Source of the DNA: Luteibacter rhizovicinus DSM 16549 | GTDB taxonomy: Bacteria; Pseudomonadota; Gammaproteobacteria; Xanthomonadales; Rhodanobacteraceae | Direction: 5' to 3' | Length of the DNA stretch: 64,000 nt | NCBI RefSeq assembly: GCF_001887595.1 | Contig: NZ_CP017480.1 | Span: 372,001-436,000, forward strand | Part shown: one piece after another, positions 1 to 64,000 of the stretch | Layout: each line of letters begins with the position of its first letter | Numbering within the stretch: the stretch's first letter is position 1 | Position numbers and translations under genes: made by a program | Notes under the pieces: generated by a model | The model's input: only the letters and a program-made list of their open reading frames with translations | The model's database searches: none | What the model was told of the DNA's origin: nothing

Positions 1-371
1 CCGAGAAGCTCGTCGCGGGTGAAAGGCTTGGTCAGGTATTGCTCCGCACCCACGATGCGCCCGCGCGCCTTGTCGAACAGGCCGTCCTTGGAGGACAGCA
101 TGATCACTGGCGTTCCGCGGAACTGGGCGTTGTTCTTGATCAGCGCGCAGGTTTGGTAGCCATCCAGGCGCGGCATCATGATGTCGACGAAGATGATGTT
201 CGGCTTCTGGTCGGAAATCTTTGCCAGCGCCTCGAACCCATCGACCGCGGTAAGAACGTCGCAGCCTTCCTTCTTCAGCAGGGTTTCGGCCGTGCGTCGG
301 ATGGTTTTCGAATCGTCGATGACCATGACCCGCAAGCCGGTCAGATCGGTACCACGTCCGTTTTCGTTCAC
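1..371 (-). CDS. pilG: PilG, twitching-motility response regulator (3' end beyond window)
   Basis: Single-domain CheY-like receiver of the Pil-Chp system that controls type IV pilus extension. The first 123 residues are present. Seen are the acidic pair in VIDDSKT, the phospho-acceptor Asp in FVDIMMPRLDG, the Ser in MLSSKDG and the conserved Lys in YLTKPF. The stretch IMMPRLDGYQTCALIKNN is characteristic of PilG rather than PilH or CheY. The start is a GTG at 371, preceded by a G-rich stretch (GGGGGCGCA); the next ATG would cut into beta strand 1. It is divergent from gshB with a 259-bp shared upstream region, as in Pseudomonas, so pilH-pilI-pilJ probably continue beyond the left edge. Truncation is only by the window edge. 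Confidence 0.93.
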   Translation of the reverse strand, partial: MNENGRGTDLTGLRVMVIDDSKTIRRTAETLLKKEGCDVLTAVDGFEALAKISDQKPNIIFVDIMMPRLDGYQTCALIKNNAQFRGTPVIMLSSKDGLFDKARGRIVGAEQYLTKPFTRDELL

Positions 372-630
372 TGCGCCCCCGTAGCACGCACAAAAAAACC
401 GCAAATCCCACCGCAGGATAGCTGGTTTCATGCCGGCTTATCCGTGCGCTGGGTCGTCGTCCGGAACCTGGGCTCCGGTGGTCCGCTCTTCGGCGTTCCT
501 CCCGTTCGCTGTTTAATGGTTGGCTGGGTCGCCGTCAAGATGAATTGTTCTTAAAGGGGAAATTCCTTGTGAAATTGCGACCCCTCCCCCACTAGACTTG
601 GCACCTTTCCTGCTCTTCCGGGACACGCCC

Positions 631-1572
631 ATGTCGCTCTCCGTCGCCGTCCTGATGGACCCGATCCGCGCCATCAAGATCGCCAAGGACTCCACCTTCG
701 CCATGTTGCTGGAGGCTTCCCGCCGTGGCCATGCCTTGCTGTACATGGAGCAGGGCGACCTGGCTCTGCGCAACGGCGAGGCCTGGGCCCGCCTGCGTCC
801 GCTCACCGTGAAGGAAGATCCGACCGGCTGGTTCACCCTGGGCGAGGCCGCCTGGCGCCCTCTCGCCGAGGTCGACATCGTCCTGGCCCGCAAGGATCCG
901 CCGGTGGATGCCCAGTTCATCTACGACACCATGGTCCTGGAGCGCGCCCAGCGTGCCGGCTGCAAGGTAGTCAACGACCCGCGCAGCCTGCGCGATTGCA
1001 ACGAGAAGCTGTTTGCCCTGGATTTCCCCCAGTGCATCGCGCCGACCCTGGTCTCCCGGGACGCCGGCGAGCTGCGCCGGTTCGTCGCCGAACACGGTGA
1101 AGCCGTGCTCAAGCCGCTGGACGGCATGGGCGGGCGCGGCATCTTCCGGGTCAGGCACGGCGACTCCAACCTCAATTCCATGCTGGAAACCCTGCTCGAC
1201 GGCGCCCATCACTTCGCCATCGCGCAGAAGTACATTCCGGAGATCACCGCCGGTGACAAGCGCATCCTGCTGATCGATGGCGAGCCGGTGCCCTATGCGT
1301 TGGCCCGCATCCCCCAAGGCGACGAATTTCGCGGAAATCTCGCCGCCGGCGGCCGCGGGGAAGGCATCCCCCTGTCCGACCGTGACCGTTGGATCGCCGC
1401 CCAGGTCGCCCCGGAGCTGGTCCGCCGTGGCCTGCGTTTCGTCGGCCTGGACGTGATCGGCGACTACCTGACCGAGATCAACGTCACATCTCCGACATGC
1501 ATCCGCGAACTGGATGCCCAGTTCGGCATTAACATCGCAGGGCTGATGTTCGACGCAATCGAGGCCCGATGA
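631..1572 (+). CDS. gshB: Glutathione synthetase
   Basis: Cytosolic ATP-grasp ligase joining glycine to gamma-glutamylcysteine, the second step of glutathione synthesis. The 313-residue product matches the usual 310-320. The N-terminal domain has VAVLMDPIRAIKIAKDS, the ATP-binding loop is VLKPLDGMGGRGIFRV, and the C-terminal metal/substrate segment ends in EINVTSPT. The ATG at 631 fits family N-termini; an upstream TTG at 598 would add an unrelated 11-residue extension. The last bases overlap the next gene (ATGA), so it is probably co-transcribed with the TonB gene. Confidence 0.96.
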   Translation: MSLSVAVLMDPIRAIKIAKDSTFAMLLEASRRGHALLYMEQGDLALRNGEAWARLRPLTVKEDPTGWFTLGEAAWRPLAEVDIVLARKDPPVDAQFIYDTMVLERAQRAGCKVVNDPRSLRDCNEKLFALDFPQCIAPTLVSRDAGELRRFVAEHGEAVLKPLDGMGGRGIFRVRHGDSNLNSMLETLLDGAHHFAIAQKYIPEITAGDKRILLIDGEPVPYALARIPQGDEFRGNLAAGGRGEGIPLSDRDRWIAAQVAPELVRRGLRFVGLDVIGDYLTEINVTSPTCIRELDAQFGINIAGLMFDAIEAR

Positions 1573-2429
1573 CGACCCGTACCACCGGCGCCGACCTGTT
1601 CGGCGCGACCCTGCTGTTCTCGCTGCTGCTGCACGGTGTCGTCATCCTTGGCATCACCTTCGATGCAGAAAAGCCCAAACCGAGCGTACCCACGCTCGAC
1701 GTCACCCTCGTGGACGTCGCCAACCAGGAACAACCGGACAAAGCCGACTTCCTGGCCCAGGCGAGCAATGCTGGCGGCGGCGACCAGGACAAGGCGGCGC
1801 GCCCTTCGGAGCCGGTATCCGGGCCGCTGCCCACGCCCAACCAGGGCCTGACGGCGGAGCCCAAGGAAGCGCAGGCGCCGGCACCGACCGAGCGTACGCC
1901 CGCCCAGCTGCTCACGACGTCCGGCGAGACCGGCTTTGCCGTCGACACGACCAAGGCGCAGGACGAACAGAAGGAACGCCCGGTCCCGGTCTCCGACGAG
2001 GATGTGCAGCGCAAGCTGGAGATGGCGAAGCTGTCGGCCGAGGTGCGCGAACAGTCCCAGGCTTATGCCAAGCGCCCGAAGAAGAAATTCATCTCGTCCA
2101 ACACGCGCGAGTACGTCTACGCCGCCTACATGAAGGGCTGGGTGGGACGTGTCGAGCGCGTGGGCAACCTCAATTACCCGGACGAAGCGCGACGCCAGGG
2201 CGTCTATGGTGAGCTGGTGCTTACTGTCGGCCTCAACCGCGACGGCACGATCAAGAGCATGGACGTGATCAAGAGCTCGGGGCACAAACTTCTCGACGAA
2301 GCCGCCCAGCGCATCGTCCGCCTGGCCGCCCCCTTCCCCGCCCTGCCTACGGACAAGACGCGCGTCGACGAGCTGTACATCACGCGCACCTGGCAGTTCC
2401 TGCCGGGCAATGTGCTACGAAATTACTGA
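1569..2429 (+). CDS. tonB: TonB-family energy transducer
   Basis: Predicted inner-membrane protein that couples proton-motive force to outer-membrane receptors or another envelope process. A single N-terminal transmembrane segment (about residues 10-30, LFGATLLFSLLLHGVVILGI) is followed by a Pro/Ala/Glu-rich periplasmic spacer (about 40-150). The C-terminal TonB fold is at about 195-286, with NYPDEARRQGVYGELVLTV. It overlaps gshB by 4 bp. Position and order match tonB3 (PA0406) of P. aeruginosa, which is linked to twitching motility; this equivalence is inferred. No exbB or exbD lies nearby, so it may borrow them from another locus. Confidence 0.88.
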   Translation: MTTRTTGADLFGATLLFSLLLHGVVILGITFDAEKPKPSVPTLDVTLVDVANQEQPDKADFLAQASNAGGGDQDKAARPSEPVSGPLPTPNQGLTAEPKEAQAPAPTERTPAQLLTTSGETGFAVDTTKAQDEQKERPVPVSDEDVQRKLEMAKLSAEVREQSQAYAKRPKKKFISSNTREYVYAAYMKGWVGRVERVGNLNYPDEARRQGVYGELVLTVGLNRDGTIKSMDVIKSSGHKLLDEAAQRIVRLAAPFPALPTDKTRVDELYITRTWQFLPGNVLRNY

Positions 2430-2436
2430 TTCTTAG

Positions 2437-2464
2437 TGTGGGAGCCGATGAATCGGCTCCCACA
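2437..2464. repeat. REP-like perfect palindrome
   Basis: 28-bp perfect inverted repeat (TGTGGGAGCCGAT, GA, then the complement) lying between the convergent ends of tonB and the next gene. It belongs to the same REP family found at about 11.7, 18.4, 27.1, 29.1, 33.9-34.2 and 59.8-60.0 kb. The 13-bp stem could also act as a two-way transcription stop or RNA-stabilising hairpin, although there is no U-run. Confidence 0.85.
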
Positions 2465-2469
2465 TATCC

Positions 2470-2793
2470 CTATTTCAGGAGCTGGTCGGCTTCGCTCACG
2501 TAGGCCTTTTCCGCCTTTCGATCCCACACACACAGCTCGCGCCCCGGCCGGTTGTTCATATGCTTCTGGGGATAGCGTCCTGCCAGAACCAGCGCCGTGA
2601 CCGGGACCCGATCGTCGTACTGGATGGGTCCACCCACCGGCTTCACATCCTTCAGGCCACTGGCGGCGACGCATGCCTTCATCAGCCGCTGGTCATAGTC
2701 CTTCCAGGCAGCCGGTGACGAGGCCAGCGCGGCGGACGCGGCGAAGCCTCCGGCCAGCGTGACAAAAACCTTTGCAAACATGACCTTCCTCAT
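2470..2793 (-). CDS. Small secreted protein of unknown function
   Basis: 107 residues, not recognised. A Sec signal peptide is clear (MRKVMFAKVFVTLAGGFAAS, likely cleaved after ALA at about residue 24), so the mature product of about 83 residues should be periplasmic or exported. It has two cysteines (KACVAAS and ELCVWD) that could form a disulfide. The start is supported by a strong AGGAGG seven bases before the ATG. It is convergent with tonB and divergent from yqgE, hence a single-gene unit. No function is proposed. Confidence 0.75.
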   Translation of the reverse strand: MRKVMFAKVFVTLAGGFAASAALASSPAAWKDYDQRLMKACVAASGLKDVKPVGGPIQYDDRVPVTALVLAGRYPQKHMNNRPGRELCVWDRKAEKAYVSEADQLLK

Positions 2794-2885
2794 GAGCCTG
2801 CCTCCTTATGCATGGACCGATACGGTACCCGGACGGCGCTGAACATTCGCGCACGAGTCATGTTCGTAGCGGCTACAATGAGGCC

Positions 2886-3452
2886 ATGACGATCGCCAAT
2901 ACATTCGCGGGGCAATTCCTCATCGCGATGCCCTCCCTCGCCGAACCTCCGTTCGCGCGCGGCGTCGCGTTTCTTTGCCAGCACGGCGAAGACGGAGCGG
3001 TCGGCCTGCTGATCAATCAGATCTCCGAATATCGTCTCGGCGACGTGCTCGCGCAGATGAAACTCGGCTGCGAAGACCCGGAGATCGCGGACTACCCCGT
3101 CCTCATCGGCGGCCCCGTGCAACAGGAGCGCGGCTTCGTGCTTCACCGCGAGCCGGGTCGCTGGGACTCGAGCTACCGTGTCAACGAAGACTGGTCCGTC
3201 ACGACCTCGCGCGACATCCTCGTCGCGATGGCCAAGGGCGAGGGCCCGCGCCGGGCCGTCGTCACCCTCGGCTACGCGGGCTGGGAAGCCGGCCAGCTCG
3301 AGCAGGAAGTCATGGACAACGCCTGGCTGACGACCCGCGCCGACGAACGCATCATCTTCGACACCCCCCTCGACGAACGCTGGACCGCCGCCGCGCGCAA
3401 GCTGGGTGTCACCGACCCCTCCCAGATCGCCGGCTATGCCGGCCACGCCTGA
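2886..3452 (+). CDS. yqgE: YqgE/AlgH family protein
   Basis: 188-residue member of the UPF0301 family, a conserved cytosolic protein without a firmly known activity. Seen are the N-terminal signature GQFLIAMPSL, the segment GAVGLLINQ, GGPVQQERGFVLH and the C-terminal ALGYAGW-like VTLGYAGWEAGQLEQE. The ATG at 2886 follows AATGAGGCC and matches family N-termini; earlier in-frame codons encode no conserved sequence. It is followed after 12 bp by ruvX, the pairing seen in most gammaproteobacteria. Confidence 0.95.
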   Translation: MTIANTFAGQFLIAMPSLAEPPFARGVAFLCQHGEDGAVGLLINQISEYRLGDVLAQMKLGCEDPEIADYPVLIGGPVQQERGFVLHREPGRWDSSYRVNEDWSVTTSRDILVAMAKGEGPRRAVVTLGYAGWEAGQLEQEVMDNAWLTTRADERIIFDTPLDERWTAAARKLGVTDPSQIAGYAGHA

Positions 3453-3464
3453 GCACGGGGCGCG

Positions 3465-3884
3465 ATGAGCTGTCTGTTCGGATTCGATGTCGGGACGAAG
3501 ATGGTCGGCGTCGCCGTCGGCAATCGACTGACTGGCACGGCGCGCGCGCTGGCCGCACTTCCCGTCCGCGACGGCGAGCCCGACTGGCAGGCCCTCGACA
3601 CGCTCCGCCGCGAGTGGCTGCCTGCCGAACTCGTGGTCGGTCTGCCGCTCGATAACGAGGGCAAGGAACAACCCATGACGCGCACTGCGCGCCGCTTCGC
3701 CGAACGCATCGGCGAGCGCTACGGGTTGCCGGTCGCCTTCGCCGACGAGCGCATGAGCTCGCAGGAAGCGGCACGCCGTTTTGCCGCCGCGCGCGCGGCC
3801 GGCACGCGCAAGCGCTCGGACGTGAAGTCGATCGACGCCGAAGCGGCGGCCGTGATTCTTGAAACGCATCTCGCCCAGTTCTGA
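3465..3884 (+). CDS. ruvX: RuvX/YqgF pre-16S rRNA nuclease
   Basis: 139-residue RNase H-fold protein; the family is implicated in 5' maturation of 16S rRNA and was earlier called a putative Holliday junction resolvase. Active-site features are visible: the first Asp in LFGFDVGTKMVGVAVGN, the GLPLDNEGKEQPMT loop (usual form GLPLNMDGTEQP) and the second acidic motif FADERMSS. The C-terminal DAEAAAVILETHL provides the last acidic residues. It lies between yqgE (12 bp) and pyrB (33 bp) in the same orientation, so an operon is likely. Confidence 0.94.
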   Translation: MSCLFGFDVGTKMVGVAVGNRLTGTARALAALPVRDGEPDWQALDTLRREWLPAELVVGLPLDNEGKEQPMTRTARRFAERIGERYGLPVAFADERMSSQEAARRFAAARAAGTRKRSDVKSIDAEAAAVILETHLAQF

Positions 3885-3917
3885 TCCCGCTCCATTGCCC
3901 TTGAGGACGTCGACGTC

Positions 3918-4844
3918 ATGTCACAACGCCTGCGCCACCTGACCACCCTCGAGAACCTGCCGCGCGAAACCATCGAGCGTTTGCTAGACCGTGCCAACAG
4001 CATGCGCGAGGCAACCGCGCACGGCACGCGCAAGCTCGACCTGCTCGGCGGACGAACCGTGCTCAACCTGTTCTTCGAGCCTTCCACCCGCACGCGCACC
4101 TCGTTCGAACTCGCCGCGCGGCGGCTGGGTGCCGACGTGATCAACTTCGACATCGGCTTCTCGTCGACCGCCAAGGGCGAGGAGCTGTTCGACACCTTGC
4201 ATACGCTCGAAGCCATGCACCTGGACACGATCATCGTCAGGCACAAGGAGTCGGGCACGCCCGATTCGCTGGTCAAACACGCGATGAGCGGCGTATCCGT
4301 CGTAAATGCCGGCGACGGCAACCGCGCCCACCCGACCCAGGGGCTGCTCGACGCGCTGACCATCCGCAACCATCACCCGGACTTTCGCAAGCTGCGCATC
4401 GTGATCTGCGGCGACGTGCGCCACTCACGCGTCGCCCGCTCCGACGTGCATGCGTTCACGGCGCTGGGTGCGAAAGATGTTCGCCTCGTCGGTCCGTCGT
4501 CGCTGCTGCCGGCGGAAGGCGAACTGGAAGGCGTGAGCCTCTACGAGGACTTCGATCAGGCGATCGAGGGTGCCCATGCCGTCATCATGCTGCGACTTCA
4601 GAAAGAACGCATGGCGACCACGGACCTGCCCGACGAGGCCGCCTATTTCGAGCGTTTCGGCCTCGACACGCAACGCCTCGCCCGGGCCGCCAAGGGCTGT
4701 CTGGTCATGCATCCCGGCCCGATCAACCGCGGTATCGAGATCGCCACCGATGTCGCCGATGGCGCCCAGTCGCGCATCCTCGAGCAGGTAGGCAACGGCG
4801 TGTTCGTGCGCATGGCGGTACTGGCCGAGGTGATGGGACGCTGA
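3918..4844 (+). CDS. pyrB: Aspartate carbamoyltransferase catalytic subunit
   Basis: 308 residues, the standard catalytic-chain length. It condenses carbamoyl phosphate with aspartate in pyrimidine synthesis. The carbamoyl-phosphate motif FFEPSTRTRTSFELA is at about residues 53-67, followed by GDGNRAHPTQGLLD and the C-terminal loop MHPGPINRGIE that contributes to the active site. In Pseudomonas pyrR and a pyrC-like gene flank pyrB. Neither is present here, so no attenuation-type PyrR control is evident. Confidence 0.96.
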   Translation: MSQRLRHLTTLENLPRETIERLLDRANSMREATAHGTRKLDLLGGRTVLNLFFEPSTRTRTSFELAARRLGADVINFDIGFSSTAKGEELFDTLHTLEAMHLDTIIVRHKESGTPDSLVKHAMSGVSVVNAGDGNRAHPTQGLLDALTIRNHHPDFRKLRIVICGDVRHSRVARSDVHAFTALGAKDVRLVGPSSLLPAEGELEGVSLYEDFDQAIEGAHAVIMLRLQKERMATTDLPDEAAYFERFGLDTQRLARAAKGCLVMHPGPINRGIEIATDVADGAQSRILEQVGNGVFVRMAVLAEVMGR

Positions 4845-4912
4845 TCCCGCGCCCGGCCCGGCTTCCGGCATAATGGCCGGACCAAGGGACAACTCAAACA
4901 ATGGGATACGAA

Positions 4913-6661
4913 ATGCGACCGACGAAGCGACTCATCGCGCTCGGCGTCGCCAGCGTGCTGCTGGCGGCCTGCGGCCACAAGGACAAGGACGCCCCGCTGG
5001 CCTTCGTGCCGGCCGACACTCCGTACGTTGCGGCCAGCCTCGACAAGCTGGACGACGATGCCTATGAGGCCATGCTCAACCAGGTCAACACCGAGTTGCC
5101 CAGCCAGGTCGCCCAGATGAAGGCGGTCGCCCTGGACATGGAAGCCAAGGGTAATGTGGATGGCTCCCACCTGATGAAGGCCGTGGCCGCCGAGTTCGAC
5201 GGCAAGACCGCCGAAGCGGCGCTGAAGAATCTTGGCCTCGACGTCAAGACCGGCTCAGCGATCTACGGCCTGGGCCTCAGCCCGGTGGCGCGTGTGTCGC
5301 TCGCCGACCCGGCCGCCTGGGACGCCTTCGTCGGCCGCCTCGAGACGGCTTACGGCAAAAAGCTGGACGCCGGCGACGCCGGTGGCCAGGCGTACCGCCA
5401 TGTCGCCATCTCCGACACCGGCATCCAGCTGGTCATCGCCACCGTGGGCAAGCAGGCGGTGGTCTCGCTGCTGCCGGCCGATGCCGCGCAGCCGTTGATC
5501 CGTCAGGCCCTGGGCGCCGACCGCCCGGAGAAGAGCCTTCAGGACGACGGTCGCCTTGCCGATCTCGCCAAGGACAAGGGCTACAAGGATTACGCCGTTG
5601 GCTTGCTGGATCTCACGCGCCTCCTGCCGCTGATCGCGGCAGGCAAGGACCCGCTCTTTGCCGCCTTCATCAAGCAGCAGTCGGTGAAGACGGGTGAACC
5701 CGCGCCCGTGCTCCCGCCCAGCTGTCAGACCGAGGCATCGCGCATCGCCGCGCGCGTACCGTCGATCAGCTTCGGCTACACCAAGCTCGATCTTCACCAC
5801 CAGAACCAGCGTGTCGACATCGCTCTCGCCGACGACGTCACCAAGGCGTTCTCGGGCCTGAAGGTGGAACTCCCGGGCCTGGGCCAGGATGCCAGCGCGC
5901 CGTTCGACGTCAGCCTCGCGCTGCCCGTCGAGCAGATCCGCACGTTCATGACCACGCAGTCCGAATCCGTCGCCGCCAAGCCGTTCGAATGCCCCGCGTT
6001 CGCCAGCATGAACGACAGCTTCACCAAGCTCGGCTCGACCATGCAGCAGGCAGCGATCCCGCCGTTCGGCGATATCCGCGGTGTGCGCATCGTCATCGAC
6101 TCGTTCAAGCCGGCCGCCTCGGCAACGCAGGTGCCGCAGGTCACCGGTCGCGTCGTGCTCGCCACGCGCAATGCCCCGGGCCTGCTTGCCATGGGCCAGG
6201 CCGTGCTCGGCGGCGACTTCAAGCTGGCCGGCGACGGCAAGCCGGCTGCCCTGCCCGCGAACATCGTCGGCATGCTCGGCATGCCGGGTTGGGCTGCGAT
6301 GAATGGCCAGGCCATCGCGATCGGCGTAGGCCTTGGCGAAGACGCCAAGCTCGACGAAGTGCTGATGGCCAGCACCGGCGATGCCGGTCGTCTCAGCCGC
6401 ATGCACCTCAATGGCGACATGTATCGCGCCTGGGTCGACGTGATGGCCGACAAGGCGAAGGCCTATGCCAGCGCCATGACGACCGCTGCGGGCGCCGACG
6501 GTGCACCGGACAGTCAGGCCGAGGACACGGCGGCCGCCGAGCGTTCCAAAGCCCAGTTCGACTCCATGAAGGCACAGGCTACCCGCGTGGTGCAGGTGTC
6601 CGGTGAAGCTCATATGGAAGAGAAGGGCCTGGTGATCTCGGGTGCCGTTGAATACAAGTAA
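4913..6661 (+). CDS. Large lipoprotein of unknown function
   Basis: Not recognised. The 582-residue product starts with MRPTKR, a hydrophobic stretch and the lipobox LLAAC (Cys at about residue 20). It should therefore be lipidated, and Gly at +2 suggests outer-membrane sorting. The mature part begins with a charged KDKD segment and then PADTPYVAASLDKLDDDAYE, and is rich in Ala, Gly and Asp. One pair of cysteines (PSCQTE and FECPAF) could form a disulfide. No enzyme motif was seen. A start at 4901 (four residues longer) is possible, but 4913 gives the more usual signal peptide. A strong terminator follows immediately, so transcription ends here. Confidence 0.8.
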   Translation: MRPTKRLIALGVASVLLAACGHKDKDAPLAFVPADTPYVAASLDKLDDDAYEAMLNQVNTELPSQVAQMKAVALDMEAKGNVDGSHLMKAVAAEFDGKTAEAALKNLGLDVKTGSAIYGLGLSPVARVSLADPAAWDAFVGRLETAYGKKLDAGDAGGQAYRHVAISDTGIQLVIATVGKQAVVSLLPADAAQPLIRQALGADRPEKSLQDDGRLADLAKDKGYKDYAVGLLDLTRLLPLIAAGKDPLFAAFIKQQSVKTGEPAPVLPPSCQTEASRIAARVPSISFGYTKLDLHHQNQRVDIALADDVTKAFSGLKVELPGLGQDASAPFDVSLALPVEQIRTFMTTQSESVAAKPFECPAFASMNDSFTKLGSTMQQAAIPPFGDIRGVRIVIDSFKPAASATQVPQVTGRVVLATRNAPGLLAMGQAVLGGDFKLAGDGKPAALPANIVGMLGMPGWAAMNGQAIAIGVGLGEDAKLDEVLMASTGDAGRLSRMHLNGDMYRAWVDVMADKAKAYASAMTTAAGADGAPDSQAEDTAAAERSKAQFDSMKAQATRVVQVSGEAHMEEKGLVISGAVEYK

Positions 6662-6682
6662 GCGTTCGTAACAGTGTCGACG

Positions 6683-6709
6683 AAAGCGCCCTTCGGGGCG
6701 CTTTTTTTG
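6683..6709 (+). terminator. Rho-independent terminator after the lipoprotein gene
   Basis: Stem AAAGCGCCC with loop TTCG and the complement GGGCGC, followed by TTTTTTT. It lies 22 bp after the stop codon. It is a classic intrinsic terminator with a stable tetraloop. Confidence 0.93.
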
Positions 6710-6852
6710 TTCGCTTTCGGCAAACCTGAACAAAGCCGTTTTGTGGGCACGAATCGTTCACGGATGCGCTGTTTTCATTGGTCCCGGACAGGCAGCCACC
6801 CCGTGGCGCCGTTCCCCAGTCCCATAACCAGATTCGCAGAAAGGAGTTCACC

Positions 6853-7218
6853 ATGAACCATGCCAACCTCCGCAAGGCCCTGTTTGCTGCTGCCCTCGTC
6901 GCCGGTCTCGGTACGGTCCCGTTTGCCCAGGTGAATGCTCAGGACGCTACGCCGGCAGCCGCCAAGGCGGACAACCAGACCGTCGCCGGCAAGACCGACG
7001 ATGCCTGGATCACGACCAAGGTGAAGTCGGAATTCGCGACCAAGAAGGCCGTGAAGGGTAGCGACATTTCGGTAACGACCACCGAAGGCGTCGTCGCCCT
7101 GACCGGCACGGTCGCCACGGCGAAGGAAAAGAGCAACGCCGAGAAGATCGCCAAGGCCGTGAAGGGCGTCAAGAGCGTCGACGCGAGCGGCCTGACGGTT
7201 ACCGCCGCCGCCAAGTAA
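6853..7218 (+). CDS. Secreted BON-domain protein
   Basis: 121 residues. A signal peptide of about 30 residues (ALFAAALVAGLGTVPFAQVNAQ) is followed by one BON domain at about 50-120 with the typical DDAWITTKVKSEF start, a GVVALTGTV core and VKGVKSVDAS end. BON proteins such as OsmY act in the periplasm and are tied to envelope or osmotic stress; the role here is inferred. An AAGGAG sits seven bases before the ATG at 6853. It forms a single-gene unit between two intrinsic terminators. Confidence 0.9.
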   Translation: MNHANLRKALFAAALVAGLGTVPFAQVNAQDATPAAAKADNQTVAGKTDDAWITTKVKSEFATKKAVKGSDISVTTTEGVVALTGTVATAKEKSNAEKIAKAVKGVKSVDASGLTVTAAAK

Positions 7219-7240
7219 GACAGCGCCACATTCGGCGTGA

Positions 7241-7267
7241 CCGAAGGGGCCCCCATGGGGCCCCTTT
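7241..7267 (+). terminator. Rho-independent terminator after BON gene
   Basis: The stem AAGGGGCCC with a short CCAT loop and GGGGCCCCTT is followed by TTTTA, beginning 22 bp after the BON stop codon. Confidence 0.92.
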
Positions 7268-7406
7268 TTATTGCTCGGCTCGCGCTTACGCTGCTTCCGC
7301 GAACAGACCTACGCCACGGCCGTCGTAGGGGCGACATCCACTGCGAGCGAAGGAACGTCTAATACGCGAACGCGGCTCTCGCGCATCCGGACTCAAGGAA
7401 GACACC

Positions 7407-7781
7407 ATGCAGAAATTCGTTATCGCTGCCGCCATCACCTGGCTGACCAGCCAGGCCGCCATGGCCACGTCACCCATCGCCAAGCACCTGCCGCGAAGCT
7501 ACGGCAGTGGCGTGTCCACGTCCGCTCAAGGCGCACGGGTAAGACCAGGCTTCGAGCACCTCGCCGACGCCGAGATGGTCGTCAAGGCAGGCCCCGCCGC
7601 TTCCACGGTGTGCGCCGACGTCGCCGGCTATACCAAGGTAACCTGGACCTTCTTCGATCGATGGGGATCCTTTCCCATTCGTCGGCCCGCCGGCGTCGAA
7701 GGCTCCGTGCGCTACTGCGTCGGCCAGCGACACGCGACGGGACACCTCGTGCAGATGGCCTACGACGTCATCGGCGAATAA
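7407..7781 (+). CDS. Small secreted protein of unknown function
   Basis: 124 residues, not recognised. A probable signal peptide (MQKFVIAAAITWLTSQAAMA, cleavage near residue 20) precedes a mature domain of about 100 residues with two cysteines (STVCADV and VRYCVGQ). The central strand-like stretch KVTWTFFDRWGSF suggests a compact beta domain. It is preceded by the BON terminator plus about 130 bp that should hold its promoter. It ends six bases before the convergent pilU stop. Confidence 0.72.
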   Translation: MQKFVIAAAITWLTSQAAMATSPIAKHLPRSYGSGVSTSAQGARVRPGFEHLADAEMVVKAGPAASTVCADVAGYTKVTWTFFDRWGSFPIRRPAGVEGSVRYCVGQRHATGHLVQMAYDVIGE

Positions 7782-7787
7782 ACCACC

Positions 7788-8951
7788 TCAGCGCGAGAGC
7801 ATTCCGCCGAAGGTCTGCTTGTCGTTGGCCTTGTCGATTTCGACGCCTTCCAGACCCTGTGAGAGGGTGTGCGCATCGCCGCCCTGCGCAAGCTTGATGC
7901 GCAGGCGCACTTCATTCGAGCTATCGGCGTGACGCAGGGCATCCTCGTAGGAAATCTCGCCAGCGTGGTAAAGCTCCACGAGGCTCTGGTCGAAGGTGCG
8001 CATGCCAAGCTGGTTGGAGTCGCGCATCAGCTCCTTGAGCTTGTGGACTTCGCCCTGGCGGATGTAGTCCTGCGCAAGCGGCGTGCCGAGCAGTACCTCG
8101 ACCGCCACGCGGCGGGCCTTGCCGTCCGGCGTCGGGATGAGCTGTTGGGCAACGATGCCCTTGAGATTGAGCGAGAGGTCCATGAACAGCGCGCTGCGAC
8201 GGTCTTCGGGGAAGAAGTGCAGGATGCGGTCCAGCGCCTGGTTGGCGTTGTTCGCATGCAGCGTACACAGGCACAGGTGGCCGGTTTCGGAGAAGTTGAT
8301 CGCGTGTTCCATCGTCTCGCGCGTACGCACTTCGCCGATCATGATCACGTCGGGTGCCTGGCGCAGCGTGTTCTTGAGCGCGTTTTCCCAGCTGTCGGTA
8401 TCGATGCCGAGCTCGCGCTGGGTGACGATGCAGCCTTCGTGCTTGTGCACGTATTCGATCGGGTCCTCGATCGTGATGATGTGACCCGTAGAATTCTGGT
8501 TGCGGTAGCCGATCATCGATGCCAGTGAGGTGGACTTACCCGTACCGGTACCGCCGACGAAGATGATGATGCCGCGCTTGGTCATCGCCAGCTGCTTGAT
8601 CACCGGCGGCAGGTTGAGTTCTTCCGGGGTCGGGATCTTCGATTCGATCCGGCGCAGGACCATACCGACGCAGTTACGCTGGTAAAAACACGACACACGG
8701 AAACGGCCGACGCCGGAGGCGCTGATGGCGAACTGGCACTCGTGGGTCTTTTCGAACTCCTCGCGCTGCGCCGGAGTCATCACGTTCAGGACCATGTCGC
8801 GCGATTGCTGCGCCGACAGCGGGCTCTGGGTGATCGGGACGATGCGCCCCTGGACCTTCATGGACGGCGCGACGCCGGCAGTGATGAACAGGTCGGATGC
8901 CTGCTTATGCACCATCAGCTTCAGGAAAGAGGTGAAATCGAAGTCGCTCAT
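7788..8951 (-). CDS. pilU: PilU, PilT-like twitching ATPase
   Basis: 387-residue secretion-type hexameric ATPase that assists PilT in pilus retraction at the inner-membrane base. Seen are Walker A GGTGTGKSTS, the Asp box ITIEDPIEYVH, Walker B-region DVIMIGEVR and the His box CLCTLHANNANQALD. It lacks the AIRNLIRE motif found in PilT, having TPLAQDYIRQGE there, and has the longer C-terminal tail of PilU. The start MSDFDFTSF at 8951 is preferred; an upstream ATG at 8966 adds five residues. It follows pilT after 133 bp in the same orientation. Confidence 0.95.
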   Translation of the reverse strand: MSDFDFTSFLKLMVHKQASDLFITAGVAPSMKVQGRIVPITQSPLSAQQSRDMVLNVMTPAQREEFEKTHECQFAISASGVGRFRVSCFYQRNCVGMVLRRIESKIPTPEELNLPPVIKQLAMTKRGIIIFVGGTGTGKSTSLASMIGYRNQNSTGHIITIEDPIEYVHKHEGCIVTQRELGIDTDSWENALKNTLRQAPDVIMIGEVRTRETMEHAINFSETGHLCLCTLHANNANQALDRILHFFPEDRRSALFMDLSLNLKGIVAQQLIPTPDGKARRVAVEVLLGTPLAQDYIRQGEVHKLKELMRDSNQLGMRTFDQSLVELYHAGEISYEDALRHADSSNEVRLRIKLAQGGDAHTLSQGLEGVEIDKANDKQTFGGMLSR

Positions 8952-9084
8952 CGCGTGTGTCCCCATGGCCGGACCGGGCCGGCGCCCCTGGGGCGATCAT
9001 ATACCGCCACGATGGGCCCTGCAGCGACGGCTTTCACGGTCTGCGACCGCCCTGCCCGAAGGCAGGCGCGGCCGGCGGGAGCGC

Positions 9085-10122
9085 TTAGCGGAAGCTTTCC
9101 TTGTTCTTGGCGTACATCAACCCTTCCTGGCGGGTGATCACGCCACGCTTGACCAGATCCAGCAGGTTCTGGTCGAGGGTCTGCATGCCGTACTGCTGGC
9201 CCGTTTGGATCGCCGAGTACATCTGGGCAACCTTGTCCTCGCGGATCAGGTTACGGATCGCCGGGATGCCGGTCATGATCTCGTGGGCGGCGATGCGCCC
9301 ACCGCCGACCTTCTTCAGCAGGGACTGCGAGATGACTGCGCGCAGCGACTCGGACAGCATCGAGCGCACCATCGGCTTTTCGCCAGCCGGAAACACGTCG
9401 ATGATACGGTCGATGGTCTTGGCCGCCGACGAGGTATGCAGTGTGCCGAACACCAGATGACCGGTTTCCGCGGCGGTCAGCGCCAGGCGGATGGTTTCCA
9501 GGTCGCGAAGCTCGCCGACCAGGATGTAGTCCGGATCTTCACGGAGTGCGGAGCGCAGGGCTTCGTTGAAGCCATGGGTGTCGCGGTGGACTTCGCGCTG
9601 GTTGACCAGGCACTTCTGCGAGGTGTGGACGAATTCGATCGGGTCCTCGACGGTGAGCAGATGGCCGTATTCGGTCTTGTTGATGTGGTCGACCATGGCC
9701 GCGAGGGTGGTCGACTTGCCCGAACCGGTCGGCCCCGTGACCAGGATCAGGCCCTGGGGCTGCTCGATCAGCTCACGGAAGATTTTCGGCGCGCCGAGGT
9801 CTTCGAGGGAGAGCACTTCGGACGGAATGGTACGGAACACACCGCCGGCGCCACGATTGTGGTTGAAGGCGTTGACTCGGAAGCGCGCAAGGCCGGGAAT
9901 CTCGAAGGAGAAGTCGGTCTCGAGGAACTCTTCGAAGTCGCGCCGCTGCTTGTCCGACATGATGTCGTAGATCAGCGAATGGACTTGTTTGTGCTCCAGG
10001 GCCGGGATATTGATCCGGCGCACGTCGCCGTCGACGCGGATCATCGGCGGGAGTCCCGCGGAAAGGTGCAGGTCGGAGGCCTTGTTCTTCACGGAGAAGG
10101 CAAGGAGTTCGGCGATATCCAT
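9085..10122 (-). CDS. pilT: PilT, type IV pilus retraction ATPase
   Basis: 345 residues, exactly the usual PilT length. The N-terminal PAS-like domain begins MDIAELLAFSVKNKASDLHL. The ATPase core has Walker A TGPTGSGKSTT, the Asp box LTVEDPIEFVH, DYILVGELRD and the His box FGTLHTSSAAKTIDRI. The retraction signature AIRNLIRE is intact. It powers pilin depolymerisation for twitching and phage or DNA uptake. It is divergent from proC with a shared 116-bp promoter region, as in Pseudomonas. Confidence 0.97.
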   Translation of the reverse strand: MDIAELLAFSVKNKASDLHLSAGLPPMIRVDGDVRRINIPALEHKQVHSLIYDIMSDKQRRDFEEFLETDFSFEIPGLARFRVNAFNHNRGAGGVFRTIPSEVLSLEDLGAPKIFRELIEQPQGLILVTGPTGSGKSTTLAAMVDHINKTEYGHLLTVEDPIEFVHTSQKCLVNQREVHRDTHGFNEALRSALREDPDYILVGELRDLETIRLALTAAETGHLVFGTLHTSSAAKTIDRIIDVFPAGEKPMVRSMLSESLRAVISQSLLKKVGGGRIAAHEIMTGIPAIRNLIREDKVAQMYSAIQTGQQYGMQTLDQNLLDLVKRGVITRQEGLMYAKNKESFR

Positions 10123-10238
10123 TTGGGTCCCCTATCTTTGTGGGCATAGGTAAACACGCCCGGGGGTCGGCGGCAAGGCACGGCACCATATATGCTTCGA
10201 TGACTGTGAAAGACGTCGCGTATGGAGCGGACACCCCC

Positions 10239-11063
10239 ATGAATCGGATCGCCTTTATCGGCGGCGGCAACATGGCCACGGCGCTGATCGCCGGCATGAT
10301 CCGCCACGGCGCCCAGCCAGGCGGTATCGCCGTGGCCGAACCACGCGCCGAGGCCCTGCAGGAGCTCTCGCGCGAGTACGGCGTGGCGACCTATACCAAC
10401 AACCTCGATGCCGCCGAAGGCGCCGCCATCCTCGTCCTGGCGGTCAAACCGCAGATGATGGCCGACGTTTGCCGGACCCTGCGCCCCGTGGTGCAGAAGT
10501 ACCGGCCGGTGATCATCTCGATCGCCGCGGGCATCCGCATAGCGCAGATCGAGCGCTGGTTGGACGGCGCCCTGCCCGTGGTCCGCTGCATGCCCAATAC
10601 CCCGGCCATGATCGGCGCCGGAGCGACCGCCCTGTTCGCCAATGGCCGGGTCAGCGCGCCCCAGCGGGCCGAGGCCCAGCACGTGCTCGACGCCGCCGGC
10701 CTGACCGTGTGGGTGCCCGAGGAAGACCAGCTCGATACGGTGACCGCCCTCTCCGGAAGCGGCCCTGCCTACTTCTTCCTGATGGTCGAAGCCCTCGAAA
10801 ATGCAGCATTTTCTCAGGGCCTTTCCCGCGAAACCGCACGCGCGCTGGCGGCACAAACGGCCCTCGGTGCAGGCCGTATGCTGATCGAAAGCGGTGAAAG
10901 CGCCGCCACACTGCGTCAGAGGGTCACTTCGCCGAAAGGGACCACTCAGGCGGCGTTGGACAGCTTTCGCAACGACCACTTCAATGCCATCGTGGCTCGC
11001 GCCGTCGATGCGGCACGCCGCCGCGGCTTTGACCTTTCCGAAGACATGGAATCGAACACGTGA
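10239..11063 (+). CDS. proC: Pyrroline-5-carboxylate reductase
   Basis: 274 residues; it reduces pyrroline-5-carboxylate to proline using NAD(P)H. The N-terminal Rossmann loop is IAFIGGGNMATALIAGM. The core contains MPNTPAMIGAGATAL and SGSGPAYFFLMVEAL, and the C-terminal helical domain has TSPKGTTQAAL. The ATG at 10239 lies behind GGAGCGG; the reading frame stays open upstream but has no conserved sequence. The stop overlaps the next gene (GTGA). Confidence 0.95.
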   Translation: MNRIAFIGGGNMATALIAGMIRHGAQPGGIAVAEPRAEALQELSREYGVATYTNNLDAAEGAAILVLAVKPQMMADVCRTLRPVVQKYRPVIISIAAGIRIAQIERWLDGALPVVRCMPNTPAMIGAGATALFANGRVSAPQRAEAQHVLDAAGLTVWVPEEDQLDTVTALSGSGPAYFFLMVEALENAAFSQGLSRETARALAAQTALGAGRMLIESGESAATLRQRVTSPKGTTQAALDSFRNDHFNAIVARAVDAARRRGFDLSEDMESNT

Positions 11064-11638
11064 ACTACCTGACCAACGCGGGCTCCCTGATACTGGATTT
11101 CATTTTTGGGGCCCTCGTCACCCTTTTCGTACTGCGCCTGCTGGCCGAGGCTTTCCGCGCGGACTTCAACAATCCGATCTGCCAGTTCCTCTACCGCTTC
11201 ACCAACCCGATCCTGCGCCCGGTCCGCAAGGTGCTGCCCAGCGTGCGCCGGGTGAACACCGGCGCGCTGCTGGTCGTCTTCCTGCTGGAATGCGTGAAGT
11301 GGCTGCTGATCGTGGCCATGGCCGGCATCCTGCCGAACGTGGTCGGTCTGGTCATCGTCAGCCTCGGCGAGACCCTCGACTTCTTCCTGCTCACCTGGGT
11401 CGTGCTGGTCTTTGTCTGGTCGCTGATGAGCATGCTCTCGACCGACCGCTACCATCCCGTGGCACGTCTGGTCACCAGCCTGGCCGATCCGCTGGTGCGT
11501 CCCCTGCGTGGCCGCATGACCCTCGGCGGACTGGATTTCTCGCCGACGGTGGTCATCCTCGGGTTGATCCTGGCCCGCATGCTGATCGCCGCACCGATCA
11601 AGGACTGGGGCGTGGCGATGATGATGGGCGGGCTGTAA
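11060..11638 (+). CDS. yggT: YggT family membrane protein
   Basis: 192 residues with two YggT repeats, each with paired hydrophobic helices around a conserved segment (FTNPILRPVRKVLP at about residues 48-61 and SLADPLVRPLRGRM at about 140-153). YggT proteins are inner-membrane proteins linked to osmotic shock or cell-envelope tasks; the exact role is unknown. It starts with GTG overlapping the proC stop, the usual proC-yggT arrangement. Two REP elements follow. Confidence 0.93.
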   Translation: MNYLTNAGSLILDFIFGALVTLFVLRLLAEAFRADFNNPICQFLYRFTNPILRPVRKVLPSVRRVNTGALLVVFLLECVKWLLIVAMAGILPNVVGLVIVSLGETLDFFLLTWVVLVFVWSLMSMLSTDRYHPVARLVTSLADPLVRPLRGRMTLGGLDFSPTVVILGLILARMLIAAPIKDWGVAMMMGGL

Positions 11639-11649
11639 CAGCCTTCCTC

Positions 11650-11746
11650 GTGGGAGCTGCACTTGTGGGAGCCGATTCATCGGCGATCCCGCGGCAGCGG
11701 GCCAGGGTGAGGCAAGCTCCCTATCGCCGCTGAAGCGGCTCCCACA
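11650..11746. repeat. REPIN-like pair of inverted REP elements
   Basis: A truncated copy (GTGGGAGCTGC, from 11650) and a full copy (GTGGGAGCCGATTCATCGGC, 11665-11684) are followed about 40 bp later by an inverted copy of the second variant (GCCGCTGAAGCGGCTCCCAC, 11726-11745). Together they can fold into a long cruciform. They lie between convergent yggT and relA. Confidence 0.85.
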
Positions 11747-11798
11747 AAGAGCCGCCTCCTGTGCGTGGCTTACCTGTTACCTGCCACCGGGGCGGCTG

Positions 11799-13904
11799 TT
11801 ACCGGCCGCCGAGGCGGCGGGCGTCGGTCACGTTCGGCAATGCGCCCAGCCGTCCCAGCACCATCGACAGCTGCTCGTAGTCCTTCACCCGCAAGGTGAA
11901 CCGCATCTCCACCTCGCCGGTCTTCACGTGCACGCGGCTGGACGAGGCGACGATATGCGGCCCGGTATTGCTGATCGTGGTCGCCACGTCCTTCTGCAGT
12001 CCCTTGCGGTCGTAGCCGCGGAGCTCGATGTCGATCTCGTAGTTCTGCACCTCGACCCTGCCCCAGCTCACGTCGATCACCCGTTCGGGGTTCTTTCGCG
12101 CAAGACGTGACAGGCTGGCGCAGTCGGCCCGATGGACGGACACGCCACGCCCACGGGTAATGAACCCACGCACTGGATCGCCGGGCAGCGGCTGGCAGCA
12201 GCGCGCCAGCGTGGTCAGCAGGTTGCCGACACCCTCGATGGAAAGCGCGCCACGGTCATGCTGTGCGGCGCGCGAGGCGACGGGGTTACCGGACTGGGTG
12301 ATCTCGTGCTCGACCGGTTCCTGCAGCGAGCGCGCAATCTGACCCAGCGAGACTTCGCCCAGCGCGATAGTGACGAAAAGCTCTTCGACGCCCTTGAGGC
12401 GGAAGTGCGTGGCCAGCTTGGCCAGGTCGACATCATCCAGCGCCAGCTTGCGCAGTTCCTTCTCGAGCGCCGCCTTGCCAGCCACAATGTTGGCATCGTG
12501 CGCGGTGCGCCGGAACCAGGCCCGGACCTTCTCCTTCGCACGCGAAGTGTTGAGGTAGCCGTGGTGCGAGGAGAGCCAGTCACGGCTCGGCTCGGAACTC
12601 TTCGTGGTGAGGATCTCGATGGTGTCGCCACTACGCGGCTGCGTGGTCAGCGGCACGATGCGGCCGTTGACCTTGGCGCCGCGGCAGCGATGCCCGACCT
12701 CGGTGTGGATGTGGTACGCGAAGTCGAGCACGGTGGCGCCGCGCGGCATGTCGATCACTTCGCCCTTGGGCGAGAGCACGTACACGCGATCTTCCATCAG
12801 CTCGGTTTCAAAACCGGCCGCGAGCTCCGCTTCGTCCTCGCCGCGCGGCTCGAGCAGCTTGCGCATCCAGGCGATCTTCGCCTCGAACTCCGCATCGGCA
12901 CCGCCGCCTTCCTTGTAGCGCCAGTGCGCGGCCACGCCGAGTTCGTTGGCGCGATGCATCTCGTGCGTGCGGATCTGTACTTCGAGCGTTTTCCCCGCCG
13001 GGCCCATCACCGCCGTGTGCAGCGAGCGATACCCGTTGCCCTTCGGCCGCGCCACGTAATCGTCGAACTCGCCGGGCAGATGCGGCCACAGGCTGTGCAC
13101 GAGGCCGAGTGCGGCGTAGCAGTCGGCCACGCTGTCGACGAGGATGCGCACGGCACGGATGTCGTAGAGGTCGGAGAACTCCAACCCCTTTTTCTTCATC
13201 TTCTTCCAGATGGAAAAGATGTGCTTGGGCCGGCCAGCCAGCTCAGCGTGCACACCCGCGCCTTCCAGCGTGCTGCGCAACGTGGCCAGGCTCGAGGCGA
13301 TGAAGGTCTCGCGATCCACGCGGCGTTCGTCGAGCAGCCGCGCGATACGCCGATAGGTATCGGGTTCGAGATAACGGAAGGCGAGGTCTTCCAGCTCCCA
13401 CTTGAGCTGCCAGATGCCGAGTCGGTTGGCCAGCGGCGCATGGATATCGGAGGTGAGCTGGGCAAGCTCGCGGCGCTCGTGGTCCGGCAGGGCCATCGCC
13501 GTGCGCATCGCCGCCAGCTGCCGGGCCAGCAGCACGAAGACCACGCGCAGGTCGCGGATGATCGCCAGCAGGAGACGCCGCAACCCTTCGGCGCCTCCCA
13601 CCGGACCGCGCTGGGCATGCAGCGCCCAGACCTTCTCGGCTTCGCCCTGCCCGTCGATCAGGCGACGTAGCGACGCCGGCCAGGTTTTCGCTGCCTCGTC
13701 GGCAGCGCCCGGCAAGCCGTTGAGCAGCGAGAACCACAGGGCCGACGCGCAGGTTTCGTCGTCGCAGCCGAGCAGGCGCAGCAACTCGATGACGGTTTCC
13801 GCTTCGGCGCGCGCCGCCACGGGCAACAAGGCGCAGGCCTCGCGCGCACGCTGGGTCAACGGCATCGCCGTTGCCTTGACGTCGGGGGAACGCTGCTCGC
13901 TCAT
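11799..13904 (-). CDS. relA: RelA-type (p)ppGpp synthetase
   Basis: About 701 residues; makes (p)ppGpp from ATP and GTP/GDP in the stringent response. The N-terminal region lacks the HD-hydrolase His-Asp motif, so it should not degrade ppGpp. The synthetase domain has YDIRAVRILVD, then EFDDY, the EXDD motif of monofunctional RelA (bifunctional enzymes have RXKD), and GNGYRSLHTAVMG. TGS follows (GEVIDMPRGATVLDFAYHIH), with a C-terminal ACT domain. GAAGGA precedes the ATG at 13904. An ATG at 13931, overlapping the hrpA stop, is the alternative and would add nine residues. Translational coupling to hrpA is likely. Confidence 0.93.
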   Translation of the reverse strand: MSEQRSPDVKATAMPLTQRAREACALLPVAARAEAETVIELLRLLGCDDETCASALWFSLLNGLPGAADEAAKTWPASLRRLIDGQGEAEKVWALHAQRGPVGGAEGLRRLLLAIIRDLRVVFVLLARQLAAMRTAMALPDHERRELAQLTSDIHAPLANRLGIWQLKWELEDLAFRYLEPDTYRRIARLLDERRVDRETFIASSLATLRSTLEGAGVHAELAGRPKHIFSIWKKMKKKGLEFSDLYDIRAVRILVDSVADCYAALGLVHSLWPHLPGEFDDYVARPKGNGYRSLHTAVMGPAGKTLEVQIRTHEMHRANELGVAAHWRYKEGGGADAEFEAKIAWMRKLLEPRGEDEAELAAGFETELMEDRVYVLSPKGEVIDMPRGATVLDFAYHIHTEVGHRCRGAKVNGRIVPLTTQPRSGDTIEILTTKSSEPSRDWLSSHHGYLNTSRAKEKVRAWFRRTAHDANIVAGKAALEKELRKLALDDVDLAKLATHFRLKGVEELFVTIALGEVSLGQIARSLQEPVEHEITQSGNPVASRAAQHDRGALSIEGVGNLLTTLARCCQPLPGDPVRGFITRGRGVSVHRADCASLSRLARKNPERVIDVSWGRVEVQNYEIDIELRGYDRKGLQKDVATTISNTGPHIVASSSRVHVKTGEVEMRFTLRVKDYEQLSMVLGRLGALPNVTDARRLGGR

Positions 13905-13927
13905 CGTCGCGTCGTCCTTCCGGGTGG

Positions 13928-16900
13928 TCATCGTTGCGCGGCCTGGGCCACTTCCAACGCGCGGGCAAGACGTTTGGCCGACACGGGTTCGGCGGTCTTC
14001 AGCTCCTGCGCGAACAGCGATACGCGCCATTCCTCGAGCAACCAGCGCAGTTCGCTCCAGACCACCGCATCCAGGGCGGTACCCCCCGCATTGAGCAATG
14101 CGCGCCAGTAAGGCAGCACCTGCAGCATACGCGACTGGTCGCGCGCGGGGTCCTGCCGGAGGCGTTCTCCGCGAAGGCGCATGGCCTTGAGGTAGCGCGG
14201 CAGGTGGCCCAGGCGCGCGGTCGGCAGTTCGCGCAGGAAACCGGGCTGAAGCAGGCCGGCCAGCTGTTCGCGCAAGTCGTCGTAGCTGGCTTTGGCAAAG
14301 CCCATCAGAGGCGGATCCATCCACGGCTTCAGTTCGGCCTGGGCCTCGATGATCGGCTCGGCGAGCTTCTGCCGGGCCATGGCGGCGCCGAACAGTTCGC
14401 GCCCGAGCTGTACGTGCAACGCCTCGAACTCGCCCTGGGTCCGCGCATCCAGGCGGCGATCAGCGATCAGGTCGCCGAAGCCGCCCTCGACCAGATCCTC
14501 GCGCAGACCCTCGACGCTGCCCATCGGCGCGTACTTGAGCGACAGCGCGTTGGCGATCGGCAGCTGGCGTCGTGCGCGCTTGAACTCGGGGGCCAGCGCC
14601 TGGCGGATCAACCGCTCCACGCCGCCCACGTGCGCCTCGGCCGCTTCGTCGGCGCGTTCGAAGACGCGCAGGGCGACTGCCTCGCCCAGGTCGACGAGCG
14701 CGGGATATGCGGTCAGGCCACCCTCGGAGCGGACCTCCCTGGGGATCGATTCGAAGTCCCAGGCGACGATGTCTTCGCGCGTGAGCTCGACGTCCGTCTT
14801 GCGTGAGAACGCTTCACGGGCCTTGCCTTCCCAGTCGGCACGGATGGCTGCCAGATCTCGCCCTTCCGCGAGCGTCCGGCCGTTTTCGTCATGAATGCGG
14901 TAGCGCATGAGCAGATGCGACGGCAATTCCGCGCCCGCGAAGGCCGCCGGATCGACATCGACACCGGTCGTGCGTTTGAGGAAACGCGCCAGCGCCTTCG
15001 CCAGCGGCTCATCACGAGGCGCCTCCGCCTCGGCGAACGCGCGAGCGAAGTCGGGTGCGGGAACGAAGTTGCGACGCAAGACCTTGGGCAAGGCGCGAAT
15101 CAGCTCGGCAACCTTGTCGACCACGAGGCCACCGACCAGCCACTCGCCCCGCGCGATTGGCAGCGCGTTGAGGAAGGCCAGTGGGACCTGGATGGTGACG
15201 CCGTCGGCCGGATCGCCCGGGACGAAACGATATTCCAGCCGGTAGCGATGCTGGTCGATATCGAGCGACGCTGGAAAGGCCTTGGGATCGAGACCGGTGC
15301 CGCTGTCCATGACATCGGCAAGCGTCCAGCGCAGCGCAGCCTGCTCGCCGGGCGACGCCTTGCGGAACCACGCGTCGAGCCCCCGCACATCGGCGATCTC
15401 CTCGGGCAGTTTGCCCTCGAAGAACGCGGATAGTTCCTCATCCGAACGCAGCAAGCCGGCACGACGTTGCTTGGCCTCGATGTCGTGGGCCTGCTCGAGC
15501 ACGCGCGCGTTGGCGCGGACGAAATCGGCGCGACTGTCGATGTCGGCACGGACCAGCGCCTCGCGCACGAAGATGTCGTGAGCCAGTCGCGGATCCTGCT
15601 TGTGGAACGTGACCGGGCGACGTTCGACCAGCACCAGCCCGAACAGGGTGACCTGCTCATAGGCGATCACCGTGCCGCGCTTGCGCGACCAATGCGCGTC
15701 ACGCGCCGTGGCGCGCACGAGATGACTGGCCTGCGATTCGATCCACGCAGGATCGACGCGGGCGCACATCATCGCCCACACGCGCCCGCCGATATCGATG
15801 ATCTGCCCGGCAAAGAGCCAGGCCGGTGGCGCTTTCGCCAGCGCGGAACCGGGGAAGACCTGGAAGCGACGCTCGCGTGTGCCGCGGAAAACACCCTTTT
15901 CGTCCTTGTGGCCGACCTGGGTCGGCAGGCCGGCGAGCACGCTGCGATGGATCGCTTCGAACTGGGCGTCACCTTCCAGCGCGGCTGCCGGAGGCGGGGC
16001 CTTGCTGCCCCAATCCAGTTCACGCGTGACCAGGACCAGCTGACGGTGCAGCTCGCGCCACTCGCGCATGCGCATGAAGCTGAGGAAATGCCGCGAGCAC
16101 CAGTCGCGCAGCTTGGACGAGGTGAGTTCCTCGGCCGCTTCGCCGTGCGCGCGCCACAGGTTCAATACGCCGATGAAATCCGACTTGGGATCGGCGAACT
16201 GCGCATGGGCCGCATCGGCCTGCCCGCGAGCCTCCGGCGGACGCTCACGCGGATCCTGGATGCTCATGAACGCGACGATGGTCAGCAGTTCGGAGAGGCC
16301 ACCCAGCCGCCGTGCCTCCACCAGCATGCGCGCCAGCTGCACGTCGATCGGCAAGCGGGCGACGGTGCGACCGATCGGTGTCAGGCGCTGGGTGTCGTCG
16401 ATCGCGCCGATCTCGGCGAGACGGCGATACCCGTCCGCGACGACGCGCGGATCCGGGGCTTCCAGGAAGGGGAAGTCATCCACGTCGCCCAGGTCCAGTG
16501 CGAGCATGCGCAGGATGACGTTGGCGAGCGAGGACCTCAGCAACTCCGGATCGGTGAAAGCCGGGCGCAGGTTGAAATCCGCTTCGTCATAAAGCCTGTA
16601 ACAAATACCCGGACCGATACGGCCGCAACGGCCCTTGCGCTGGTTGGCCGCCGCCTGCGAGATCGGCTCGATGTGAAGGCGCTCCAGCTGGCTGCGCTGG
16701 CTGTAACGCTTCACGCGCGCCGTGCCGGGATCGATCACATAGCGGATGCGCGGCACCGTGAGGGAGGTCTCGGCGACGTTGGTGGCCAACACGATGCGGC
16801 GCTTCGTCCCCGGCTTGAACACGCGGTCCTGCTCGTTGGCCGAGAGCCGTGCGTAGAGCGCCAGCACCTCGGTTTCCCGGTATTGCTTGCGCGAAAGAAG

Positions 16901-17830
16901 AAGGTGGGTATCGCGGATCTCACGCTCGCCGGGCAGGAACACCAGGACATCGCCGCGCGGGTCTTCGCGCGTGATCTCGTCCATGGCGTCGGCGATCATC
17001 TGGGCGACATTACCCTCGCCACGCTCGCCCGGCGGGCGATAGCGCGTTTCGACCGGGTAGGTACGACCTTCCACCTCGACCACGGGCGCATCGCCAAAAT
17101 GAGCGGCGAAGCGTTCGGTGTCGATCGTCGCCGAGGTGACGATGATTTTCAGCTCAGGCCGGCGTTGGGCGAGGCGCTTGAGGTAGCCGAGCAGGAAATC
17201 GATGTTGAGGCTGCGCTCGTGCGCTTCGTCGATGATGATCGTGTCGTAGGCCGACAACCAGGGATCGGACTGGGTTTCGGCCAGCAGGATGCCGTCGGTC
17301 ATGAACTTGACCAGGGCCTGGTCCGAGACCTTTTCGGTAAAGCGGACCTGGAAGCCGACCTTGTCGCCCAGCGGGGTGCCCAGTTCCTCCGCCACACGGG
17401 TCGCCACCGAGCGCGCGGCGAGCCGTCGGGGCTGGGTGCAGCCGATCAGGCCGGCCTCGCCACGACCGGCGGCCAGGCACAGCTTGGGCAGCTGCGTGGT
17501 CTTGCCCGAGCCCGTCTCGCCGGCGAGCACCACCACCTGGTTCTCGCGAATCAGCTTGATGATGTCCTCGGCCCGCGCGGCGATCGGCAGCGACGCGTCC
17601 ACGGTGATGGGCGGCTTGGACGCCGCACGGGCCGCGCGACGGGCCACCGAGACAGCGATGTCCTTGCCGAGCGCGTCGATCTTCGCCGCGTCCGGCTTGC
17701 GCGACAGCGCGCGCCAGCGACCGGACAGGCGGCCGAAATCGCGGCTGGTGACCTGGCCGAGCGCCTCGCGCAGCTCACGCAGGCGCGGATCCGGGGCGGG
17801 GTGTCGTGTGGGGCTGGTCGAGGTACTCAT
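13928..17830 (-). CDS. hrpA: ATP-dependent RNA helicase HrpA
   Basis: 1300-residue DEAH-box helicase, the usual HrpA length; in E. coli it acts on mRNA and in ribosome rescue. Motif I is [15 protein letters not shown], motif II is [11 protein letters not shown], motif III is SATIDTERF and motif VI is [12 protein letters not shown]. These are followed by the helicase-associated and OB-fold domains and a long HrpA-specific C-terminal region. It is the first gene of a two-gene unit with relA. Confidence 0.96.
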
Positions 17831-17947
17831 GGGAACGCCAATAATAGCGTGCGTCTATCGACGGCATCGGAACGTTTCATTTCACGTGCACCGTGCCGCC
17901 CGTTAAGATTTCGCTTGAAGCAAGAAAAAACCAAGGAGAGTCGCACC

Positions 17948-18415
17948 ATGGCCATCGATATCGGTATTGCCAAGAAAGACCGGGAAGCGGTCGCGAAGCA
18001 CCTGTCCAAGCTCCTCGCGGACACGTATTCGCTCTACCTGAAGACGCATAATTTCCATTGGAACGTGACGGGCCCGCAATTCAACAGCCTGCACGGCATG
18101 TTCGAGGTGCAGTACAACGCCCTCTGGCTGGCCGCCGACGAAGTCGCCGAGCGCATCCGCATCCTCGACGTGTTCGCGCCGGGCTCGTACAGCCAGTTCG
18201 GCAAGCTGACCTCGATCAAGGAAGAAGCCGGCGTGCCGGAGTGGAAGGATATGGTGGCCCAGCTGGTCGAAGGCCATGAAATCGCCGCCGCCACGGCCCG
18301 CGACACCATCAAGGGTGCCGAGGCCGCCGGTGACGAAGGCACCGCCGACATGGTCACCGGTCGCCTCAAGGACCACGAGAAGACCGCCTGGATGCTCCGC
18401 TCGCTGCTGAAGTAA
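17948..18415 (+). CDS. dps: Dps-family mini-ferritin
   Basis: 155 residues, forming a dodecameric ferritin-like cage that oxidises and stores iron and protects DNA under stress. The intersubunit ferroxidase site is visible: [12 protein letters not shown], then the LHGMFEVQY helix and [13 protein letters not shown]. There is no long Lys-rich N-terminal tail, so strong DNA binding is uncertain. The start is set by AAGGAG eight bases before the ATG. It is divergent from hrpA (117 bp apart). REP elements follow the stop. Confidence 0.94.
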
Positions 18416-18430
18416 GAGCCTCATGCTCTC

Positions 18431-18514
18431 TGTAGGAGCCGATTCATCGGCGAATCGGGTGCTCGCCGCACCCTGGCCCGCTGCCGCGGGATCGCCGATG
18501 AATCGGCTCCTACA
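18431..18514. repeat. REPIN: two inverted REP elements
   Basis: TGTAGGAGCCGATTCATCGG at 18431-18450 and its inverted copy at 18495-18514 are separated by about 44 bp that includes GCTGCCGCGGGATC. The pair folds back over 84 bp, the typical REPIN layout. It lies between dps and the glucan synthase gene. Confidence 0.9.
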
Positions 18515-18687
18515 GGGGCTGGCCGAGCCGGTAATGTGAGATCACACGGCCCCGTGACGCCCCCACTCTCTGAGTTCCCCCTGACCGGCCATGCTGCAAT
18601 GCGTTGAGCCTGTCCCCCGCGTTCGTTAAGCTCCCCCGGTTACCTCACTTGATGCCACTTGGGGGCCGACCGGTCCGGGGATTGTTT

Positions 18688-21324
18688 TTGAGCGCTGTTA
18701 CCACGACCGAACGAAGCCATCCGATCCTCACCGCGCTGCTGCTGGCGGTCCTAGTCGCGGGCCTCAACGTGGGCCTGTGGTTCCTGGGCAACATCCCGCG
18801 CGGCCCGGACGACTGGAACGGCCCGATCTCCGGTTTCGCCTTCACGGCCTACCAGCGCTACCAGAATCCGATGCGGGGCGACGTCTCCTCCGACCCGGAA
18901 ATCACCGGCGACCTGCACCTGGTGCATCGCTATTCGCCACGCATTCGTACCTACTCGATGCTGGAGAACCCGCAGACGATCCGCCTGGCCGACAAGGAAG
19001 GGCTGGACGTGATGGCGGGCGCCAACATCGACACCCGCCTGGAAAACAACGAGCGCGAGATCGACGCGCTGATCGCCCAGGCCCACCGCTTCCCCAAGAC
19101 CATCTCGCGCGTCATCGTCGGTAACGAGGTGCTGTATCGCGGCGACCTCAAGCCCAGCCAGATGATGGCCTACCTGGATCGCGTGCGCGCCGCCGTGCAC
19201 CAGCCGGTCTCCATGGCCGAACCGTTCCATGTGTGGATGCAGAATCCGGAGTTGGCCGACCACGTCGACTTCATCACGGTCCATCTGTTTCCCTACTGGA
19301 ACGGTATCGATCGCAAGGATGCCGTGCCCGACTCCATCGGCACGCGCGAGGCCGACGGCAGCAAGGACAGCGATGGCAGCTTCCAGGCGCTCCAGCATCG
19401 CTTCCCGAGCAAGCACATCGTTATCGGCGAGATTGGCTGGCCCTCCAACGGCGACCGCCACGAATACGCCTACCCGACCGTTTCCAATGAAGCGATCTTC
19501 CTGCGCGACTTCTTCAACATGGCCAAGCGCAAGGGCATCGACGACTACTACGTCCTCGAAGCCATCGACCAGCCGTGGAAGGAAAACCTGGGCGAAGGCC
19601 GCACGGGCGCGTACTGGGGCATGTTCAATGCCGACCGCCAGCTGAAATTCCCGTTCAAGGGTCCGGTGACCGAAGACACCAGCTGGCCGTGGAAGGCGTT
19701 TGCCGCCTCGGCGCTGGCCTTCTTCCCCATGGTCTGGTTCGGCAGTCGCTTCCGTCGCTTCAAGCTGATGGGCCGGCTGTTCTTCATGGCCTTGCTGCAG
19801 CTGGCCTGCGGCCTGATCGTCTGGTCGGCCACCCTGCCCTTCAATTTCTACCTGAGCCCGTTCGACTGGGCCATGTTGATCCTGCTGTTCCCTGCGCAGA
19901 TCGCGATCCTGGCGATCCTGCTGATCAACGGTTTCGAATTCACCGAGGTGCTCTGGCGTCGCGAGTGGATCCGCCACGCCGGCATGCTGCCGTACGATCC
20001 GGTCGAAAAGCAGCCCTTCGTGTCCATCCACCTGGCCTGCCACAACGAGCCGCCGGAGATGGTCCAGATCACGCTGGATTCGCTGGCCCGCCTGAACTAC
20101 GAGAATTTCGAAGTCCTGGTGCTGGACAACAACACCAAGGATCCGGCGGTCTGGGAGCCGGTGAAGGCGTACTGCGAACAGCTCGGTCCCAAGTTCCGCT
20201 TCTTCCATCTCGAACCCTGGCCCGGCTACAAGGCGGGCGCGCTCAACTTCGGCCTCACCGCCACGGACGAACGTGCCGAGGTCGTCGCCGTGATCGATGC
20301 CGACTACGAGGTTCGCGAGGACTGGCTGGCCGCGCTCACCGGCTACTTCCACGACGCCAAGGTAGCCGTGGTGCAGTGCCCGCAGGCCCACCGCGAGTTC
20401 GAGAACAACCGCTTCCGGCGCATGACCGCGTGGGAATACGACGGCTTCTTCCGCATCGGCATGCATCATCGCAACGAGCGCAACGCCATCATCCAGCACG
20501 GCACCATGACCATGGTCCGTCGCTCGGCGCTGGAAGGCACCGGCGGCTGGTCCGAATGGACGATCTGCGAGGATGCCGAGCTCGGCCTGCGCCTCATGCA
20601 CGCAGGCTACGAGCTGGTCTACGTTGACGAACTGATGGGCAAGGGCCTGACCCCTGCCGACTTCAAGGCGTACAAGAGCCAGCGCTATCGCTGGGCCTTC
20701 GGCGCCATGCAGATCCTCAAGGGCCGCTGGAGCTGGATGACCCGTAAGGGACCCCTCTCCGCCGGCCAGCGCTTCCACTTCCTCACTGGCTGGTTCAGCT
20801 GGTTCGCCGATGCGCTGCACTTCATCTTCACGATGATGGGCCTGCTGTGGACGGCCGGCATGATCTACGCGCCGCAGTACTTCAACCTGCCGATGCAGCT
20901 GTTCCTGATCCCGGTGATCGGCTTCTTCTTCGCCAAGGCGATCTTCGGCTTCGTGCTTTATCGCGCGCGCGTCCCGTGCAGCTGGTACGACACCATCATG
21001 GCCTCGGTGGCCAGCATGGGTCTGTCGCACGCTATTGCACGCGGCATCCTGCATGGCCTGACACGCGAGAAGACGGCCTTCGTGGTCACCGCGAAGAGCC
21101 GACGCATGGGTGGCAGCAGTTTTGCCGCTTTTGCCCCGGTACGTGAGGAAGGTCTCATGGCGATCGCCCTGCTCTGCGCGGTGATCGGCATGGCGATGCA
21201 CTACGGCACGAACTATGTGGAGAGCGTGCTGTGGATGTTCATCCTCACGGCGCAGTCCATTCCCTACGTGTCGGCGCTGGTCGGCGCCTGGATCGCGCAC
21301 ACTGCGGGTGACGAAGCGGGCTGA
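18688..21324 (+). CDS. ndvB: Membrane beta-glucan synthase, GH17-GT2 fusion (NdvB-like)
   Basis: About 878 residues. After one transmembrane helix comes a periplasmic GH17-like domain (about 45-330) that keeps both catalytic glutamates, in IVGNEVLYRG and IVIGEIGWPSNGD. After transmembrane segments, a cytosolic GT2 domain (about 435-680) shows LACHNEP, VIDADYE, ICEDAELGLRLM and the QRYRW motif of processive synthases. C-terminal helices follow. This architecture matches P. aeruginosa NdvB, which makes cyclic beta-1,3-glucans; product identity is inferred. The start is uncertain: TTG 18688 follows GGGG at good spacing and gives a normal N-terminus; ATG 18652 and TTG 18604 are alternatives. Confidence 0.88.
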   Translation: MSAVTTTERSHPILTALLLAVLVAGLNVGLWFLGNIPRGPDDWNGPISGFAFTAYQRYQNPMRGDVSSDPEITGDLHLVHRYSPRIRTYSMLENPQTIRLADKEGLDVMAGANIDTRLENNEREIDALIAQAHRFPKTISRVIVGNEVLYRGDLKPSQMMAYLDRVRAAVHQPVSMAEPFHVWMQNPELADHVDFITVHLFPYWNGIDRKDAVPDSIGTREADGSKDSDGSFQALQHRFPSKHIVIGEIGWPSNGDRHEYAYPTVSNEAIFLRDFFNMAKRKGIDDYYVLEAIDQPWKENLGEGRTGAYWGMFNADRQLKFPFKGPVTEDTSWPWKAFAASALAFFPMVWFGSRFRRFKLMGRLFFMALLQLACGLIVWSATLPFNFYLSPFDWAMLILLFPAQIAILAILLINGFEFTEVLWRREWIRHAGMLPYDPVEKQPFVSIHLACHNEPPEMVQITLDSLARLNYENFEVLVLDNNTKDPAVWEPVKAYCEQLGPKFRFFHLEPWPGYKAGALNFGLTATDERAEVVAVIDADYEVREDWLAALTGYFHDAKVAVVQCPQAHREFENNRFRRMTAWEYDGFFRIGMHHRNERNAIIQHGTMTMVRRSALEGTGGWSEWTICEDAELGLRLMHAGYELVYVDELMGKGLTPADFKAYKSQRYRWAFGAMQILKGRWSWMTRKGPLSAGQRFHFLTGWFSWFADALHFIFTMMGLLWTAGMIYAPQYFNLPMQLFLIPVIGFFFAKAIFGFVLYRARVPCSWYDTIMASVASMGLSHAIARGILHGLTREKTAFVVTAKSRRMGGSSFAAFAPVREEGLMAIALLCAVIGMAMHYGTNYVESVLWMFILTAQSIPYVSALVGAWIAHTAGDEAG

Positions 21325-21465
21325 ACCACCGGGGGTCGTTCACGTTTGTGTATCGACCCTGCACGCGCCGCGCGGTAAGTTACGCCAAGACCTGATGTCA
21401 GGGGATGCCGGAGGTGTCCCCGCTCGCCGCCGTACCCCACGGTGTTGGATCACGACCGGAACGGG

Positions 21466-23238
21466 ATGCTCATGCGCCGAACCAGACGCCATGGACTGCT
21501 GCTTCTGCCGTGGTTCCTCCTGCCCTGCCTCGCCCATGCCGGCGTCGTCGTCACCGTGGACGGCGTCGATGAAACCCTGAAAAACGCCGTCGTTGCCGGC
21601 GTCGAACTGAGTCAGTACGCCAAGCGTGATGCCACCGCAGCGCAGATCCGGCGGCTCTACGACAACGCTCCCGACCAGGTACAGGCTGCGCTCCGCCCTT
21701 ACGGCTACTACGAAGCGACCGCTACCGGCGACATCAAGCAGGTCGGCAATGACTGGCAGGTGTCCCTCCACGTCGTGCCCGGCACGCCGGTTACCGTGAA
21801 GACCGTCAACGTCGGCCTGGACAAGGAGGCTGCCAAGCTGCAGCCCATCGCCCGTGCCATGCGCGGCGTCAACGGACTCAAGGACAAGACGCTCAACGAC
21901 GGCCAGTACGACGCGGCGCGTGATGCCGTCAGCGGCGCGCTCACGGCGACGGGCTTTCTCGATGCCAAGCTCGTCACCCATCGTGTCGAGGTCAACCGCG
22001 CCGAACACAGCGCCACCGTCGAGCTGGCCTGGGAGACGGGCAAACGCTACCGCTACGGCACGATCCATTTCGAGAACTCGCAGTTCCGCGACGGCTTCCT
22101 CGATCGCTACGTGCCATTCAAGAGTGGCGACTACTTCTCGCAGAACCAGCTGCTCGACCTGCAGCAGGCCCTCAACGGCGCCGATTACTTCGCCGTGGTC
22201 AACGTCATGCCCGACACCGACAACGCGAAGGACGGCACGATCGACATCAAGGTGGAACTCGCGCCGGCCAAGCGCACGATCTATACCGGCGGGCCGTTCT
22301 TCGGCACCGATACCGGCGCCGGCCTGCGCGGCGGCATCGAAAAGCGCTGGGTGAACGATCGCGGCCACAAATGGAAGAACGAACTGGTCGTGGCGCAACG
22401 GCTCAAGACCATTTCCACGCTGTACCAGATCCCCATGCCGGGTCCCAACCAGCGCAGCTTCAATTTCGGCGCGAACTACCGCGACGCCAACACGGTCACC
22501 TCGAAGTCGCGCACGATCCAGCTCGTCGCCAATGAAACGCGGCTGTGGCACGGTTGGACACGAACGATCGGCATCAATGTCCTGTCAGGCACGTTCACCG
22601 TCGGCAAACGCGGCGGCGAAGGCGACAACGCCCTCGGCCTGGATCACGGCCAGAGCACCCTGCTCTACCCGGAACTCACCTTGAGCCGGAAGAAGGGTGA
22701 CAACCCGACCTTCGTGCGCAGCGGCTGGTCGCTCACACTCACCGCCCGCAGCACCGCCGGCGACCTGCTCTCCGATGCACGCTTCTCCGAACTGATGGGC
22801 GACGCGAAGTGGATCCAGTCGTTCTGGGGACGCAATCGCCTGATCCTCCGCGGCACCGCGGGCAAGATCTGGACGGACGACTTCAGCGCCTTGCCGCCGC
22901 AGCTGCGTTTCTTCGCCGGTGGCGATCGCTCCGTGCGCGGCTACGACTTCGAAAGCATCGGCCCGAAGAACTCGTACGGTCGCGTGATCGGCGGCGAGAA
23001 CCTGCTTGTCGGCAGCACCGAGGTGGAGCATTACTTCACGCGCAACTGGGGCATGGCCGCCTTCGTCGATGCGGGCAATGCCTTCGCCGGCACCGACTAC
23101 AAACCGCTGGTCGGTACCGGCCTGGGCGTGCGCTGGCTGTCGCCGGTCGGCATGATCCGCGCCGACCTTGCCGTTCCGGTCGGTAACAAGGAATCGCACG
23201 GTATCCACCTGCACGTCGTCATCGGGCCCGACCTGTGA
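21466..23238 (+). CDS. tamA: TamA, outer-membrane translocation/assembly factor
   Basis: About 590 residues, Omp85 superfamily. The signal peptide (LLLLPWFLLPCLAHA) is followed by three POTRA domains (about 30-270) and a C-terminal 16-strand barrel. The barrel has the conserved late motif FFAGGDRSVRGYDFESIGP and ends in HLHVVIGPDL. TamA works with TamB in outer-membrane protein or lipid transport. The initial ATG may be 21466 or 21472. The stop is followed after 11 bp by tamB, giving the standard tamAB operon. Confidence 0.95.
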   Translation: MLMRRTRRHGLLLLPWFLLPCLAHAGVVVTVDGVDETLKNAVVAGVELSQYAKRDATAAQIRRLYDNAPDQVQAALRPYGYYEATATGDIKQVGNDWQVSLHVVPGTPVTVKTVNVGLDKEAAKLQPIARAMRGVNGLKDKTLNDGQYDAARDAVSGALTATGFLDAKLVTHRVEVNRAEHSATVELAWETGKRYRYGTIHFENSQFRDGFLDRYVPFKSGDYFSQNQLLDLQQALNGADYFAVVNVMPDTDNAKDGTIDIKVELAPAKRTIYTGGPFFGTDTGAGLRGGIEKRWVNDRGHKWKNELVVAQRLKTISTLYQIPMPGPNQRSFNFGANYRDANTVTSKSRTIQLVANETRLWHGWTRTIGINVLSGTFTVGKRGGEGDNALGLDHGQSTLLYPELTLSRKKGDNPTFVRSGWSLTLTARSTAGDLLSDARFSELMGDAKWIQSFWGRNRLILRGTAGKIWTDDFSALPPQLRFFAGGDRSVRGYDFESIGPKNSYGRVIGGENLLVGSTEVEHYFTRNWGMAAFVDAGNAFAGTDYKPLVGTGLGVRWLSPVGMIRADLAVPVGNKESHGIHLHVVIGPDL

Positions 23239-23249
23239 GGAGCACCGGC

Positions 23250-26200
23250 ATGAAATGGTTGATCCGCGTGGGCGTGGCCGTTGGCGTACTGCTTCTGGTC
23301 GTCGTGCTTGGCGTGTGGTGGCTGGTCGGCAGCGCGTCCGGACTTCGCTTCGCGCTGGCGCGTGCAGGTGCCTTTACCGATAACGCGCTCACCGTCGATC
23401 ACGCCGAAGGGCGTCTTGCCGGCCCGCTGGACCTCACTGGACTGCGCTATCGCGATGGCAAGGGCATGGATATCCGTGTCGCCCGTGCGCATGTCGATTT
23501 CTCGTTCGGCTCGCTGCTGCGCAAGCGCGCGCACGTCTATGACCTGACCGCCGATGGCATCGATGTGGCACTGCCGCCGAGCCAGCCCGAGCCCGAGACG
23601 GCGTCGGAGCCGTTCTCGCTCGAGCCACCACTCGACATCGTGCTCGACAAGGTCAAGGTTGGTCACGTCAAGGTGACCCAGGCCGGCCAGCCGCTGTTCG
23701 AATCCAGTTCGCTCGACCTGGTTGGCTCCTGGACGTCGAAGGGCATCGCGCTGCAAACCCTCGCGCTGCGTGCCCCCGACGGACAGGCCGATCTCGGCGG
23801 CACGCTTGCCGTCGGCAAGGGTTACAAGGGTGACGGCAAGGCGAGTTTCCGCTGGAAACTCGGCGACATCGACTACGCCGGCGACCTCGAAGCGCATAGC
23901 GACGGTGCGAAGGCGCACACCCTCGTCAAGCTCACCCTGCCCTTCGTGGCACAAGTGGATGCCAACCTCGTTCAGAGCGGCGACTTCGCCTGGACAGCGA
24001 AGATCGATGCGCCACGCTTCGATCCCAAACCGCTGATCGGCGACAGCAGCCTGCAATCTCTGGCTCTCGCGCTTCAGGGCTCGGGCGACCGTTACCACGC
24101 GGATCTCAGCGGGGACGTCGACCTCAACGATTACGTCGTGCGACTGACGCCGGTGAAGGCCGCGTTCGACCACGAGTACAAGCGACTCACGCTCGACGAA
24201 CTCACCGTCGGCTCACCGCAGGTCAAGGGTGCGCTGACCGCGCGCGGCACGGTCGACATCGGGGCACAGCCGGTCTCGGCAGATCTCGCGCTCAACTGGA
24301 AGGATGTCCTCGTTCCCGCCAGCGTCGCCGGACAGGACCTCGCCAGCGTCGGCCAACTCACCTTCAAGGGCAGCGCCGACGCGTACCACGCGGCTGGCGA
24401 CGTCGACATCGGGCCACCCGGTCACGTCGGCAAGTTCACCCTGGACGTCGACGGCAAACCGGACATCATCGCCCTGCACACGGTGCAGCTGAAGCAGCCC
24501 AACGGCAGCCTCGCCGCCAGCGGCACGCTGACCCTGCAGCCACAACTGGCCTGGAAGATCGACCTAAAGGGCGATCGTTTCGATCCCAGCCAGTTGCTCG
24601 CCGAGTGGCCCGGCGCGCTCAACCTCGATCTGTCCACCGAAGGCCAGATGGCAAAGGATGGCCCGCTCGGCACGCTCGAGCTGCGCAAGCTCGATGGCAC
24701 GCTTCGCCAGCGGCAACTACGTGGCTTTGGCAAGCTCACGCTGAAGCCCAACGAAGTGGTTAACGGCACGCTCGATCTCGCCTCTGGCGGCAGCACGGTT
24801 CATCTGGATGCCAAGGGCGATACCGCCAACGACGCTAACCTGAAGCTGGCCATCACGTCGCTCGGCGACTGGCTGCCCGATGCCGGTGGCCGGATCCAGG
24901 GCGACGTCTCGGCCAAGGGCAATGTGCCGAAGCTGGCGGTGAAGGCGAATGTTCGCGGTGGTGCCCTGATGTATGCCGGCCAGAAGGTCGATGCGCTGAC
25001 CGTCGACGCGGACATTCCCGATATCAGCAAGCCCGGTGGCAAGGTCGCCATCGTCGGCACGCACGTCGTCTCGGGCGGTCTCGTCTTCGACCGCCTCGCG
25101 GTGAACGCCAACGGGACGCAGGAACAGCACCAGCTCAGCGTGGACGCGACCGGTCGCCCGCTTGCTGCCGATCTCCAGCTCTCCGGCTCACTACGCAACG
25201 GCGCGTGGAGCGGCACGCTGTCCACGCTCAACATCGACTATCAGGGACTGCCCCGCTGGCGCCTGCAGAACGCCAGCCAGCTGGCCTGGAAGGATGGCGC
25301 AGCCAGCCTGAGCGACCTCTGCCTCACCGCCGGCGAGCCGCTGCTGTGCGTGGCGGCGAAGCAGGACAAGGGCGGCAACCTCGACGCCAGCTATCGTCTG
25401 CGCAAGGTGCCGCTCGCCCTGATCATGACGGCGGCCGAGCAGTCGAACAGCCCGATGCGTGCCGACGGCATCATCGAAGGCGATGGCAGCATTCGTCGTA
25501 CCGCGGCGGGCGCGTTGTCCGGGCAGGCGAATATCACCAGCGCGCATGGCTCCATCGCCTATACCGATCGCAGCGAGAATCCGCTGCTCGTCTACGACAA
25601 CCTCGTCGCCAATGCGCAGCTCGCGCCCGACAACCAGCGTGTCACCGTTCGCGCGTCGCTCAACAAGGGCGGAACGCTCGATGGCAACGTGTCGATCAGC
25701 GGCGCCCAGCAGGCGCTCGGCGGCACCGTCGCCCTGCATCTCACCGACCTCGGCGTCATCGAGCTGTTCACCAGCGAGGTCGCCGAGGTGAAGGGTGGCC
25801 TCGATGCCAACTTCCATCTCGGTGGGACCATCGCCACGCCAGCCATTACCGGGCAGGCGCTCGTCGTCGGCTTCGCCGCGGAAGTGCCGAGTGCGGGCTT
25901 GAAGCTCAAGGACGGACGCATCAGCGTCACCACCACGGACGCGACGAATTACACCGTCGACGGCACGATCCGCTCGGGCGAAGGCACACTCGGCATTAAG
26001 GGCACGGCCGCGCTCGGTGCTGGTGCACAGATGCGCCTCGGCATCCAGGGATCGAAGTTCACCGCCGTCGATATTCCGGCCGCCAAGGCCATCGTCTCGC
26101 CCGACATCCAGATCGTGCAGGACACCAAGGGCATGAATGTCACCGGCAAGCTCAACATCGATCTGGCCGACGTCAACGTCGAGCGCCTGCCCGGCGCCGG

Positions 26201-26999
26201 CGCGACGAAGGCCTCGCCCGATGTCGTCGTGGTCGACGACAAGCAGCAGGAAGCCGCCGCCGAAGCTTCGCCGATCTCCGCCGATATCCGCGTCGACCTC
26301 GGCCAGAAGGTTCACCTCGTCGGCTTCGGTATCGACGGTCGCATCACCGGCCAGCTCGACGTGCGCGAGCGCCCGGGCCGCGCGACGACGGGCCAGGGCC
26401 AGATCGGTGTCGATGGAACCTACAAGGCCTATGGGCAGGATCTGAAGATCCAGCAGGGCCAGCTGCTCTTCGCCACCACGCCGATCGACAATCCGCGGCT
26501 GAACATCCGCGCCGTGCGCGCGATCAATCCCAACGCCACCATCGACGACGGCCAGACCGTCGGCCTGTACGTGTCCGGCACCGCGCAGCGCCCTATCCTC
26601 ACGGTGTTCTCGAATCCCGTGATGGAACAATCCGACGCGCTTTCCTACCTCGTCACCGGCAAGCCGTTGTCGCAGGTGAGCGGCGGCGAAGGCAACATGG
26701 TCGGCGCCGCGGCACAGGCACTCGGCTCCGCGGCAGGCGATCTGCTGGCGAAGAGTGTGGGCTCGAAAATCGGCGTCGACGACATCGGTGTGTCGAGCAA
26801 CGATGCCCTCGGCGGCACCTCGGCGTTCACGGTCGGCAAGTATCTGTCTCCGCGGTTGTACCTGAGCTACGGCGTGGGCCTCTTCGATCCCGGCCAGGTG
26901 ATCACGCTGAGATACCTCTTCAGCAAGAAGTGGAACTTCGAGGCACAGAACGCCACGGAGTTCAGCCGGGCGAGTTTGAATTACAGACTAGAGCGCTAG
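23250..26999 (+). CDS. tamB: TamB, periplasm-spanning AsmA-like translocation protein
   Basis: 1249 residues. One N-terminal signal-anchor (VGVAVGVLLLVVVLGVWWLV) precedes a very long beta-rich repeat region. The C-terminal DUF490/TamB domain includes QGQLLFATTPIDNPRLNIRA, PVMEQSDALSYLVTGKPL and the final strand sequence EFSRASLNYRLER. It bridges the periplasm as a hydrophobic groove (family knowledge). GAGGAG seven bases before the ATG at 23250 sets the start and overlaps the tamA stop. Confidence 0.95.
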   Translation: MKWLIRVGVAVGVLLLVVVLGVWWLVGSASGLRFALARAGAFTDNALTVDHAEGRLAGPLDLTGLRYRDGKGMDIRVARAHVDFSFGSLLRKRAHVYDLTADGIDVALPPSQPEPETASEPFSLEPPLDIVLDKVKVGHVKVTQAGQPLFESSSLDLVGSWTSKGIALQTLALRAPDGQADLGGTLAVGKGYKGDGKASFRWKLGDIDYAGDLEAHSDGAKAHTLVKLTLPFVAQVDANLVQSGDFAWTAKIDAPRFDPKPLIGDSSLQSLALALQGSGDRYHADLSGDVDLNDYVVRLTPVKAAFDHEYKRLTLDELTVGSPQVKGALTARGTVDIGAQPVSADLALNWKDVLVPASVAGQDLASVGQLTFKGSADAYHAAGDVDIGPPGHVGKFTLDVDGKPDIIALHTVQLKQPNGSLAASGTLTLQPQLAWKIDLKGDRFDPSQLLAEWPGALNLDLSTEGQMAKDGPLGTLELRKLDGTLRQRQLRGFGKLTLKPNEVVNGTLDLASGGSTVHLDAKGDTANDANLKLAITSLGDWLPDAGGRIQGDVSAKGNVPKLAVKANVRGGALMYAGQKVDALTVDADIPDISKPGGKVAIVGTHVVSGGLVFDRLAVNANGTQEQHQLSVDATGRPLAADLQLSGSLRNGAWSGTLSTLNIDYQGLPRWRLQNASQLAWKDGAASLSDLCLTAGEPLLCVAAKQDKGGNLDASYRLRKVPLALIMTAAEQSNSPMRADGIIEGDGSIRRTAAGALSGQANITSAHGSIAYTDRSENPLLVYDNLVANAQLAPDNQRVTVRASLNKGGTLDGNVSISGAQQALGGTVALHLTDLGVIELFTSEVAEVKGGLDANFHLGGTIATPAITGQALVVGFAAEVPSAGLKLKDGRISVTTTDATNYTVDGTIRSGEGTLGIKGTAALGAGAQMRLGIQGSKFTAVDIPAAKAIVSPDIQIVQDTKGMNVTGKLNIDLADVNVERLPGAGATKASPDVVVVDDKQQEAAAEASPISADIRVDLGQKVHLVGFGIDGRITGQLDVRERPGRATTGQGQIGVDGTYKAYGQDLKIQQGQLLFATTPIDNPRLNIRAVRAINPNATIDDGQTVGLYVSGTAQRPILTVFSNPVMEQSDALSYLVTGKPLSQVSGGEGNMVGAAAQALGSAAGDLLAKSVGSKIGVDDIGVSSNDALGGTSAFTVGKYLSPRLYLSYGVGLFDPGQVITLRYLFSKKWNFEAQNATEFSRASLNYRLER

Positions 27000-27056
27000 C
27001 CGCGGCGGACGAGAACGCTAACCACGGCCGCTAGAACGCTGACCGTAGCCGTTCCT

Positions 27057-27080
27057 TGTAGGAGCCGATTCATCGGCGAA
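27057..27080. repeat. Single REP element after tamB
   Basis: TGTAGGAGCCGATTCATCGG followed by CGAA, identical to the left arm of the 18.4-kb pair, 58 bp after tamB. No inverted partner was seen nearby. Confidence 0.85.
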
Positions 27081-27116
27081 AGCCAGCCTTTCTCAGTCCC
27101 GATCTGTCTGATTCAA

Positions 27117-27145
27117 AGAAAAGGCCCGCAAGGGCCTCTTCTTTT
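27117..27145. terminator. Bidirectional intrinsic terminator between tamB and peptidase gene
   Basis: AAGAAAAGGCCC, loop GCAA, GGGCCTCTTCTTTT. A-rich and T-rich flanks on both sides let the hairpin stop transcription from convergent tamB and the M35-like gene. Confidence 0.85.
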
Positions 27146-27227
27146 CGATGGGTTAAACCCGTCAATCAACCCGAGACCGCAGACAACTCAACATTGCTTT
27201 GCTACAGACGCTTCCTTGCCTGGGTGA

Positions 27228-28406
27228 TCAGCGATCGGCTTGCGGCTGTTGACCGCCGCTCGCCGCGGCGGGGCTCCGACCAAGAGGTGCGTTCGTAATA
27301 AAGTACTCGTAGTTGGCTGCACTACGGACGGCAGAAGGGCGCGGCAATGCATGTGCACTCGCCCGGTCCCGGACCCCGTCGATGTCTACCGTGGCCTTCG
27401 CCATGCCATCGCCCTGATGTGAAATCTCGTGCGCGATGGTTCCGGCCTGCGAGGTGATCCCGCCGGTGATGGGATCTGTGAAGTTCACTGGACACAGATG
27501 GATAAGCTTGCCCTCCGCCCAAGCACGGGCGGCCGGATGGTATCCCTTGCATTGATCGCAGGCCGTCATTGCGCCTGACTGAAGGCGGACGTATGTGGCG
27601 ACGATGGTCTCGTCAACGCGAGTGTTGTCGGTAGCTTCATGACCTGGCTCGGGGGCTTGGGGCGCGCCTTCATCCCAACTGCCGAACCAGTTCAAATAGC
27701 GGCGGTGAGGCTTCATGTGCACTCGTGGCGGCACGGGATTCTCGGGATCGATCGGATCGGCGTAGTACAGCGATCCCAGGAAGTTCATCGCCACCTCCGA
27801 GATCGATTTTGCACCCGCAATCGCACGGCTCGTGGCGTCTTGCTGCTCCGCCGTACATTGAATGGTTGAAGCAGTCGCTGCGATATGCGCGCCAGCACGC
27901 GCCACCACAAATGTAGCGGCGTTACTTTCGACTGACTCGTGAGGAATACTCTCCGATTCGCCATTTGGCAGGATCACCGGAACGCGCTCGTATATTGCTA
28001 CGCTCGTTTTTACCGTGACTGATCCCGCCGGAGGAAGATCGTACTCCCGGGATAAGTCGACCTTGGCATCGAGGTGTTTTCCCGACCGAATGCGGATGAA
28101 CAGGGACGGCGGCGGCGCGCCCATGACGACATAGCGCCCCTTGTACAGGACCTCGTGCCCGAACGCGTCGGTAACGCTGAGCCAATTGCTGGTCGTCCGG
28201 CCATCGGGCTGGGCGAAGACGCTGTTGTAGCCGTAAACGAAAATATCGTGGTCTGTGCCGTTGGAGAGAGTCAAGGCGATTGAATTCGCCGCAGAAGCAT
28301 CTCGGCCATCGTGGGTCAAAGACAGGGAAACACCGCTGCTGGCATACGCGGCTGGAACGAAAAACCAGATGGCCGCTGTGAACGCGGTTCTATAGATACC
28401 TCTCAT
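27228..28406 (-). CDS. Secreted M35-like (aspzincin) zinc metallopeptidase
   Basis: 392 residues with a signal peptide (about 1-22, ending AAYA). The N-terminal half (about 25-170) looks like a beta-sandwich propeptide domain. The C-terminal half has the Cys-containing start TIQCTAEQQDATSRAIAGA, then CDQCKGYH, LIHLCPVNF and the zinc motif AGTIAHEISHQGD with HEISH at 326-330, and downstream Asp residues at 341, 343 and 347 as candidate third ligand. This pattern fits the deuterolysin/peptidyl-Lys endopeptidase family; the substrate is unknown. GC is visibly lower than that of neighbours (about 53% in a sampled 60 bases), suggesting recent gain. It ends in a proline/glutamine-rich tail. Confidence 0.82.
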   Translation of the reverse strand: MRGIYRTAFTAAIWFFVPAAYASSGVSLSLTHDGRDASAANSIALTLSNGTDHDIFVYGYNSVFAQPDGRTTSNWLSVTDAFGHEVLYKGRYVVMGAPPPSLFIRIRSGKHLDAKVDLSREYDLPPAGSVTVKTSVAIYERVPVILPNGESESIPHESVESNAATFVVARAGAHIAATASTIQCTAEQQDATSRAIAGAKSISEVAMNFLGSLYYADPIDPENPVPPRVHMKPHRRYLNWFGSWDEGAPQAPEPGHEATDNTRVDETIVATYVRLQSGAMTACDQCKGYHPAARAWAEGKLIHLCPVNFTDPITGGITSQAGTIAHEISHQGDGMAKATVDIDGVRDRASAHALPRPSAVRSAANYEYFITNAPLGRSPAAASGGQQPQADR

Positions 28407-28515
28407 GCTGACGCTTCCTGACGTGTATGGAGCCCTGTTGGCCCATTCACGCTATGTCAGGCGACTATCACGTCATATGGAAGGATTCTGAAATACGTCC
28501 GCAGGAATCTTGAAC

Positions 28516-28529
28516 GTGACGTACGTCAC
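28516..28529. promoter_or_regulatory. Perfect 14-bp palindrome GTGACGTACGTCAC
   Basis: It lies seven bases after the DUF2802 stop and about 110 bp upstream of the peptidase start. It could be an operator for the peptidase gene or the stem of a 3' hairpin of the chemotaxis operon; there is no U-run. The same half-site (GTCAC/GTGAC) recurs near 45.0 and 55.25 kb. Confidence 0.4.
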
Positions 28530-28535
28530 ATCGAA

Positions 28536-28988
28536 TCAGCGAGGCGCGTGCAACCGCTGCAACAACTCCGCTTCGGTCAACGAAATCCCGCACGTCTCGG
28601 AAATATCCTTCGCCGAAGCGCCCTGGCGCGCGAGACGCTGGGCAAGCGCAAGCGCCCGATCTGTGGCCGCGCCCGGCTCACCCGCCACGGTCACGGCAGG
28701 ATTCCGGCGTACCTGGTCTTCGATATCGCCAAGGCGGTTCTCGAGACGGCGAAGCATCGCGGCGAGTGCATCGGGCGGAACGGCTGGCGTGGGCTCGTCG
28801 CGGATGTCACGGATGTCTTCGTAGGCGGACGTCGCGTTTGAGGTGGGCGTGGCCTGTGTCACCGGGGTCGCAGCCGGCGCGGCCGGAGTGGCCGACGGCG
28901 CCGTGCCGAAGCGGCGGAAAAGCAGCAGCAGGCCGACCAGGTTGAGGACGGCCAGTGCGATCAGCACGTATCCGATGACGGGGTTCAT
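28536..28988 (-). CDS. DUF2802 membrane-anchored protein, end of chemotaxis operon
   Basis: 150 residues. One N-terminal transmembrane helix (MNPVIGYVLIALAVLNLVGL and onward) is followed by an Ala/Pro/Thr-rich linker, a helical segment (LAAMLRRLENRLGDIEDQVR) and a C-terminal helix-turn-helix-like DUF2802 region (LARQGASAKDISETCGISLTEAELL). The same kind of gene follows cheW in Pseudomonas (PA1465 position). The function is unknown. The ATG at 28988 is chosen because upstream codons run into a REP. Confidence 0.85.
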   Translation of the reverse strand: MNPVIGYVLIALAVLNLVGLLLLFRRFGTAPSATPAAPAATPVTQATPTSNATSAYEDIRDIRDEPTPAVPPDALAAMLRRLENRLGDIEDQVRRNPAVTVAGEPGAATDRALALAQRLARQGASAKDISETCGISLTEAELLQRLHAPR

Positions 28989-29072
28989 GTGGTGATTCCC
29001 TGGAGAGCGGGGACACGTTAGCGCATCGTGGTGTTTCGTAGAAGCGCGATGTTTTGCGGGATCTTGGAGGCT

Positions 29073-29099
29073 GATCGCCGGCGTAGCCGGCTCCCACAA
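29073..29099. repeat. REP variant between cheW and DUF2802 gene
   Basis: GATCGCCGGCGTAGCCGGCT plus CCCACAA. The loop and stem differ from the main type (GCCGGC-GTA-GCCGGC) but the outer CTCCCACA end is shared. It lies within the motility operon, where it may affect mRNA processing between cheW and the last gene. Confidence 0.75.
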
Positions 29100-29143
29100 G
29101 AAGCAGGCCCCACAAAATGCAGGCCCATGGGAGCCTGGCCGGG

Positions 29144-29593
29144 TCAGGCTCTACAGAGCCTGGGAATGTCGATGAGGGCGATGAAGCCGTCGTCGCGGGT
29201 GATGACGCCGCTGACCGGGTCGTCGCGGCGAGTGGCGCGGCCCGGGGGCGGCGGTGCGACGTCGGCGGGGTTGAACTCGAGCATGTCGCCGATCACGTCG
29301 ATGCGCATGCCGACGATGCTGCCCGAGTCGTCGAAGACGATGACGCGCTGGGCGTCTTCGTCGGCGACGTCGATGCGACCTTCGAGGCCGAAGCGACGAC
29401 GGCCGTCGAGCACGGGCACGATCTGGCCGCGCAGGTTGACGATACCGAGGACATCCTCGGGCGCGCCCGGCACGGGGGTGATGTCGCCGCAGCGGATCAC
29501 CTCACGTACGCTGGCCAGGGACACCGCATAGCGCTGCCCCTTCAGGGAAAATCCAAGCCAGGCACCACGCCCGTCGCGTTGGGGTTCGGTCAC
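29144..29593 (-). CDS. cheW: CheW chemotaxis coupling protein
   Basis: 149 residues, a CheW fold linking receptors to CheA. Typical segments are LGFSLKGQRYAVSLASVREV, ITPVPGAPEDVLGIVNLRGQ and PVLDGRRRFGL. The GTG at 29593 overlaps the stop of the preceding parP (GTGA) and starts where homology starts. Confidence 0.93.
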   Translation of the reverse strand: MTEPQRDGRGAWLGFSLKGQRYAVSLASVREVIRCGDITPVPGAPEDVLGIVNLRGQIVPVLDGRRRFGLEGRIDVADEDAQRVIVFDDSGSIVGMRIDVIGDMLEFNPADVAPPPPGRATRRDDPVSGVITRDDGFIALIDIPRLCRA

Positions 29594-30159
29594 GGGCCCA
29601 GCTCCTTTTCCAGCCATTCGATCAGCGCCGCGGTACCGACCACGCCGCACTTGGGTTCTTGGGACATGCCAGCGAGCCACGGACGCGTGGTCGCGCCCTT
29701 GCGCCATTGGATCGCCGTGGCGTCGAGTTCCACCGGCTCTTCGTCGACGATGCAGGCCAATGCCCAGGCACGGTCGCCCAGCAGGATCAGGGTGGGCGAA
29801 TGCGCGCCAGCCATGTCCGGCGAGAGGATCGCAGCGAGGTCGGCCACGCGTGCGACACCACTCGGATGGCGCCAGCGTCCGAGGCAAATCGGATTCGTCG
29901 TGTTCGGCGGCGTCAACGGCGGCATCGGCAGCATATGGGTGATATCGGACATCGGCACGGCAAGACGCACGCCGGCCGCAAGACAGAGCAGATAGCGGCT
30001 ATCGGCCGACGTCGGCGGCTCGGCGTTTGGCACGGTGCGCCAGGGGTCGATCGAAACGACCTTGACCTCGGCGTCCGGTGCCGGTGCAGGCAAGGCAGGT
30101 GTCAGCAGCTCCGCCAGGTAGTCGGCGACGATCTGCTCGGCGTCCTGCAGGGCGCGCAT
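29590..30159 (-). CDS. parP: ParP-like CheW-domain protein
   Basis: 189 residues. A Pro/Ala-rich N-terminal part (about 1-55) precedes a CheW-like domain beginning SRYLLCLAAGVRLAVPMSDI. By position, directly after the ParA-like gene and before cheW, it corresponds to ParP, which ties chemotaxis arrays to the cell pole by binding ParC and CheA. This is known from Vibrio and Pseudomonas and inferred here. The start may be GTG 30162 or ATG 30159; both overlap the parC stop. Confidence 0.85.
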   Translation of the reverse strand: MRALQDAEQIVADYLAELLTPALPAPAPDAEVKVVSIDPWRTVPNAEPPTSADSRYLLCLAAGVRLAVPMSDITHMLPMPPLTPPNTTNPICLGRWRHPSGVARVADLAAILSPDMAGAHSPTLILLGDRAWALACIVDEEPVELDATAIQWRKGATTRPWLAGMSQEPKCGVVGTAALIEWLEKELGP

Positions 30160-30947
30160 CACGCCGCCGCATCCGCGACGGAGGTGGCCGGCGAGGCCAG
30201 CAATTCGTCGAGCAACTGCCGGTAAGCCAGGCCACCGCGACGCGCAGCTGGCCAGGATGCCAGGGGCACGCCCGCCGCGCTCGCTTCACGAATCTGCGTA
30301 TCGGTCGGGATAACGGCGTGGCTGACGCCGTCGCTGTACTTCTCGCGCAGTTGCTCGAGGCAGGCTCGCGAGGCATGCGTGCGTGCGTCGAACATCGTCG
30401 GCACGATGGTGCGCGGCAGCGGTCGGCCGCGCGAGCGCTCGATCATGGACAGGCTGCGCAGCATGCGCTCGAGACCTGCGAGGGCCAGTGCTTCGGTCTG
30501 CGTCGGCACGAGCAAGCGGTCGCTCGCGGCCAGCGCGTTGACCATCAATACGCCGAGGGTCGGCGGGCAGTCGAGCAAGACGTGATCGAAATCACTGGCG
30601 AGTTCGGCGAGCGCCTTGGCAAGGATCAAGCCCATGCCCGGCCGTGTGCCGAGCTGGCGATCCAGCGTGATCATCGCCGCGGACGCCGGCAGCACGCTGA
30701 GGTGATCCCACTTCGTGGCATGCACGAGCGTGCCAGCTGGCAACGGATTGCCACCGATGCCGAACAGGTCGTAGACGCTGCCATGCGCGCCACCTTCGAC
30801 GCCGATGTAGCCGGACAGCGAGGCGTGCGGATCCATGTCGATCAGCAGCGTGCGCTTGCCGGAAGCAGCGAGAAGACTACCTAACGCAACGGTCGTCGTG
30901 GTCTTGCCTACCCCACCTTTCTGGTTGGAGACCGCCCAGACGCGCAT
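30159..30947 (-). CDS. parC: ParC, ParA/Soj-family ATPase for polar chemotaxis arrays
   Basis: 262 residues. It has the deviant Walker A motif SNQKGGVGKTTTTVALGS, the switch LLIDMDPHASLSGYIG and the DHVLLDCPPTLGVL motif of ParA proteins. In polar flagellates this family member positions CheA-receptor arrays at the old pole, and the location within the che operon supports that over plasmid partitioning. The start overlaps the motD stop (TGATG). Confidence 0.92.
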   Translation of the reverse strand: MRVWAVSNQKGGVGKTTTTVALGSLLAASGKRTLLIDMDPHASLSGYIGVEGGAHGSVYDLFGIGGNPLPAGTLVHATKWDHLSVLPASAAMITLDRQLGTRPGMGLILAKALAELASDFDHVLLDCPPTLGVLMVNALAASDRLLVPTQTEALALAGLERMLRSLSMIERSRGRPLPRTIVPTMFDARTHASRACLEQLREKYSDGVSHAVIPTDTQIREASAAGVPLASWPAARRGGLAYRQLLDELLASPATSVADAAA

Positions 30948-31912
30948 CAGCGATTACCCCCTGCAGGAGTCGCCGTTGCGATCGGTGCGGGAGCCACCGT
31001 CGGAGCCGTCGCCGCACCGACGACGGGAAGACGATCGGCATCGCTATAGAAACGCGCCGGCTCAGCCTTGTCGCTCATCACGACGATGAGCACGCGGCGA
31101 TTGCGATTGCGGCCTTCGTCGGTACCGTTGTCGGTGGTCGGACGAAACTCGCCCCAGCCGACGATGCCGACACGATGCGGATCGACGCCACTGGTCGTCA
31201 GCAGGCGTGCCACCGTCGCCGCACGGGCGGCCGACAATTCCCAGTTCGAAGGGAAGGTCGCCGTCGCGATGGGCGTGTTGTCGGTGTAGCCCTCGATGCG
31301 CATGGCGTTCGGGAACGGGCCGAGGATGCCGGCGAGCTTGCGCAGCACGTCTTCGGCGGTGCCCTGCAGCCTGGCCACGCCGACGGGAAAGAGGATGTCG
31401 GTACGGACTTCGATCTCGAGCCAGTCCTTGGTCTGGCGCACGCTGACCAGGTTCTTGTCGATCAGCGGCTTCATCGCGCGCTGCACTTCGTCGGAGATCT
31501 GGCTGAGGCTGGCGTCCTCGGTCTTGCCGACCGTGGTATTCGCCGCCGTCGCGGTATTGATGCTCGCCGATTCCTGTCGCGTGGGAGCGGCGCCTTCGTG
31601 CCCCGGCAGAGGCAGGTTGCGTGGCGGAATCGGCACGTCGATCTTGGCAATGGGGGCAGCGGCCGGCGCGCGCGACTGGTTCGGCAGCGGCACCTGCGCG
31701 GCGGGCGTCGCCTCGCGGATCGGCTCGATGACCTTGCCGGTGCCGTTGAAAGCCTCGTTGATCGACTGCGCCATGACGCGGAACTTGGTTTCGTTCACGG
31801 CCGAGACCGCATACATCACCACGAATAACGCCAGCAGCAGCGTGATCAGATCCCCGTAGGGAATCGCCCAGCGCTCGTGGTTGATGTGTTCTTCGTGGTG
31901 GCGCCGCTTCAC
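30947..31912 (-). CDS. motD: MotD, MotB-type stator subunit
   Basis: 321 residues. One transmembrane helix contains the stator Asp (PYGDLITLLLALFVVMYAVS). A long Pro/Ala linker is followed by a C-terminal OmpA-like peptidoglycan-binding domain with IEGYTDNTPI, NWELSAARAATVARLL and GWGEFRP. It anchors the proton-driven stator to the wall. It begins with GTG overlapping the motC stop. The N-terminus RRHHEEHINHERWAIPYGD is typical of MotD. Confidence 0.94.
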   Translation of the reverse strand: MKRRHHEEHINHERWAIPYGDLITLLLALFVVMYAVSAVNETKFRVMAQSINEAFNGTGKVIEPIREATPAAQVPLPNQSRAPAAAPIAKIDVPIPPRNLPLPGHEGAAPTRQESASINTATAANTTVGKTEDASLSQISDEVQRAMKPLIDKNLVSVRQTKDWLEIEVRTDILFPVGVARLQGTAEDVLRKLAGILGPFPNAMRIEGYTDNTPIATATFPSNWELSAARAATVARLLTTSGVDPHRVGIVGWGEFRPTTDNGTDEGRNRNRRVLIVVMSDKAEPARFYSDADRLPVVGAATAPTVAPAPIATATPAGGNR

Positions 31913-32649
31913 GAAAGGAATCCCTGGAGCTTGCTTTCAATGTGCCGCGGGTTGTCGCCCTGGGCGATCGAAACCAGGCCTTCCACAAGGATTTCGCGCA
32001 TCTGCGAGCGCAGGCGGGCGAGGCCTTTCAGTCGTGATGCCATGGGCAAGGCGAGCAGGTTGGCCAGGCCGATACCGTAGATCGTCGCGACGAAGGCCGC
32101 GGCGATGCCATGACCGAGCTTGCTCGGGTCGGCGAGATTCTGCATGACCGACATCAGGCCCATGACGGCGCCGATGATGCCCATCGTCGGCGAATACGCA
32201 CCGGCGTTCTCGAAGACCTTGGCGGCTTCGATGTCGGTGTGTTCGCGTGCGTAGACTTCCACTTCGAGCACGGAACGCATGGCGTCCGGCTCGGTGCCGT
32301 CGACGAGCAGTTGCAGCCCCTTGCGGATGAAGGGATCGGATTCACGCTCGATTGCCGGCTCCAGGCCGAGCAGGCCCGTGCGACGGGAAATCTCGCTCCA
32401 GCCGACGATGCGGCTGACCAGATTCTCCGACTCGATGTCCGGTGGGCGATACACCCAGGGCAGCATGGTCCAGGCGCGCTTGAGCACCGGGCCGGGCGTT
32501 TGCACCAGCAGCGCGGCGAGCGTGCCGAGGAAGACGATGACGAACGCCGCCGGGTTCCACAGGGCATCGAGGCTCGAGCCCTTGAGGATGGTGCCCACGA
32601 TGATGACCACGAAAGCCAGGATCGTTCCGACGACGCTCACGATATCCAT
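31909..32649 (-). CDS. motC: MotC, MotA-type stator subunit
   Basis: 246 residues with four transmembrane segments. The cytosolic loop between helices 2 and 3 carries charged residues for contact with FliG. The conserved Pro-containing helices are at GAYSPTMGIIGAVMGLMSVM and ATIYGIGLANLLALPMASRL. It forms the proton channel with MotD. It starts one base after the cheA stop. Confidence 0.94.
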   Translation of the reverse strand: MDIVSVVGTILAFVVIIVGTILKGSSLDALWNPAAFVIVFLGTLAALLVQTPGPVLKRAWTMLPWVYRPPDIESENLVSRIVGWSEISRRTGLLGLEPAIERESDPFIRKGLQLLVDGTEPDAMRSVLEVEVYAREHTDIEAAKVFENAGAYSPTMGIIGAVMGLMSVMQNLADPSKLGHGIAAAFVATIYGIGLANLLALPMASRLKGLARLRSQMREILVEGLVSIAQGDNPRHIESKLQGFLS

Positions 32650-32650
32650 A

Positions 32651-34819
32651 TCAGACAGCCATCCTTAGTGAAGGCAGCACCTGGCCCGCATCGTCGGCGA
32701 GGCCGGCGAGGTCGAGCACGAGGGAGATGCGGCCATCGCCGGTGATCGTCGCGCCTGCGACGCCCGGGACATCCTTGAGGAACGGACCCAGCGGCTTGGC
32801 CATGACGTCTTCGCGGCCGAGCACTTCGTCGACCAGGCAACCGAGTGTCTGGTGGCCGATCTGCACGACGACGACGTGACCGCCCTTCCCCGCCGCGCCG
32901 GCCCAGTTGCCGAGGTCGGCAAGCGGCAGCGCGCGCTGGCGATGCGAGGCGACAATGCGACCGTCCAGTTCCTGGATCTGGCCCGGCACGAGTTCGAACA
33001 CTTCGGTGACGTTGGACAACGGCAGCGACAGCAGGCGATTACCGACGCGAACCATGAGCACGCGCATGATCGCCAGGGTAAGCGGTACCGAGAGACGGAC
33101 CGTGCTGCCATGGCCGACGCGCGAGTCGATCGAGAGCGTGCCGCCGAGTTCGACGATCTTGGTCTTGACCACGTCCATGCCGACGCCTCGGCCGGAAATA
33201 TCCGAGACCTCGGCCGCGGTGGAGAAACCGGGACGGAAGACGATTTCGTAGCACTCGCGCTCATCCAGACGCGCCGCCTGCTCTTCGTCCATCAGGCCTT
33301 TTTCGACGGCCTTCCGACGCAGGACCTCGGGATCCATGCCCTTGCCGTCGTCGGTGACGGTGATGACGATGCGGTCGCCGAACTGGCCGGCGGCCAGGCG
33401 AACCGTGCCGGAGCGCGATTTGCCGGCGCGTTCACGCACGTCGGGCATCTCGATGCCGTGGTCTACCGCGTTGCGAAGCAGGTGCACCAGCGGATCGGCC
33501 AGCGCCTCGACCACGGTACGGTCGATATCGGTGTCTTCGCCCTCGGTGACCAGCTCGATGTCCTTGCCGAGCTGACGCGCGAGGTCGCGGATGATGCGGG
33601 GGAAACGCGAGAAGAGTTTGCCCACCGGCTGCATGCGCATGCGCAACACGGCGTTCTGCAGATCTTCGGCGACGCGCTCGAGTTCACCGATGGCGCGTTC
33701 CATCGGGTCGTTCGTGCCGCGCGGCGCGAGATTGGTCAGGCGGTTGCGGACGAGTACCAGCTCGCCTGCGGCATCGACGAGGCTGTCGAGGCGGAAGGTG
33801 TCGACGCGGACGGTGGTGTCGGCCGTTGACGAGGCGCGTTTTTCGGTGGTGGCTGTGGGTTTTGCGGTGGGAGCCGGTTTTGCTGGTGGGGTTGCGGCGG
33901 CGGGGATCGCCGATGAATCGGCTCCTACAGGGGTAGTGGACGCTACGGCGGGTTGGATCGCCGATGAATCGGCTCCTGCAACAGCGGTGGCCGGCGTGAG
34001 CGTGCCGGGGGCGGCGGTGCCGTGGAGGCTGTCTAGGAGGGCCTCGAATTCGTCGTCGCTGATGGCGTTGGGATCGGCGGCGGGCATCGCCGCCGAAGCG
34101 GCTCCCACAGATGGCGCTTCGGCGATCGGTGTTGCGGTGGCCGGGATCGCCGCTGAAGCGGCTCCCACATTTGCCGCCGCCCCTGCAGGGGCGGCGGCAT
34201 CGGCGCCGGGGGCACCGGTGCCGTAGAGCGAATCCAGCAGCGCTTCGAATTCATCGTCGTTGATCGTGCCCGAAGGTGTCGAGGCCGGTGCGCGGTCGTT
34301 GCGCGCGGCGTCGAGCATGGCTTCGAATTCGTCTTCGATCGGATCGTAGGGGCGCTGCGACGACACGGCGGGGGCGCTGGTCGACGCCGGCGTCGACATC
34401 ACCGGCGACAGCGCCACCGGCGGTGCGGAGCCGGCACGACCCGGAATCAGCAGGCGGTCGAGCACGGAGCGAGGCGCGGGCTCGGCGGGAACGCCCGCGT
34501 CGGCCGCACGCATCATGTCGTTGAGGAGGTCCAGCGACTCGAGCAGCGCATCCATGAAGCCGGGGTTCAACACCACCGCGCCGTTACGGGCCTCGTTGAG
34601 GAGGTCCTCGGCGCGGTGGCACAGCTCCACCATGGCGTTGAGGCCCAGAAAGCCCGCACCGCCCTTCACGGTATGGAACGCGCGGAAGACCGCGTTCAGC
34701 AGCTCGGCGTCCCCCGGCGAGGCTTCGAGATCCACGAGCTGTTCGCCCAGGCTCTCGAGCAGTTCGCGTGCTTCGATCAGGAAGACATTGAGCAGCTCGT
34801 TGTCCAGCTCCACGCTCAT
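32651..34819 (-). CDS. cheA: CheA chemotaxis histidine kinase with unusual linker
   Basis: 722 residues. The HPt domain (about 1-105) has the phospho-His at 49 (AFHTVKGGAG). No P2 domain is recognisable. Residues 110-335 form an Ala/Pro-rich linker with three related peptides, EDEFEAMLD (162-170), DDEFEALLDSLYG (188-200) and DDEFEALLDSLHG (255-267), plus four REP-encoded segments. Dimerisation and the HATPase domain follow (LLRNAVDHGIEMPD, DDGKGMDPEVL, SGRGVGMDVV), then the CheW-like regulatory domain (about 580-722). It phosphorylates CheY. The start MSVELDNELL at 34819 is eight bases after the cheZ stop. Confidence 0.95.
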   Translation of the reverse strand: MSVELDNELLNVFLIEARELLESLGEQLVDLEASPGDAELLNAVFRAFHTVKGGAGFLGLNAMVELCHRAEDLLNEARNGAVVLNPGFMDALLESLDLLNDMMRAADAGVPAEPAPRSVLDRLLIPGRAGSAPPVALSPVMSTPASTSAPAVSSQRPYDPIEDEFEAMLDAARNDRAPASTPSGTINDDEFEALLDSLYGTGAPGADAAAPAGAAANVGAASAAIPATATPIAEAPSVGAASAAMPAADPNAISDDEFEALLDSLHGTAAPGTLTPATAVAGADSSAIQPAVASTTPVGADSSAIPAAATPPAKPAPTAKPTATTEKRASSTADTTVRVDTFRLDSLVDAAGELVLVRNRLTNLAPRGTNDPMERAIGELERVAEDLQNAVLRMRMQPVGKLFSRFPRIIRDLARQLGKDIELVTEGEDTDIDRTVVEALADPLVHLLRNAVDHGIEMPDVRERAGKSRSGTVRLAAGQFGDRIVITVTDDGKGMDPEVLRRKAVEKGLMDEEQAARLDERECYEIVFRPGFSTAAEVSDISGRGVGMDVVKTKIVELGGTLSIDSRVGHGSTVRLSVPLTLAIMRVLMVRVGNRLLSLPLSNVTEVFELVPGQIQELDGRIVASHRQRALPLADLGNWAGAAGKGGHVVVVQIGHQTLGCLVDEVLGREDVMAKPLGPFLKDVPGVAGATITGDGRISLVLDLAGLADDAGQVLPSLRMAV
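33905..34169. repeat. Four REP elements inside cheA, all in one frame
   Basis: Copies at 33905-33930, 33956-33980, 34085-34110 and 34145-34169. The first two are the GCCGATGAATCGGCTCC type, the others GCCGCNGAAGCGGCTCC. Starts are 51, 129 and 60 bp apart, all multiples of three. On the coding strand they give VGADSSAIPA, AGADSSAIQP, VGAASAAMPA and VGAASAAIPA. They sit only in the flexible linker of CheA, so the kinase stays intact. Confidence 0.93.
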
Positions 34820-34826
34820 ACGGCGC

Positions 34827-35471
34827 TCAGAACCCGAATTCGCTGAGCAGTCGATCCACTTCGTCCTGGCTGACCTTGTCCGGGGCCGGTGCGTGTGCGC
34901 CACCGGCCAGCGAACCAGTGAGACGCACCAGTTCGACCAGCGACGACTCCACCTTGGCCATGAACGATTCGACCTGCGCGACGCGCTGGCCGGACAGATC
35001 CTGCCAGGACTGGGCCTCGACCATCTCGCCCAGGCCGATGTCGCAGCTCTGCGCGAAATCGCCGACGCGCACGGCCAGGGCCGTCGCATTCGGTGCGAAG
35101 GCCGGATCGGCGTGATCGAGCACCAGCACTTCGTCGGCCTGCTTGGCCAGCGCCTGCGCCTGAGGACGCAGCCTGTCGCTGAAATCGAGGGTGCGGTGAG
35201 CCGCCTGTGAGCTCATCTCGAGCACGTCGCGCAGGTGTTTGCGCGCATCGCTCATGTTGCCCGGCACGCCATCGCTGGAGATATCGGAGGCCAGACGGCG
35301 GACCGACTCGTGCAGATCGCGCGCAAGATGGCCCAGGGCCAGGAACAGGTGCTGTTCACGGCTGCGCAGGAGGCGATCGAGCGCCTGTTCGAAGGCGACG
35401 CTGTCATCGGCGTCGAGCAACTCGCGCAGCTCGGGAACGACCTCGTGGCCGGGGTTAAGCATGGTATTCAT
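34827..35471 (-). CDS. cheZ: CheZ, CheY-P phosphatase
   Basis: 214 residues, an all-helical dimer. The catalytic helix region includes EMVEAQSWQDLSGQRV, where the Gln of DLSGQRV is the expected active residue. The C-terminal CheY-binding tail is SQDEVDRLLSEFGF. It removes phosphate from CheY. The ATG at 35471 is spaced six bases from AAGGGA; the ATG at 35477 is too close to it. It follows cheY after 10 bp. Confidence 0.94.
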   Translation of the reverse strand: MNTMLNPGHEVVPELRELLDADDSVAFEQALDRLLRSREQHLFLALGHLARDLHESVRRLASDISSDGVPGNMSDARKHLRDVLEMSSQAAHRTLDFSDRLRPQAQALAKQADEVLVLDHADPAFAPNATALAVRVGDFAQSCDIGLGEMVEAQSWQDLSGQRVAQVESFMAKVESSLVELVRLTGSLAGGAHAPAPDKVSQDEVDRLLSEFGF

Positions 35472-35481
35472 CGTCATTCCC

Positions 35482-35871
35482 TTAGCCCGCAGCCGCGGCG
35501 AGTCGTTCGAAGATCTTGTCGAGCTTTTCCTTCAGCGTGACCGCCGTGAACGGCTTGACCACGTAGCCGTTCACGCCGCTCTGCGCGGCGGCGATGATCT
35601 GGTCGCGATTGTTCTCGGCCGTGACCATCAGCACCGGCATCGACTTCAGCGCGGCGTCCGCGCGGATCGCGCGAAGCAGGTCGATGCCCGTCATGTTGGG
35701 CATGTTCCAGTCGGTCACCACCAGGTCGAAAGGCTGGGCACGCAACATCGTGAGCGCCGCGTTGCCGTCTTCAGCCTCCTGGATGAGGGTGTTCGTAAAT
35801 CCCAGCTCGACCAGGAGATTCCTGACGATGCGTCGCATGGTGGAGAAATCGTCCACCACGAGGATTTTCAT
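35482..35871 (-). CDS. cheY: CheY chemotaxis response regulator
   Basis: 129 residues, single receiver domain. It has the acidic pocket in [12 protein letters not shown], phospho-Asp in [12 protein letters not shown], the switch Thr in LMVTAENN and the Lys in GYVVKPFT. CheY-P binds FliM to change motor rotation. The ATG at 35871 matches family N-termini; a TTG four codons upstream is possible. A hairpin (GACGGCA, loop, TGCCGTC) lies at 35919-35938 before the gene. Confidence 0.95.
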
Positions 35872-35936
35872 GTTCTTGTCCAAAACTCGTCTCCGCCTGA
35901 CTGCGCGTTCTTACCGGCGACGGCACCGTAATGCCG

Positions 35937-36668
35937 TCAATGCTTGTCTTTCCAACCCGTCATGCGTGCGCGGAGGCGAATCAGGGCCTGGCCATGGATC
36001 TGGCACACCCGCGATTCACTCACACCCAGCACCGCACCGATTTCCTTCAGATTGAGCTCTTCATCGTAGTACAGCGACATCACCAGCTTCTCGCGTTCGG
36101 GCAGGCCGTCGATGGATTGGGCCAGCGCATCGCGCAAGCCGTCCTGTTCGAAGATCCCTTCCGGCCCCGCGGCATCCGGGTCCGCGACATCGATCGCCGC
36201 GCCTTCGTCGCCTTCGGGCGCCGTAAGACTGAGCAACCGCGCGCTCGCCGCGTCGGCCAGGATCTGGTTGTACTCCATGGCGTCGATGCCCAGCCGCTTC
36301 ATCACCTCGGCGTCTTCGGCATCACCACCTGTCTCGTTCTCGATCTGCCTCGTTACTTCAGCCACCTCGCGCAACTTCCGGTGCACGGAGCGGGGGGTCC
36401 AGTCCGTCTTGCGCAGTTCGTCCAGCATCGCGCCCCGTATGCGGATACCCGCATAGGTCTCGAAACTGGCCGCGCGAGTCGGCGAGTAATTTCTTGCGGC
36501 CTCCAGCAGTCCGATCATCCCGGCCTGCATGAGGTCGTTTGCATCCACGCTTGGCGGCAGCCGGCCCATCAGGTGATAGGCGATCCGGCGCACCAGCGGC
36601 GCGTGGGTTCGTACCAATTGATCCGCCGGGATTCGCGTGACTTCAAGGTATTCCGTCGCAACGCTCAC
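35937..36668 (-). CDS. fliA: FliA, flagellar sigma-28 factor
   Basis: 243 residues with regions 2 (LVRRIAYHLMGRLPPSVDAN, DLMQAGMIGLLEAARNY), 3 and 4 (LPEREKLVMSLYYDEELNLK, GVSESRVCQIHGQALIRLR). It directs late flagellar transcription, including fliC, whose upstream site at 59.6 kb fits its consensus. It starts with GTG overlapping the flhG stop. No flgM is in the window. Confidence 0.96.
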   Translation of the reverse strand: MSVATEYLEVTRIPADQLVRTHAPLVRRIAYHLMGRLPPSVDANDLMQAGMIGLLEAARNYSPTRAASFETYAGIRIRGAMLDELRKTDWTPRSVHRKLREVAEVTRQIENETGGDAEDAEVMKRLGIDAMEYNQILADAASARLLSLTAPEGDEGAAIDVADPDAAGPEGIFEQDGLRDALAQSIDGLPEREKLVMSLYYDEELNLKEIGAVLGVSESRVCQIHGQALIRLRARMTGWKDKH

Positions 36669-37540
36669 AGTGGCAACCCTCCTCCCAGGTGGGACCGCTC
36701 GGCGAAAAAGCCGATGCGACCCTGAGCACGGGGTTCGGGTTCACCCCATGTATCGACCGACCTGGCCAGATTCTTGAATCCAACTGCAGATCGGCTGCTC
36801 GGCCAGACATCGACCACCGCCGACTGGCGGCGAATCGCCTGGCGCAGGTACTCGTCGTGCGGGACCATCCCCATGAAATCCAAGGAAACATCCAGGAATC
36901 GGTTGGTCACCCGGGACAGTTTCTCGAACAGCTGGCGACCTTCCTGGGCATGGCGGACCATGTTGGCCACGATGCGGAAGCGGTTCACGCCGAACTCCCG
37001 GCTCATGACCTTGATCAGGGCGTAGGCATCGGTCAGCGAGGCCGGCTCGTCGCAGACCACCACCACGACTTCGTCGGAAGCCGCGGCGAACATGGAGACG
37101 CTGTCCGAAATGCCGGCGGCGGTGTCGACGATCAGGTATTCGGGGGCGATCGGGTATTCGTCGAACGCGCGGATGACGGCGGCATGCTCGATATTCGGCA
37201 ACTGCGCCATGCGGCGCGCGCCGGAGGTGGCCGGAATCACCTTCAGGCCATGCGGCGCCTGGAGGATCAGATCCTCGATGCGGCACTCGCCCTCGAGCAT
37301 GTGCCCGAGGTGACGGGTCGGCTGCAGCCCGAGCAGCACGTCGATATTGGCCATGGCCAGATCGGCATCGAGCAGGACGACGTCGCGTCCGCCCATGGCC
37401 AGGGCCATACCGAGGTTGACCGCCACGGTGGTCTTGCCGACGCCGCCCTTGCCGCCCGCGATCGCGATGCTGCGGGTAGGGCGACGGTCGTCAAGCCAGT
37501 TGAGGCCGGCGGCCTGGGTGCTATCGACGTGTGTGGTCAT
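36665..37540 (-). CDS. flhG: FlhG/FleN, MinD-like flagellar number regulator
   Basis: 291 residues. It has the deviant Walker A motif AIAGGKGGVGKTTVAVNLG, switch I DVVLLDADLAMANIDVLLGL and LIVDTAAGISDSV. FlhG limits flagellar number, partly by antagonising FleQ, and acts with FlhF at the pole. The ATG at 37540 gives a short N-terminal extension; GTG 37552 is an alternative. It is followed by fliA with GTGA overlap. Confidence 0.94.
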   Translation of the reverse strand: MTTHVDSTQAAGLNWLDDRRPTRSIAIAGGKGGVGKTTVAVNLGMALAMGGRDVVLLDADLAMANIDVLLGLQPTRHLGHMLEGECRIEDLILQAPHGLKVIPATSGARRMAQLPNIEHAAVIRAFDEYPIAPEYLIVDTAAGISDSVSMFAAASDEVVVVVCDEPASLTDAYALIKVMSREFGVNRFRIVANMVRHAQEGRQLFEKLSRVTNRFLDVSLDFMGMVPHDEYLRQAIRRQSAVVDVWPSSRSAVGFKNLARSVDTWGEPEPRAQGRIGFFAERSHLGGGLPL

Positions 37541-37602
37541 GAAGGAATTCACTGCCGTGAAAGAGTGTGCGGTGGCGGTAGTCACGTTATGCGGTTTCCC
37601 GA

Positions 37603-38955
37603 TCAGGCGAGCGCGGGCGCCGCGGTGCCGAAACGATCGGCAAGTACGGCGTCGTCGGGCTCCTCGTTGCGCTGCTTGAGCAGTTGGGCTGCGAGGCAGA
37701 CCAGCTTGCGCGCATCGGCGGAGGCGATGTCTTCGGGCACACGCTGCCCGTCGGTGGTGTAGTCCAGCGGCATGGCGTGGCGAATGAGTGCCGACAGGGC
37801 GCCGCCGATCAGCGGCGCCTCGTCGAGCTTGGTAAGGATGGCGGTCTGCGGTGACAGCGGCGCGTACGAGCGGATCGCGTTGTCGATCGCCTGGGCCTGC
37901 GCATTGGCGGCGAGCACCAGGCAGACGCGCAGGTTCGAGGTCGCGCGCAGCGTGTCGAACTGCTGCTGCAGCTTGGGATCGTTGCCGGCCATGCCGGCGG
38001 TGTCGACCAGCACGGTGTGCTTGCTGCGCAGCTGGAGAAGCACGTTGCGCAGGCTGTCCGCATCGTGGGCGTTGTACACGCGCACGCCGAGGAGGCGACC
38101 GTAATGCTCGAGCTGCGCGCCGGCACCGATACGGTACTGGTCGGCGCTGATGAGGGCGACGTTGGAAGCGCCGTGGCGAAGGACGGCACGGGCGGCGAGC
38201 TTGGCGATGGTCGTCGTCTTGCCGACGCCGGTGGTACCGACCAGCGCGGTGACGCCGCCGCCGACCGTGTCGAAATTGCGCCCGCTGGTGCGGATGTTGC
38301 GCGAGAGGATGCCCAGCGGCAGGTAACGCGCCTGTTCGGAGGTCATGCCGGCCGGCAGTTCGGCGCACAGCGCGCGAGCCACGTCGCCGTCGATGCCCAG
38401 GCGGGTCATTTCGCGAAGCACGCGAGCGCGCAGCGGCTGATCGCGATCCATCTGGTTCCAGGCCAGCGTGGAAAGCTGGACTTCCAGCATTTCACGCAGG
38501 CTGTTGATCTCGGCACGCACGCCGTTCACGGCGGCGTCGCTGTTCGGGTTGACCGTGGCGGCACGGACCACGTCGGCCACGCTGGACGCGAGGGCGGCGC
38601 TGGACTGGCGCTGCGGTGCATTCGGATTGACCGCTGCGCCCTTGGCGGCACGTTCGACGGCAGCAGCCGTGGCGGCACGTGCCTGATCGATGCGTGCGGC
38701 GCGGTCGCTGTCGCGCGTGGCGCGGATCGGCGCCAGCGCGGCAGCATGCTTCGCAGCGGTCTCTTCGGCGGTCGGCGGTTCGAAGGCGAAACCCGCCTCG
38801 CGAACCAGCGCTTCGTCGTAGTCGAGCGCGGCGATGATTTCGATACCGTCGTCCATCCGACGCGTGGACAGGATCACGGCGTCCGGACCCTGCTCATCGC
38901 GAACCTGGCGCATGGCCTGGCGCATGTCGGCGGCAACGAATCGTTTGATTTTCAT
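37603..38955 (-). CDS. flhF: FlhF, SRP-type GTPase for polar flagellar placement
   Basis: 450 residues. The N-terminal basic segment (MKIKRFVAADMRQAMRQVRD) and an Ala-rich B region precede the NG GTPase domain. That domain has P-loop ALVGTTGVGKTTTIAKLAAR, SADQYRIGAGAQLEHYG, VLVDTAGMAG and LTKLDEA. It recruits early flagellar parts to the pole. It lies between flhA and flhG, the usual polar-flagellate order. Confidence 0.95.
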   Translation of the reverse strand: MKIKRFVAADMRQAMRQVRDEQGPDAVILSTRRMDDGIEIIAALDYDEALVREAGFAFEPPTAEETAAKHAAALAPIRATRDSDRAARIDQARAATAAAVERAAKGAAVNPNAPQRQSSAALASSVADVVRAATVNPNSDAAVNGVRAEINSLREMLEVQLSTLAWNQMDRDQPLRARVLREMTRLGIDGDVARALCAELPAGMTSEQARYLPLGILSRNIRTSGRNFDTVGGGVTALVGTTGVGKTTTIAKLAARAVLRHGASNVALISADQYRIGAGAQLEHYGRLLGVRVYNAHDADSLRNVLLQLRSKHTVLVDTAGMAGNDPKLQQQFDTLRATSNLRVCLVLAANAQAQAIDNAIRSYAPLSPQTAILTKLDEAPLIGGALSALIRHAMPLDYTTDGQRVPEDIASADARKLVCLAAQLLKQRNEEPDDAVLADRFGTAAPALA

Positions 38956-38972
38956 GCGTTAGCTCCTCTGTC

Positions 38973-41084
38973 CTATCGTCCGAGGGCCGTCACCAGCTTG
39001 ACGCGGCGGTTGTCCGGGACCTCGTTATAGGCGAGTACATGCAGGTTTTGGGCCACATGCCGAGTGAAGCGTGAAAGCCAGGGACGAAGTGCCGGCGAGA
39101 CCAGCAGGACGGCCGGTTCGCCGGCCGCTTCCTGACGTCGCGCGGCCTCCGCCACGTTCTGCTGGAGACGATCGGCCAGACCCGGCTCGATCGCCGCACC
39201 GGCGGGACCACCACCCTGTAGGGACTGCAGAAGAATCTGCTCCAGTTCCGGCGCCAAAGTAATGACGGGGACCTCAGTTCCGAGCCCGGCGATCTCCTGC
39301 ACGATCTGTCGGCCAAGGGTGACGCGCACACTGGCCGCGAGGACGCCGGGATCCTGACTCTGGCCAGCATGCTCGGCCAGCGACTCGACGATGCCGCGGA
39401 AGTTACGAATCGGCACGCGCTCGGCGAGCAGGTTCTGCAGCACCTTGACCACCGCACCGAGCGACAGGCGCTTGGGCACCAGGTCTTCGACGAGCTTCGG
39501 CGTCTGCTGGGCGAGGCGGTCGAGCAGCTGCTGCACGTCCTGGTGGCCGATGAGTTCGTGGGCGTGGTTCTGCAGGATGTGCGAGAGGTGGGTGGCGATC
39601 ACCGTGGCCGGGTCGACCACCGTGTAGCCCAGCGTCTGCGCATGCTCACGCAGGCCGGGCTCGATCCATACGGCGTCGAGGCCGAAGGCCGGATCGCGGG
39701 TGGCAATACCGTTGATCGTCCCGTGCACGCGGCCCGGATCGATGGCCAGCATGCGCTCGGTGTGAATTTCGGCTTCGCCCATCGGTACGCCCATCAGCGA
39801 GATGCGATACCCGTGTGGCGAGAGGTCGAGGTTGTCGCGAATGTGTACGGACGGAACCAGGAAGCCCAGCTCCTGCGAGAGCTTGCGGCGCACCGACTTG
39901 ATCCGCGCCATGAGTTCACCGCCCTGCGCCTTGTCGACCAGCGGGATCAGGCGGTAGCCGACCTCCAGGCCGATCGTGTCGACCTGGGCCACGTCTTCCC
40001 ACGAGAGTTCGAGACGTTCGCCGGGCGGCGTCGATTCCAGCGCAAGCTCCGTGCCCGGTGCCGTGGCGTCGGCGGGCGTCCCACCGTCGGCGAGGCGATC
40101 CTTGTTCTGCTGCAGCTTCCAGGCGCCGAAACCGGCACCGGCGGCGAGCAACAGGAACGGCAGGTTCGGCATGCCCGGAACCAGGCCCATCGCGCCGAGC
40201 ACGGCAGCCGCCACGGCCAGCGCCTTCGGCTGGCCGAAGAGCTGCCCCATCACGTGCTTGCCCATTTCCTGGGACTTGGACACGCGGGTGACGATGACCG
40301 CCGTGGCGATCGAGAGCATCAGGCCCGGCACCTGGGCGACCAGGCCATCGCCGATGGTCAGCAGGGTGTACGTGCGTGCCGCCTCCGAGGCAGATAGGCC
40401 GTGCTGCAGCATGCCGATGAAAAAGCCGCCGATGATGTTGATCGCGAGGATCAGCATGCCGGCCGTGGCGTCGCCGCGCACGAACTTGGATGCACCGTCC
40501 ATCGAACCGTAGAAGTCGGCTTCCTCGCGCACTTCCTGACGGCGCTCGCGCGCCTGTTCCTGGGTGAGCAGGCCGGCATTGAGATCGGCATCGATCGCCA
40601 TCTGCTTGCCGGGCATGGCGTCGAGGGTGAAGCGCGCAGTCACTTCCGAGACGCGCGTGGCGCCCTTGGTCACGACCACGAAGTTGATGATGGTGAGGAT
40701 GGCGAACACCACGAAACCGACGGCGAAGTTTCCGCCGATGACGAACTCGCCGAAGGCCTCGATCACCTTGCCGGCCGCACCCGGGCCGTTGTGGCCGTGC
40801 AGCAGGACGACGCGGGTGGAGGCGATGTTCAACGCCAGGCGCAGCAAGGTGGCGAACAGCACCACGGTCGGGAACGAGGCCAGTTCCAGCGGGCGCATCA
40901 CGTACATGGTGGCCAGCAGGATCACCAGGGACAACGCGATGTTGAAGGTGAACAGCAGGTCGAGCATGAACGGGGGCAGCGGCAGCATGAGCATGCCGAG
41001 CATCACCAGCATCACCACCGGCGCGGCAATGCCCCGCCGGCCGATCTGGCGGAACGTGCCCATGAGCGTGGTCGTAGCTGCCAT
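38973..41084 (-). CDS. flhA: FlhA, flagellar export gate protein
   Basis: 703 residues. Eight N-terminal transmembrane helices (about 20-310) include the FHIPEP-type signature region (RFTLDAMPGKQMAIDADLNA). A large cytosolic domain binds substrate-chaperone complexes. It forms the nonameric export ring coupled to proton flow. The ATG at 41084 is favoured; a GTG at 41090 overlapping the flhB stop is possible. Confidence 0.96.
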   Translation of the reverse strand: MAATTTLMGTFRQIGRRGIAAPVVMLVMLGMLMLPLPPFMLDLLFTFNIALSLVILLATMYVMRPLELASFPTVVLFATLLRLALNIASTRVVLLHGHNGPGAAGKVIEAFGEFVIGGNFAVGFVVFAILTIINFVVVTKGATRVSEVTARFTLDAMPGKQMAIDADLNAGLLTQEQARERRQEVREEADFYGSMDGASKFVRGDATAGMLILAINIIGGFFIGMLQHGLSASEAARTYTLLTIGDGLVAQVPGLMLSIATAVIVTRVSKSQEMGKHVMGQLFGQPKALAVAAAVLGAMGLVPGMPNLPFLLLAAGAGFGAWKLQQNKDRLADGGTPADATAPGTELALESTPPGERLELSWEDVAQVDTIGLEVGYRLIPLVDKAQGGELMARIKSVRRKLSQELGFLVPSVHIRDNLDLSPHGYRISLMGVPMGEAEIHTERMLAIDPGRVHGTINGIATRDPAFGLDAVWIEPGLREHAQTLGYTVVDPATVIATHLSHILQNHAHELIGHQDVQQLLDRLAQQTPKLVEDLVPKRLSLGAVVKVLQNLLAERVPIRNFRGIVESLAEHAGQSQDPGVLAASVRVTLGRQIVQEIAGLGTEVPVITLAPELEQILLQSLQGGGPAGAAIEPGLADRLQQNVAEAARRQEAAGEPAVLLVSPALRPWLSRFTRHVAQNLHVLAYNEVPDNRRVKLVTALGR

Positions 41085-41086
41085 CG

Positions 41087-42229
41087 TCACTTATCCATAC
41101 GGTAGGGGCCGAGCAGTTCAGGATCGATGTCCTGCACGGGTAGATCGGGCGGGAGGTCGCCAACGGCGATCGCCTGCTTCAGGCGGAACACATAGGCCAG
41201 GATCTGGGCGACGGCGACATATAGCGCCGAGGGGATCTCGCGACCGACTTCCGTCGTTGCATACAAGGCGCGTGCCAACGGCGCCGCTTCCACCACAGGA
41301 ACTTTCGCGGCACCGGCCACATCGCGGATTTGCTGGGCCAGGACGTCCACACCCTTTGCCACGACTCGCGGCGCGCCCATTTTTACGTCGTCGTACTTGA
41401 GGGCGACGGCGAAGTGGGTCGGGTTGACCACGATCACGTCCGCCGTAGGAACGTCTTCCATCATCCGGCGGCGAGCCATCTGGTGCTGCATCTGACGGAT
41501 TTTCGACTTCAGTTCCGGACTGCCTTCGCTTTCCTTGTGCTCGTCCTTCACTTCCTGCTTGGTCATGCGCATCTTCTTGGTGAAGCTGAAGGCCTGCCAG
41601 GGTGCATCCACCAGGGCGATCAGTCCCAGGGCACAGGCGAAGATCAGTGACGCCTGGCCCAGGACGCTGAAGGTGTGGGCGATGCCATCCTTGACCGGCC
41701 CGCTGCCTACTGCGTACATCTCCTTCGTGGTGCGATTGAGGTACCAGACCAGTGCGCCGCCGATCAGGAGCAGCTTGAGCAACGACTTGCCCAGCTCGAC
41801 CAGTCCGTTCATGGATACCAGGCGACCGAAGCCCTTGATCGGGTCGAGACGATCGAACTTCGGTACCAGCGCTTCGAGCGAGAAATTCAGCCCGCCCATG
41901 AGCGCGGGCGCGGCGACCGCGGCCACGGCGGTCACCGTGAAGACCGGGCCGAGCAGCTTCAGGCCCTCGCCCGCGGCAGTCATCAGCGCATGGCTGATGC
42001 CGTTGGCGGCGAACAGGTCGTCGCGACCGTAACGCAGGCCCACGTGCATGATGTTCGACGCGTGCACGGCCATCTGGTCGCGCGAGGCGATCATCGTGGT
42101 CACGCCGGCGAGCACGACCACGGCGGTGGACAGATCGCGCGAACGCGGCAGATCGCCCTTTTCACGAGCCTCGCGAAGTCGTTTGTCACTAGGTGATTCG
42201 GTTTTGTCTTCCTGGTCGGACTCGCTCAT
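41087..42229 (-). CDS. flhB: FlhB, export gate and substrate-specificity switch
   Basis: 380 residues. Four transmembrane helices follow the amphipathic start (MSESDQEDKTESPSDKRLRE). The cytosolic domain has the autocleavage site VVNPTHFAVALKY. It switches export from hook to filament substrates together with FliK. The start overlaps the fliR stop (ATGA). Confidence 0.96.
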   Translation of the reverse strand: MSESDQEDKTESPSDKRLREAREKGDLPRSRDLSTAVVVLAGVTTMIASRDQMAVHASNIMHVGLRYGRDDLFAANGISHALMTAAGEGLKLLGPVFTVTAVAAVAAPALMGGLNFSLEALVPKFDRLDPIKGFGRLVSMNGLVELGKSLLKLLLIGGALVWYLNRTTKEMYAVGSGPVKDGIAHTFSVLGQASLIFACALGLIALVDAPWQAFSFTKKMRMTKQEVKDEHKESEGSPELKSKIRQMQHQMARRRMMEDVPTADVIVVNPTHFAVALKYDDVKMGAPRVVAKGVDVLAQQIRDVAGAAKVPVVEAAPLARALYATTEVGREIPSALYVAVAQILAYVFRLKQAIAVGDLPPDLPVQDIDPELLGPYRMDK

Positions 42230-43005
42230 GGCGACGACCTCCCGACCAACTGGCGCATGGCTTCCCAGGCGTCGGTCTGCAGCGAATCCCAGGCGCTGGG
42301 CAGGCCGCGCAGGGCCAGCCACACGGCGATGATGCCCAGGCAGATGGTGATCGGAAAACCGACCGCGAACAGGTTCATCGATGGCGCCGAACGGCTGATC
42401 GCGCCGAAGCCCAGGTTGACCACGAGCACGGCGGTGAGCGCCGGCAAGGCGACGCGAACGGCACCCGCGAACAGGTGGCTGGCAAACTGAAGCACGCCCC
42501 AGATGCCGTCCGCGCCGATGCCGTGATCGCTCACCGGCATGCTGCGGAAGCTGTCGGCGAGCAGGCCGATCAGTTGCAGGTGGCCGTTCATCACCAGGAA
42601 CAGCAAGGTCACGATCATCGTATAGAACTGGCTGAGCACCGGCGTGGTGCCGCCAAGGCCGGGGTTCAGCACCTCGGCGAAGCCCAGGCTCATGGCCTGC
42701 GAAACGAACTGGCCACCGAAGGCCACGGCCTCGAACACCAGCTTGAGCAGGAAACCGAGCGCCGCACCGATCAGGACCTGCTGGGCCAGCGTCGCCACGC
42801 CCTGCGCCGACAGCGGCCGAAGCTCCATCGGTGCCAGCGGCGCAAGCAACACCGTGAGCATGACGGCCAGGCCCATCTTGATGCGCGGCGGGACCGTGTT
42901 CGCGCTCAGCACCGGCGCGACGAGCAGCAGGCCGGAAATGCGGGCCAACGCCCAGCACGCCCCGCCCACCCACCCCTCGAGCTGGTTCAGGTCGATCGGC
43001 ATCAA
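42226..43005 (-). CDS. fliR: FliR, flagellar export gate subunit
   Basis: 259 residues, strongly hydrophobic with about six membrane segments. Typical are GLLLVAPVLSANTVPPRIKM near the N-terminus and the GGQFVSQAMSLGFAEVLNP stretch. With FliP and FliQ it builds the helical export channel. It overlaps fliQ and flhB by 4 bp each. Confidence 0.95.
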   Translation of the reverse strand: MMPIDLNQLEGWVGGACWALARISGLLLVAPVLSANTVPPRIKMGLAVMLTVLLAPLAPMELRPLSAQGVATLAQQVLIGAALGFLLKLVFEAVAFGGQFVSQAMSLGFAEVLNPGLGGTTPVLSQFYTMIVTLLFLVMNGHLQLIGLLADSFRSMPVSDHGIGADGIWGVLQFASHLFAGAVRVALPALTAVLVVNLGFGAISRSAPSMNLFAVGFPITICLGIIAVWLALRGLPSAWDSLQTDAWEAMRQLVGRSSP

Positions 43006-43271
43006 CGCACCGCCTGGGGCAGGCTTTCGATCAGGGTGCGGGTGAAGGTCACGAGCGTGCGCAGCATCCAGGGGCCGGTGATGATCATCACCAGGGCCAT
43101 GGAGATCAGCTTCGGAATGAAGCTGAGGGTCTGTTCGTTGATCTGCGTGGCCGCCTGGATCATGCCGACGATCAGGCCGACGGCCAGCGCGGTGAGCAGC
43201 AGCGGTGCGCCGACCAGCATGGCGATGTGCAGGGCCTGCTGACCGAAGGCGATGACCGACTCGGGCGTCAT
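43002..43271 (-). CDS. fliQ: FliQ, flagellar export gate subunit
   Basis: 89 residues, two transmembrane helices (LVGAPLLLTALAVGLIVGMI and FIPKLISMALVMIITGPWML). Length and the central QAATQINEQTLSFIPK motif are typical. It overlaps its neighbours by 4 bp on both sides, within the fliP-fliQ-fliR-flhB chain. Confidence 0.96.
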   Translation of the reverse strand: MTPESVIAFGQQALHIAMLVGAPLLLTALAVGLIVGMIQAATQINEQTLSFIPKLISMALVMIITGPWMLRTLVTFTRTLIESLPQAVR

Positions 43272-44026
43272 TGGTAGAAGCTCCCCGCCAGCGTGCCCAG
43301 CAGCAGTGTCCAGCCGTCGACGAGGACGAACAGCATGATCTTGAAAGGCAGCGAGATGATCATCGGCGAGACCATCATCATGCCCATCGACATCAGCACG
43401 CTGGCCACGACCAGGTCGATGATCAGGAACGGGATGAACAGCAGGAAGCCCATCTGGAACGCGGTCTTCAGCTCACTGGTCACGAACGCAGGCAAGGCCA
43501 CGCGGTAAGGCACGGAGTCTTTGTCGGCATACGGCTGCTCGCCAGCGAGCTTGGTGAACAGCTGGAGATCCGGCTCACGTGTCTGGTCGAGCATGAAGTG
43601 ACGGAACGGCGCGGCAGCCAGTGGCACGGCATCCTGCACGGTCATCTGGCCATCCATGTACGGCTTGATGCCCGTGTCGTAGGCCTTGTTGATCACCGGC
43701 GACATCACGAACAGGGTGAGGAAAAGCGACAGGCCGATGATGACCTGGTTCGGCGGCGTGCTGTTGGTACCGAGCGCCTGGCGCAGAAAGCCGAGCACGA
43801 TGACGATGCGGGTGAACGAGGTCATCATCAGCAGGATCGCCGGGAGGACCGTCAGCGCCGTCATCAGCGCCAGCATCTGGATCGATAGCGACCAGTTCTG
43901 GCTGCCATTCGCGCCCGGCTGCACGTTCAGCAGCTGGATGCCCGGCGGCGGAAGCGGATCGGCGGCGGACGCCACCATGGGCGCGAGAAGCAGCACGATG
44001 AAGACAAACCACGACCAGCCGCGCAT
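43268..44026 (-). CDS. fliP: FliP, flagellar export gate subunit
   Basis: 252 residues. A signal-like N-terminal helix (MRGWSWFVFIVLLLAPMVAS) precedes the FliP core with LTALTVLPAILLMMTSFTRI, VIVLGFLRQALGTNSTPPNQ and MSMGMMMVSPMIISLPFKIM. The ATG at 44026 is chosen. The frame stays open to 44095, but those 23 codons would include a translated REP and overlap fliO, and have no family similarity. Confidence 0.95.
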   Translation of the reverse strand: MRGWSWFVFIVLLLAPMVASAADPLPPPGIQLLNVQPGANGSQNWSLSIQMLALMTALTVLPAILLMMTSFTRIVIVLGFLRQALGTNSTPPNQVIIGLSLFLTLFVMSPVINKAYDTGIKPYMDGQMTVQDAVPLAAAPFRHFMLDQTREPDLQLFTKLAGEQPYADKDSVPYRVALPAFVTSELKTAFQMGFLLFIPFLIIDLVVASVLMSMGMMMVSPMIISLPFKIMLFVLVDGWTLLLGTLAGSFYQ

Positions 44027-44043
44027 CGTGCGGGACGGCTTTC

Positions 44044-44067
44044 TGTGGGAGCGGGCTTCGCCCGCGA
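44044..44067. repeat. REP variant between fliO and fliP
   Basis: TGTGGGAGCGGGCTTCGCCC plus GCGA, a REP with a GCGGGC-TTC-GCCCGC stem. It fills the 53-bp gap between the fliO stop and the fliP start, otherwise one of very few gaps in this part of the operon. Confidence 0.8.
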
Positions 44068-44079
44068 TAGCCCCCCCGA

Positions 44080-44529
44080 TCACGACCGCTTCCATTGATT
44101 CAGCACGTCACGAAAACCACGCATCGTCGGCGCGTTAGCCGCCGGGGTAGCGTCGTCCTGCACCGGCGTGGCCAGGACGTGCAGCGTGCGCAAACCCCCG
44201 GTGGGCGAGGCGCCGACCAGCAGCTGCGTGCCGCCGACTTCGAGCAGCATGACTTTTTCCTTGATACCGACCGGCATCGTTTCGATGACGCGAATCTTCC
44301 GGCCGCCGGGACGCACGCGGACCTGCGCGCGGCGGCTAAGCCAACCGACGAAGAAAATGAGTGCGACGACGCCGAGCAGGCTGATCAGCACGCGGACCAG
44401 CTCCGCGCCCGAATCCACTGCCGGGGCGGCGACCGACGGGGCCACCGGAGCGACCACAGGGGCCGCCATCAGGGCGCAGGAAAGGAAGCCACCGGCGAGG
44501 GCGGCGACGGTACGGCGCATGTCGATCAC
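44080..44529 (-). CDS. fliO: FliO, export-gate assembly protein
   Basis: 149 residues. A signal-like N-terminal segment and Ala/Pro/Val-rich stretch precede one transmembrane helix (VRVLISLLGVVALIFFVGWL). The cytosolic domain has VRPGGRKIRVIETMPVGIKE and VMLLEVGGTQLLVGASPTG. It helps assemble the FliP ring. GTG 44529 overlaps the fliN stop; ATG 44520 is the alternative. Confidence 0.9.
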   Translation of the reverse strand: MIDMRRTVAALAGGFLSCALMAAPVVAPVAPSVAAPAVDSGAELVRVLISLLGVVALIFFVGWLSRRAQVRVRPGGRKIRVIETMPVGIKEKVMLLEVGGTQLLVGASPTGGLRTLHVLATPVQDDATPAANAPTMRGFRDVLNQWKRS

Positions 44530-44864
44530 CGCAGTTTGCGGACGCGCTCGGCCGGACTGATCACGTCGGTCAGCCGGATACCGAACTTTTCGTTGATCAC
44601 GACGACTTCGCCGTGGGCGACCAGGGTGCCGTTGACGAAGACGTCGAGCGGCTCACCCGCGGCGCGATCGAGCTCGACCACCGAGCCCTGGTTCAGCTGC
44701 AGCAGGTTGCGAATGCTGATCTTGGTGCGACCGACCTCCATCGCCATCGTGACCGGCACGTCCAGGATGACGTCGAGGTTGACCTCGGCGCCCAGGCCCA
44801 TCGACTTGTGCAGGCTCGCCTCGTTGGCGCCTTCGATCTCTTCGAGCGTGGTCGGTTCGTTCAT
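44526..44864 (-). CDS. fliN: FliN, C-ring switch protein
   Basis: 112 residues, one SpoA domain: VNLDVILDVPVTMAMEVGRT, then ISIRNLLQLNQGSVVELDR and GEVVVINEKFGIRLTDVIS. It forms the base of the C-ring with FliM and takes part in docking of the export ATPase complex. There is a 206-bp gap to fliM upstream, unusual in this operon. Confidence 0.95.
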   Translation of the reverse strand: MNEPTTLEEIEGANEASLHKSMGLGAEVNLDVILDVPVTMAMEVGRTKISIRNLLQLNQGSVVELDRAAGEPLDVFVNGTLVAHGEVVVINEKFGIRLTDVISPAERVRKLR

Positions 44865-45009
44865 GTCGGTTCCGGTGATCGCGTTGCTGGGGTATGTACC
44901 CCCTGAAGCAAACGGCGTGCCATGGATTCGGCGACCGGATGACGGTGAATTTTTTGTGTTTTTTCAGGTGGTTGGCGGGGCACCGCCGCTCACCCTTGCC
45001 GACCGGAAA

Positions 45010-45070
45010 CCGTCACTTGTCGGAAAGCTGACGCGTGACGGCAGTTGCGTGCGGTGACGGTCAGTTGACG
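45010..45070. other. GTCAC/GTGAC inverted repeats in fliM-fliN gap
   Basis: Within the 206-bp gap, CCGTCAC (45010-45016) pairs with GTGACGG (45035-45041), and further GTGACGG and GACGTCAC follow up to the fliM stop. The rest of the gap shows no gene. It may be a hairpin affecting fliN translation or a binding region; no sigma-54 or sigma-28 site was seen here. Confidence 0.35.
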
Positions 45071-46093
45071 TCACACCAGCTCAGGCATTGGCTCGGTCGT
45101 GGTGATCGGCATGGCCTTGGTCTCGCCGCGCTTGCGCATCAGCGAATCGAACTGGATGGCCTTGTTGCCGTTGGAGTTGGCCATGCGGCCACGGAAGATC
45201 GGCACGTCCTCGGCGAAGATCGTGGCGAACTCCGGCAGGCTGATCGGAATGACATCGCCCTTGCGCAGGTGCAGGAAGTCGCCGATGGTCAGGCGCGCCT
45301 CGGCCAGCATGGAGGTCACCTCCACTTCCGCATCGAGGATTTCCTCGTGCAGGTTCTGGATCCAGCGCTCGTCGCGCTCGGCCCGGTCACTCTGCACGCC
45401 GGCATCGAGCAACTCGCGGATCGGCTCGACCATCGAATACGGCAGGGTCAGGTGCACTTCGCCGCCGCCGCCGTCGAGCTCGATATGGAAACGCGAGACG
45501 ACCACCGTCTCCGTCGGGCTGACGATGTTCGCGAACTGCGGATTGATCTCGGAGTTGAGAAACTCGAACTGCATCTTCAGTACAGGCGCCCAGGCTTCGG
45601 CCATGGCCGTGAAGGCTTCCTGCAGCACGATCTGGATCACGCGGTTCTCGGTCGGGGTAAAGTCCCGACCTTCGATACGTGCGTGATAGCGGCCATCGCC
45701 ACCGAAGAAATTGTCGATGACGGTGAACACCAGGCGCGGCTCGAACACCATCAGCGCGGTGCCGCGAAGCGGCTTGATGCGGATCAGGTTGAGGTTGCTC
45801 GGCACGGCCAGCGAGTGTACGTACTCGTTGAACTTGGTCATCTTCACACCAAGCACCGAGACTTCGCAGGACTTGCGCAACACGTTGAACAGGTTGGCGC
45901 GGAAATAACGGGCGAAACGGTCGTTGACCATTTCCAGGGTCGGCAGGCGTCCGCGGACGATCCGGTCCTGCTGGGTGAAGTCGTAGTCGTGAATGCCACC
46001 GGGCGGCGGAAGCTCGATCTCGGTTTCGACCGCACCGCCTTCCACGCCCGCCAGGAGGGCGTCGATTTCTTCCTGGGTAAGGATGTCACTCAT
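45071..46093 (-). CDS. fliM: FliM, C-ring switch protein
   Basis: 340 residues. The N-terminal CheY-P-binding peptide is LTQEEIDALLAG. The middle CheC-like domain and C-terminal SpoA domain (DVPIFRGRMANSNGNKAIQF) follow. CheY-P binding here starts the rotation switch. It lies 15 bp after fliL. Confidence 0.96.
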   Translation of the reverse strand: MSDILTQEEIDALLAGVEGGAVETEIELPPPGGIHDYDFTQQDRIVRGRLPTLEMVNDRFARYFRANLFNVLRKSCEVSVLGVKMTKFNEYVHSLAVPSNLNLIRIKPLRGTALMVFEPRLVFTVIDNFFGGDGRYHARIEGRDFTPTENRVIQIVLQEAFTAMAEAWAPVLKMQFEFLNSEINPQFANIVSPTETVVVSRFHIELDGGGGEVHLTLPYSMVEPIRELLDAGVQSDRAERDERWIQNLHEEILDAEVEVTSMLAEARLTIGDFLHLRKGDVIPISLPEFATIFAEDVPIFRGRMANSNGNKAIQFDSLMRKRGETKAMPITTTEPMPELV

Positions 46094-46108
46094 GGCCGAA
46101 GCGTCCCG

Positions 46109-46603
46109 TCACTGCATGATGAAGCTGGTGAAATAGACCGCGTCCACACCGGGACGGCCAATCTTTTCCTTGAGCACGCGCTGGATTTCGCCCAGCGCGG
46201 CGGCCTGCAGCTTCTGCTTGCCCTTCACGTCGGACAGCGACTTGATGTCCTGCGCGGAGAACAGCATCAGCAGCGCGTTACGGATCTCCGGATCGGCTTC
46301 CTTGGCCGCGGCGATGGCTTCCGGGTCGTGGGACATCACGTTGACGCCGACCTGCAGAAAACGTAGGGCGGTGTCGTCCTGGAAGTTAACGACGAAGGCC
46401 GGATCCAGCTGCAGATAAACGGCCGGCTTGGACTTGGCGATTTCCGCCGCGTCGCCCCCCGCCTTGCCGTGACCGCCCTTCATCAGGACGTAGCCACCCG
46501 CGCCGCCGGCAACGAGCACGACCAGCGCGGCGATGAGCACGAGTCCGCCCTTGCCCTTTTTCTTGGGAGCGCCTTCGGCGGGATCTTTGGGTGCTGCAGC
46601 CAT
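46109..46603 (-). CDS. fliL: FliL, basal-body associated protein
   Basis: 164 residues. A Lys-rich cytosolic start (PKKKGKGG) precedes one transmembrane helix (LVLIAALVVLVAGGAGGYVL) and a periplasmic stomatin-like domain with VYLQLDPAFVVNFQDD, RFLQVGVNVMSHD and a final VYFTSFIMQ. It supports stator function. First gene of a long operon with an excellent sigma-54 site 63-78 bp upstream. Confidence 0.94.
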   Translation of the reverse strand: MAAAPKDPAEGAPKKKGKGGLVLIAALVVLVAGGAGGYVLMKGGHGKAGGDAAEIAKSKPAVYLQLDPAFVVNFQDDTALRFLQVGVNVMSHDPEAIAAAKEADPEIRNALLMLFSAQDIKSLSDVKGKQKLQAAALGEIQRVLKEKIGRPGVDAVYFTSFIMQ

Positions 46604-46665
46604 GCGTGGAACCTCTGGAATGCGAATACGTAGATGGTCTTGCCCGTGGGGCTTACGGGTATTGT

Positions 46666-46681
46666 TGCAAGCGACGTGCCA
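46666..46681 (-). promoter_or_regulatory. Sigma-54 promoter of the fliL operon
   Basis: On the minus strand TGGCACG-TCGC-TTGCA, a full match to the RpoN consensus TGGCACG-N4-TTGCW, with GG and GC ten bases apart. The predicted transcription start is near 46655, giving a leader of about 50 nt before fliL. It is expected to depend on FleQ. Confidence 0.92.
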
Positions 46682-46801
46682 TCTGCGTCATCCGTATCCC
46701 GGATGGAAAGATGGCGCTGTGACGTGGTTCTCGATGCGACAGGGATGGCAGTGAGCGAGGCGATAATTTGACGCCTGCCGACATCCCGTCACCGAACGGC
46801 G

Positions 46802-47944
46802 TCACGCCACCTCGTCGACCAGGCTGCGGGAAACACGTGAGGTCGCGACCACGTCGGTTGCTGCCTTGTCGTCGGCCATGGCCGCGCCCTGCCCGCCCGG
46901 TCCATTGCCCTGCCCCGGATTCTGTCCCGGATCGCGCTGGCCGACATTGGTCTCGCCCAGGGACAAGCCGTGGTGGGCAAGCATGGTGTCGAGCTGCGAC
47001 AACGTCTGCTGCACGGCATGCACGGCTGCCGGGTGCTGGGCGAGGATGGCCACGTTGACCTTCCCGCCATCCATGCTCACGTGGACATCCATGCTGCCGA
47101 GCTCTTCCGGATGCAGCTTGATGCGTGCCGACTTGACGTCGCCCGAGCCCATCCACGCGATCTGCTCACCCAGCTCCTGGCCGAACTGCGGCGATGTGGC
47201 GGCCTGCGTGGCCTGGACCTGCACGGCGGGAGCGGCCACGCCATTCATGGCCGGCGCGTGCATCAGGGGCATGGGGCTGGTCTTCGCCAGATCGATCGCC
47301 GGCGCATCGTCCTTGCTCGCCGGCAGATCGCCACCCTGGGCGGCGAGCAGGCTGGCGAAAGGCGAGGCGGTAGCTGCCGCAACGGGTGCCGCTGCCGGCA
47401 TGGCGTCCATGGCAGGCAGGCCCGTAGACGCATCGTCCTTCGCGGCAACCGTCGTGTTCGCTGCGGCGCCTGCACCGGGTGTCGGAGCCGCACCGGCCAT
47501 CGCACCCAGGGCATCGCCCAGCTTGCCGACCGCCGTCGTCGCCACAGCGACGGCCTTTCCTGCCAGCTCGCCAACCTTCGGCGGCACGCCGATCAAAGCG
47601 AGCACGCTGGTGGCAAGCGATGTGTCGCCATCGGTCGTATCGTCTTTCTTCGTTGTGTCGTCGTCGGGCTTCTTATCAGACGCCTGCGCCGACGTCGGCT
47701 TGTCGGGGCCTGCATCCTTCGCCGCGGACGAACTGCTGGACGTTGTCGAACCCTGGTCCGACGACGAGTCCTTGGTCTTGCGCGCATCGGCATGCGCCGC
47801 GTCCATTGCCGCGTCGAAGCGCTTGTTCGACGCCGTGTCGTCATTCGCCTTGCCGGGAACCGACGAAGCGGCAGCGCCGGCGACGGGCGATGCGGCGGGG
47901 GTAACCGGGCGGGCGACATTGAGGGCAAGCGTGGCGTTGTTCAT
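46802..47944 (-). CDS. fliK: FliK, hook-length control protein
   Basis: 380 residues. A long low-complexity region rich in Ala, Asp, Lys and Thr (about 1-275) acts as the ruler. The C-terminal FlgD/hook-binding domain has the family motif ARIKLHPEELGSMDVHVSMD and continues to LAHHGLSLGETNVGQRD. The ATG at 47944 is chosen; upstream codons are Pro/Arg-rich and not conserved. It ends a fliE-to-fliK series before the fliL promoter. Confidence 0.92.
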   Translation of the reverse strand: MNNATLALNVARPVTPAASPVAGAAASSVPGKANDDTASNKRFDAAMDAAHADARKTKDSSSDQGSTTSSSSSAAKDAGPDKPTSAQASDKKPDDDTTKKDDTTDGDTSLATSVLALIGVPPKVGELAGKAVAVATTAVGKLGDALGAMAGAAPTPGAGAAANTTVAAKDDASTGLPAMDAMPAAAPVAAATASPFASLLAAQGGDLPASKDDAPAIDLAKTSPMPLMHAPAMNGVAAPAVQVQATQAATSPQFGQELGEQIAWMGSGDVKSARIKLHPEELGSMDVHVSMDGGKVNVAILAQHPAAVHAVQQTLSQLDTMLAHHGLSLGETNVGQRDPGQNPGQGNGPGGQGAAMADDKAATDVVATSRVSRSLVDEVA

Positions 47945-47993
47945 GCGGAGTACTCGATGAGGTCGTTCGGGAGGCGGCGGACGCACGCAGGCG

Positions 47994-48428
47994 TCATGCC
48001 TCGCTCCGGGGATTTCGGCGGTATTGCGAGCGTTCGTCAGCCTGCGCCTGCTCGCGGCGATCGTCCGACTTGCGCTCCTGCTCGCGATACTTCGTGGTCA
48101 CCGAGTCCAGCGCCTTCGCGCGGCCCCGTGCGTCGGTCCACAAGCCACGCGCGTGCTCCAGCGCCTGCTCGCGACGCTGTACCTCGCCCAGCTGCTGGAC
48201 GATGGCCATGTCGATCTTCTGCAGGAACTGCTGGCGATTGAGCAGGGCGGCGATGCCGATGCCGTCGGGCATCTCGGCGTATTCGTTACGGTATCGGCGC
48301 AGCTCGACGAGTTGATGCTCGGCATCGGCCAGGGCACGCTGCTGCGTGGCGAGCACACGCACCGCGTCCTCGGCCTTCTCTTCGGCGAGATCGACGACGG
48401 GTTGCAGGCGGTCGGCACGGGAGGGCAT
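47994..48428 (-). CDS. fliJ: FliJ, export apparatus coiled-coil protein
   Basis: 144 residues, almost entirely helical coiled coil (DRLQPVVDLAEEKAEDAVRV at the start and highly charged C-terminus). It is the central stalk of the export ATPase complex and connects FliI to FlhA. The start overlaps the fliI stop (TGATG). Confidence 0.9.
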   Translation of the reverse strand: MPSRADRLQPVVDLAEEKAEDAVRVLATQQRALADAEHQLVELRRYRNEYAEMPDGIGIAALLNRQQFLQKIDMAIVQQLGEVQRREQALEHARGLWTDARGRAKALDSVTTKYREQERKSDDRREQAQADERSQYRRNPRSEA

Positions 48429-49789
48429 CAGCCGGCCTTCGTCGTGTCAGCGAGGCCGGATTCGGCGTCGGCGAGATTCACCGGCTCGTCGGTTTCCTGC
48501 TGCAGGAAGGCCGACAGCCGCGGGTAGAGTGCGATGGCTTCGTCCGTGCGCGGGTCGCTGCCTTTCTGGTACGCGCCCACCGCGATGAGGTCGCGCTGCT
48601 GACGGTAGGCCGAATAGACCTGGCGGAACCGCTGGGCGGAGCGCATGTGTTCCTTGCTGACCACGGCCGGCATCACGCGGCTGATCGATGCCTCGATATC
48701 GATGGCCGGGTAGTGCCCCGCCTCGGCAAGGTCGCGCGACAGCACGATGTGGCCGTCGAGAATGGCGCGGGCGGCGTCGGCGATCGGATCATGCCGGTAG
48801 TCGTCACCCTCGGTAAGCACGGTGTAGAAAGCCGTGATGGACCCTCGACCCTCGGCGTCGTTGCCGGCGCGCTCGACGAGCGCGGGAAGCATCGCGAACA
48901 CGGAGGGTGGGTAGCCCTTGGTGGCCGGCGGCTCGCCGATGGCCAGTGCAATCTCGCGCTGTGCCTGGGCATAGCGTGTGAGCGAGTCCATCAGCAGGAG
49001 AACGCGCAGGCCCTGGTCACGAAAATGTTCGGCCACTGCCGTGGCGACTTGCGCCCCACGCAGTCGGCTCAACGGCGGCGCATCCGCCGGCGCGGCGACG
49101 ACCACGGCACGGCGACGCCCTTCTTCGCCCAGCGTGTGATCGACGAATTCCTTGACCTCACGACCGCGCTCACCGATCAGGCCGACCACAACGACATCGG
49201 CGTCGGTAAAGCGGGTCATCATGCCCATCAGCGTGGACTTACCCACGCCCGAGCCGGCGAACAGACCGATACGCTGGCCACGACCGACGGTGAGTAGCGA
49301 ATTGATCGCCCGGACGCCAACATCGAGCGGCGTGTCGATCGGACGACGCATCATGGGATTGATCGGATCGCGGCGCAGGGGCGCGCGTTCCCGGGCCAGC
49401 AGCGGGCCCAGGCCATCGAGCGGCGCGCCATCGGGACCGATGACACGACCCAGCAGCGAGTCGCCCACCGGGACACCGGAGACGGCGGCCACCGGCGTCA
49501 CGCGCGCATTGGGCAGCACGCCATGCATTTCACCCGTGGGCATCAGCAGCAGACGTCCATCGGAAAAGCCGACCACCTCGGTTTCGAGCTGCCTGCCGTC
49601 GGCACCGGCGACCATGCAACGGGCGCCAACGGGCGCCTCGCAGCCGACGGCTTCGAGCGTGAGGCCAACGACCCGGCGCAACTTGCCCTCCGCCTGCAGC
49701 GGCCGCACGCGCTCGGCGTTCGCACGCTGGGCGGCGAGCGATTCGCGCCAGTGCGCGATGCGGGCGGCGGTGTGGCTATCGGCACTCAC
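48428..49789 (-). CDS. fliI: FliI, flagellar export ATPase
   Basis: 453 residues, F1-beta-like hexameric ATPase. Walker A is [17 protein letters not shown], Walker B region [20 protein letters not shown] and the T3SS-ATPase signature [20 protein letters not shown]. It unfolds and delivers export substrates. It begins with GTG overlapping the fliH stop. Confidence 0.96.
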
Positions 49790-50427
49790 GAGGGATCGAC
49801 CTGCCCTTCGAGCACGCTGTCGATCACCGCCGCCAGGCGCGTGCGGACGCGCGCATCGAGTCGTGACTGCTCGCTCTCCAGGCGCACGTCGCCGCGCTCC
49901 AGAGTGGCATCGTCGACGACGCTGCCTTCATGGTCGACGCCGACGCGATGCTCGCGAACGAGCGCCGCATCGGCGGGATGGAGGTGGATCTTGAGGTGAC
50001 GCGAGGCCGCTGGCAGCGCATCGACCGCCTGGCGGACGACGTCGAGGATTTTTTCCGGCTGCGTGGCGATTTCATAACCCAGCACGCGCTCGGCGATGAC
50101 GGTCGCCAACACGGCGAGGTCACCGGCGACATCATGATCCAGCTCGGCGAACGGACGCTCGACCGCGGCGAACAAGGCATCCAGACGAGCCACCTGCTCG
50201 GCAAGCTCGCGCCGGGCCATCGCACGGCCCTCGGCGAGTCCGCCATTGAAGCCTTCTTCGCGCGCCTGGCGTTCGATCGCCTCGATCTCGGCAACGGTCG
50301 GCCGATGCGGGCCTTCGTCCTCGACTTCCGCACGCGCAACATGGGGATCCGGGCCACCGACGACAGGCAACTCCCAGCGTTCGAACTGGTCGACGCGTTC
50401 GCGGGCGAGGATCGAGGTAAGGCTCAT
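49786..50427 (-). CDS. fliH: FliH, regulator of the export ATPase
   Basis: 213 residues. The central region [20 protein letters not shown] contains the glycine-spaced repeats typical of FliH, and the C-terminal part resembles the ATPase delta/b stalk ([20 protein letters not shown]). It binds FliI and the C-ring. It overlaps fliG (TGATG) and fliI. Confidence 0.93.
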
Positions 50428-51440
50428 CAGACGAATTCTTCCCCGCCACCGGCGAGATTGATCTGGCCCGCATCAGCGAGACGCCGCGCCGTGGCCAGGA
50501 CTTCCTTCTGCGCCGCATCGACCTCGGAGAGCCGAACCGGACCCTTGACCTCGAGGTCGTCGCGCAGCATGTCGGCGGCGCGCTTGGACATGTTGGCGAA
50601 AATCTTCTCTCGAATGGCCGTCTCCGCACCCTTGAGGGCGGTGATCAGGCGTGCCGAAGGGACCTCGCGCAGCAGCGTCTGCATGCTGCGGTCGTCGAGA
50701 TCGGCGAGGTCGTCGAAGACGAACATCAGCTCTTCGATGCGCTCGCCGAGGCCGGTGTCGATGCCGCGGATCGAGGCCATCAGCTCGGCTTCGCGCGAGG
50801 TTTCCATCGCGTTGAGGATGTCCGCCGCGGCCTTGAGGCCACCGACGCTGGCCGACTTCAGCTTGTTGGAGTTGCCGGAGAACTGGCGTTCCATGATTTC
50901 GTCCAGCTCGTTCAGCGCATGCGGCTGCACGCCATCGAGCGTGGCGATGCGCATGACGACGTCGCTGCGCGTACGTGCCGGCAGGTAACCGATCACTTCG
51001 GCGGCCTGGTCGGCCTCGAGGTGGGCCATCACCAGCGCGATGATCTGCGGATGCTCCTGGCCGATCATCTCGGCAATGGCGCGGCTTTCCATCCACTTCA
51101 GCGATTCCAGGCCCTTGCTGCTACGGCCCAGGAGGATGCGGTCGATAAGACCGCCTGCCTTGTTCTCGCCCAGCGCGTTGACGAGGATGCGGCGGATGTA
51201 TTCCTCGGTGCCCACGCCGATCGACGTGTGCTGGCCGACATCTTCCTGCAGCTTGGTCAGGACGGTTTCGACCTGCTCCTTGGAAACGTTCTTCAAAGCG
51301 GCCATGGCCGTGCCGACGGCCTGGACGTCGCGTGCACCGAGGTGCTTGAGAATCGAGGCAGCGTCTTCCTCACCCAGGGTAAGGAGCAGGATCGCTGCCC
51401 GCTGCGCGCCCGTGAGCGCGTCTTTCGGTTCAAGCGCCAT
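50427..51440 (-). CDS. fliG: FliG, C-ring motor protein
   Basis: 337 residues. The N-domain begins TGAQRAAILLLTLGEEDAAS; the middle domain has EHPQIIALVMAHLEADQAAE; the C-terminal torque domain has FVFDDLADLDDRSMQTLLRE with the charged residues that meet the stator. It overlaps fliF by 11 bp. Confidence 0.97.
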   Translation of the reverse strand: MALEPKDALTGAQRAAILLLTLGEEDAASILKHLGARDVQAVGTAMAALKNVSKEQVETVLTKLQEDVGQHTSIGVGTEEYIRRILVNALGENKAGGLIDRILLGRSSKGLESLKWMESRAIAEMIGQEHPQIIALVMAHLEADQAAEVIGYLPARTRSDVVMRIATLDGVQPHALNELDEIMERQFSGNSNKLKSASVGGLKAAADILNAMETSREAELMASIRGIDTGLGERIEELMFVFDDLADLDDRSMQTLLREVPSARLITALKGAETAIREKIFANMSKRAADMLRDDLEVKGPVRLSEVDAAQKEVLATARRLADAGQINLAGGGEEFV

Positions 51441-53142
51441 CGTCGGATACCCAGCTCTTCACGACTTGCGCAACCTGTTTGGGATTCTCGGCAGCCATGC
51501 GCTTGGCCAGGCCGACCTTCTGTTCGTAAGCCAGCAGCGCGGGCGAGCCCAGCTGCGGCGATGTGCTCACCCGATCCGGCGTCATGTCGTCATCGTCGAC
51601 CATGACCGACACCGTCGGCATGGGACCGGCCAGCGCCACGTTGTTCATCATCATCGGTGCCGGCTTGAGCAGACCCTTGAGGATGGGACGCAGGACGAAG
51701 AAACCGACGATCAGGGCGATCATCACGCCGAGACCCTGCTTGATCAGGTCGAGCATGCCCGGACGCTCCCAGAACGGCGTCGACTGCGGCTCTTCATCGG
51801 CGATGGCGCCATGGAAGGCTTCGTTGATCACGCTGACGCTGTCGCCGCGCGCGGCACTGAAGCCGACGGCGTTCTTGGTGAGCTCGGTCAGGCGGGACAA
51901 TTCTTCGGGCGTGAACGCCACGCTCTTGTTCTTGCCGTCCTTGTCCGGCACCTGCTTGTTGTCGACGACCACGGCGACGGACAAGCGTGCGACCTTGCCG
52001 GCAGGATCGGTGACATGGCTGACGGTGCGATCGAGTTCGTAGTTGCGCGTGGCGCTCTGCGTCTGCTGTGTCGGCGTCTGCGCCGTCTGCGTGGCGGCAT
52101 TCTGGCCCTGGCCGGGCTTGGCGCCGGCGCCCGCAGCAGGATTGGCGGCGGTCGCGTTCGCTCCGGTGTTCGGCGGCTGATTGCTCAGCGCACCCGGTAC
52201 GCCACCGTTGTTGGCGGCATCCGTACGCGTTTCGCTGTTGGTCTGCTCGCTGCGCAGCGCCGGGTTATCGTGATTGAACGTTTCGCTGGCCTTCTCGGTC
52301 TGCGAGAAATCGAGGTCGGCGAAGACCTGGGCGCGTACCTTGCCGGCACCCACGAGCGGCGTCAGCAGGTCTTCGACGCGCTGCGTATAAGTGGCTTCGA
52401 TACGGTTGGAAAGGCGCAGACGGCTGTCACCGATGGCAGACGCACTGTCGGGGTCACTCACGGTCAGCAAATTGCCACCCTGGTCGATCACCGACACCTG
52501 GCGCGTATCGAGATCCGGCACGCTGGCGGCCACCAGATGCACGATGGCGGCGACCTGGCCCTGGTCGAGCTGGCGCCCCGGATAGAGCGAGACGACCACC
52601 GACGCACTCGCCGGCTTGTTGTCACGGACGAAGGCGGAAGGCTTGGGCAGCGCGAGGTGGACACGCGCCGCACGGATCGACTGCAGGCCGGCGATCGTGC
52701 TGGAAAGATCGTTCTCGAGCATGGACTGGTAGCGCGATCGCTCGGCCATGTCGCTCATGCCGAACGGCGAGTCGGCCTGGGGCACGGCGCTCGCCGCACT
52801 GCCCTGCGGCAGACCCTGGCCGGCGAGCTTGAGGCGCACGCCAGCCACGTCGGCGGCGGGCACGAAGATGGAGCTGCCGTCGTTGCTGAGCGTGTACGGC
52901 GTATTGCCTGCCTGCAGTGCCTGGGTCACGGCGGCGGCGTCTTTCTGTTCGAGGCCGCCATAGAGGAGGCCATAGTTCGGCGCGCGCGACCACATCACCG
53001 CGGCGATACCGATCGCGACCGCGCCAGCGATGCCCGCGAGCATGAAGAGCTGTCGCGCCGCCGGCGTCTGCGCCAGCGACTTCAACGAGTCCATGCGCTT
53101 GCCGTCGTTGTTGTCCGTGGTGGCTACGCCGTTATCTGCCAT
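51430..53142 (-). CDS. fliF: FliF, MS-ring protein
   Basis: 570 residues. One transmembrane helix near residue 30 (LFMLAGIAGAVAIGIAAVMW) and one near residue 455 flank the periplasmic ring-building motifs (NYGLLYGGLEQKDAAAVTQA, RVHLALPKPSAFVRD, SASVVVSLYPG). The C-terminal tail binds FliG. It lies 36 bp after fliE. Confidence 0.97.
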   Translation of the reverse strand: MADNGVATTDNNDGKRMDSLKSLAQTPAARQLFMLAGIAGAVAIGIAAVMWSRAPNYGLLYGGLEQKDAAAVTQALQAGNTPYTLSNDGSSIFVPAADVAGVRLKLAGQGLPQGSAASAVPQADSPFGMSDMAERSRYQSMLENDLSSTIAGLQSIRAARVHLALPKPSAFVRDNKPASASVVVSLYPGRQLDQGQVAAIVHLVAASVPDLDTRQVSVIDQGGNLLTVSDPDSASAIGDSRLRLSNRIEATYTQRVEDLLTPLVGAGKVRAQVFADLDFSQTEKASETFNHDNPALRSEQTNSETRTDAANNGGVPGALSNQPPNTGANATAANPAAGAGAKPGQGQNAATQTAQTPTQQTQSATRNYELDRTVSHVTDPAGKVARLSVAVVVDNKQVPDKDGKNKSVAFTPEELSRLTELTKNAVGFSAARGDSVSVINEAFHGAIADEEPQSTPFWERPGMLDLIKQGLGVMIALIVGFFVLRPILKGLLKPAPMMMNNVALAGPMPTVSVMVDDDDMTPDRVSTSPQLGSPALLAYEQKVGLAKRMAAENPKQVAQVVKSWVSDDGA

Positions 53143-53178
53143 GGTTCGACTTCAGTCCTTTTGGGAGACGCATGTCGC

Positions 53179-53508
53179 TTAGAGCGACATGTTCATGATT
53201 TCTTTGTAGGCATCGACCATCTTGTTGCGCACTTCAGTCATGGCGCGGAACGAGAGGTCGGCTTTTTGACCCTGGATCATCACCTGCGCCAGATCGATGC
53301 CGGGATCCCCACGTTCGAACCCCGCTGCCATCTGGCCGGCCTTCTCCTGGGTCTTGGCCACGCCGTCGATGGACTGCTTGAGCAGGTCACCGAACGAACT
53401 CTTCCCGGCGCCTGCCGCCTCGCCCACGCCGCGCAGGGCGGGCATCTCGGTCTGCGCGCTGATGCGGCGCATCTGGAGCAGGAGGCTGTTGACATCGATC
53501 GTGGTCAT
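53179..53508 (-). CDS. fliE: FliE, MS-ring/rod junction protein
   Basis: 109 residues. Conserved C-terminal part: IDLAQVMIQGQKADLSFRAM followed by EVRNKMVDAYKEIMNMSL. The ATG at 53508 fits; earlier in-frame codons are Arg-rich and not conserved. First gene of the fliEFGHIJK unit, directly behind a sigma-54 site. Confidence 0.95.
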   Translation of the reverse strand: MTTIDVNSLLLQMRRISAQTEMPALRGVGEAAGAGKSSFGDLLKQSIDGVAKTQEKAGQMAAGFERGDPGIDLAQVMIQGQKADLSFRAMTEVRNKMVDAYKEIMNMSL

Positions 53509-53546
53509 GACGGTTTTCCAACGCGTTATCGGCTTAATGACACTCG

Positions 53547-53564
53547 ATGCACGAGCTATGCCAA
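53547..53564 (-). promoter_or_regulatory. Sigma-54 promoter of the fliE operon
   Basis: Minus strand TTGGCATAGCTCGTGCAT: GG and GC exactly ten bases apart, matching TGGCA and TGCA of the RpoN consensus. It sits in the 82-bp gap between fleQ and fliE, about 40 bp before the ATG. Confidence 0.8.
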
Positions 53565-53590
53565 CCGAACGCGATCCACGCCGTGGGCAA

Positions 53591-55012
<1,422 letters not shown>

Positions 55013-55302
55013 CTGAAATACCTCACGTTGCGTGTGATCGAAGTGCCGGAGCAGGGTTCGCGGTGGAATCCCGTCGGCTTCGTTGCAAGGTATCAATCAA
55101 GGAGCGTGCCAACGTCGGAATTCCGGCGCCTCGCGGCAAGAACTCACGCTATATGGCGGTGTCGCCCGCCGTGAAGAAAACCTTTTCGGCAGGTCGAGGG
55201 CATGTGAAGAGGCAGCGGCACGTCAAGCCTGACAACACGCGTCACGAATGTGACGCAGGGCGCCACGCGACGTTAAGACGTCACGTGACGTAAAAGGTCA
55301 CT
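55013..55302. promoter_or_regulatory. fleQ leader with GTCAC palindromes and a defective sigma-54-like site
   Basis: 290 bp between the pilZ-like stop and fleQ. It holds GCGTCAC-GAAT-GTGACGC (55239-55256), the perfect palindrome ACGTCACGTGACGT (55278-55291) and another GTCAC at 55297. Closer to fleQ, at 55096-55111, the minus strand reads TGGCACG-CTCC-TTGAT, a sigma-54 pattern with GA instead of the invariant GC at -12. No gene was seen. Confidence 0.5.
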
Positions 55303-55878
55303 TCAACCTTCCGAGGGTTCTTGCGGTCGGGCGTGCGCCCTCGCCTCGGCCACCTGGCGCCGGTGCTGGCGGAAAACCAGGCGCTCGATGCCATCGCGAA
55401 CCGGCTCGGAGAGCCCCTCGAAACCCAGGAAACCCTTGCCGTCGGTCGGCCCGGCGAGGCGGACAGCCGGCAGTTCCAAAGGCAGAGCCCGGCAGGCGTC
55501 AAAGTGGATCTTCAGCAAGGCGGTCTGGCCCACGGGCGGCAATCCATCCCAGGGCAGGACGGCCCCGGAGGCATTGAAGCGAAGGGCGATACGCGGCGGC
55601 AGGCCGGATTGGGGCAGGAGCAGCCGGTTGACGATCTCCATGAGCACATTGAGCTTGGCATCCAGCCGGGCCACTTCCTGGGTCAGCGGACTATCGTCTT
55701 CGCTGATATCGCTGCGGCGGTCCATCAGGGCCGAGACGGCGACCAGGACGCTGGCGTTACGGTCGTTGATCAGGGCCAGGGCGGCCGCATCGGGACGTGG
55801 ACCCGGTTCGCAGGTCGCATGGAAGCGGGCGTCCCAGGCGACGCGTTCGGAAAATGCCAGCCAGCCTTCGTCACTCAT
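55303..55878 (-). CDS. Non-canonical PilZ-like flagellar protein
   Basis: 191 residues. An N-terminal helical half includes a heptad-like stretch (LTQEVARLDAKLNVLMEIVN); the C-terminal half resembles a PilZ barrel with the fragment LRFNASGAVLPWD. The RxxxR motif needed for c-di-GMP binding was not seen, so it may oligomerise rather than sense the nucleotide. Xanthomonas has a comparable helix-plus-PilZ protein in its flagellar cluster; equivalence is inferred. It lies between the fliT-like gene and fleQ. Confidence 0.7.
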   Translation of the reverse strand: MSDEGWLAFSERVAWDARFHATCEPGPRPDAAALALINDRNASVLVAVSALMDRRSDISEDDSPLTQEVARLDAKLNVLMEIVNRLLLPQSGLPPRIALRFNASGAVLPWDGLPPVGQTALLKIHFDACRALPLELPAVRLAGPTDGKGFLGFEGLSEPVRDGIERLVFRQHRRQVAEARAHARPQEPSEG

Positions 55879-55906
55879 GCGCCCGCCCCTGCCAGAGATA
55901 CGTCGG

Positions 55907-56203
55907 TCAGAACGAACTATACGCGGCGACGGCCCGGCGCACGCGCCGGGAGGCGTCCCATGCGGCGGCGGCCTCGTCGCGCGCGGCAGACACCAGATCC
56001 TTGATCAGGCCGTCGGTCAACATGATCGCCTTGAGCGATTCGAGGGATTCCGGCGTGTCGCGCATGCTGCCGCTGCGGATCACCGGCTCGCGCTCGGCCT
56101 CCAGGGCAGCCAGTTGGTCCCACTCGCTTTCACTCGCCGCCGCGTGCATCGCCTCGGTCAGCGTAAGTACCCGGTCGAGATCGCACCAGACCGTGTCGTT
56201 CAC
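55907..56203 (-). CDS. Small helical FliT-like protein
   Basis: 98 residues, predicted to be entirely helical (VLTLTEAMHAAASESEWDQL, ESLKAIMLTDGLIKDLVSAA). Size, helicity and position right after fliS (4-bp overlap) fit FliT-type chaperones of FliD, but sequence similarity is too weak to be sure. It may regulate export or FlhDC-like factors in other species; no such claim is made here. Confidence 0.65.
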   Translation of the reverse strand: MNDTVWCDLDRVLTLTEAMHAAASESEWDQLAALEAEREPVIRSGSMRDTPESLESLKAIMLTDGLIKDLVSAARDEAAAAWDASRRVRRAVAAYSSF

Positions 56204-56616
56204 GCGCCGGTCCCGGCGACCTGGCGGGCTTCCACCGGAATGGCCACCCAGCTTTCGCGAATCTGGCCAAGCAGGTTGCTGACTTCGTCCAGGGCGCTGA
56301 TGTCGTTATGGACATTGGCGTGGAGCAACCGGCGGCTCATATAGTCGTACAGGCTGTCGAGCTGACCGACCAGCGGCGTCTTCACGTTATGGTTCAGGCC
56401 CGCCTGCAGCGCACCGACTATTTCAATCGACTTGGAGATCGCCTCGCCCTTGCCGGCGATGTTGCCGTTGACCGTGCAACCGCGTGCGAAGCGGATGCGC
56501 TCAAGTGCGCCGTCCATGAGCATGGTGACCAGACCGTGTGGATCGGCCGTTTCGACGCCGCCGCCGGTACGAACCTGCTGGTAAGCGCCAGCGCCTTGGG
56601 AATATCCGAGTGCCAT
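56200..56616 (-). CDS. fliS: FliS, flagellin export chaperone
   Basis: 138 residues, four-helix bundle. Typical segments are YQQVRTGGGVETADPHGLVT, LMDGALERIRFARG and LYDYMSRRLLHANVHND. It binds the C-terminus of FliC and keeps it unfolded for export. It lies 22 bp after fliD in the fliD-fliS-fliT-pilZ unit. Confidence 0.95.
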   Translation of the reverse strand: MALGYSQGAGAYQQVRTGGGVETADPHGLVTMLMDGALERIRFARGCTVNGNIAGKGEAISKSIEIVGALQAGLNHNVKTPLVGQLDSLYDYMSRRLLHANVHNDISALDEVSNLLGQIRESWVAIPVEARQVAGTGA

Positions 56617-56638
56617 GTGTGTGTCCTGAGGTGTCCGG

Positions 56639-57997
56639 TCAGCTCTTCGAGGCGGTCAGCGAATCGAACTGCTGCTGGAGAAAGCTGCTCGTGCTGCTCA
56701 GCTTGGTCATCATCGTGTCGAGCGCCGTGTACTGCGTCGTCAGCCGTGTCGTGTAGTCCTGCATGGTGACGTCGTAGTCACTCTGCTGCTGCGCGATGTC
56801 CTTGGCTTTCTGGTTCAGGTTGGCCGTGCGCTCGGTCAGGATGCCGCTGGACGAGGTCCAGCTGGTGATCATGGCGTCGAGCTTCGGCGCGATACCGTTC
56901 GTGCCGCTGAGCAGCGCCTGGGTCCCCTTGGGATCGGAGGCCAGCGCGGCGGTCAGCTTGGTCGAATCGAAAGCGAGCGTTCCGTCCACCTGGAATGACA
57001 CGCCCAGGTTGCTTAGCGAGGTCGGGCCTGGCGCATTGCTCGAAAGCTGGGAGCCGATCAGGCTGGTCACCTGGCTCTTCAGCGACGTGACCGTGGCGTC
57101 GCCGATGAGGGCACCGACTTCGTTGGTGGTCGAGTCGTACTTCGTCAACGACTGATAGGTCGAAACGAAGGAGTTATACGAGGTCACCAGGCTCTGCAGC
57201 GCAGAGGTCACCGCCGACGGATCGTTGGCGATGGTGAGCGAGCTGGAACCGACCTTCGACAGGGTAAGGGTCACGCCGTCGATCGCACCGGTGACCGAAT
57301 TGGTCGTGCTGGTGGCTGGCGTACCGTCGATCGTGAACGTGGCGTCCTGCGCCTTCGTCGTCGCCGTATCCGTGGTCGGATCGAAATTCAGCTTCGACAG
57401 ATTGCCATCGCCGCCGCTGGTGGTGACCGTGAACGCGTTCGCCGCACCGGTCGCCGAGGACGTCAGCACCAGATGGGCGCCGTCCGTACCGGTGATGATG
57501 CTGGCCGTGACGCCGGGGTTGTCGGAGGACTTGTTGATCGAATCGCGGATGTTCTGCAGCGAATTCGCGCCGGAGGCGACATTGAGGTTCATCGACTTGC
57601 CGCCGATGGAGATCGTCAACGTGCCGGTGCCGGCCGCGGAGGTCGCGTCGGTGAACCCTGCAGAGGTGGTCTTCTGTACGGAAGCCAGCTGGCCAACGAC
57701 GATGTTGTAGACGTTGGGCTGGGCCGTGGCATCGGCGGATGCGCCGATGATCGTGGAGTCGCCGACCGTGGTCTTCTGCGTGGTGAACGCGGAACCGTCG
57801 GTGAGCGCCTTGATCGCGGTCTGCAAACTCGTCAGCGAGGACGTGAAGTTGCCGATCGCGGAAACCTGGGTGGTGTTGCTGCTTGCCTGGGCAGCCAGTG
57901 CCTTGTCCGTCGCTGCACGCTTGTTGGCAACCAGGTTGCTGACAATGGACGCGACGTCGATGGAGCTGGAACCGAGTGTGATGGGGGTCGTGGCCAT
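56639..57997 (-). CDS. fliD: FliD, filament cap protein
   Basis: 452 residues. The N-terminal HAP2 domain begins ITLGSSSIDVASIVSNLVAN; the Ser/Thr/Ala-rich middle forms the cap plate; the C-terminal coiled coil ends YTTRLTTQYTALDTMMTKLS and SSFLQQQFDSLTA. It promotes flagellin polymerisation. A sigma-54 site lies directly upstream. Confidence 0.95.
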   Translation of the reverse strand: MATTPITLGSSSIDVASIVSNLVANKRAATDKALAAQASSNTTQVSAIGNFTSSLTSLQTAIKALTDGSAFTTQKTTVGDSTIIGASADATAQPNVYNIVVGQLASVQKTTSAGFTDATSAAGTGTLTISIGGKSMNLNVASGANSLQNIRDSINKSSDNPGVTASIITGTDGAHLVLTSSATGAANAFTVTTSGGDGNLSKLNFDPTTDTATTKAQDATFTIDGTPATSTTNSVTGAIDGVTLTLSKVGSSSLTIANDPSAVTSALQSLVTSYNSFVSTYQSLTKYDSTTNEVGALIGDATVTSLKSQVTSLIGSQLSSNAPGPTSLSNLGVSFQVDGTLAFDSTKLTAALASDPKGTQALLSGTNGIAPKLDAMITSWTSSSGILTERTANLNQKAKDIAQQQSDYDVTMQDYTTRLTTQYTALDTMMTKLSSTSSFLQQQFDSLTASKS

Positions 57998-58082
57998 GAA
58001 GCTCTCCTGGTGGACGCCTCACTGCCCTGGGCGCCAATTTGTCGACGGCTGGCCCCCTTGCGAGGACCAGCCGCAGACAACT

Positions 58083-58100
58083 AAGCAATTACCCTGCCAA
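58083..58100 (-). promoter_or_regulatory. Sigma-54 promoter of the fliD operon
   Basis: Minus strand TTGGCAGGGTAATTGCTT: TGGCAGG-GTAA-TTGCT, one mismatch to the RpoN consensus, GG and GC ten bases apart. It begins five bases after the fliC stop, so fliD can be transcribed independently of fliC. Confidence 0.88.
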
Positions 58101-58105
58101 GCTTG

Positions 58106-59536
58106 TTACTGGAGCAGCTTGGTGACGATCTGCTGGCTCTGGTTGGCCTGGGCGAGAACCGAGACGCCGGCCTGCTGCAGGATCTGAGCCGAAGACATGT
58201 TCGCCGTTTCCTGGGCGAAGTCGGCGTCGGTGATGGCCGACTTCGACGAGGTCAGGTTCTGCGAGATGTTCTGCAGGTTGGAGATGGTCGACTCGAAGCG
58301 GTTCTGCACGGCACCGAGGGTCGAGCGCAGGCTGGAAACCGACTGCAGGGCGGCATCGATGTGGTTGATCGTGTCGTTGGCGCCGTCGACCGTCTTGACG
58401 CTGGAATCGGCCAGGGTCTGCGTGGTGCTGACCGCGTCGGTCTGGCTCGTGATGCCGAGGGCCAGAGCGCCGCCCGTGGTCTTCGCTGCCACCGTGATGG
58501 CCGACGCCGAGGAGAACTTCAGCGAACCGTCGGTCGATACGTAGGCATTGATGCCCTTGCCCGACTTCGAGTTGATCGCGTCAGCCACGTCCTGCATGGA
58601 CTTGAACGAGCCGGTCAGGTCGAAGGACTGGCCGCCGACCGTGAAGGAGGCGTCGCCAGCGACGAGGTCGATGCTGGTGGCGGTGCCCTTGACGGCGCCG
58701 GTGGAGTCAGCACTGGTAGCGCCGGTAGCCGTGGTAGCGGCCAGGCCGAGGGCCGTGTTGGCCGTGCCGCCGATGGCGATCGCGCCCTGACCGGGGCCCG
58801 TACCTGCCACTGCCGTGATCTTGATCTCGCCCGAGGTGTCGACGCTGGCGACATTGCCGCCAGCAGCCTTGTTGATGGCAGCTGCGAGGTCGGTGGTGTT
58901 GGTGTACGTGCCGGCGGCGACGTTAACCGCAGCGCCGGTACCCGCCGTGACGGTCAGGTCGCCAGCGGCGAGCGTCAGACCCTTCGGGAAGGTGGCGGCA
59001 GCGATCGAACCGGTGGCCAGCTGGCCGACCTGGTTGGCCTTCATGCCCTGGTCGAGGCCGACGTTGATGACTTCACCGACGTTCGCGCCAACCTGGAAGC
59101 TGAGGTTCTGGGCGGAGCCGTCCAGGACCTTCATGCCGTTGAAGTTGGTCTGCGTGGCGATACGGGTGACTTCCGACAGACGCTGCTGGACTTCGGCGTC
59201 GAGAGCGGCGCGGTCGCTGTCCGAGTTGGACGCGTTGGTCGACTGCACGGCCAGCTCACGGATGCGCTGAAGGTTGTTCGTGACTTCGTCGAGGGCCGAT
59301 TCGGTCGTCTGCGACAGCGAGATACCGTCGTTGGCGTTCTGCACGGCGCGGTTGAGGCCGTTGATCTGCGTGGTCATGCGGGTCGAAATGGCGAGGCCGG
59401 CGGCGTCGTCCTTCGCGCTGTTGATGCGGTTACCCGACGACAGACGCTCGATAGCCGAGGCCAGCTTCGTCTGCGAAGTGCCCAGGTTACGCTGAGCGTT
59501 CAGCGACATGATGTTGGTGTTGATGGTCAGAGCCAT
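58106..59536 (-). CDS. fliC: Flagellin
   Basis: 476 residues. The N-terminal D0/D1 region begins ALTINTNIMSLNAQRNLGTS and includes LSSGNRINSAKDDAAGLAIS; the C-terminal D1/D0 ends ANMSSAQILQQAGVSVLAQA and NQSQQIVTKLLQ. The central part (about 165-390) is Ala/Gly/Thr-rich with flagellin-IN type segments (TDLAAAINKAAGGNVASVD, MQDVADAINSKSGKGINAYV). AAGGA precedes the ATG at 59536. It is the only flagellin gene in the window and has its own sigma-28 promoter. Confidence 0.97.
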   Translation of the reverse strand: MALTINTNIMSLNAQRNLGTSQTKLASAIERLSSGNRINSAKDDAAGLAISTRMTTQINGLNRAVQNANDGISLSQTTESALDEVTNNLQRIRELAVQSTNASNSDSDRAALDAEVQQRLSEVTRIATQTNFNGMKVLDGSAQNLSFQVGANVGEVINVGLDQGMKANQVGQLATGSIAAATFPKGLTLAAGDLTVTAGTGAAVNVAAGTYTNTTDLAAAINKAAGGNVASVDTSGEIKITAVAGTGPGQGAIAIGGTANTALGLAATTATGATSADSTGAVKGTATSIDLVAGDASFTVGGQSFDLTGSFKSMQDVADAINSKSGKGINAYVSTDGSLKFSSASAITVAAKTTGGALALGITSQTDAVSTTQTLADSSVKTVDGANDTINHIDAALQSVSSLRSTLGAVQNRFESTISNLQNISQNLTSSKSAITDADFAQETANMSSAQILQQAGVSVLAQANQSQQIVTKLLQ

Positions 59537-59630
59537 GGGAATAATCCTTTGTAAGCGGAACCGAAATGCCGGAGGTTGTGCGGCGTAGTCCGGCGGGGTT
59601 CCGTGATGGAAGCCTTCCGCCTCAGAGAGG

Positions 59631-59657
59631 TTTACGGCACGCCGGGAAGAAACTTGA
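59631..59657 (-). promoter_or_regulatory. FliA (sigma-28) promoter of fliC
   Basis: Minus strand TCAAGTTT, an 11-base spacer, then GCCGTAAA, against the consensus TAAAGTTT-N11-GCCGATAA (one mismatch in the -35, two in the -10). The predicted start is near 59623, giving a fliC leader of about 87 nt. The next 120 bp upstream (59658-59780) show nothing further. Confidence 0.9.
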
Positions 59658-59780
59658 GAACTTTTTCTGCCTGTCAACAACTTTCTTGATCAGGGTCCGG
59701 AAGAAACTGCGTTCCCAGGCTCTGTCGGGTTCCTTATCGGCACCATGTGCTCCGGGTTTAGGCCCAATTTCAGGCGGCTT

Positions 59781-59903
59781 GGTGGGAGCCGATTCATCGG
59801 CGAATGGTGACTACACCCGCGGCGCAGCCGCGACCTTGAGGTTGCTTGCCTCGGTTCCCAGCGGAGGGCGAAGCAAGAGCTCGCCGATGAATCGGCTCCT
59901 ACA
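59781..59903. repeat. REPIN-like pair upstream of fliC
   Basis: GTGGGAGCCGATTCATCGGC (59782-59801) and the inverted GCCGATGAATCGGCTCCTAC (59883-59902) are about 80 bp apart, with a small inner repeat (CGCGGC-GCA-GCCGCG). They lie in the 474-bp gap between flgL and fliC, upstream of the fliC promoter. Confidence 0.87.
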
Positions 59904-59924
59904 AGGAGCGGTATTGGCAGCCAC

Positions 59925-59955
59925 AAAAAAAGAGGCGGCTTGTAGGCCGCCTCTT
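59925..59955 (-). terminator. Intrinsic terminator of the flgKL operon
   Basis: Minus strand AAGAGGCGGC, loop CTACAA, GCCGCCTCTT then TTTTT. A 10-bp GC-rich stem followed by a U-run, 56 bp after the flgL stop; it separates flgKL from fliC. Confidence 0.93.
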
Positions 59956-59964
59956 GTACCAGCA

Positions 59965-59989
59965 GATCGCCGCTGAAGCGGCTCCCACA
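59965..59989. repeat. REP element after flgL
   Basis: GATCGCCGCTGAAGCGGCTC plus CCACA, the GCCGC-TGAA-GCGGC variant also found at 11.7 kb and inside cheA. It is located between the flgL stop and its terminator. Confidence 0.85.
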
Positions 59990-60010
59990 TGTCTTGCTCT
60001 TCTGCCTCGC

Positions 60011-61207
60011 TTACTTGAGGTAGTTGAACAGCGAGAGATTCTGCATCTTTACGTAGGACTGCTGCGCGGCATCGAGTGCCGCCTGTTGCTGCGAAAACTT
60101 GCTCGCCGCGCTGGCGACATCGAGTTCGGTCAGGTCGGACAGCGTGCCTGCGTACTGCAGCGATGTATCCGCACTGATCTGGGTCTGCTGATCGAGGATG
60201 TTCATGCGCGCACCGATCTTCGTGCGCGTGTCGGTGAAGCTTGTCTGCGCCTGGTCGAGGTTCTGCAGCTGCGCATTGAGCTGGTTGTTCATACCCGCAC
60301 CGCCGCCCGGCGTTTCGAAAGCAGTGATGATGCCCGCCACGGTCGAGAAGACGTCCTGCGACGACGACGGCGCCACGGCGAACGAGTCGCCCGCGGCCGG
60401 AGTGCCGGTCATGTTGAGCTGCGCGCCCTTGAAATTGATCGTACCGCTGTCACCGGAGTATGTGCCGGTAGACAAAGCCGGGCCGGTCGGGTTGGTCGCA
60501 TCGTGTATTTCGTAAGTCGTCGGCGAAGTGAAGTTCACCGTGTAACTACCGCCATCCCATTGCGAAGCGTCAGTCACCGAGGTGGCACCGACGACGCCCG
60601 TGCCGGTGTTGGTCGCGCCGGCCGTCGTCACGAAGGTGCCATTGCCACCGCGGATCGACATGAAGACGTCGGAACCGCTGTCACCGGTGGCTACCTGAAG
60701 GCCTGCCGCGGCAGCCACCATGCGCTGGTTCTGGTCGCCGCCGTAGCTCACGCTGAGGTCGGACAGGGTGAAGGGCTGCGTGGACGTACGACTACCGGCG
60801 AAGAGGTATTCGCCCTGCCCGTCCTTCGTATTGCCAAGGGCGACGAGCTGCCCGAGGGTCTGTCGCAGCTCCGTGGCGATGGACTGGCGCGACTGGTCGG
60901 TCTGCGTCCCGTTCATACCTTCGAGGGTGAGCGTGCGGATACGGTCGAGGATATCCCCCGCCGAAGCCACCGAGCTTTCTTCAGCCGACAATTTGGTGTT
61001 GGCCGACTGGATGTTTCGCGTGTATTGGTCGTTCTGTGCGCTGGCCGAACTGACGTCGACCGCGCGCGCTGCCGCCGCGGGATTGTCCGCCGGGGTCTGG
61101 ATGGCCTTGCCGTTGCCGAGCGCGAGCTGGGTCTGCGACAGATCGTACTGACGATCCAGCATCGTGTTGACGGCTTGCTGCGCGCCCCATGAAGTCGAAA
61201 TACGCAT
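60011..61207 (-). CDS. flgL: FlgL, hook-filament junction protein (HAP3)
   Basis: 398 residues. Flagellin-like N-terminus MRISTSWGAQQAVNTMLDRQ and IQTPADNPAAAARAVDVSSA, Gly/Thr-rich middle, and C-terminal helix ASKFSQQQAALDAAQQSYVK with the end LSLFNYLK. It links FlgK to the filament. The start is two bases after the flgK stop. Confidence 0.95.
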   Translation of the reverse strand: MRISTSWGAQQAVNTMLDRQYDLSQTQLALGNGKAIQTPADNPAAAARAVDVSSASAQNDQYTRNIQSANTKLSAEESSVASAGDILDRIRTLTLEGMNGTQTDQSRQSIATELRQTLGQLVALGNTKDGQGEYLFAGSRTSTQPFTLSDLSVSYGGDQNQRMVAAAAGLQVATGDSGSDVFMSIRGGNGTFVTTAGATNTGTGVVGATSVTDASQWDGGSYTVNFTSPTTYEIHDATNPTGPALSTGTYSGDSGTINFKGAQLNMTGTPAAGDSFAVAPSSSQDVFSTVAGIITAFETPGGGAGMNNQLNAQLQNLDQAQTSFTDTRTKIGARMNILDQQTQISADTSLQYAGTLSDLTELDVASAASKFSQQQAALDAAQQSYVKMQNLSLFNYLK

Positions 61208-61209
61208 GA

Positions 61210-63081
61210 TCAGCCCTGCACGGCAGTAAGAAGGGAGTTGAAGATCGTGTTGGCGGTGTTGATCACCTGCGCGGCTGCCGCATAGGACTGCTGGAAGCGC
61301 AGGAGATTGGCCGCCTCTTCGTCCATGTTCACACCTGAAAGGCCCTGCTGTGACGCCGTCGCCTGATCGAGGATGCTCTGCTGCGCAGTCAACGCGGTGT
61401 TCGCCTGCGCGCCAGCCGTACCCACCTGGGCAATGAGCTGGCTATACGCCTTGCCCACCGTGGTGACACCGTTGTCGAGCACGCCCTTGGTGGCGACGTT
61501 TGCCATGGCGAGCGCATTGCCGTTGTCACCACTGGCCGAACCTGCCGGTTTTACCGAGAACGTGTCGTTAGCGGCAGGCGAGCCCGTTAGCTTTAGCGTC
61601 CAGCCAGGACCGGTGATCGTGTCGCCATCGGCATAGGTCTGCGGCGCACCGCCATTGATCGAGTACGTGGTGGGCGATGTGAAGGTGATCGTGGCCGGCG
61701 TATTGAACGCCGGATTCGTCACGTCGGTCACCGTGAGGTTGCCGAGCACGCCCTTGCCGGTATTACTCGCGCCCTTCGTCGCGGCGAGCGGTCCGGATGC
61801 AGCGATCTTGCTGGTATCGGACACGGCGACCGACATCGTCGAGGCCGCGTTGCGTGTCGGCTGGATCTGGAAGCTGTCACCCGCCACGGCACCCGCACCG
61901 ACGGTGACGTTCAGGCCGCCGACCACGAACGGATCCGCTGCCGTGCCGGTACCGGTCATGGGTACGGTCACACCCGCCGTCGTCGTCGCGGACCAGTTCG
62001 TACCGTCGAAACGCATGACGTAATCGGAGGCATCGAGCTTCGAGACATCCGCGACGGTGGCCGTGACCGAACCCGTGCCCTTGTTCGCCGTGCTGTTGAA
62101 CACCGCCGGGTCGGCGATGTTGAAGAAGTCGCCACCGGCCGCGCCGTTGAGGTCGATGCCCTGAGCGCTCTGCTTGTTGAAGGCGTCCGTCATGGCGATG
62201 GCCGCGCGGCCGAGCTGGTTACGCGCCGGATCCAGCACATTGGTACGGAAATCGAAGGTCGCCCCCAGTGACCCCGAGCCCAGCTGGCTGCTGATCACCG
62301 AGCCGCCGGGGCCGACCACTTCCAGGCGCGATGAATCGTACTGGTTGTTCGCCGTGCTCAGCTGGGTGGCATTGGTCCCGTTGACCAGCGGCTGGCCGTT
62401 ACCCACGGAGACCGTATACATGTGGTCGCTGGTCTGGGTGACATTGACCCCGACGATCTGGGACAGCTGGGACACCGCCTGATCGCGGGCATCGAGCAGG
62501 TCGTTGGGCACCGCCCCACCCGCGTAGCCTTTCTGGATCTGACCGTTGAGGTCCGCGATGCTCTTGGCCAGCGAGTTGATGCTGTCGACGGCGGCACTGA
62601 TCTGCTGGTTGGTCTGCTGGTCGAGCTGTTGGAACTGCGAGGACAGCGACTTGAACGTGGCCACCAGCGTATTCGCCTTGCCGATCATGGCCTGGCGGCT
62701 CGCGGTGTCGATCGGTGCATTGGCCACGTCGCTCACCGAGCCGAAAAAGCCGTCGAGCGCCGTCTGCAGGTTCGCCGAACCGCTCACCGCATTGTTCACC
62801 GAGGCGGTGAGCGTGGCGTACTGCGAGGCGCGGCTTTGCCCGGAACTGGCCGACCACACCGACTGGGTCAGAAACTGGCTGTAGGCACGCTGCACGCTGA
62901 TCGCATCGGCACCCTGGCCGACGTAATAGCCGCCGTTGTATTGGGGCGCGCGCGCGTTGAATGTCGTCGTTTGCCGCGTGTAACCCGCGGTGTTGACGTT
63001 GCTGATGTTGTGACCAACGGTCGACAGTCCTACCTGCGACGCAAGCAGTCCTGATACACCGGTGGAGAGCAGATCGGCCAT
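61210..63081 (-). CDS. flgK: FlgK, hook-associated protein 1
   Basis: 623 residues. N-terminus LLSTGVSGLLASQVGLSTVG followed by HNISNVNTAGYTRQTTTFNA; C-terminus SGVNMDEEAANLLRFQQSYA and AAQVINTANTIFNSLLTAVQ. It joins hook and filament. The middle domain is expanded and rich in Ser/Thr/Ala, as in other beta/gamma FlgK proteins. It follows flgJ after 37 bp. Confidence 0.96.
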   Translation of the reverse strand: MADLLSTGVSGLLASQVGLSTVGHNISNVNTAGYTRQTTTFNARAPQYNGGYYVGQGADAISVQRAYSQFLTQSVWSASSGQSRASQYATLTASVNNAVSGSANLQTALDGFFGSVSDVANAPIDTASRQAMIGKANTLVATFKSLSSQFQQLDQQTNQQISAAVDSINSLAKSIADLNGQIQKGYAGGAVPNDLLDARDQAVSQLSQIVGVNVTQTSDHMYTVSVGNGQPLVNGTNATQLSTANNQYDSSRLEVVGPGGSVISSQLGSGSLGATFDFRTNVLDPARNQLGRAAIAMTDAFNKQSAQGIDLNGAAGGDFFNIADPAVFNSTANKGTGSVTATVADVSKLDASDYVMRFDGTNWSATTTAGVTVPMTGTGTAADPFVVGGLNVTVGAGAVAGDSFQIQPTRNAASTMSVAVSDTSKIAASGPLAATKGASNTGKGVLGNLTVTDVTNPAFNTPATITFTSPTTYSINGGAPQTYADGDTITGPGWTLKLTGSPAANDTFSVKPAGSASGDNGNALAMANVATKGVLDNGVTTVGKAYSQLIAQVGTAGAQANTALTAQQSILDQATASQQGLSGVNMDEEAANLLRFQQSYAAAAQVINTANTIFNSLLTAVQG

Positions 63082-63118
63082 CGTCTTTTCCTTCGCTTAA
63101 CTATTCGTGGGCCCGTGC

Positions 63119-64000
63119 TTACAGATCGCCGGCGACTTGCTTGAGCGCTGCGAGCGCCTGCTTCATCACTGGCCCGTTGGCGATATCGGTGAGCTTCTGC
63201 GCGTAACTGGGATCGGTGGCATAGCCGCCGCTGGTCAGTGCATGCGCGAAGCCGGCGATATCGTCGCCACGGCCGACAGCGTTCGCGAAGCGCGGACTGC
63301 TGGCGACCATGTTTGCGTAATCCTTGAAGGAGTCCGACGGCGAGTCGTAGGCGCGGAAGCTGTCCTTCTTGCGCACGGCAACACCGTTTTCGTACTCGAG
63401 CGTGGGAACGTTGACGCGCTTGCCGTCCCAGCTGCTGCCGGCCTTGATGCCGAACATGTTGTTGCTCGCCGTCGTGCCCTGCGCCGGCATGTGCTTGCCC
63501 CAGCCGGTTTCGAGTGCCGCCTGCGCCAGCAGTGCCCGCACGGAGACACCGAGTTTTTTCGCTGCCTCGATCGCATGCGGTGCGAGCTTCTGCACGAAGT
63601 CCTCGGGGCTGGAGATGGACATCTTGCCCACCGCGCTGACGACGGCGTTCGCGCCGTCGCCGACCGCCTGCCCCGCCTTGCCGAGCATGCGCTCGAGCGA
63701 ATCCATGAGACCGCTGTCCTGATCCGACTTCGACGACACGGCATCCGCCGTGCTGGCATCGCCGGTGACACCGGCGAAGAGTCCGTTGTCCGCCGACGTG
63801 CCCTGGGTGGGCTGCGCGCCGCCGAGCTGGCGCATCAGCATGTCGGCAATGCCGATACCCTTGCCCTGAGACAGCGTCACCGACAACTGGTGATCGAACA
63901 TGTCACGGTACGAGTTGGCCGCCTGCGAGCCCATGATGTCGTCGCCCATCGCGGAGCTGGCATCACGCATCGACTTCAGCATCATCTGGGTGAAGATGGA
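63119..64000 (-). CDS. flgJ: FlgJ, rod-cap muramidase (5' end beyond window)
   Basis: The reading frame runs off the right edge, so the N-terminal codons are missing. Visible are the end of the rod-capping domain (SIFTQMMLKSMRDASSAMGD, SYRDMFDHQLSVTLSQGKGI) and a complete glucosaminidase domain with the catalytic region LLAQAALETGWGKHMPA, FGIKAGSSWDGKRVNVPTLE and YATDPSYAQKLTDIAN. It cuts peptidoglycan to let the rod pass. The ATG at 63985 is internal. Confidence 0.95.
   Translation of the reverse strand, partial: SIFTQMMLKSMRDASSAMGDDIMGSQAANSYRDMFDHQLSVTLSQGKGIGIADMLMRQLGGAQPTQGTSADNGLFAGVTGDASTADAVSSKSDQDSGLMDSLERMLGKAGQAVGDGANAVVSAVGKMSISSPEDFVQKLAPHAIEAAKKLGVSVRALLAQAALETGWGKHMPAQGTTASNNMFGIKAGSSWDGKRVNVPTLEYENGVAVRKKDSFRAYDSPSDSFKDYANMVASSPRFANAVGRGDDIAGFAHALTSGGYATDPSYAQKLTDIANGPVMKQALAALKQVAGDL

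Follow-up and report, generated by a model that had tools for sequence, protein, structure and literature searches.

How does a CheA kinase that lacks a P2 domain recruit CheY? More than half of surveyed CheAs have no P2 domain and carry an unstructured stretch between the Hpt and the dimerization domain (Berry et al. 2023, PMC10782961). In its accessible portions, that survey considers docking by P2 dispensable and describes no motif in its place (PMC10782961). The CheA that we analyzed is encoded in a window of 64,000 nucleotides from the genome of Luteibacter rhizovicinus DSM 16549 (the whole stretch of DNA under analysis), and its linker contains three copies of a short acidic motif. Based on the comparisons presented below, we consider it reasonably probable that in the CheA class of the window such repeated short peptides, putatively CheY-binding, stand in for P2.

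The cheA locus and the search for a P2 domain

The gene order at this flagellar and chemotaxis locus is cheY-cheZ-cheA-two mot-like genes-parC-parP-cheW (Table 1), and the names FliM, ParC and ParP in the window are ones that we assume from likeness and position. The CheY is close to CheY3 of Vibrio cholerae (3to5; 2.3e-54) and very near to CheY of E. coli as well. In CheA, Pfam (E<=1) identified Hpt (residues 8-99), H-kinase_dim (335-394), HATPase (442-581) and CheW (587-710), and the three motif copies lie inside the Ala/Pro-rich linker of about 218 residues (109-326). The class of this CheA is probably the one named F6 in the literature. Among the F6-type features, the Hpt, dimerization, HATPase and CheW-like domains are all present, as are the genes of an F6-type neighborhood (cheY, cheZ, parC, a parP-like gene and cheW), which is presumably a defining trait of F6.

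Table 1. Features of the chemotaxis locus and of the CheA linker, by position in the window.
Feature	Position	Strand	Remarks
CheW	29144-29887		
ParP-like protein	29590-30162	minus	CheW-like domain; adjoins ParC
ParC-like ParA-family ATPase	30159-30947	minus	
cheA	32651-34819	minus	722 aa; Hpt, linker, dimerization, HATPase, CheW-like; without detected P2
Four REP-like elements (GTGGGAGCCGCTTCAGCGGCGAT family)	33906-33928, 33957-33979, 34086-34108, 34146-34168	minus	
Motif 3, DDEFEALLDSLHG	34019-34057	minus	CheA residues 255-267
Motif 2, DDEFEALLDSLYG	34220-34258	minus	CheA residues 188-200
Motif 1, EDEFEAMLD	34310-34336	minus	CheA residues 162-170; degenerate, without LHG tail
CheZ	34827-35477		Pfam CheZ at residues 43-216
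CheZ C-terminal peptide, VSQDEVDRLLSEFGF	34830-34874	minus	CheY-binding type; FliM-profile rank 2nd
CheY	35485-35874	minus	near V. cholerae CheY3 and E. coli CheY
FliM	45071-46093		
FliM N-terminal peptide, MSDILTQEEIDALLAG	46046-46093	minus	CheY-binding type; FliM-profile rank 1st

Neither the P2 family (PF07194) nor the CheY-binding family (PF09078) was found in the window CheA with Pfam at E<=1, and a genome-wide search with both families gave no match in the genome of the window. As positive controls, the P2 family matched in B. subtilis, T. maritima, Haloferax volcanii and Methanosarcina acetivorans, and the CheY-binding family matched in E. coli. Since Pfam lists P2 in none of 20 control CheAs, and is therefore a weak test by itself, we derived a P2 profile of our own from 13 of these controls, chosen by eye, with the consequence that the hits of these 13 to the profile are true by construction. 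A sequence search of the PDB with this profile found no chain. Its link to Pfam P2 was therefore established by L269, a sequence that reaches 25.7 bits with the Pfam family (cut-off 23) and matches the profile at 1.6e-29. The best match of the profile to linkers of the CheA class was only E=0.36 in the first set of genomes and only E=0.08 in the named set (both described below), and a profile-profile comparison of the linker with P2 returned a probability of 0.4 of 100. As far as these three kinds of profile evidence reach (Pfam, our own profile and profile-profile comparison), a hidden P2 domain in the linker is rejected, in agreement with the original prediction, in which none was evident between the Hpt and the dimerization domain.

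The repeated linker motif and its distribution

The motif copies were scored with a profile trained on relatives (the first set), the window CheA being outside the training. Motifs 1, 2 and 3 scored 10.2, 46.0 and 48.0, respectively, and the best score among 1,980 shuffled linkers was -0.2, so that both position and score against shuffles bear out the claim that the three peptides recur in the CheA linker. Within the core DDEFEALLDSL shared by copies 2 and 3, 7 of the 11 codons differ synonymously, which is the number that had been put forward from the sequence, and over 17 codons 7 are the same, 7 are synonymous and 3 are non-synonymous. Three copies are also present in 118 of 120 proteins from a search with the linker (the window CheA counted in, the best 120 of 925 matches), and among those 120 the homologues bearing names are foremost from Luteibacter. 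Because of the synonymous differences in the core and the wide occurrence of three copies, a recent DNA duplication is not supported as the origin of copies 2 and 3.

The linker part of the coding sequence also contains four REP-like elements (Table 1), which sit on the same strand and in the same frame as cheA and give linker peptides of the V/AGA(A/D)S(A/S)A(I/M) type. Their pattern has 454 exact matches in the genome, and a reversed-pattern control has 0. Peptides of this type occur in 31 of the 120 listed proteins, with the window CheA counted in and again among the best 120 of 925 matches.

A comparison by codon with Luteibacter jiangsuensis (L189) found that, of the 34 codons of motifs 2 and 3 together, 18 are identical, 15 differ synonymously and 1 differs non-synonymously, and that the remaining linker has 41 identical, 43 synonymous and 65 non-synonymous codons and 20 gaps. 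Since the motif codons are mostly identical or synonymous, it is the peptide that appears to be conserved rather than the DNA, as the original prediction had proposed. In four further relatives (L190, L192, L204 and L235), motifs 2 and 3 have 7-9 non-synonymous codons of 33-34, and the remaining linker, in an alignment that is gappy there, has more non-synonymous codons than the motifs. Judged from these substitution patterns, purifying selection acts on the codons of the motifs, and the remaining linker drifts.

In order to define the CheA class, 276 gamma-proteobacterial genomes were searched with the P3-P5 part of CheA, and the limit was placed at a gap in the scores between E=5.5e-111 and 8.1e-103, the class thus consisting of best matches at E of about 1e-110 or better. 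Above the gap were 107 genomes (own genome excluded), from which the loci of 100 were read (the first set) and seven were left out (G032, G044, G072, G173, G190, G240 and G266). The linker could be delimited in 95 of the 100 loci, there being no alignable Hpt in L039, L058, L060, L064 and L117. All 95 readable linkers contain the motif at a score >0, a level reached by none of the 1,980 shuffled linkers (one copy in 5, two in 41, three in 42 and four in 7), a result that is partly circular because the motif profile was trained on this same set. At a looser threshold, there is one copy in 4 linkers, two in 31, three in 52, four in 7 and five in one. The consensus reads I-[TS]-[DE]-[DE]-E-F-E-A-L-L-D-x-L-H-G, and an alignment of 96 members shows an invariance of 90% or more at E, F, L, L and D in copy 2 and at I, E, F, L and D in copy 3, with nearly all other columns of the linker below that level.

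Outside the training of the motif profile are the window itself, a named set and a phylum set, the last of which repeats six of the training genomes. The named set comprises the best 80 of 572 confirmed loci, with L229 dropped; it was gathered by patterns outside the linker, yet ranked by a query that contains the linker. The motif is present in 79 of its 79 linkers (two copies in 8, three in 57, four in 12 and five in 2), from genera that include Vibrio, Photobacterium, Shewanella, Pseudomonas, Marinobacter, Dyella and Rhodanobacter. For the phylum set, 199 genomes gave 29 loci that were read (L283-L311), one matching genome (G282) being left out, and 27 of the 29 loci have two to four motif copies, the six genomes shared with the first set included. 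The motif profile found no motif in the two weakest loci of this set, L310 and L311, of which the former (E=1.5e-107) is of the same class but just beyond the score limit that we used for it, and the latter is another CheA class of the phylum. All 13 of the P2-bearing control CheAs also lack the motif by this profile; among the other 7 of the 20 controls, two (L140 and L151) carry a single motif without P2 and five have neither. The repeats are shared across the CheA class and are not local to the genome of the window, and with 95 of 95, 79 of 79 and 27 of 29 linkers in the three sets, the conservation in relatives for which the original prediction had proposed to look is present.

Likeness to FliM and CheZ and predicted structure

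To compare the motifs with known CheY-binding peptides, we used a profile made from 29 FliM N-termini and no CheA sequence. It was run over 70,063 twelve-residue peptides from the open reading frames of at least 100 aa in the 64-kb window, and placed FliM itself 1st, the CheZ C-terminus 2nd, and CheA motifs 3 and 2 in the 3rd and 6th positions, respectively; motif 1, at a score of 6.6, fell outside the top 12. The FliM and CheZ peptides in the window read as they had been quoted. Among 1,463 open reading frames of the 100 loci, the top 100 for the FliM profile consisted of 42 CheA, 42 CheZ and 16 others, and the best site of a CheA fell within its linker in 81 of 88. For a profile of CheZ C-termini, only 5 CheA were among the 100 best of the same 1,463, at a median CheA rank of 280, and since this profile does not favor CheA, the likeness is primarily to FliM. 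The proposed likeness therefore stands, as a FliM-type pattern, for motifs 2 and 3, which the FliM profile finds; it is weak for motif 1, and the profile of CheZ tails does not favor CheA.

Common to the FliM N-terminal peptide, the CheZ C-terminal peptide and the CheA motifs is the pattern [DE]-E-[FIV]-[DE]-x-L-L. Unlike the two tails, the CheA motifs are internal and repeated, have F at the key hydrophobic position and an LHG tail, and lie within a kinase. The accessible text of work on Vibrio describes CheZ and FliM as using one common face of CheY (PMC3774744). From the resemblance of the peptides, we think it likely that the linker repeats of CheA bind CheY.

In classical CheA, CheY and CheB alike dock on P2, as described in the accessible part of one source (PMC10542144), and several copies could serve several clients; the motifs might accordingly dock some other response regulator (the receiver of CheB or CheV, or an output regulator) and not CheY. 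We give this very little credence, given that what the motifs resemble is FliM and CheZ, both of which bind CheY. A structural explanation, by which the linker is a flexible spacer and its motifs are generic acidic amphipathic helices like those of Pfam SHOCT, with a structural or oligomerizing role, seems to us improbable, if less so. Pfam SHOCT (PF09851) does match, at E<=1, 88 of the 96 members in the alignment (best 6.6e-9), and 4 of 120 listed homologues (the best 120 of 925) have SHOCT in precomputed Pfam (P0092, P0098, P0105 and P0106). However, the window CheA reaches 17.7 bits with this family, below the cut-off of 27, and the FliM profile is order-specific, as its scores for motifs 3, 2 and 1 are reached by 4, 11 and 33 of 20,000 shuffles of the motif, respectively. 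The SHOCT consensus presumably leaves the LLDxLHG half of the motif unaccounted for. The SHOCT entries in the four listed homologues are probably the CheA motif under another name.

Predicted structures were obtained for the Hpt and linker of a relative, L116, with AlphaFold2 and an alignment of 42 rows. In this model, the Hpt helices extend to residue 107 and are closely followed by one short helix (117-126); the only helices in the rest of the linker, 186-198, 220-231 and 268-278, all coincide with motifs (block pLDDT 68-83). There is no P2 fold in the L116 model of Hpt and linker, and no helix at the first, degenerate motif (block pLDDT 55). A single-chain model of a CheY-CheA read-through has helices at four of four motifs, with block pLDDT of 84, 84, 76 and 90; these values are higher than with CheA alone at motifs 1 and 4, about the same at motif 2 and lower at motif 3. 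Because alignment and block phase were not the same in the two runs, and neither coordinates nor contacts were readable, the pLDDT changes are at most a hint of CheY docking. An earlier mixed CheY-CheA alignment was set aside, its CheA rows seemingly having been placed on CheY columns (14-24% identity). The best 50 of 1,362 rows of a Foldseek search with the read-through model show CheY, either by itself or as part of a complex that contains it.

In L116 (nt 2908-3484), the cheY and cheA frames are 147 nt apart and in the same frame, with no CheZ match between them. In two other loci, L137 (nt 3157-5676) and L135, cheY is directly upstream of cheA and no match to CheZ lies close by. A single stop codon separates the two open frames of L137, which are in phase. 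These two loci belong to genomes of one genus without detectable ParC (G152 and G020), and their CheA has one motif copy. A divergent CheZ can escape the match test, as it does in L118 and L125.

ParP as an alternative partner and a proposed mechanism

The linker of Vibrio CheA has a stretch called LID that, in the accessible portions of two studies, is said to bind the AIF domain of ParP, to be found only with ParC and ParP and to sit within the Hpt-P3 stretch, immediately ahead of P3 (PMC5706961, PMC7534058); one of them puts it between P2 and P3 (PMC7534058). LID and the motif array share the same Hpt-P3 stretch in the same kind of CheA, and Vibrio CheAs of the class (L250 and L257) have three motifs in that stretch, where no P2 was found. 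Because the same linker thus holds LID, described as ParP-binding, docking of a partner other than CheY is a live rival. The motifs could be LID or a part of it, in which case they would dock ParP by its CheW-like AIF domain, tether CheA to the pole anchor ParC and not be sites for CheY; the window does encode ParC and a ParP-like protein. We judge this unlikely, though it is the rival that we take most seriously.

The rival was weighed against genomes without ParC. ParC is missing at 24 of the 100 loci, and genome-wide searches found it elsewhere in 13 of the 24 genomes (E<=3.3e-63); in the other 11, the genome-wide matches were only of the strength of ordinary ParA paralogues (best 6.4e-42 to 1.1e-30), for which the second ParA of the own genome, at 7.5e-35, served as the yardstick. 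These 11 genomes provided 10 readable linkers (L117 was unreadable), and since the motif is kept in 10 of 10, it is not tied to ParC. The HG tail is present in 8 of the 10, and in L132 the motif is degenerate (scores of 13.2 and 10.5). LID is described as binding ParP, whereas the motif array is present also without detectable ParC, and this retention lowers the case for LID as the sole meaning of the motifs. Binding to ParP would, moreover, leave the likeness to FliM and CheZ unexplained. A search for ParP covered eight of these 11 genomes and gave best matches of 2.2e-30 to 3.5e-14, values to be read with the proviso that the profile does not tell a divergent ParP from CheW; in G010, a CheW-like neighbor of ParC scores only 5.0e-11 with the ParP profile.

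In one family (f50, comprising L118 and L125), the motif reads ITDDEFEALLNQRD or ITDEEFExLLQMRE, so that the LHG tail is gone and ITD[DE]EFExLL is kept. Both f50 genomes are without detectable ParC, and the other genomes lacking it retain HG. The loss of LHG in L118 and L125 counts in favor of LID and hints that the LHG tail might serve ParP. It is possible that CheY and ParP both dock on one linker.

Returning to CheY docking by the repeats, the parallel is with the P2 domains of E. coli and T. maritima CheA (PF09078 and PF07194), which occupy the same site between Hpt and dimerization domain and for which the proposed role of holding CheY is the same. Unlike those domains, the linker has no detected fold and no sequence or profile relation to them that we found, and consists of a disordered stretch with short repeated peptides that are predicted to be helical. 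In the mechanism that we propose, one to five copies of the motif (mostly two or three) would be strung along the disordered linker beside the phosphate-donor Hpt, each copy would fold into a short helix as predicted, and this helix would sit on the alpha4-beta5-alpha5 face of CheY, as suggested by its likeness to the N-terminus of FliM and the C-terminus of CheZ. CheY would in this way be kept close to the phosphohistidine of Hpt, and CheA would compete directly with FliM and CheZ. Peptides of the FliM type favor phosphorylated CheY (CheY-P), and P2 favors unphosphorylated CheY; by analogy, a dock of the FliM type might trap the product instead of helping with loading, which counts against the proposal. 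If the repeats share the preference of FliM for the phosphorylated form, they could retain CheY-P after transfer, which the presence of several copies could offset by raising capture. Our estimate is evenly balanced for the fuller proposal that a class-wide, multivalent array of FliM/CheZ-type motifs replaces P2, that kinase, motor and phosphatase share one peptide code and compete for one face of CheY, and that copy number (mostly 2-4) tunes the capture of CheY.

Literature searches, including four spellings of the motif, found no report of it, and the work that defined LID may hold an earlier description. If the proposal is true, the CheA class of Pseudomonas and Vibrio docks CheY by a repeated linear motif, in a code common to FliM and CheZ. 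Kinase, motor and phosphatase would then be predicted to be in direct competition, for which an assay with one peptide would be available, and linker mutants that were made for work on LID and ParP may also alter phosphotransfer to CheY.
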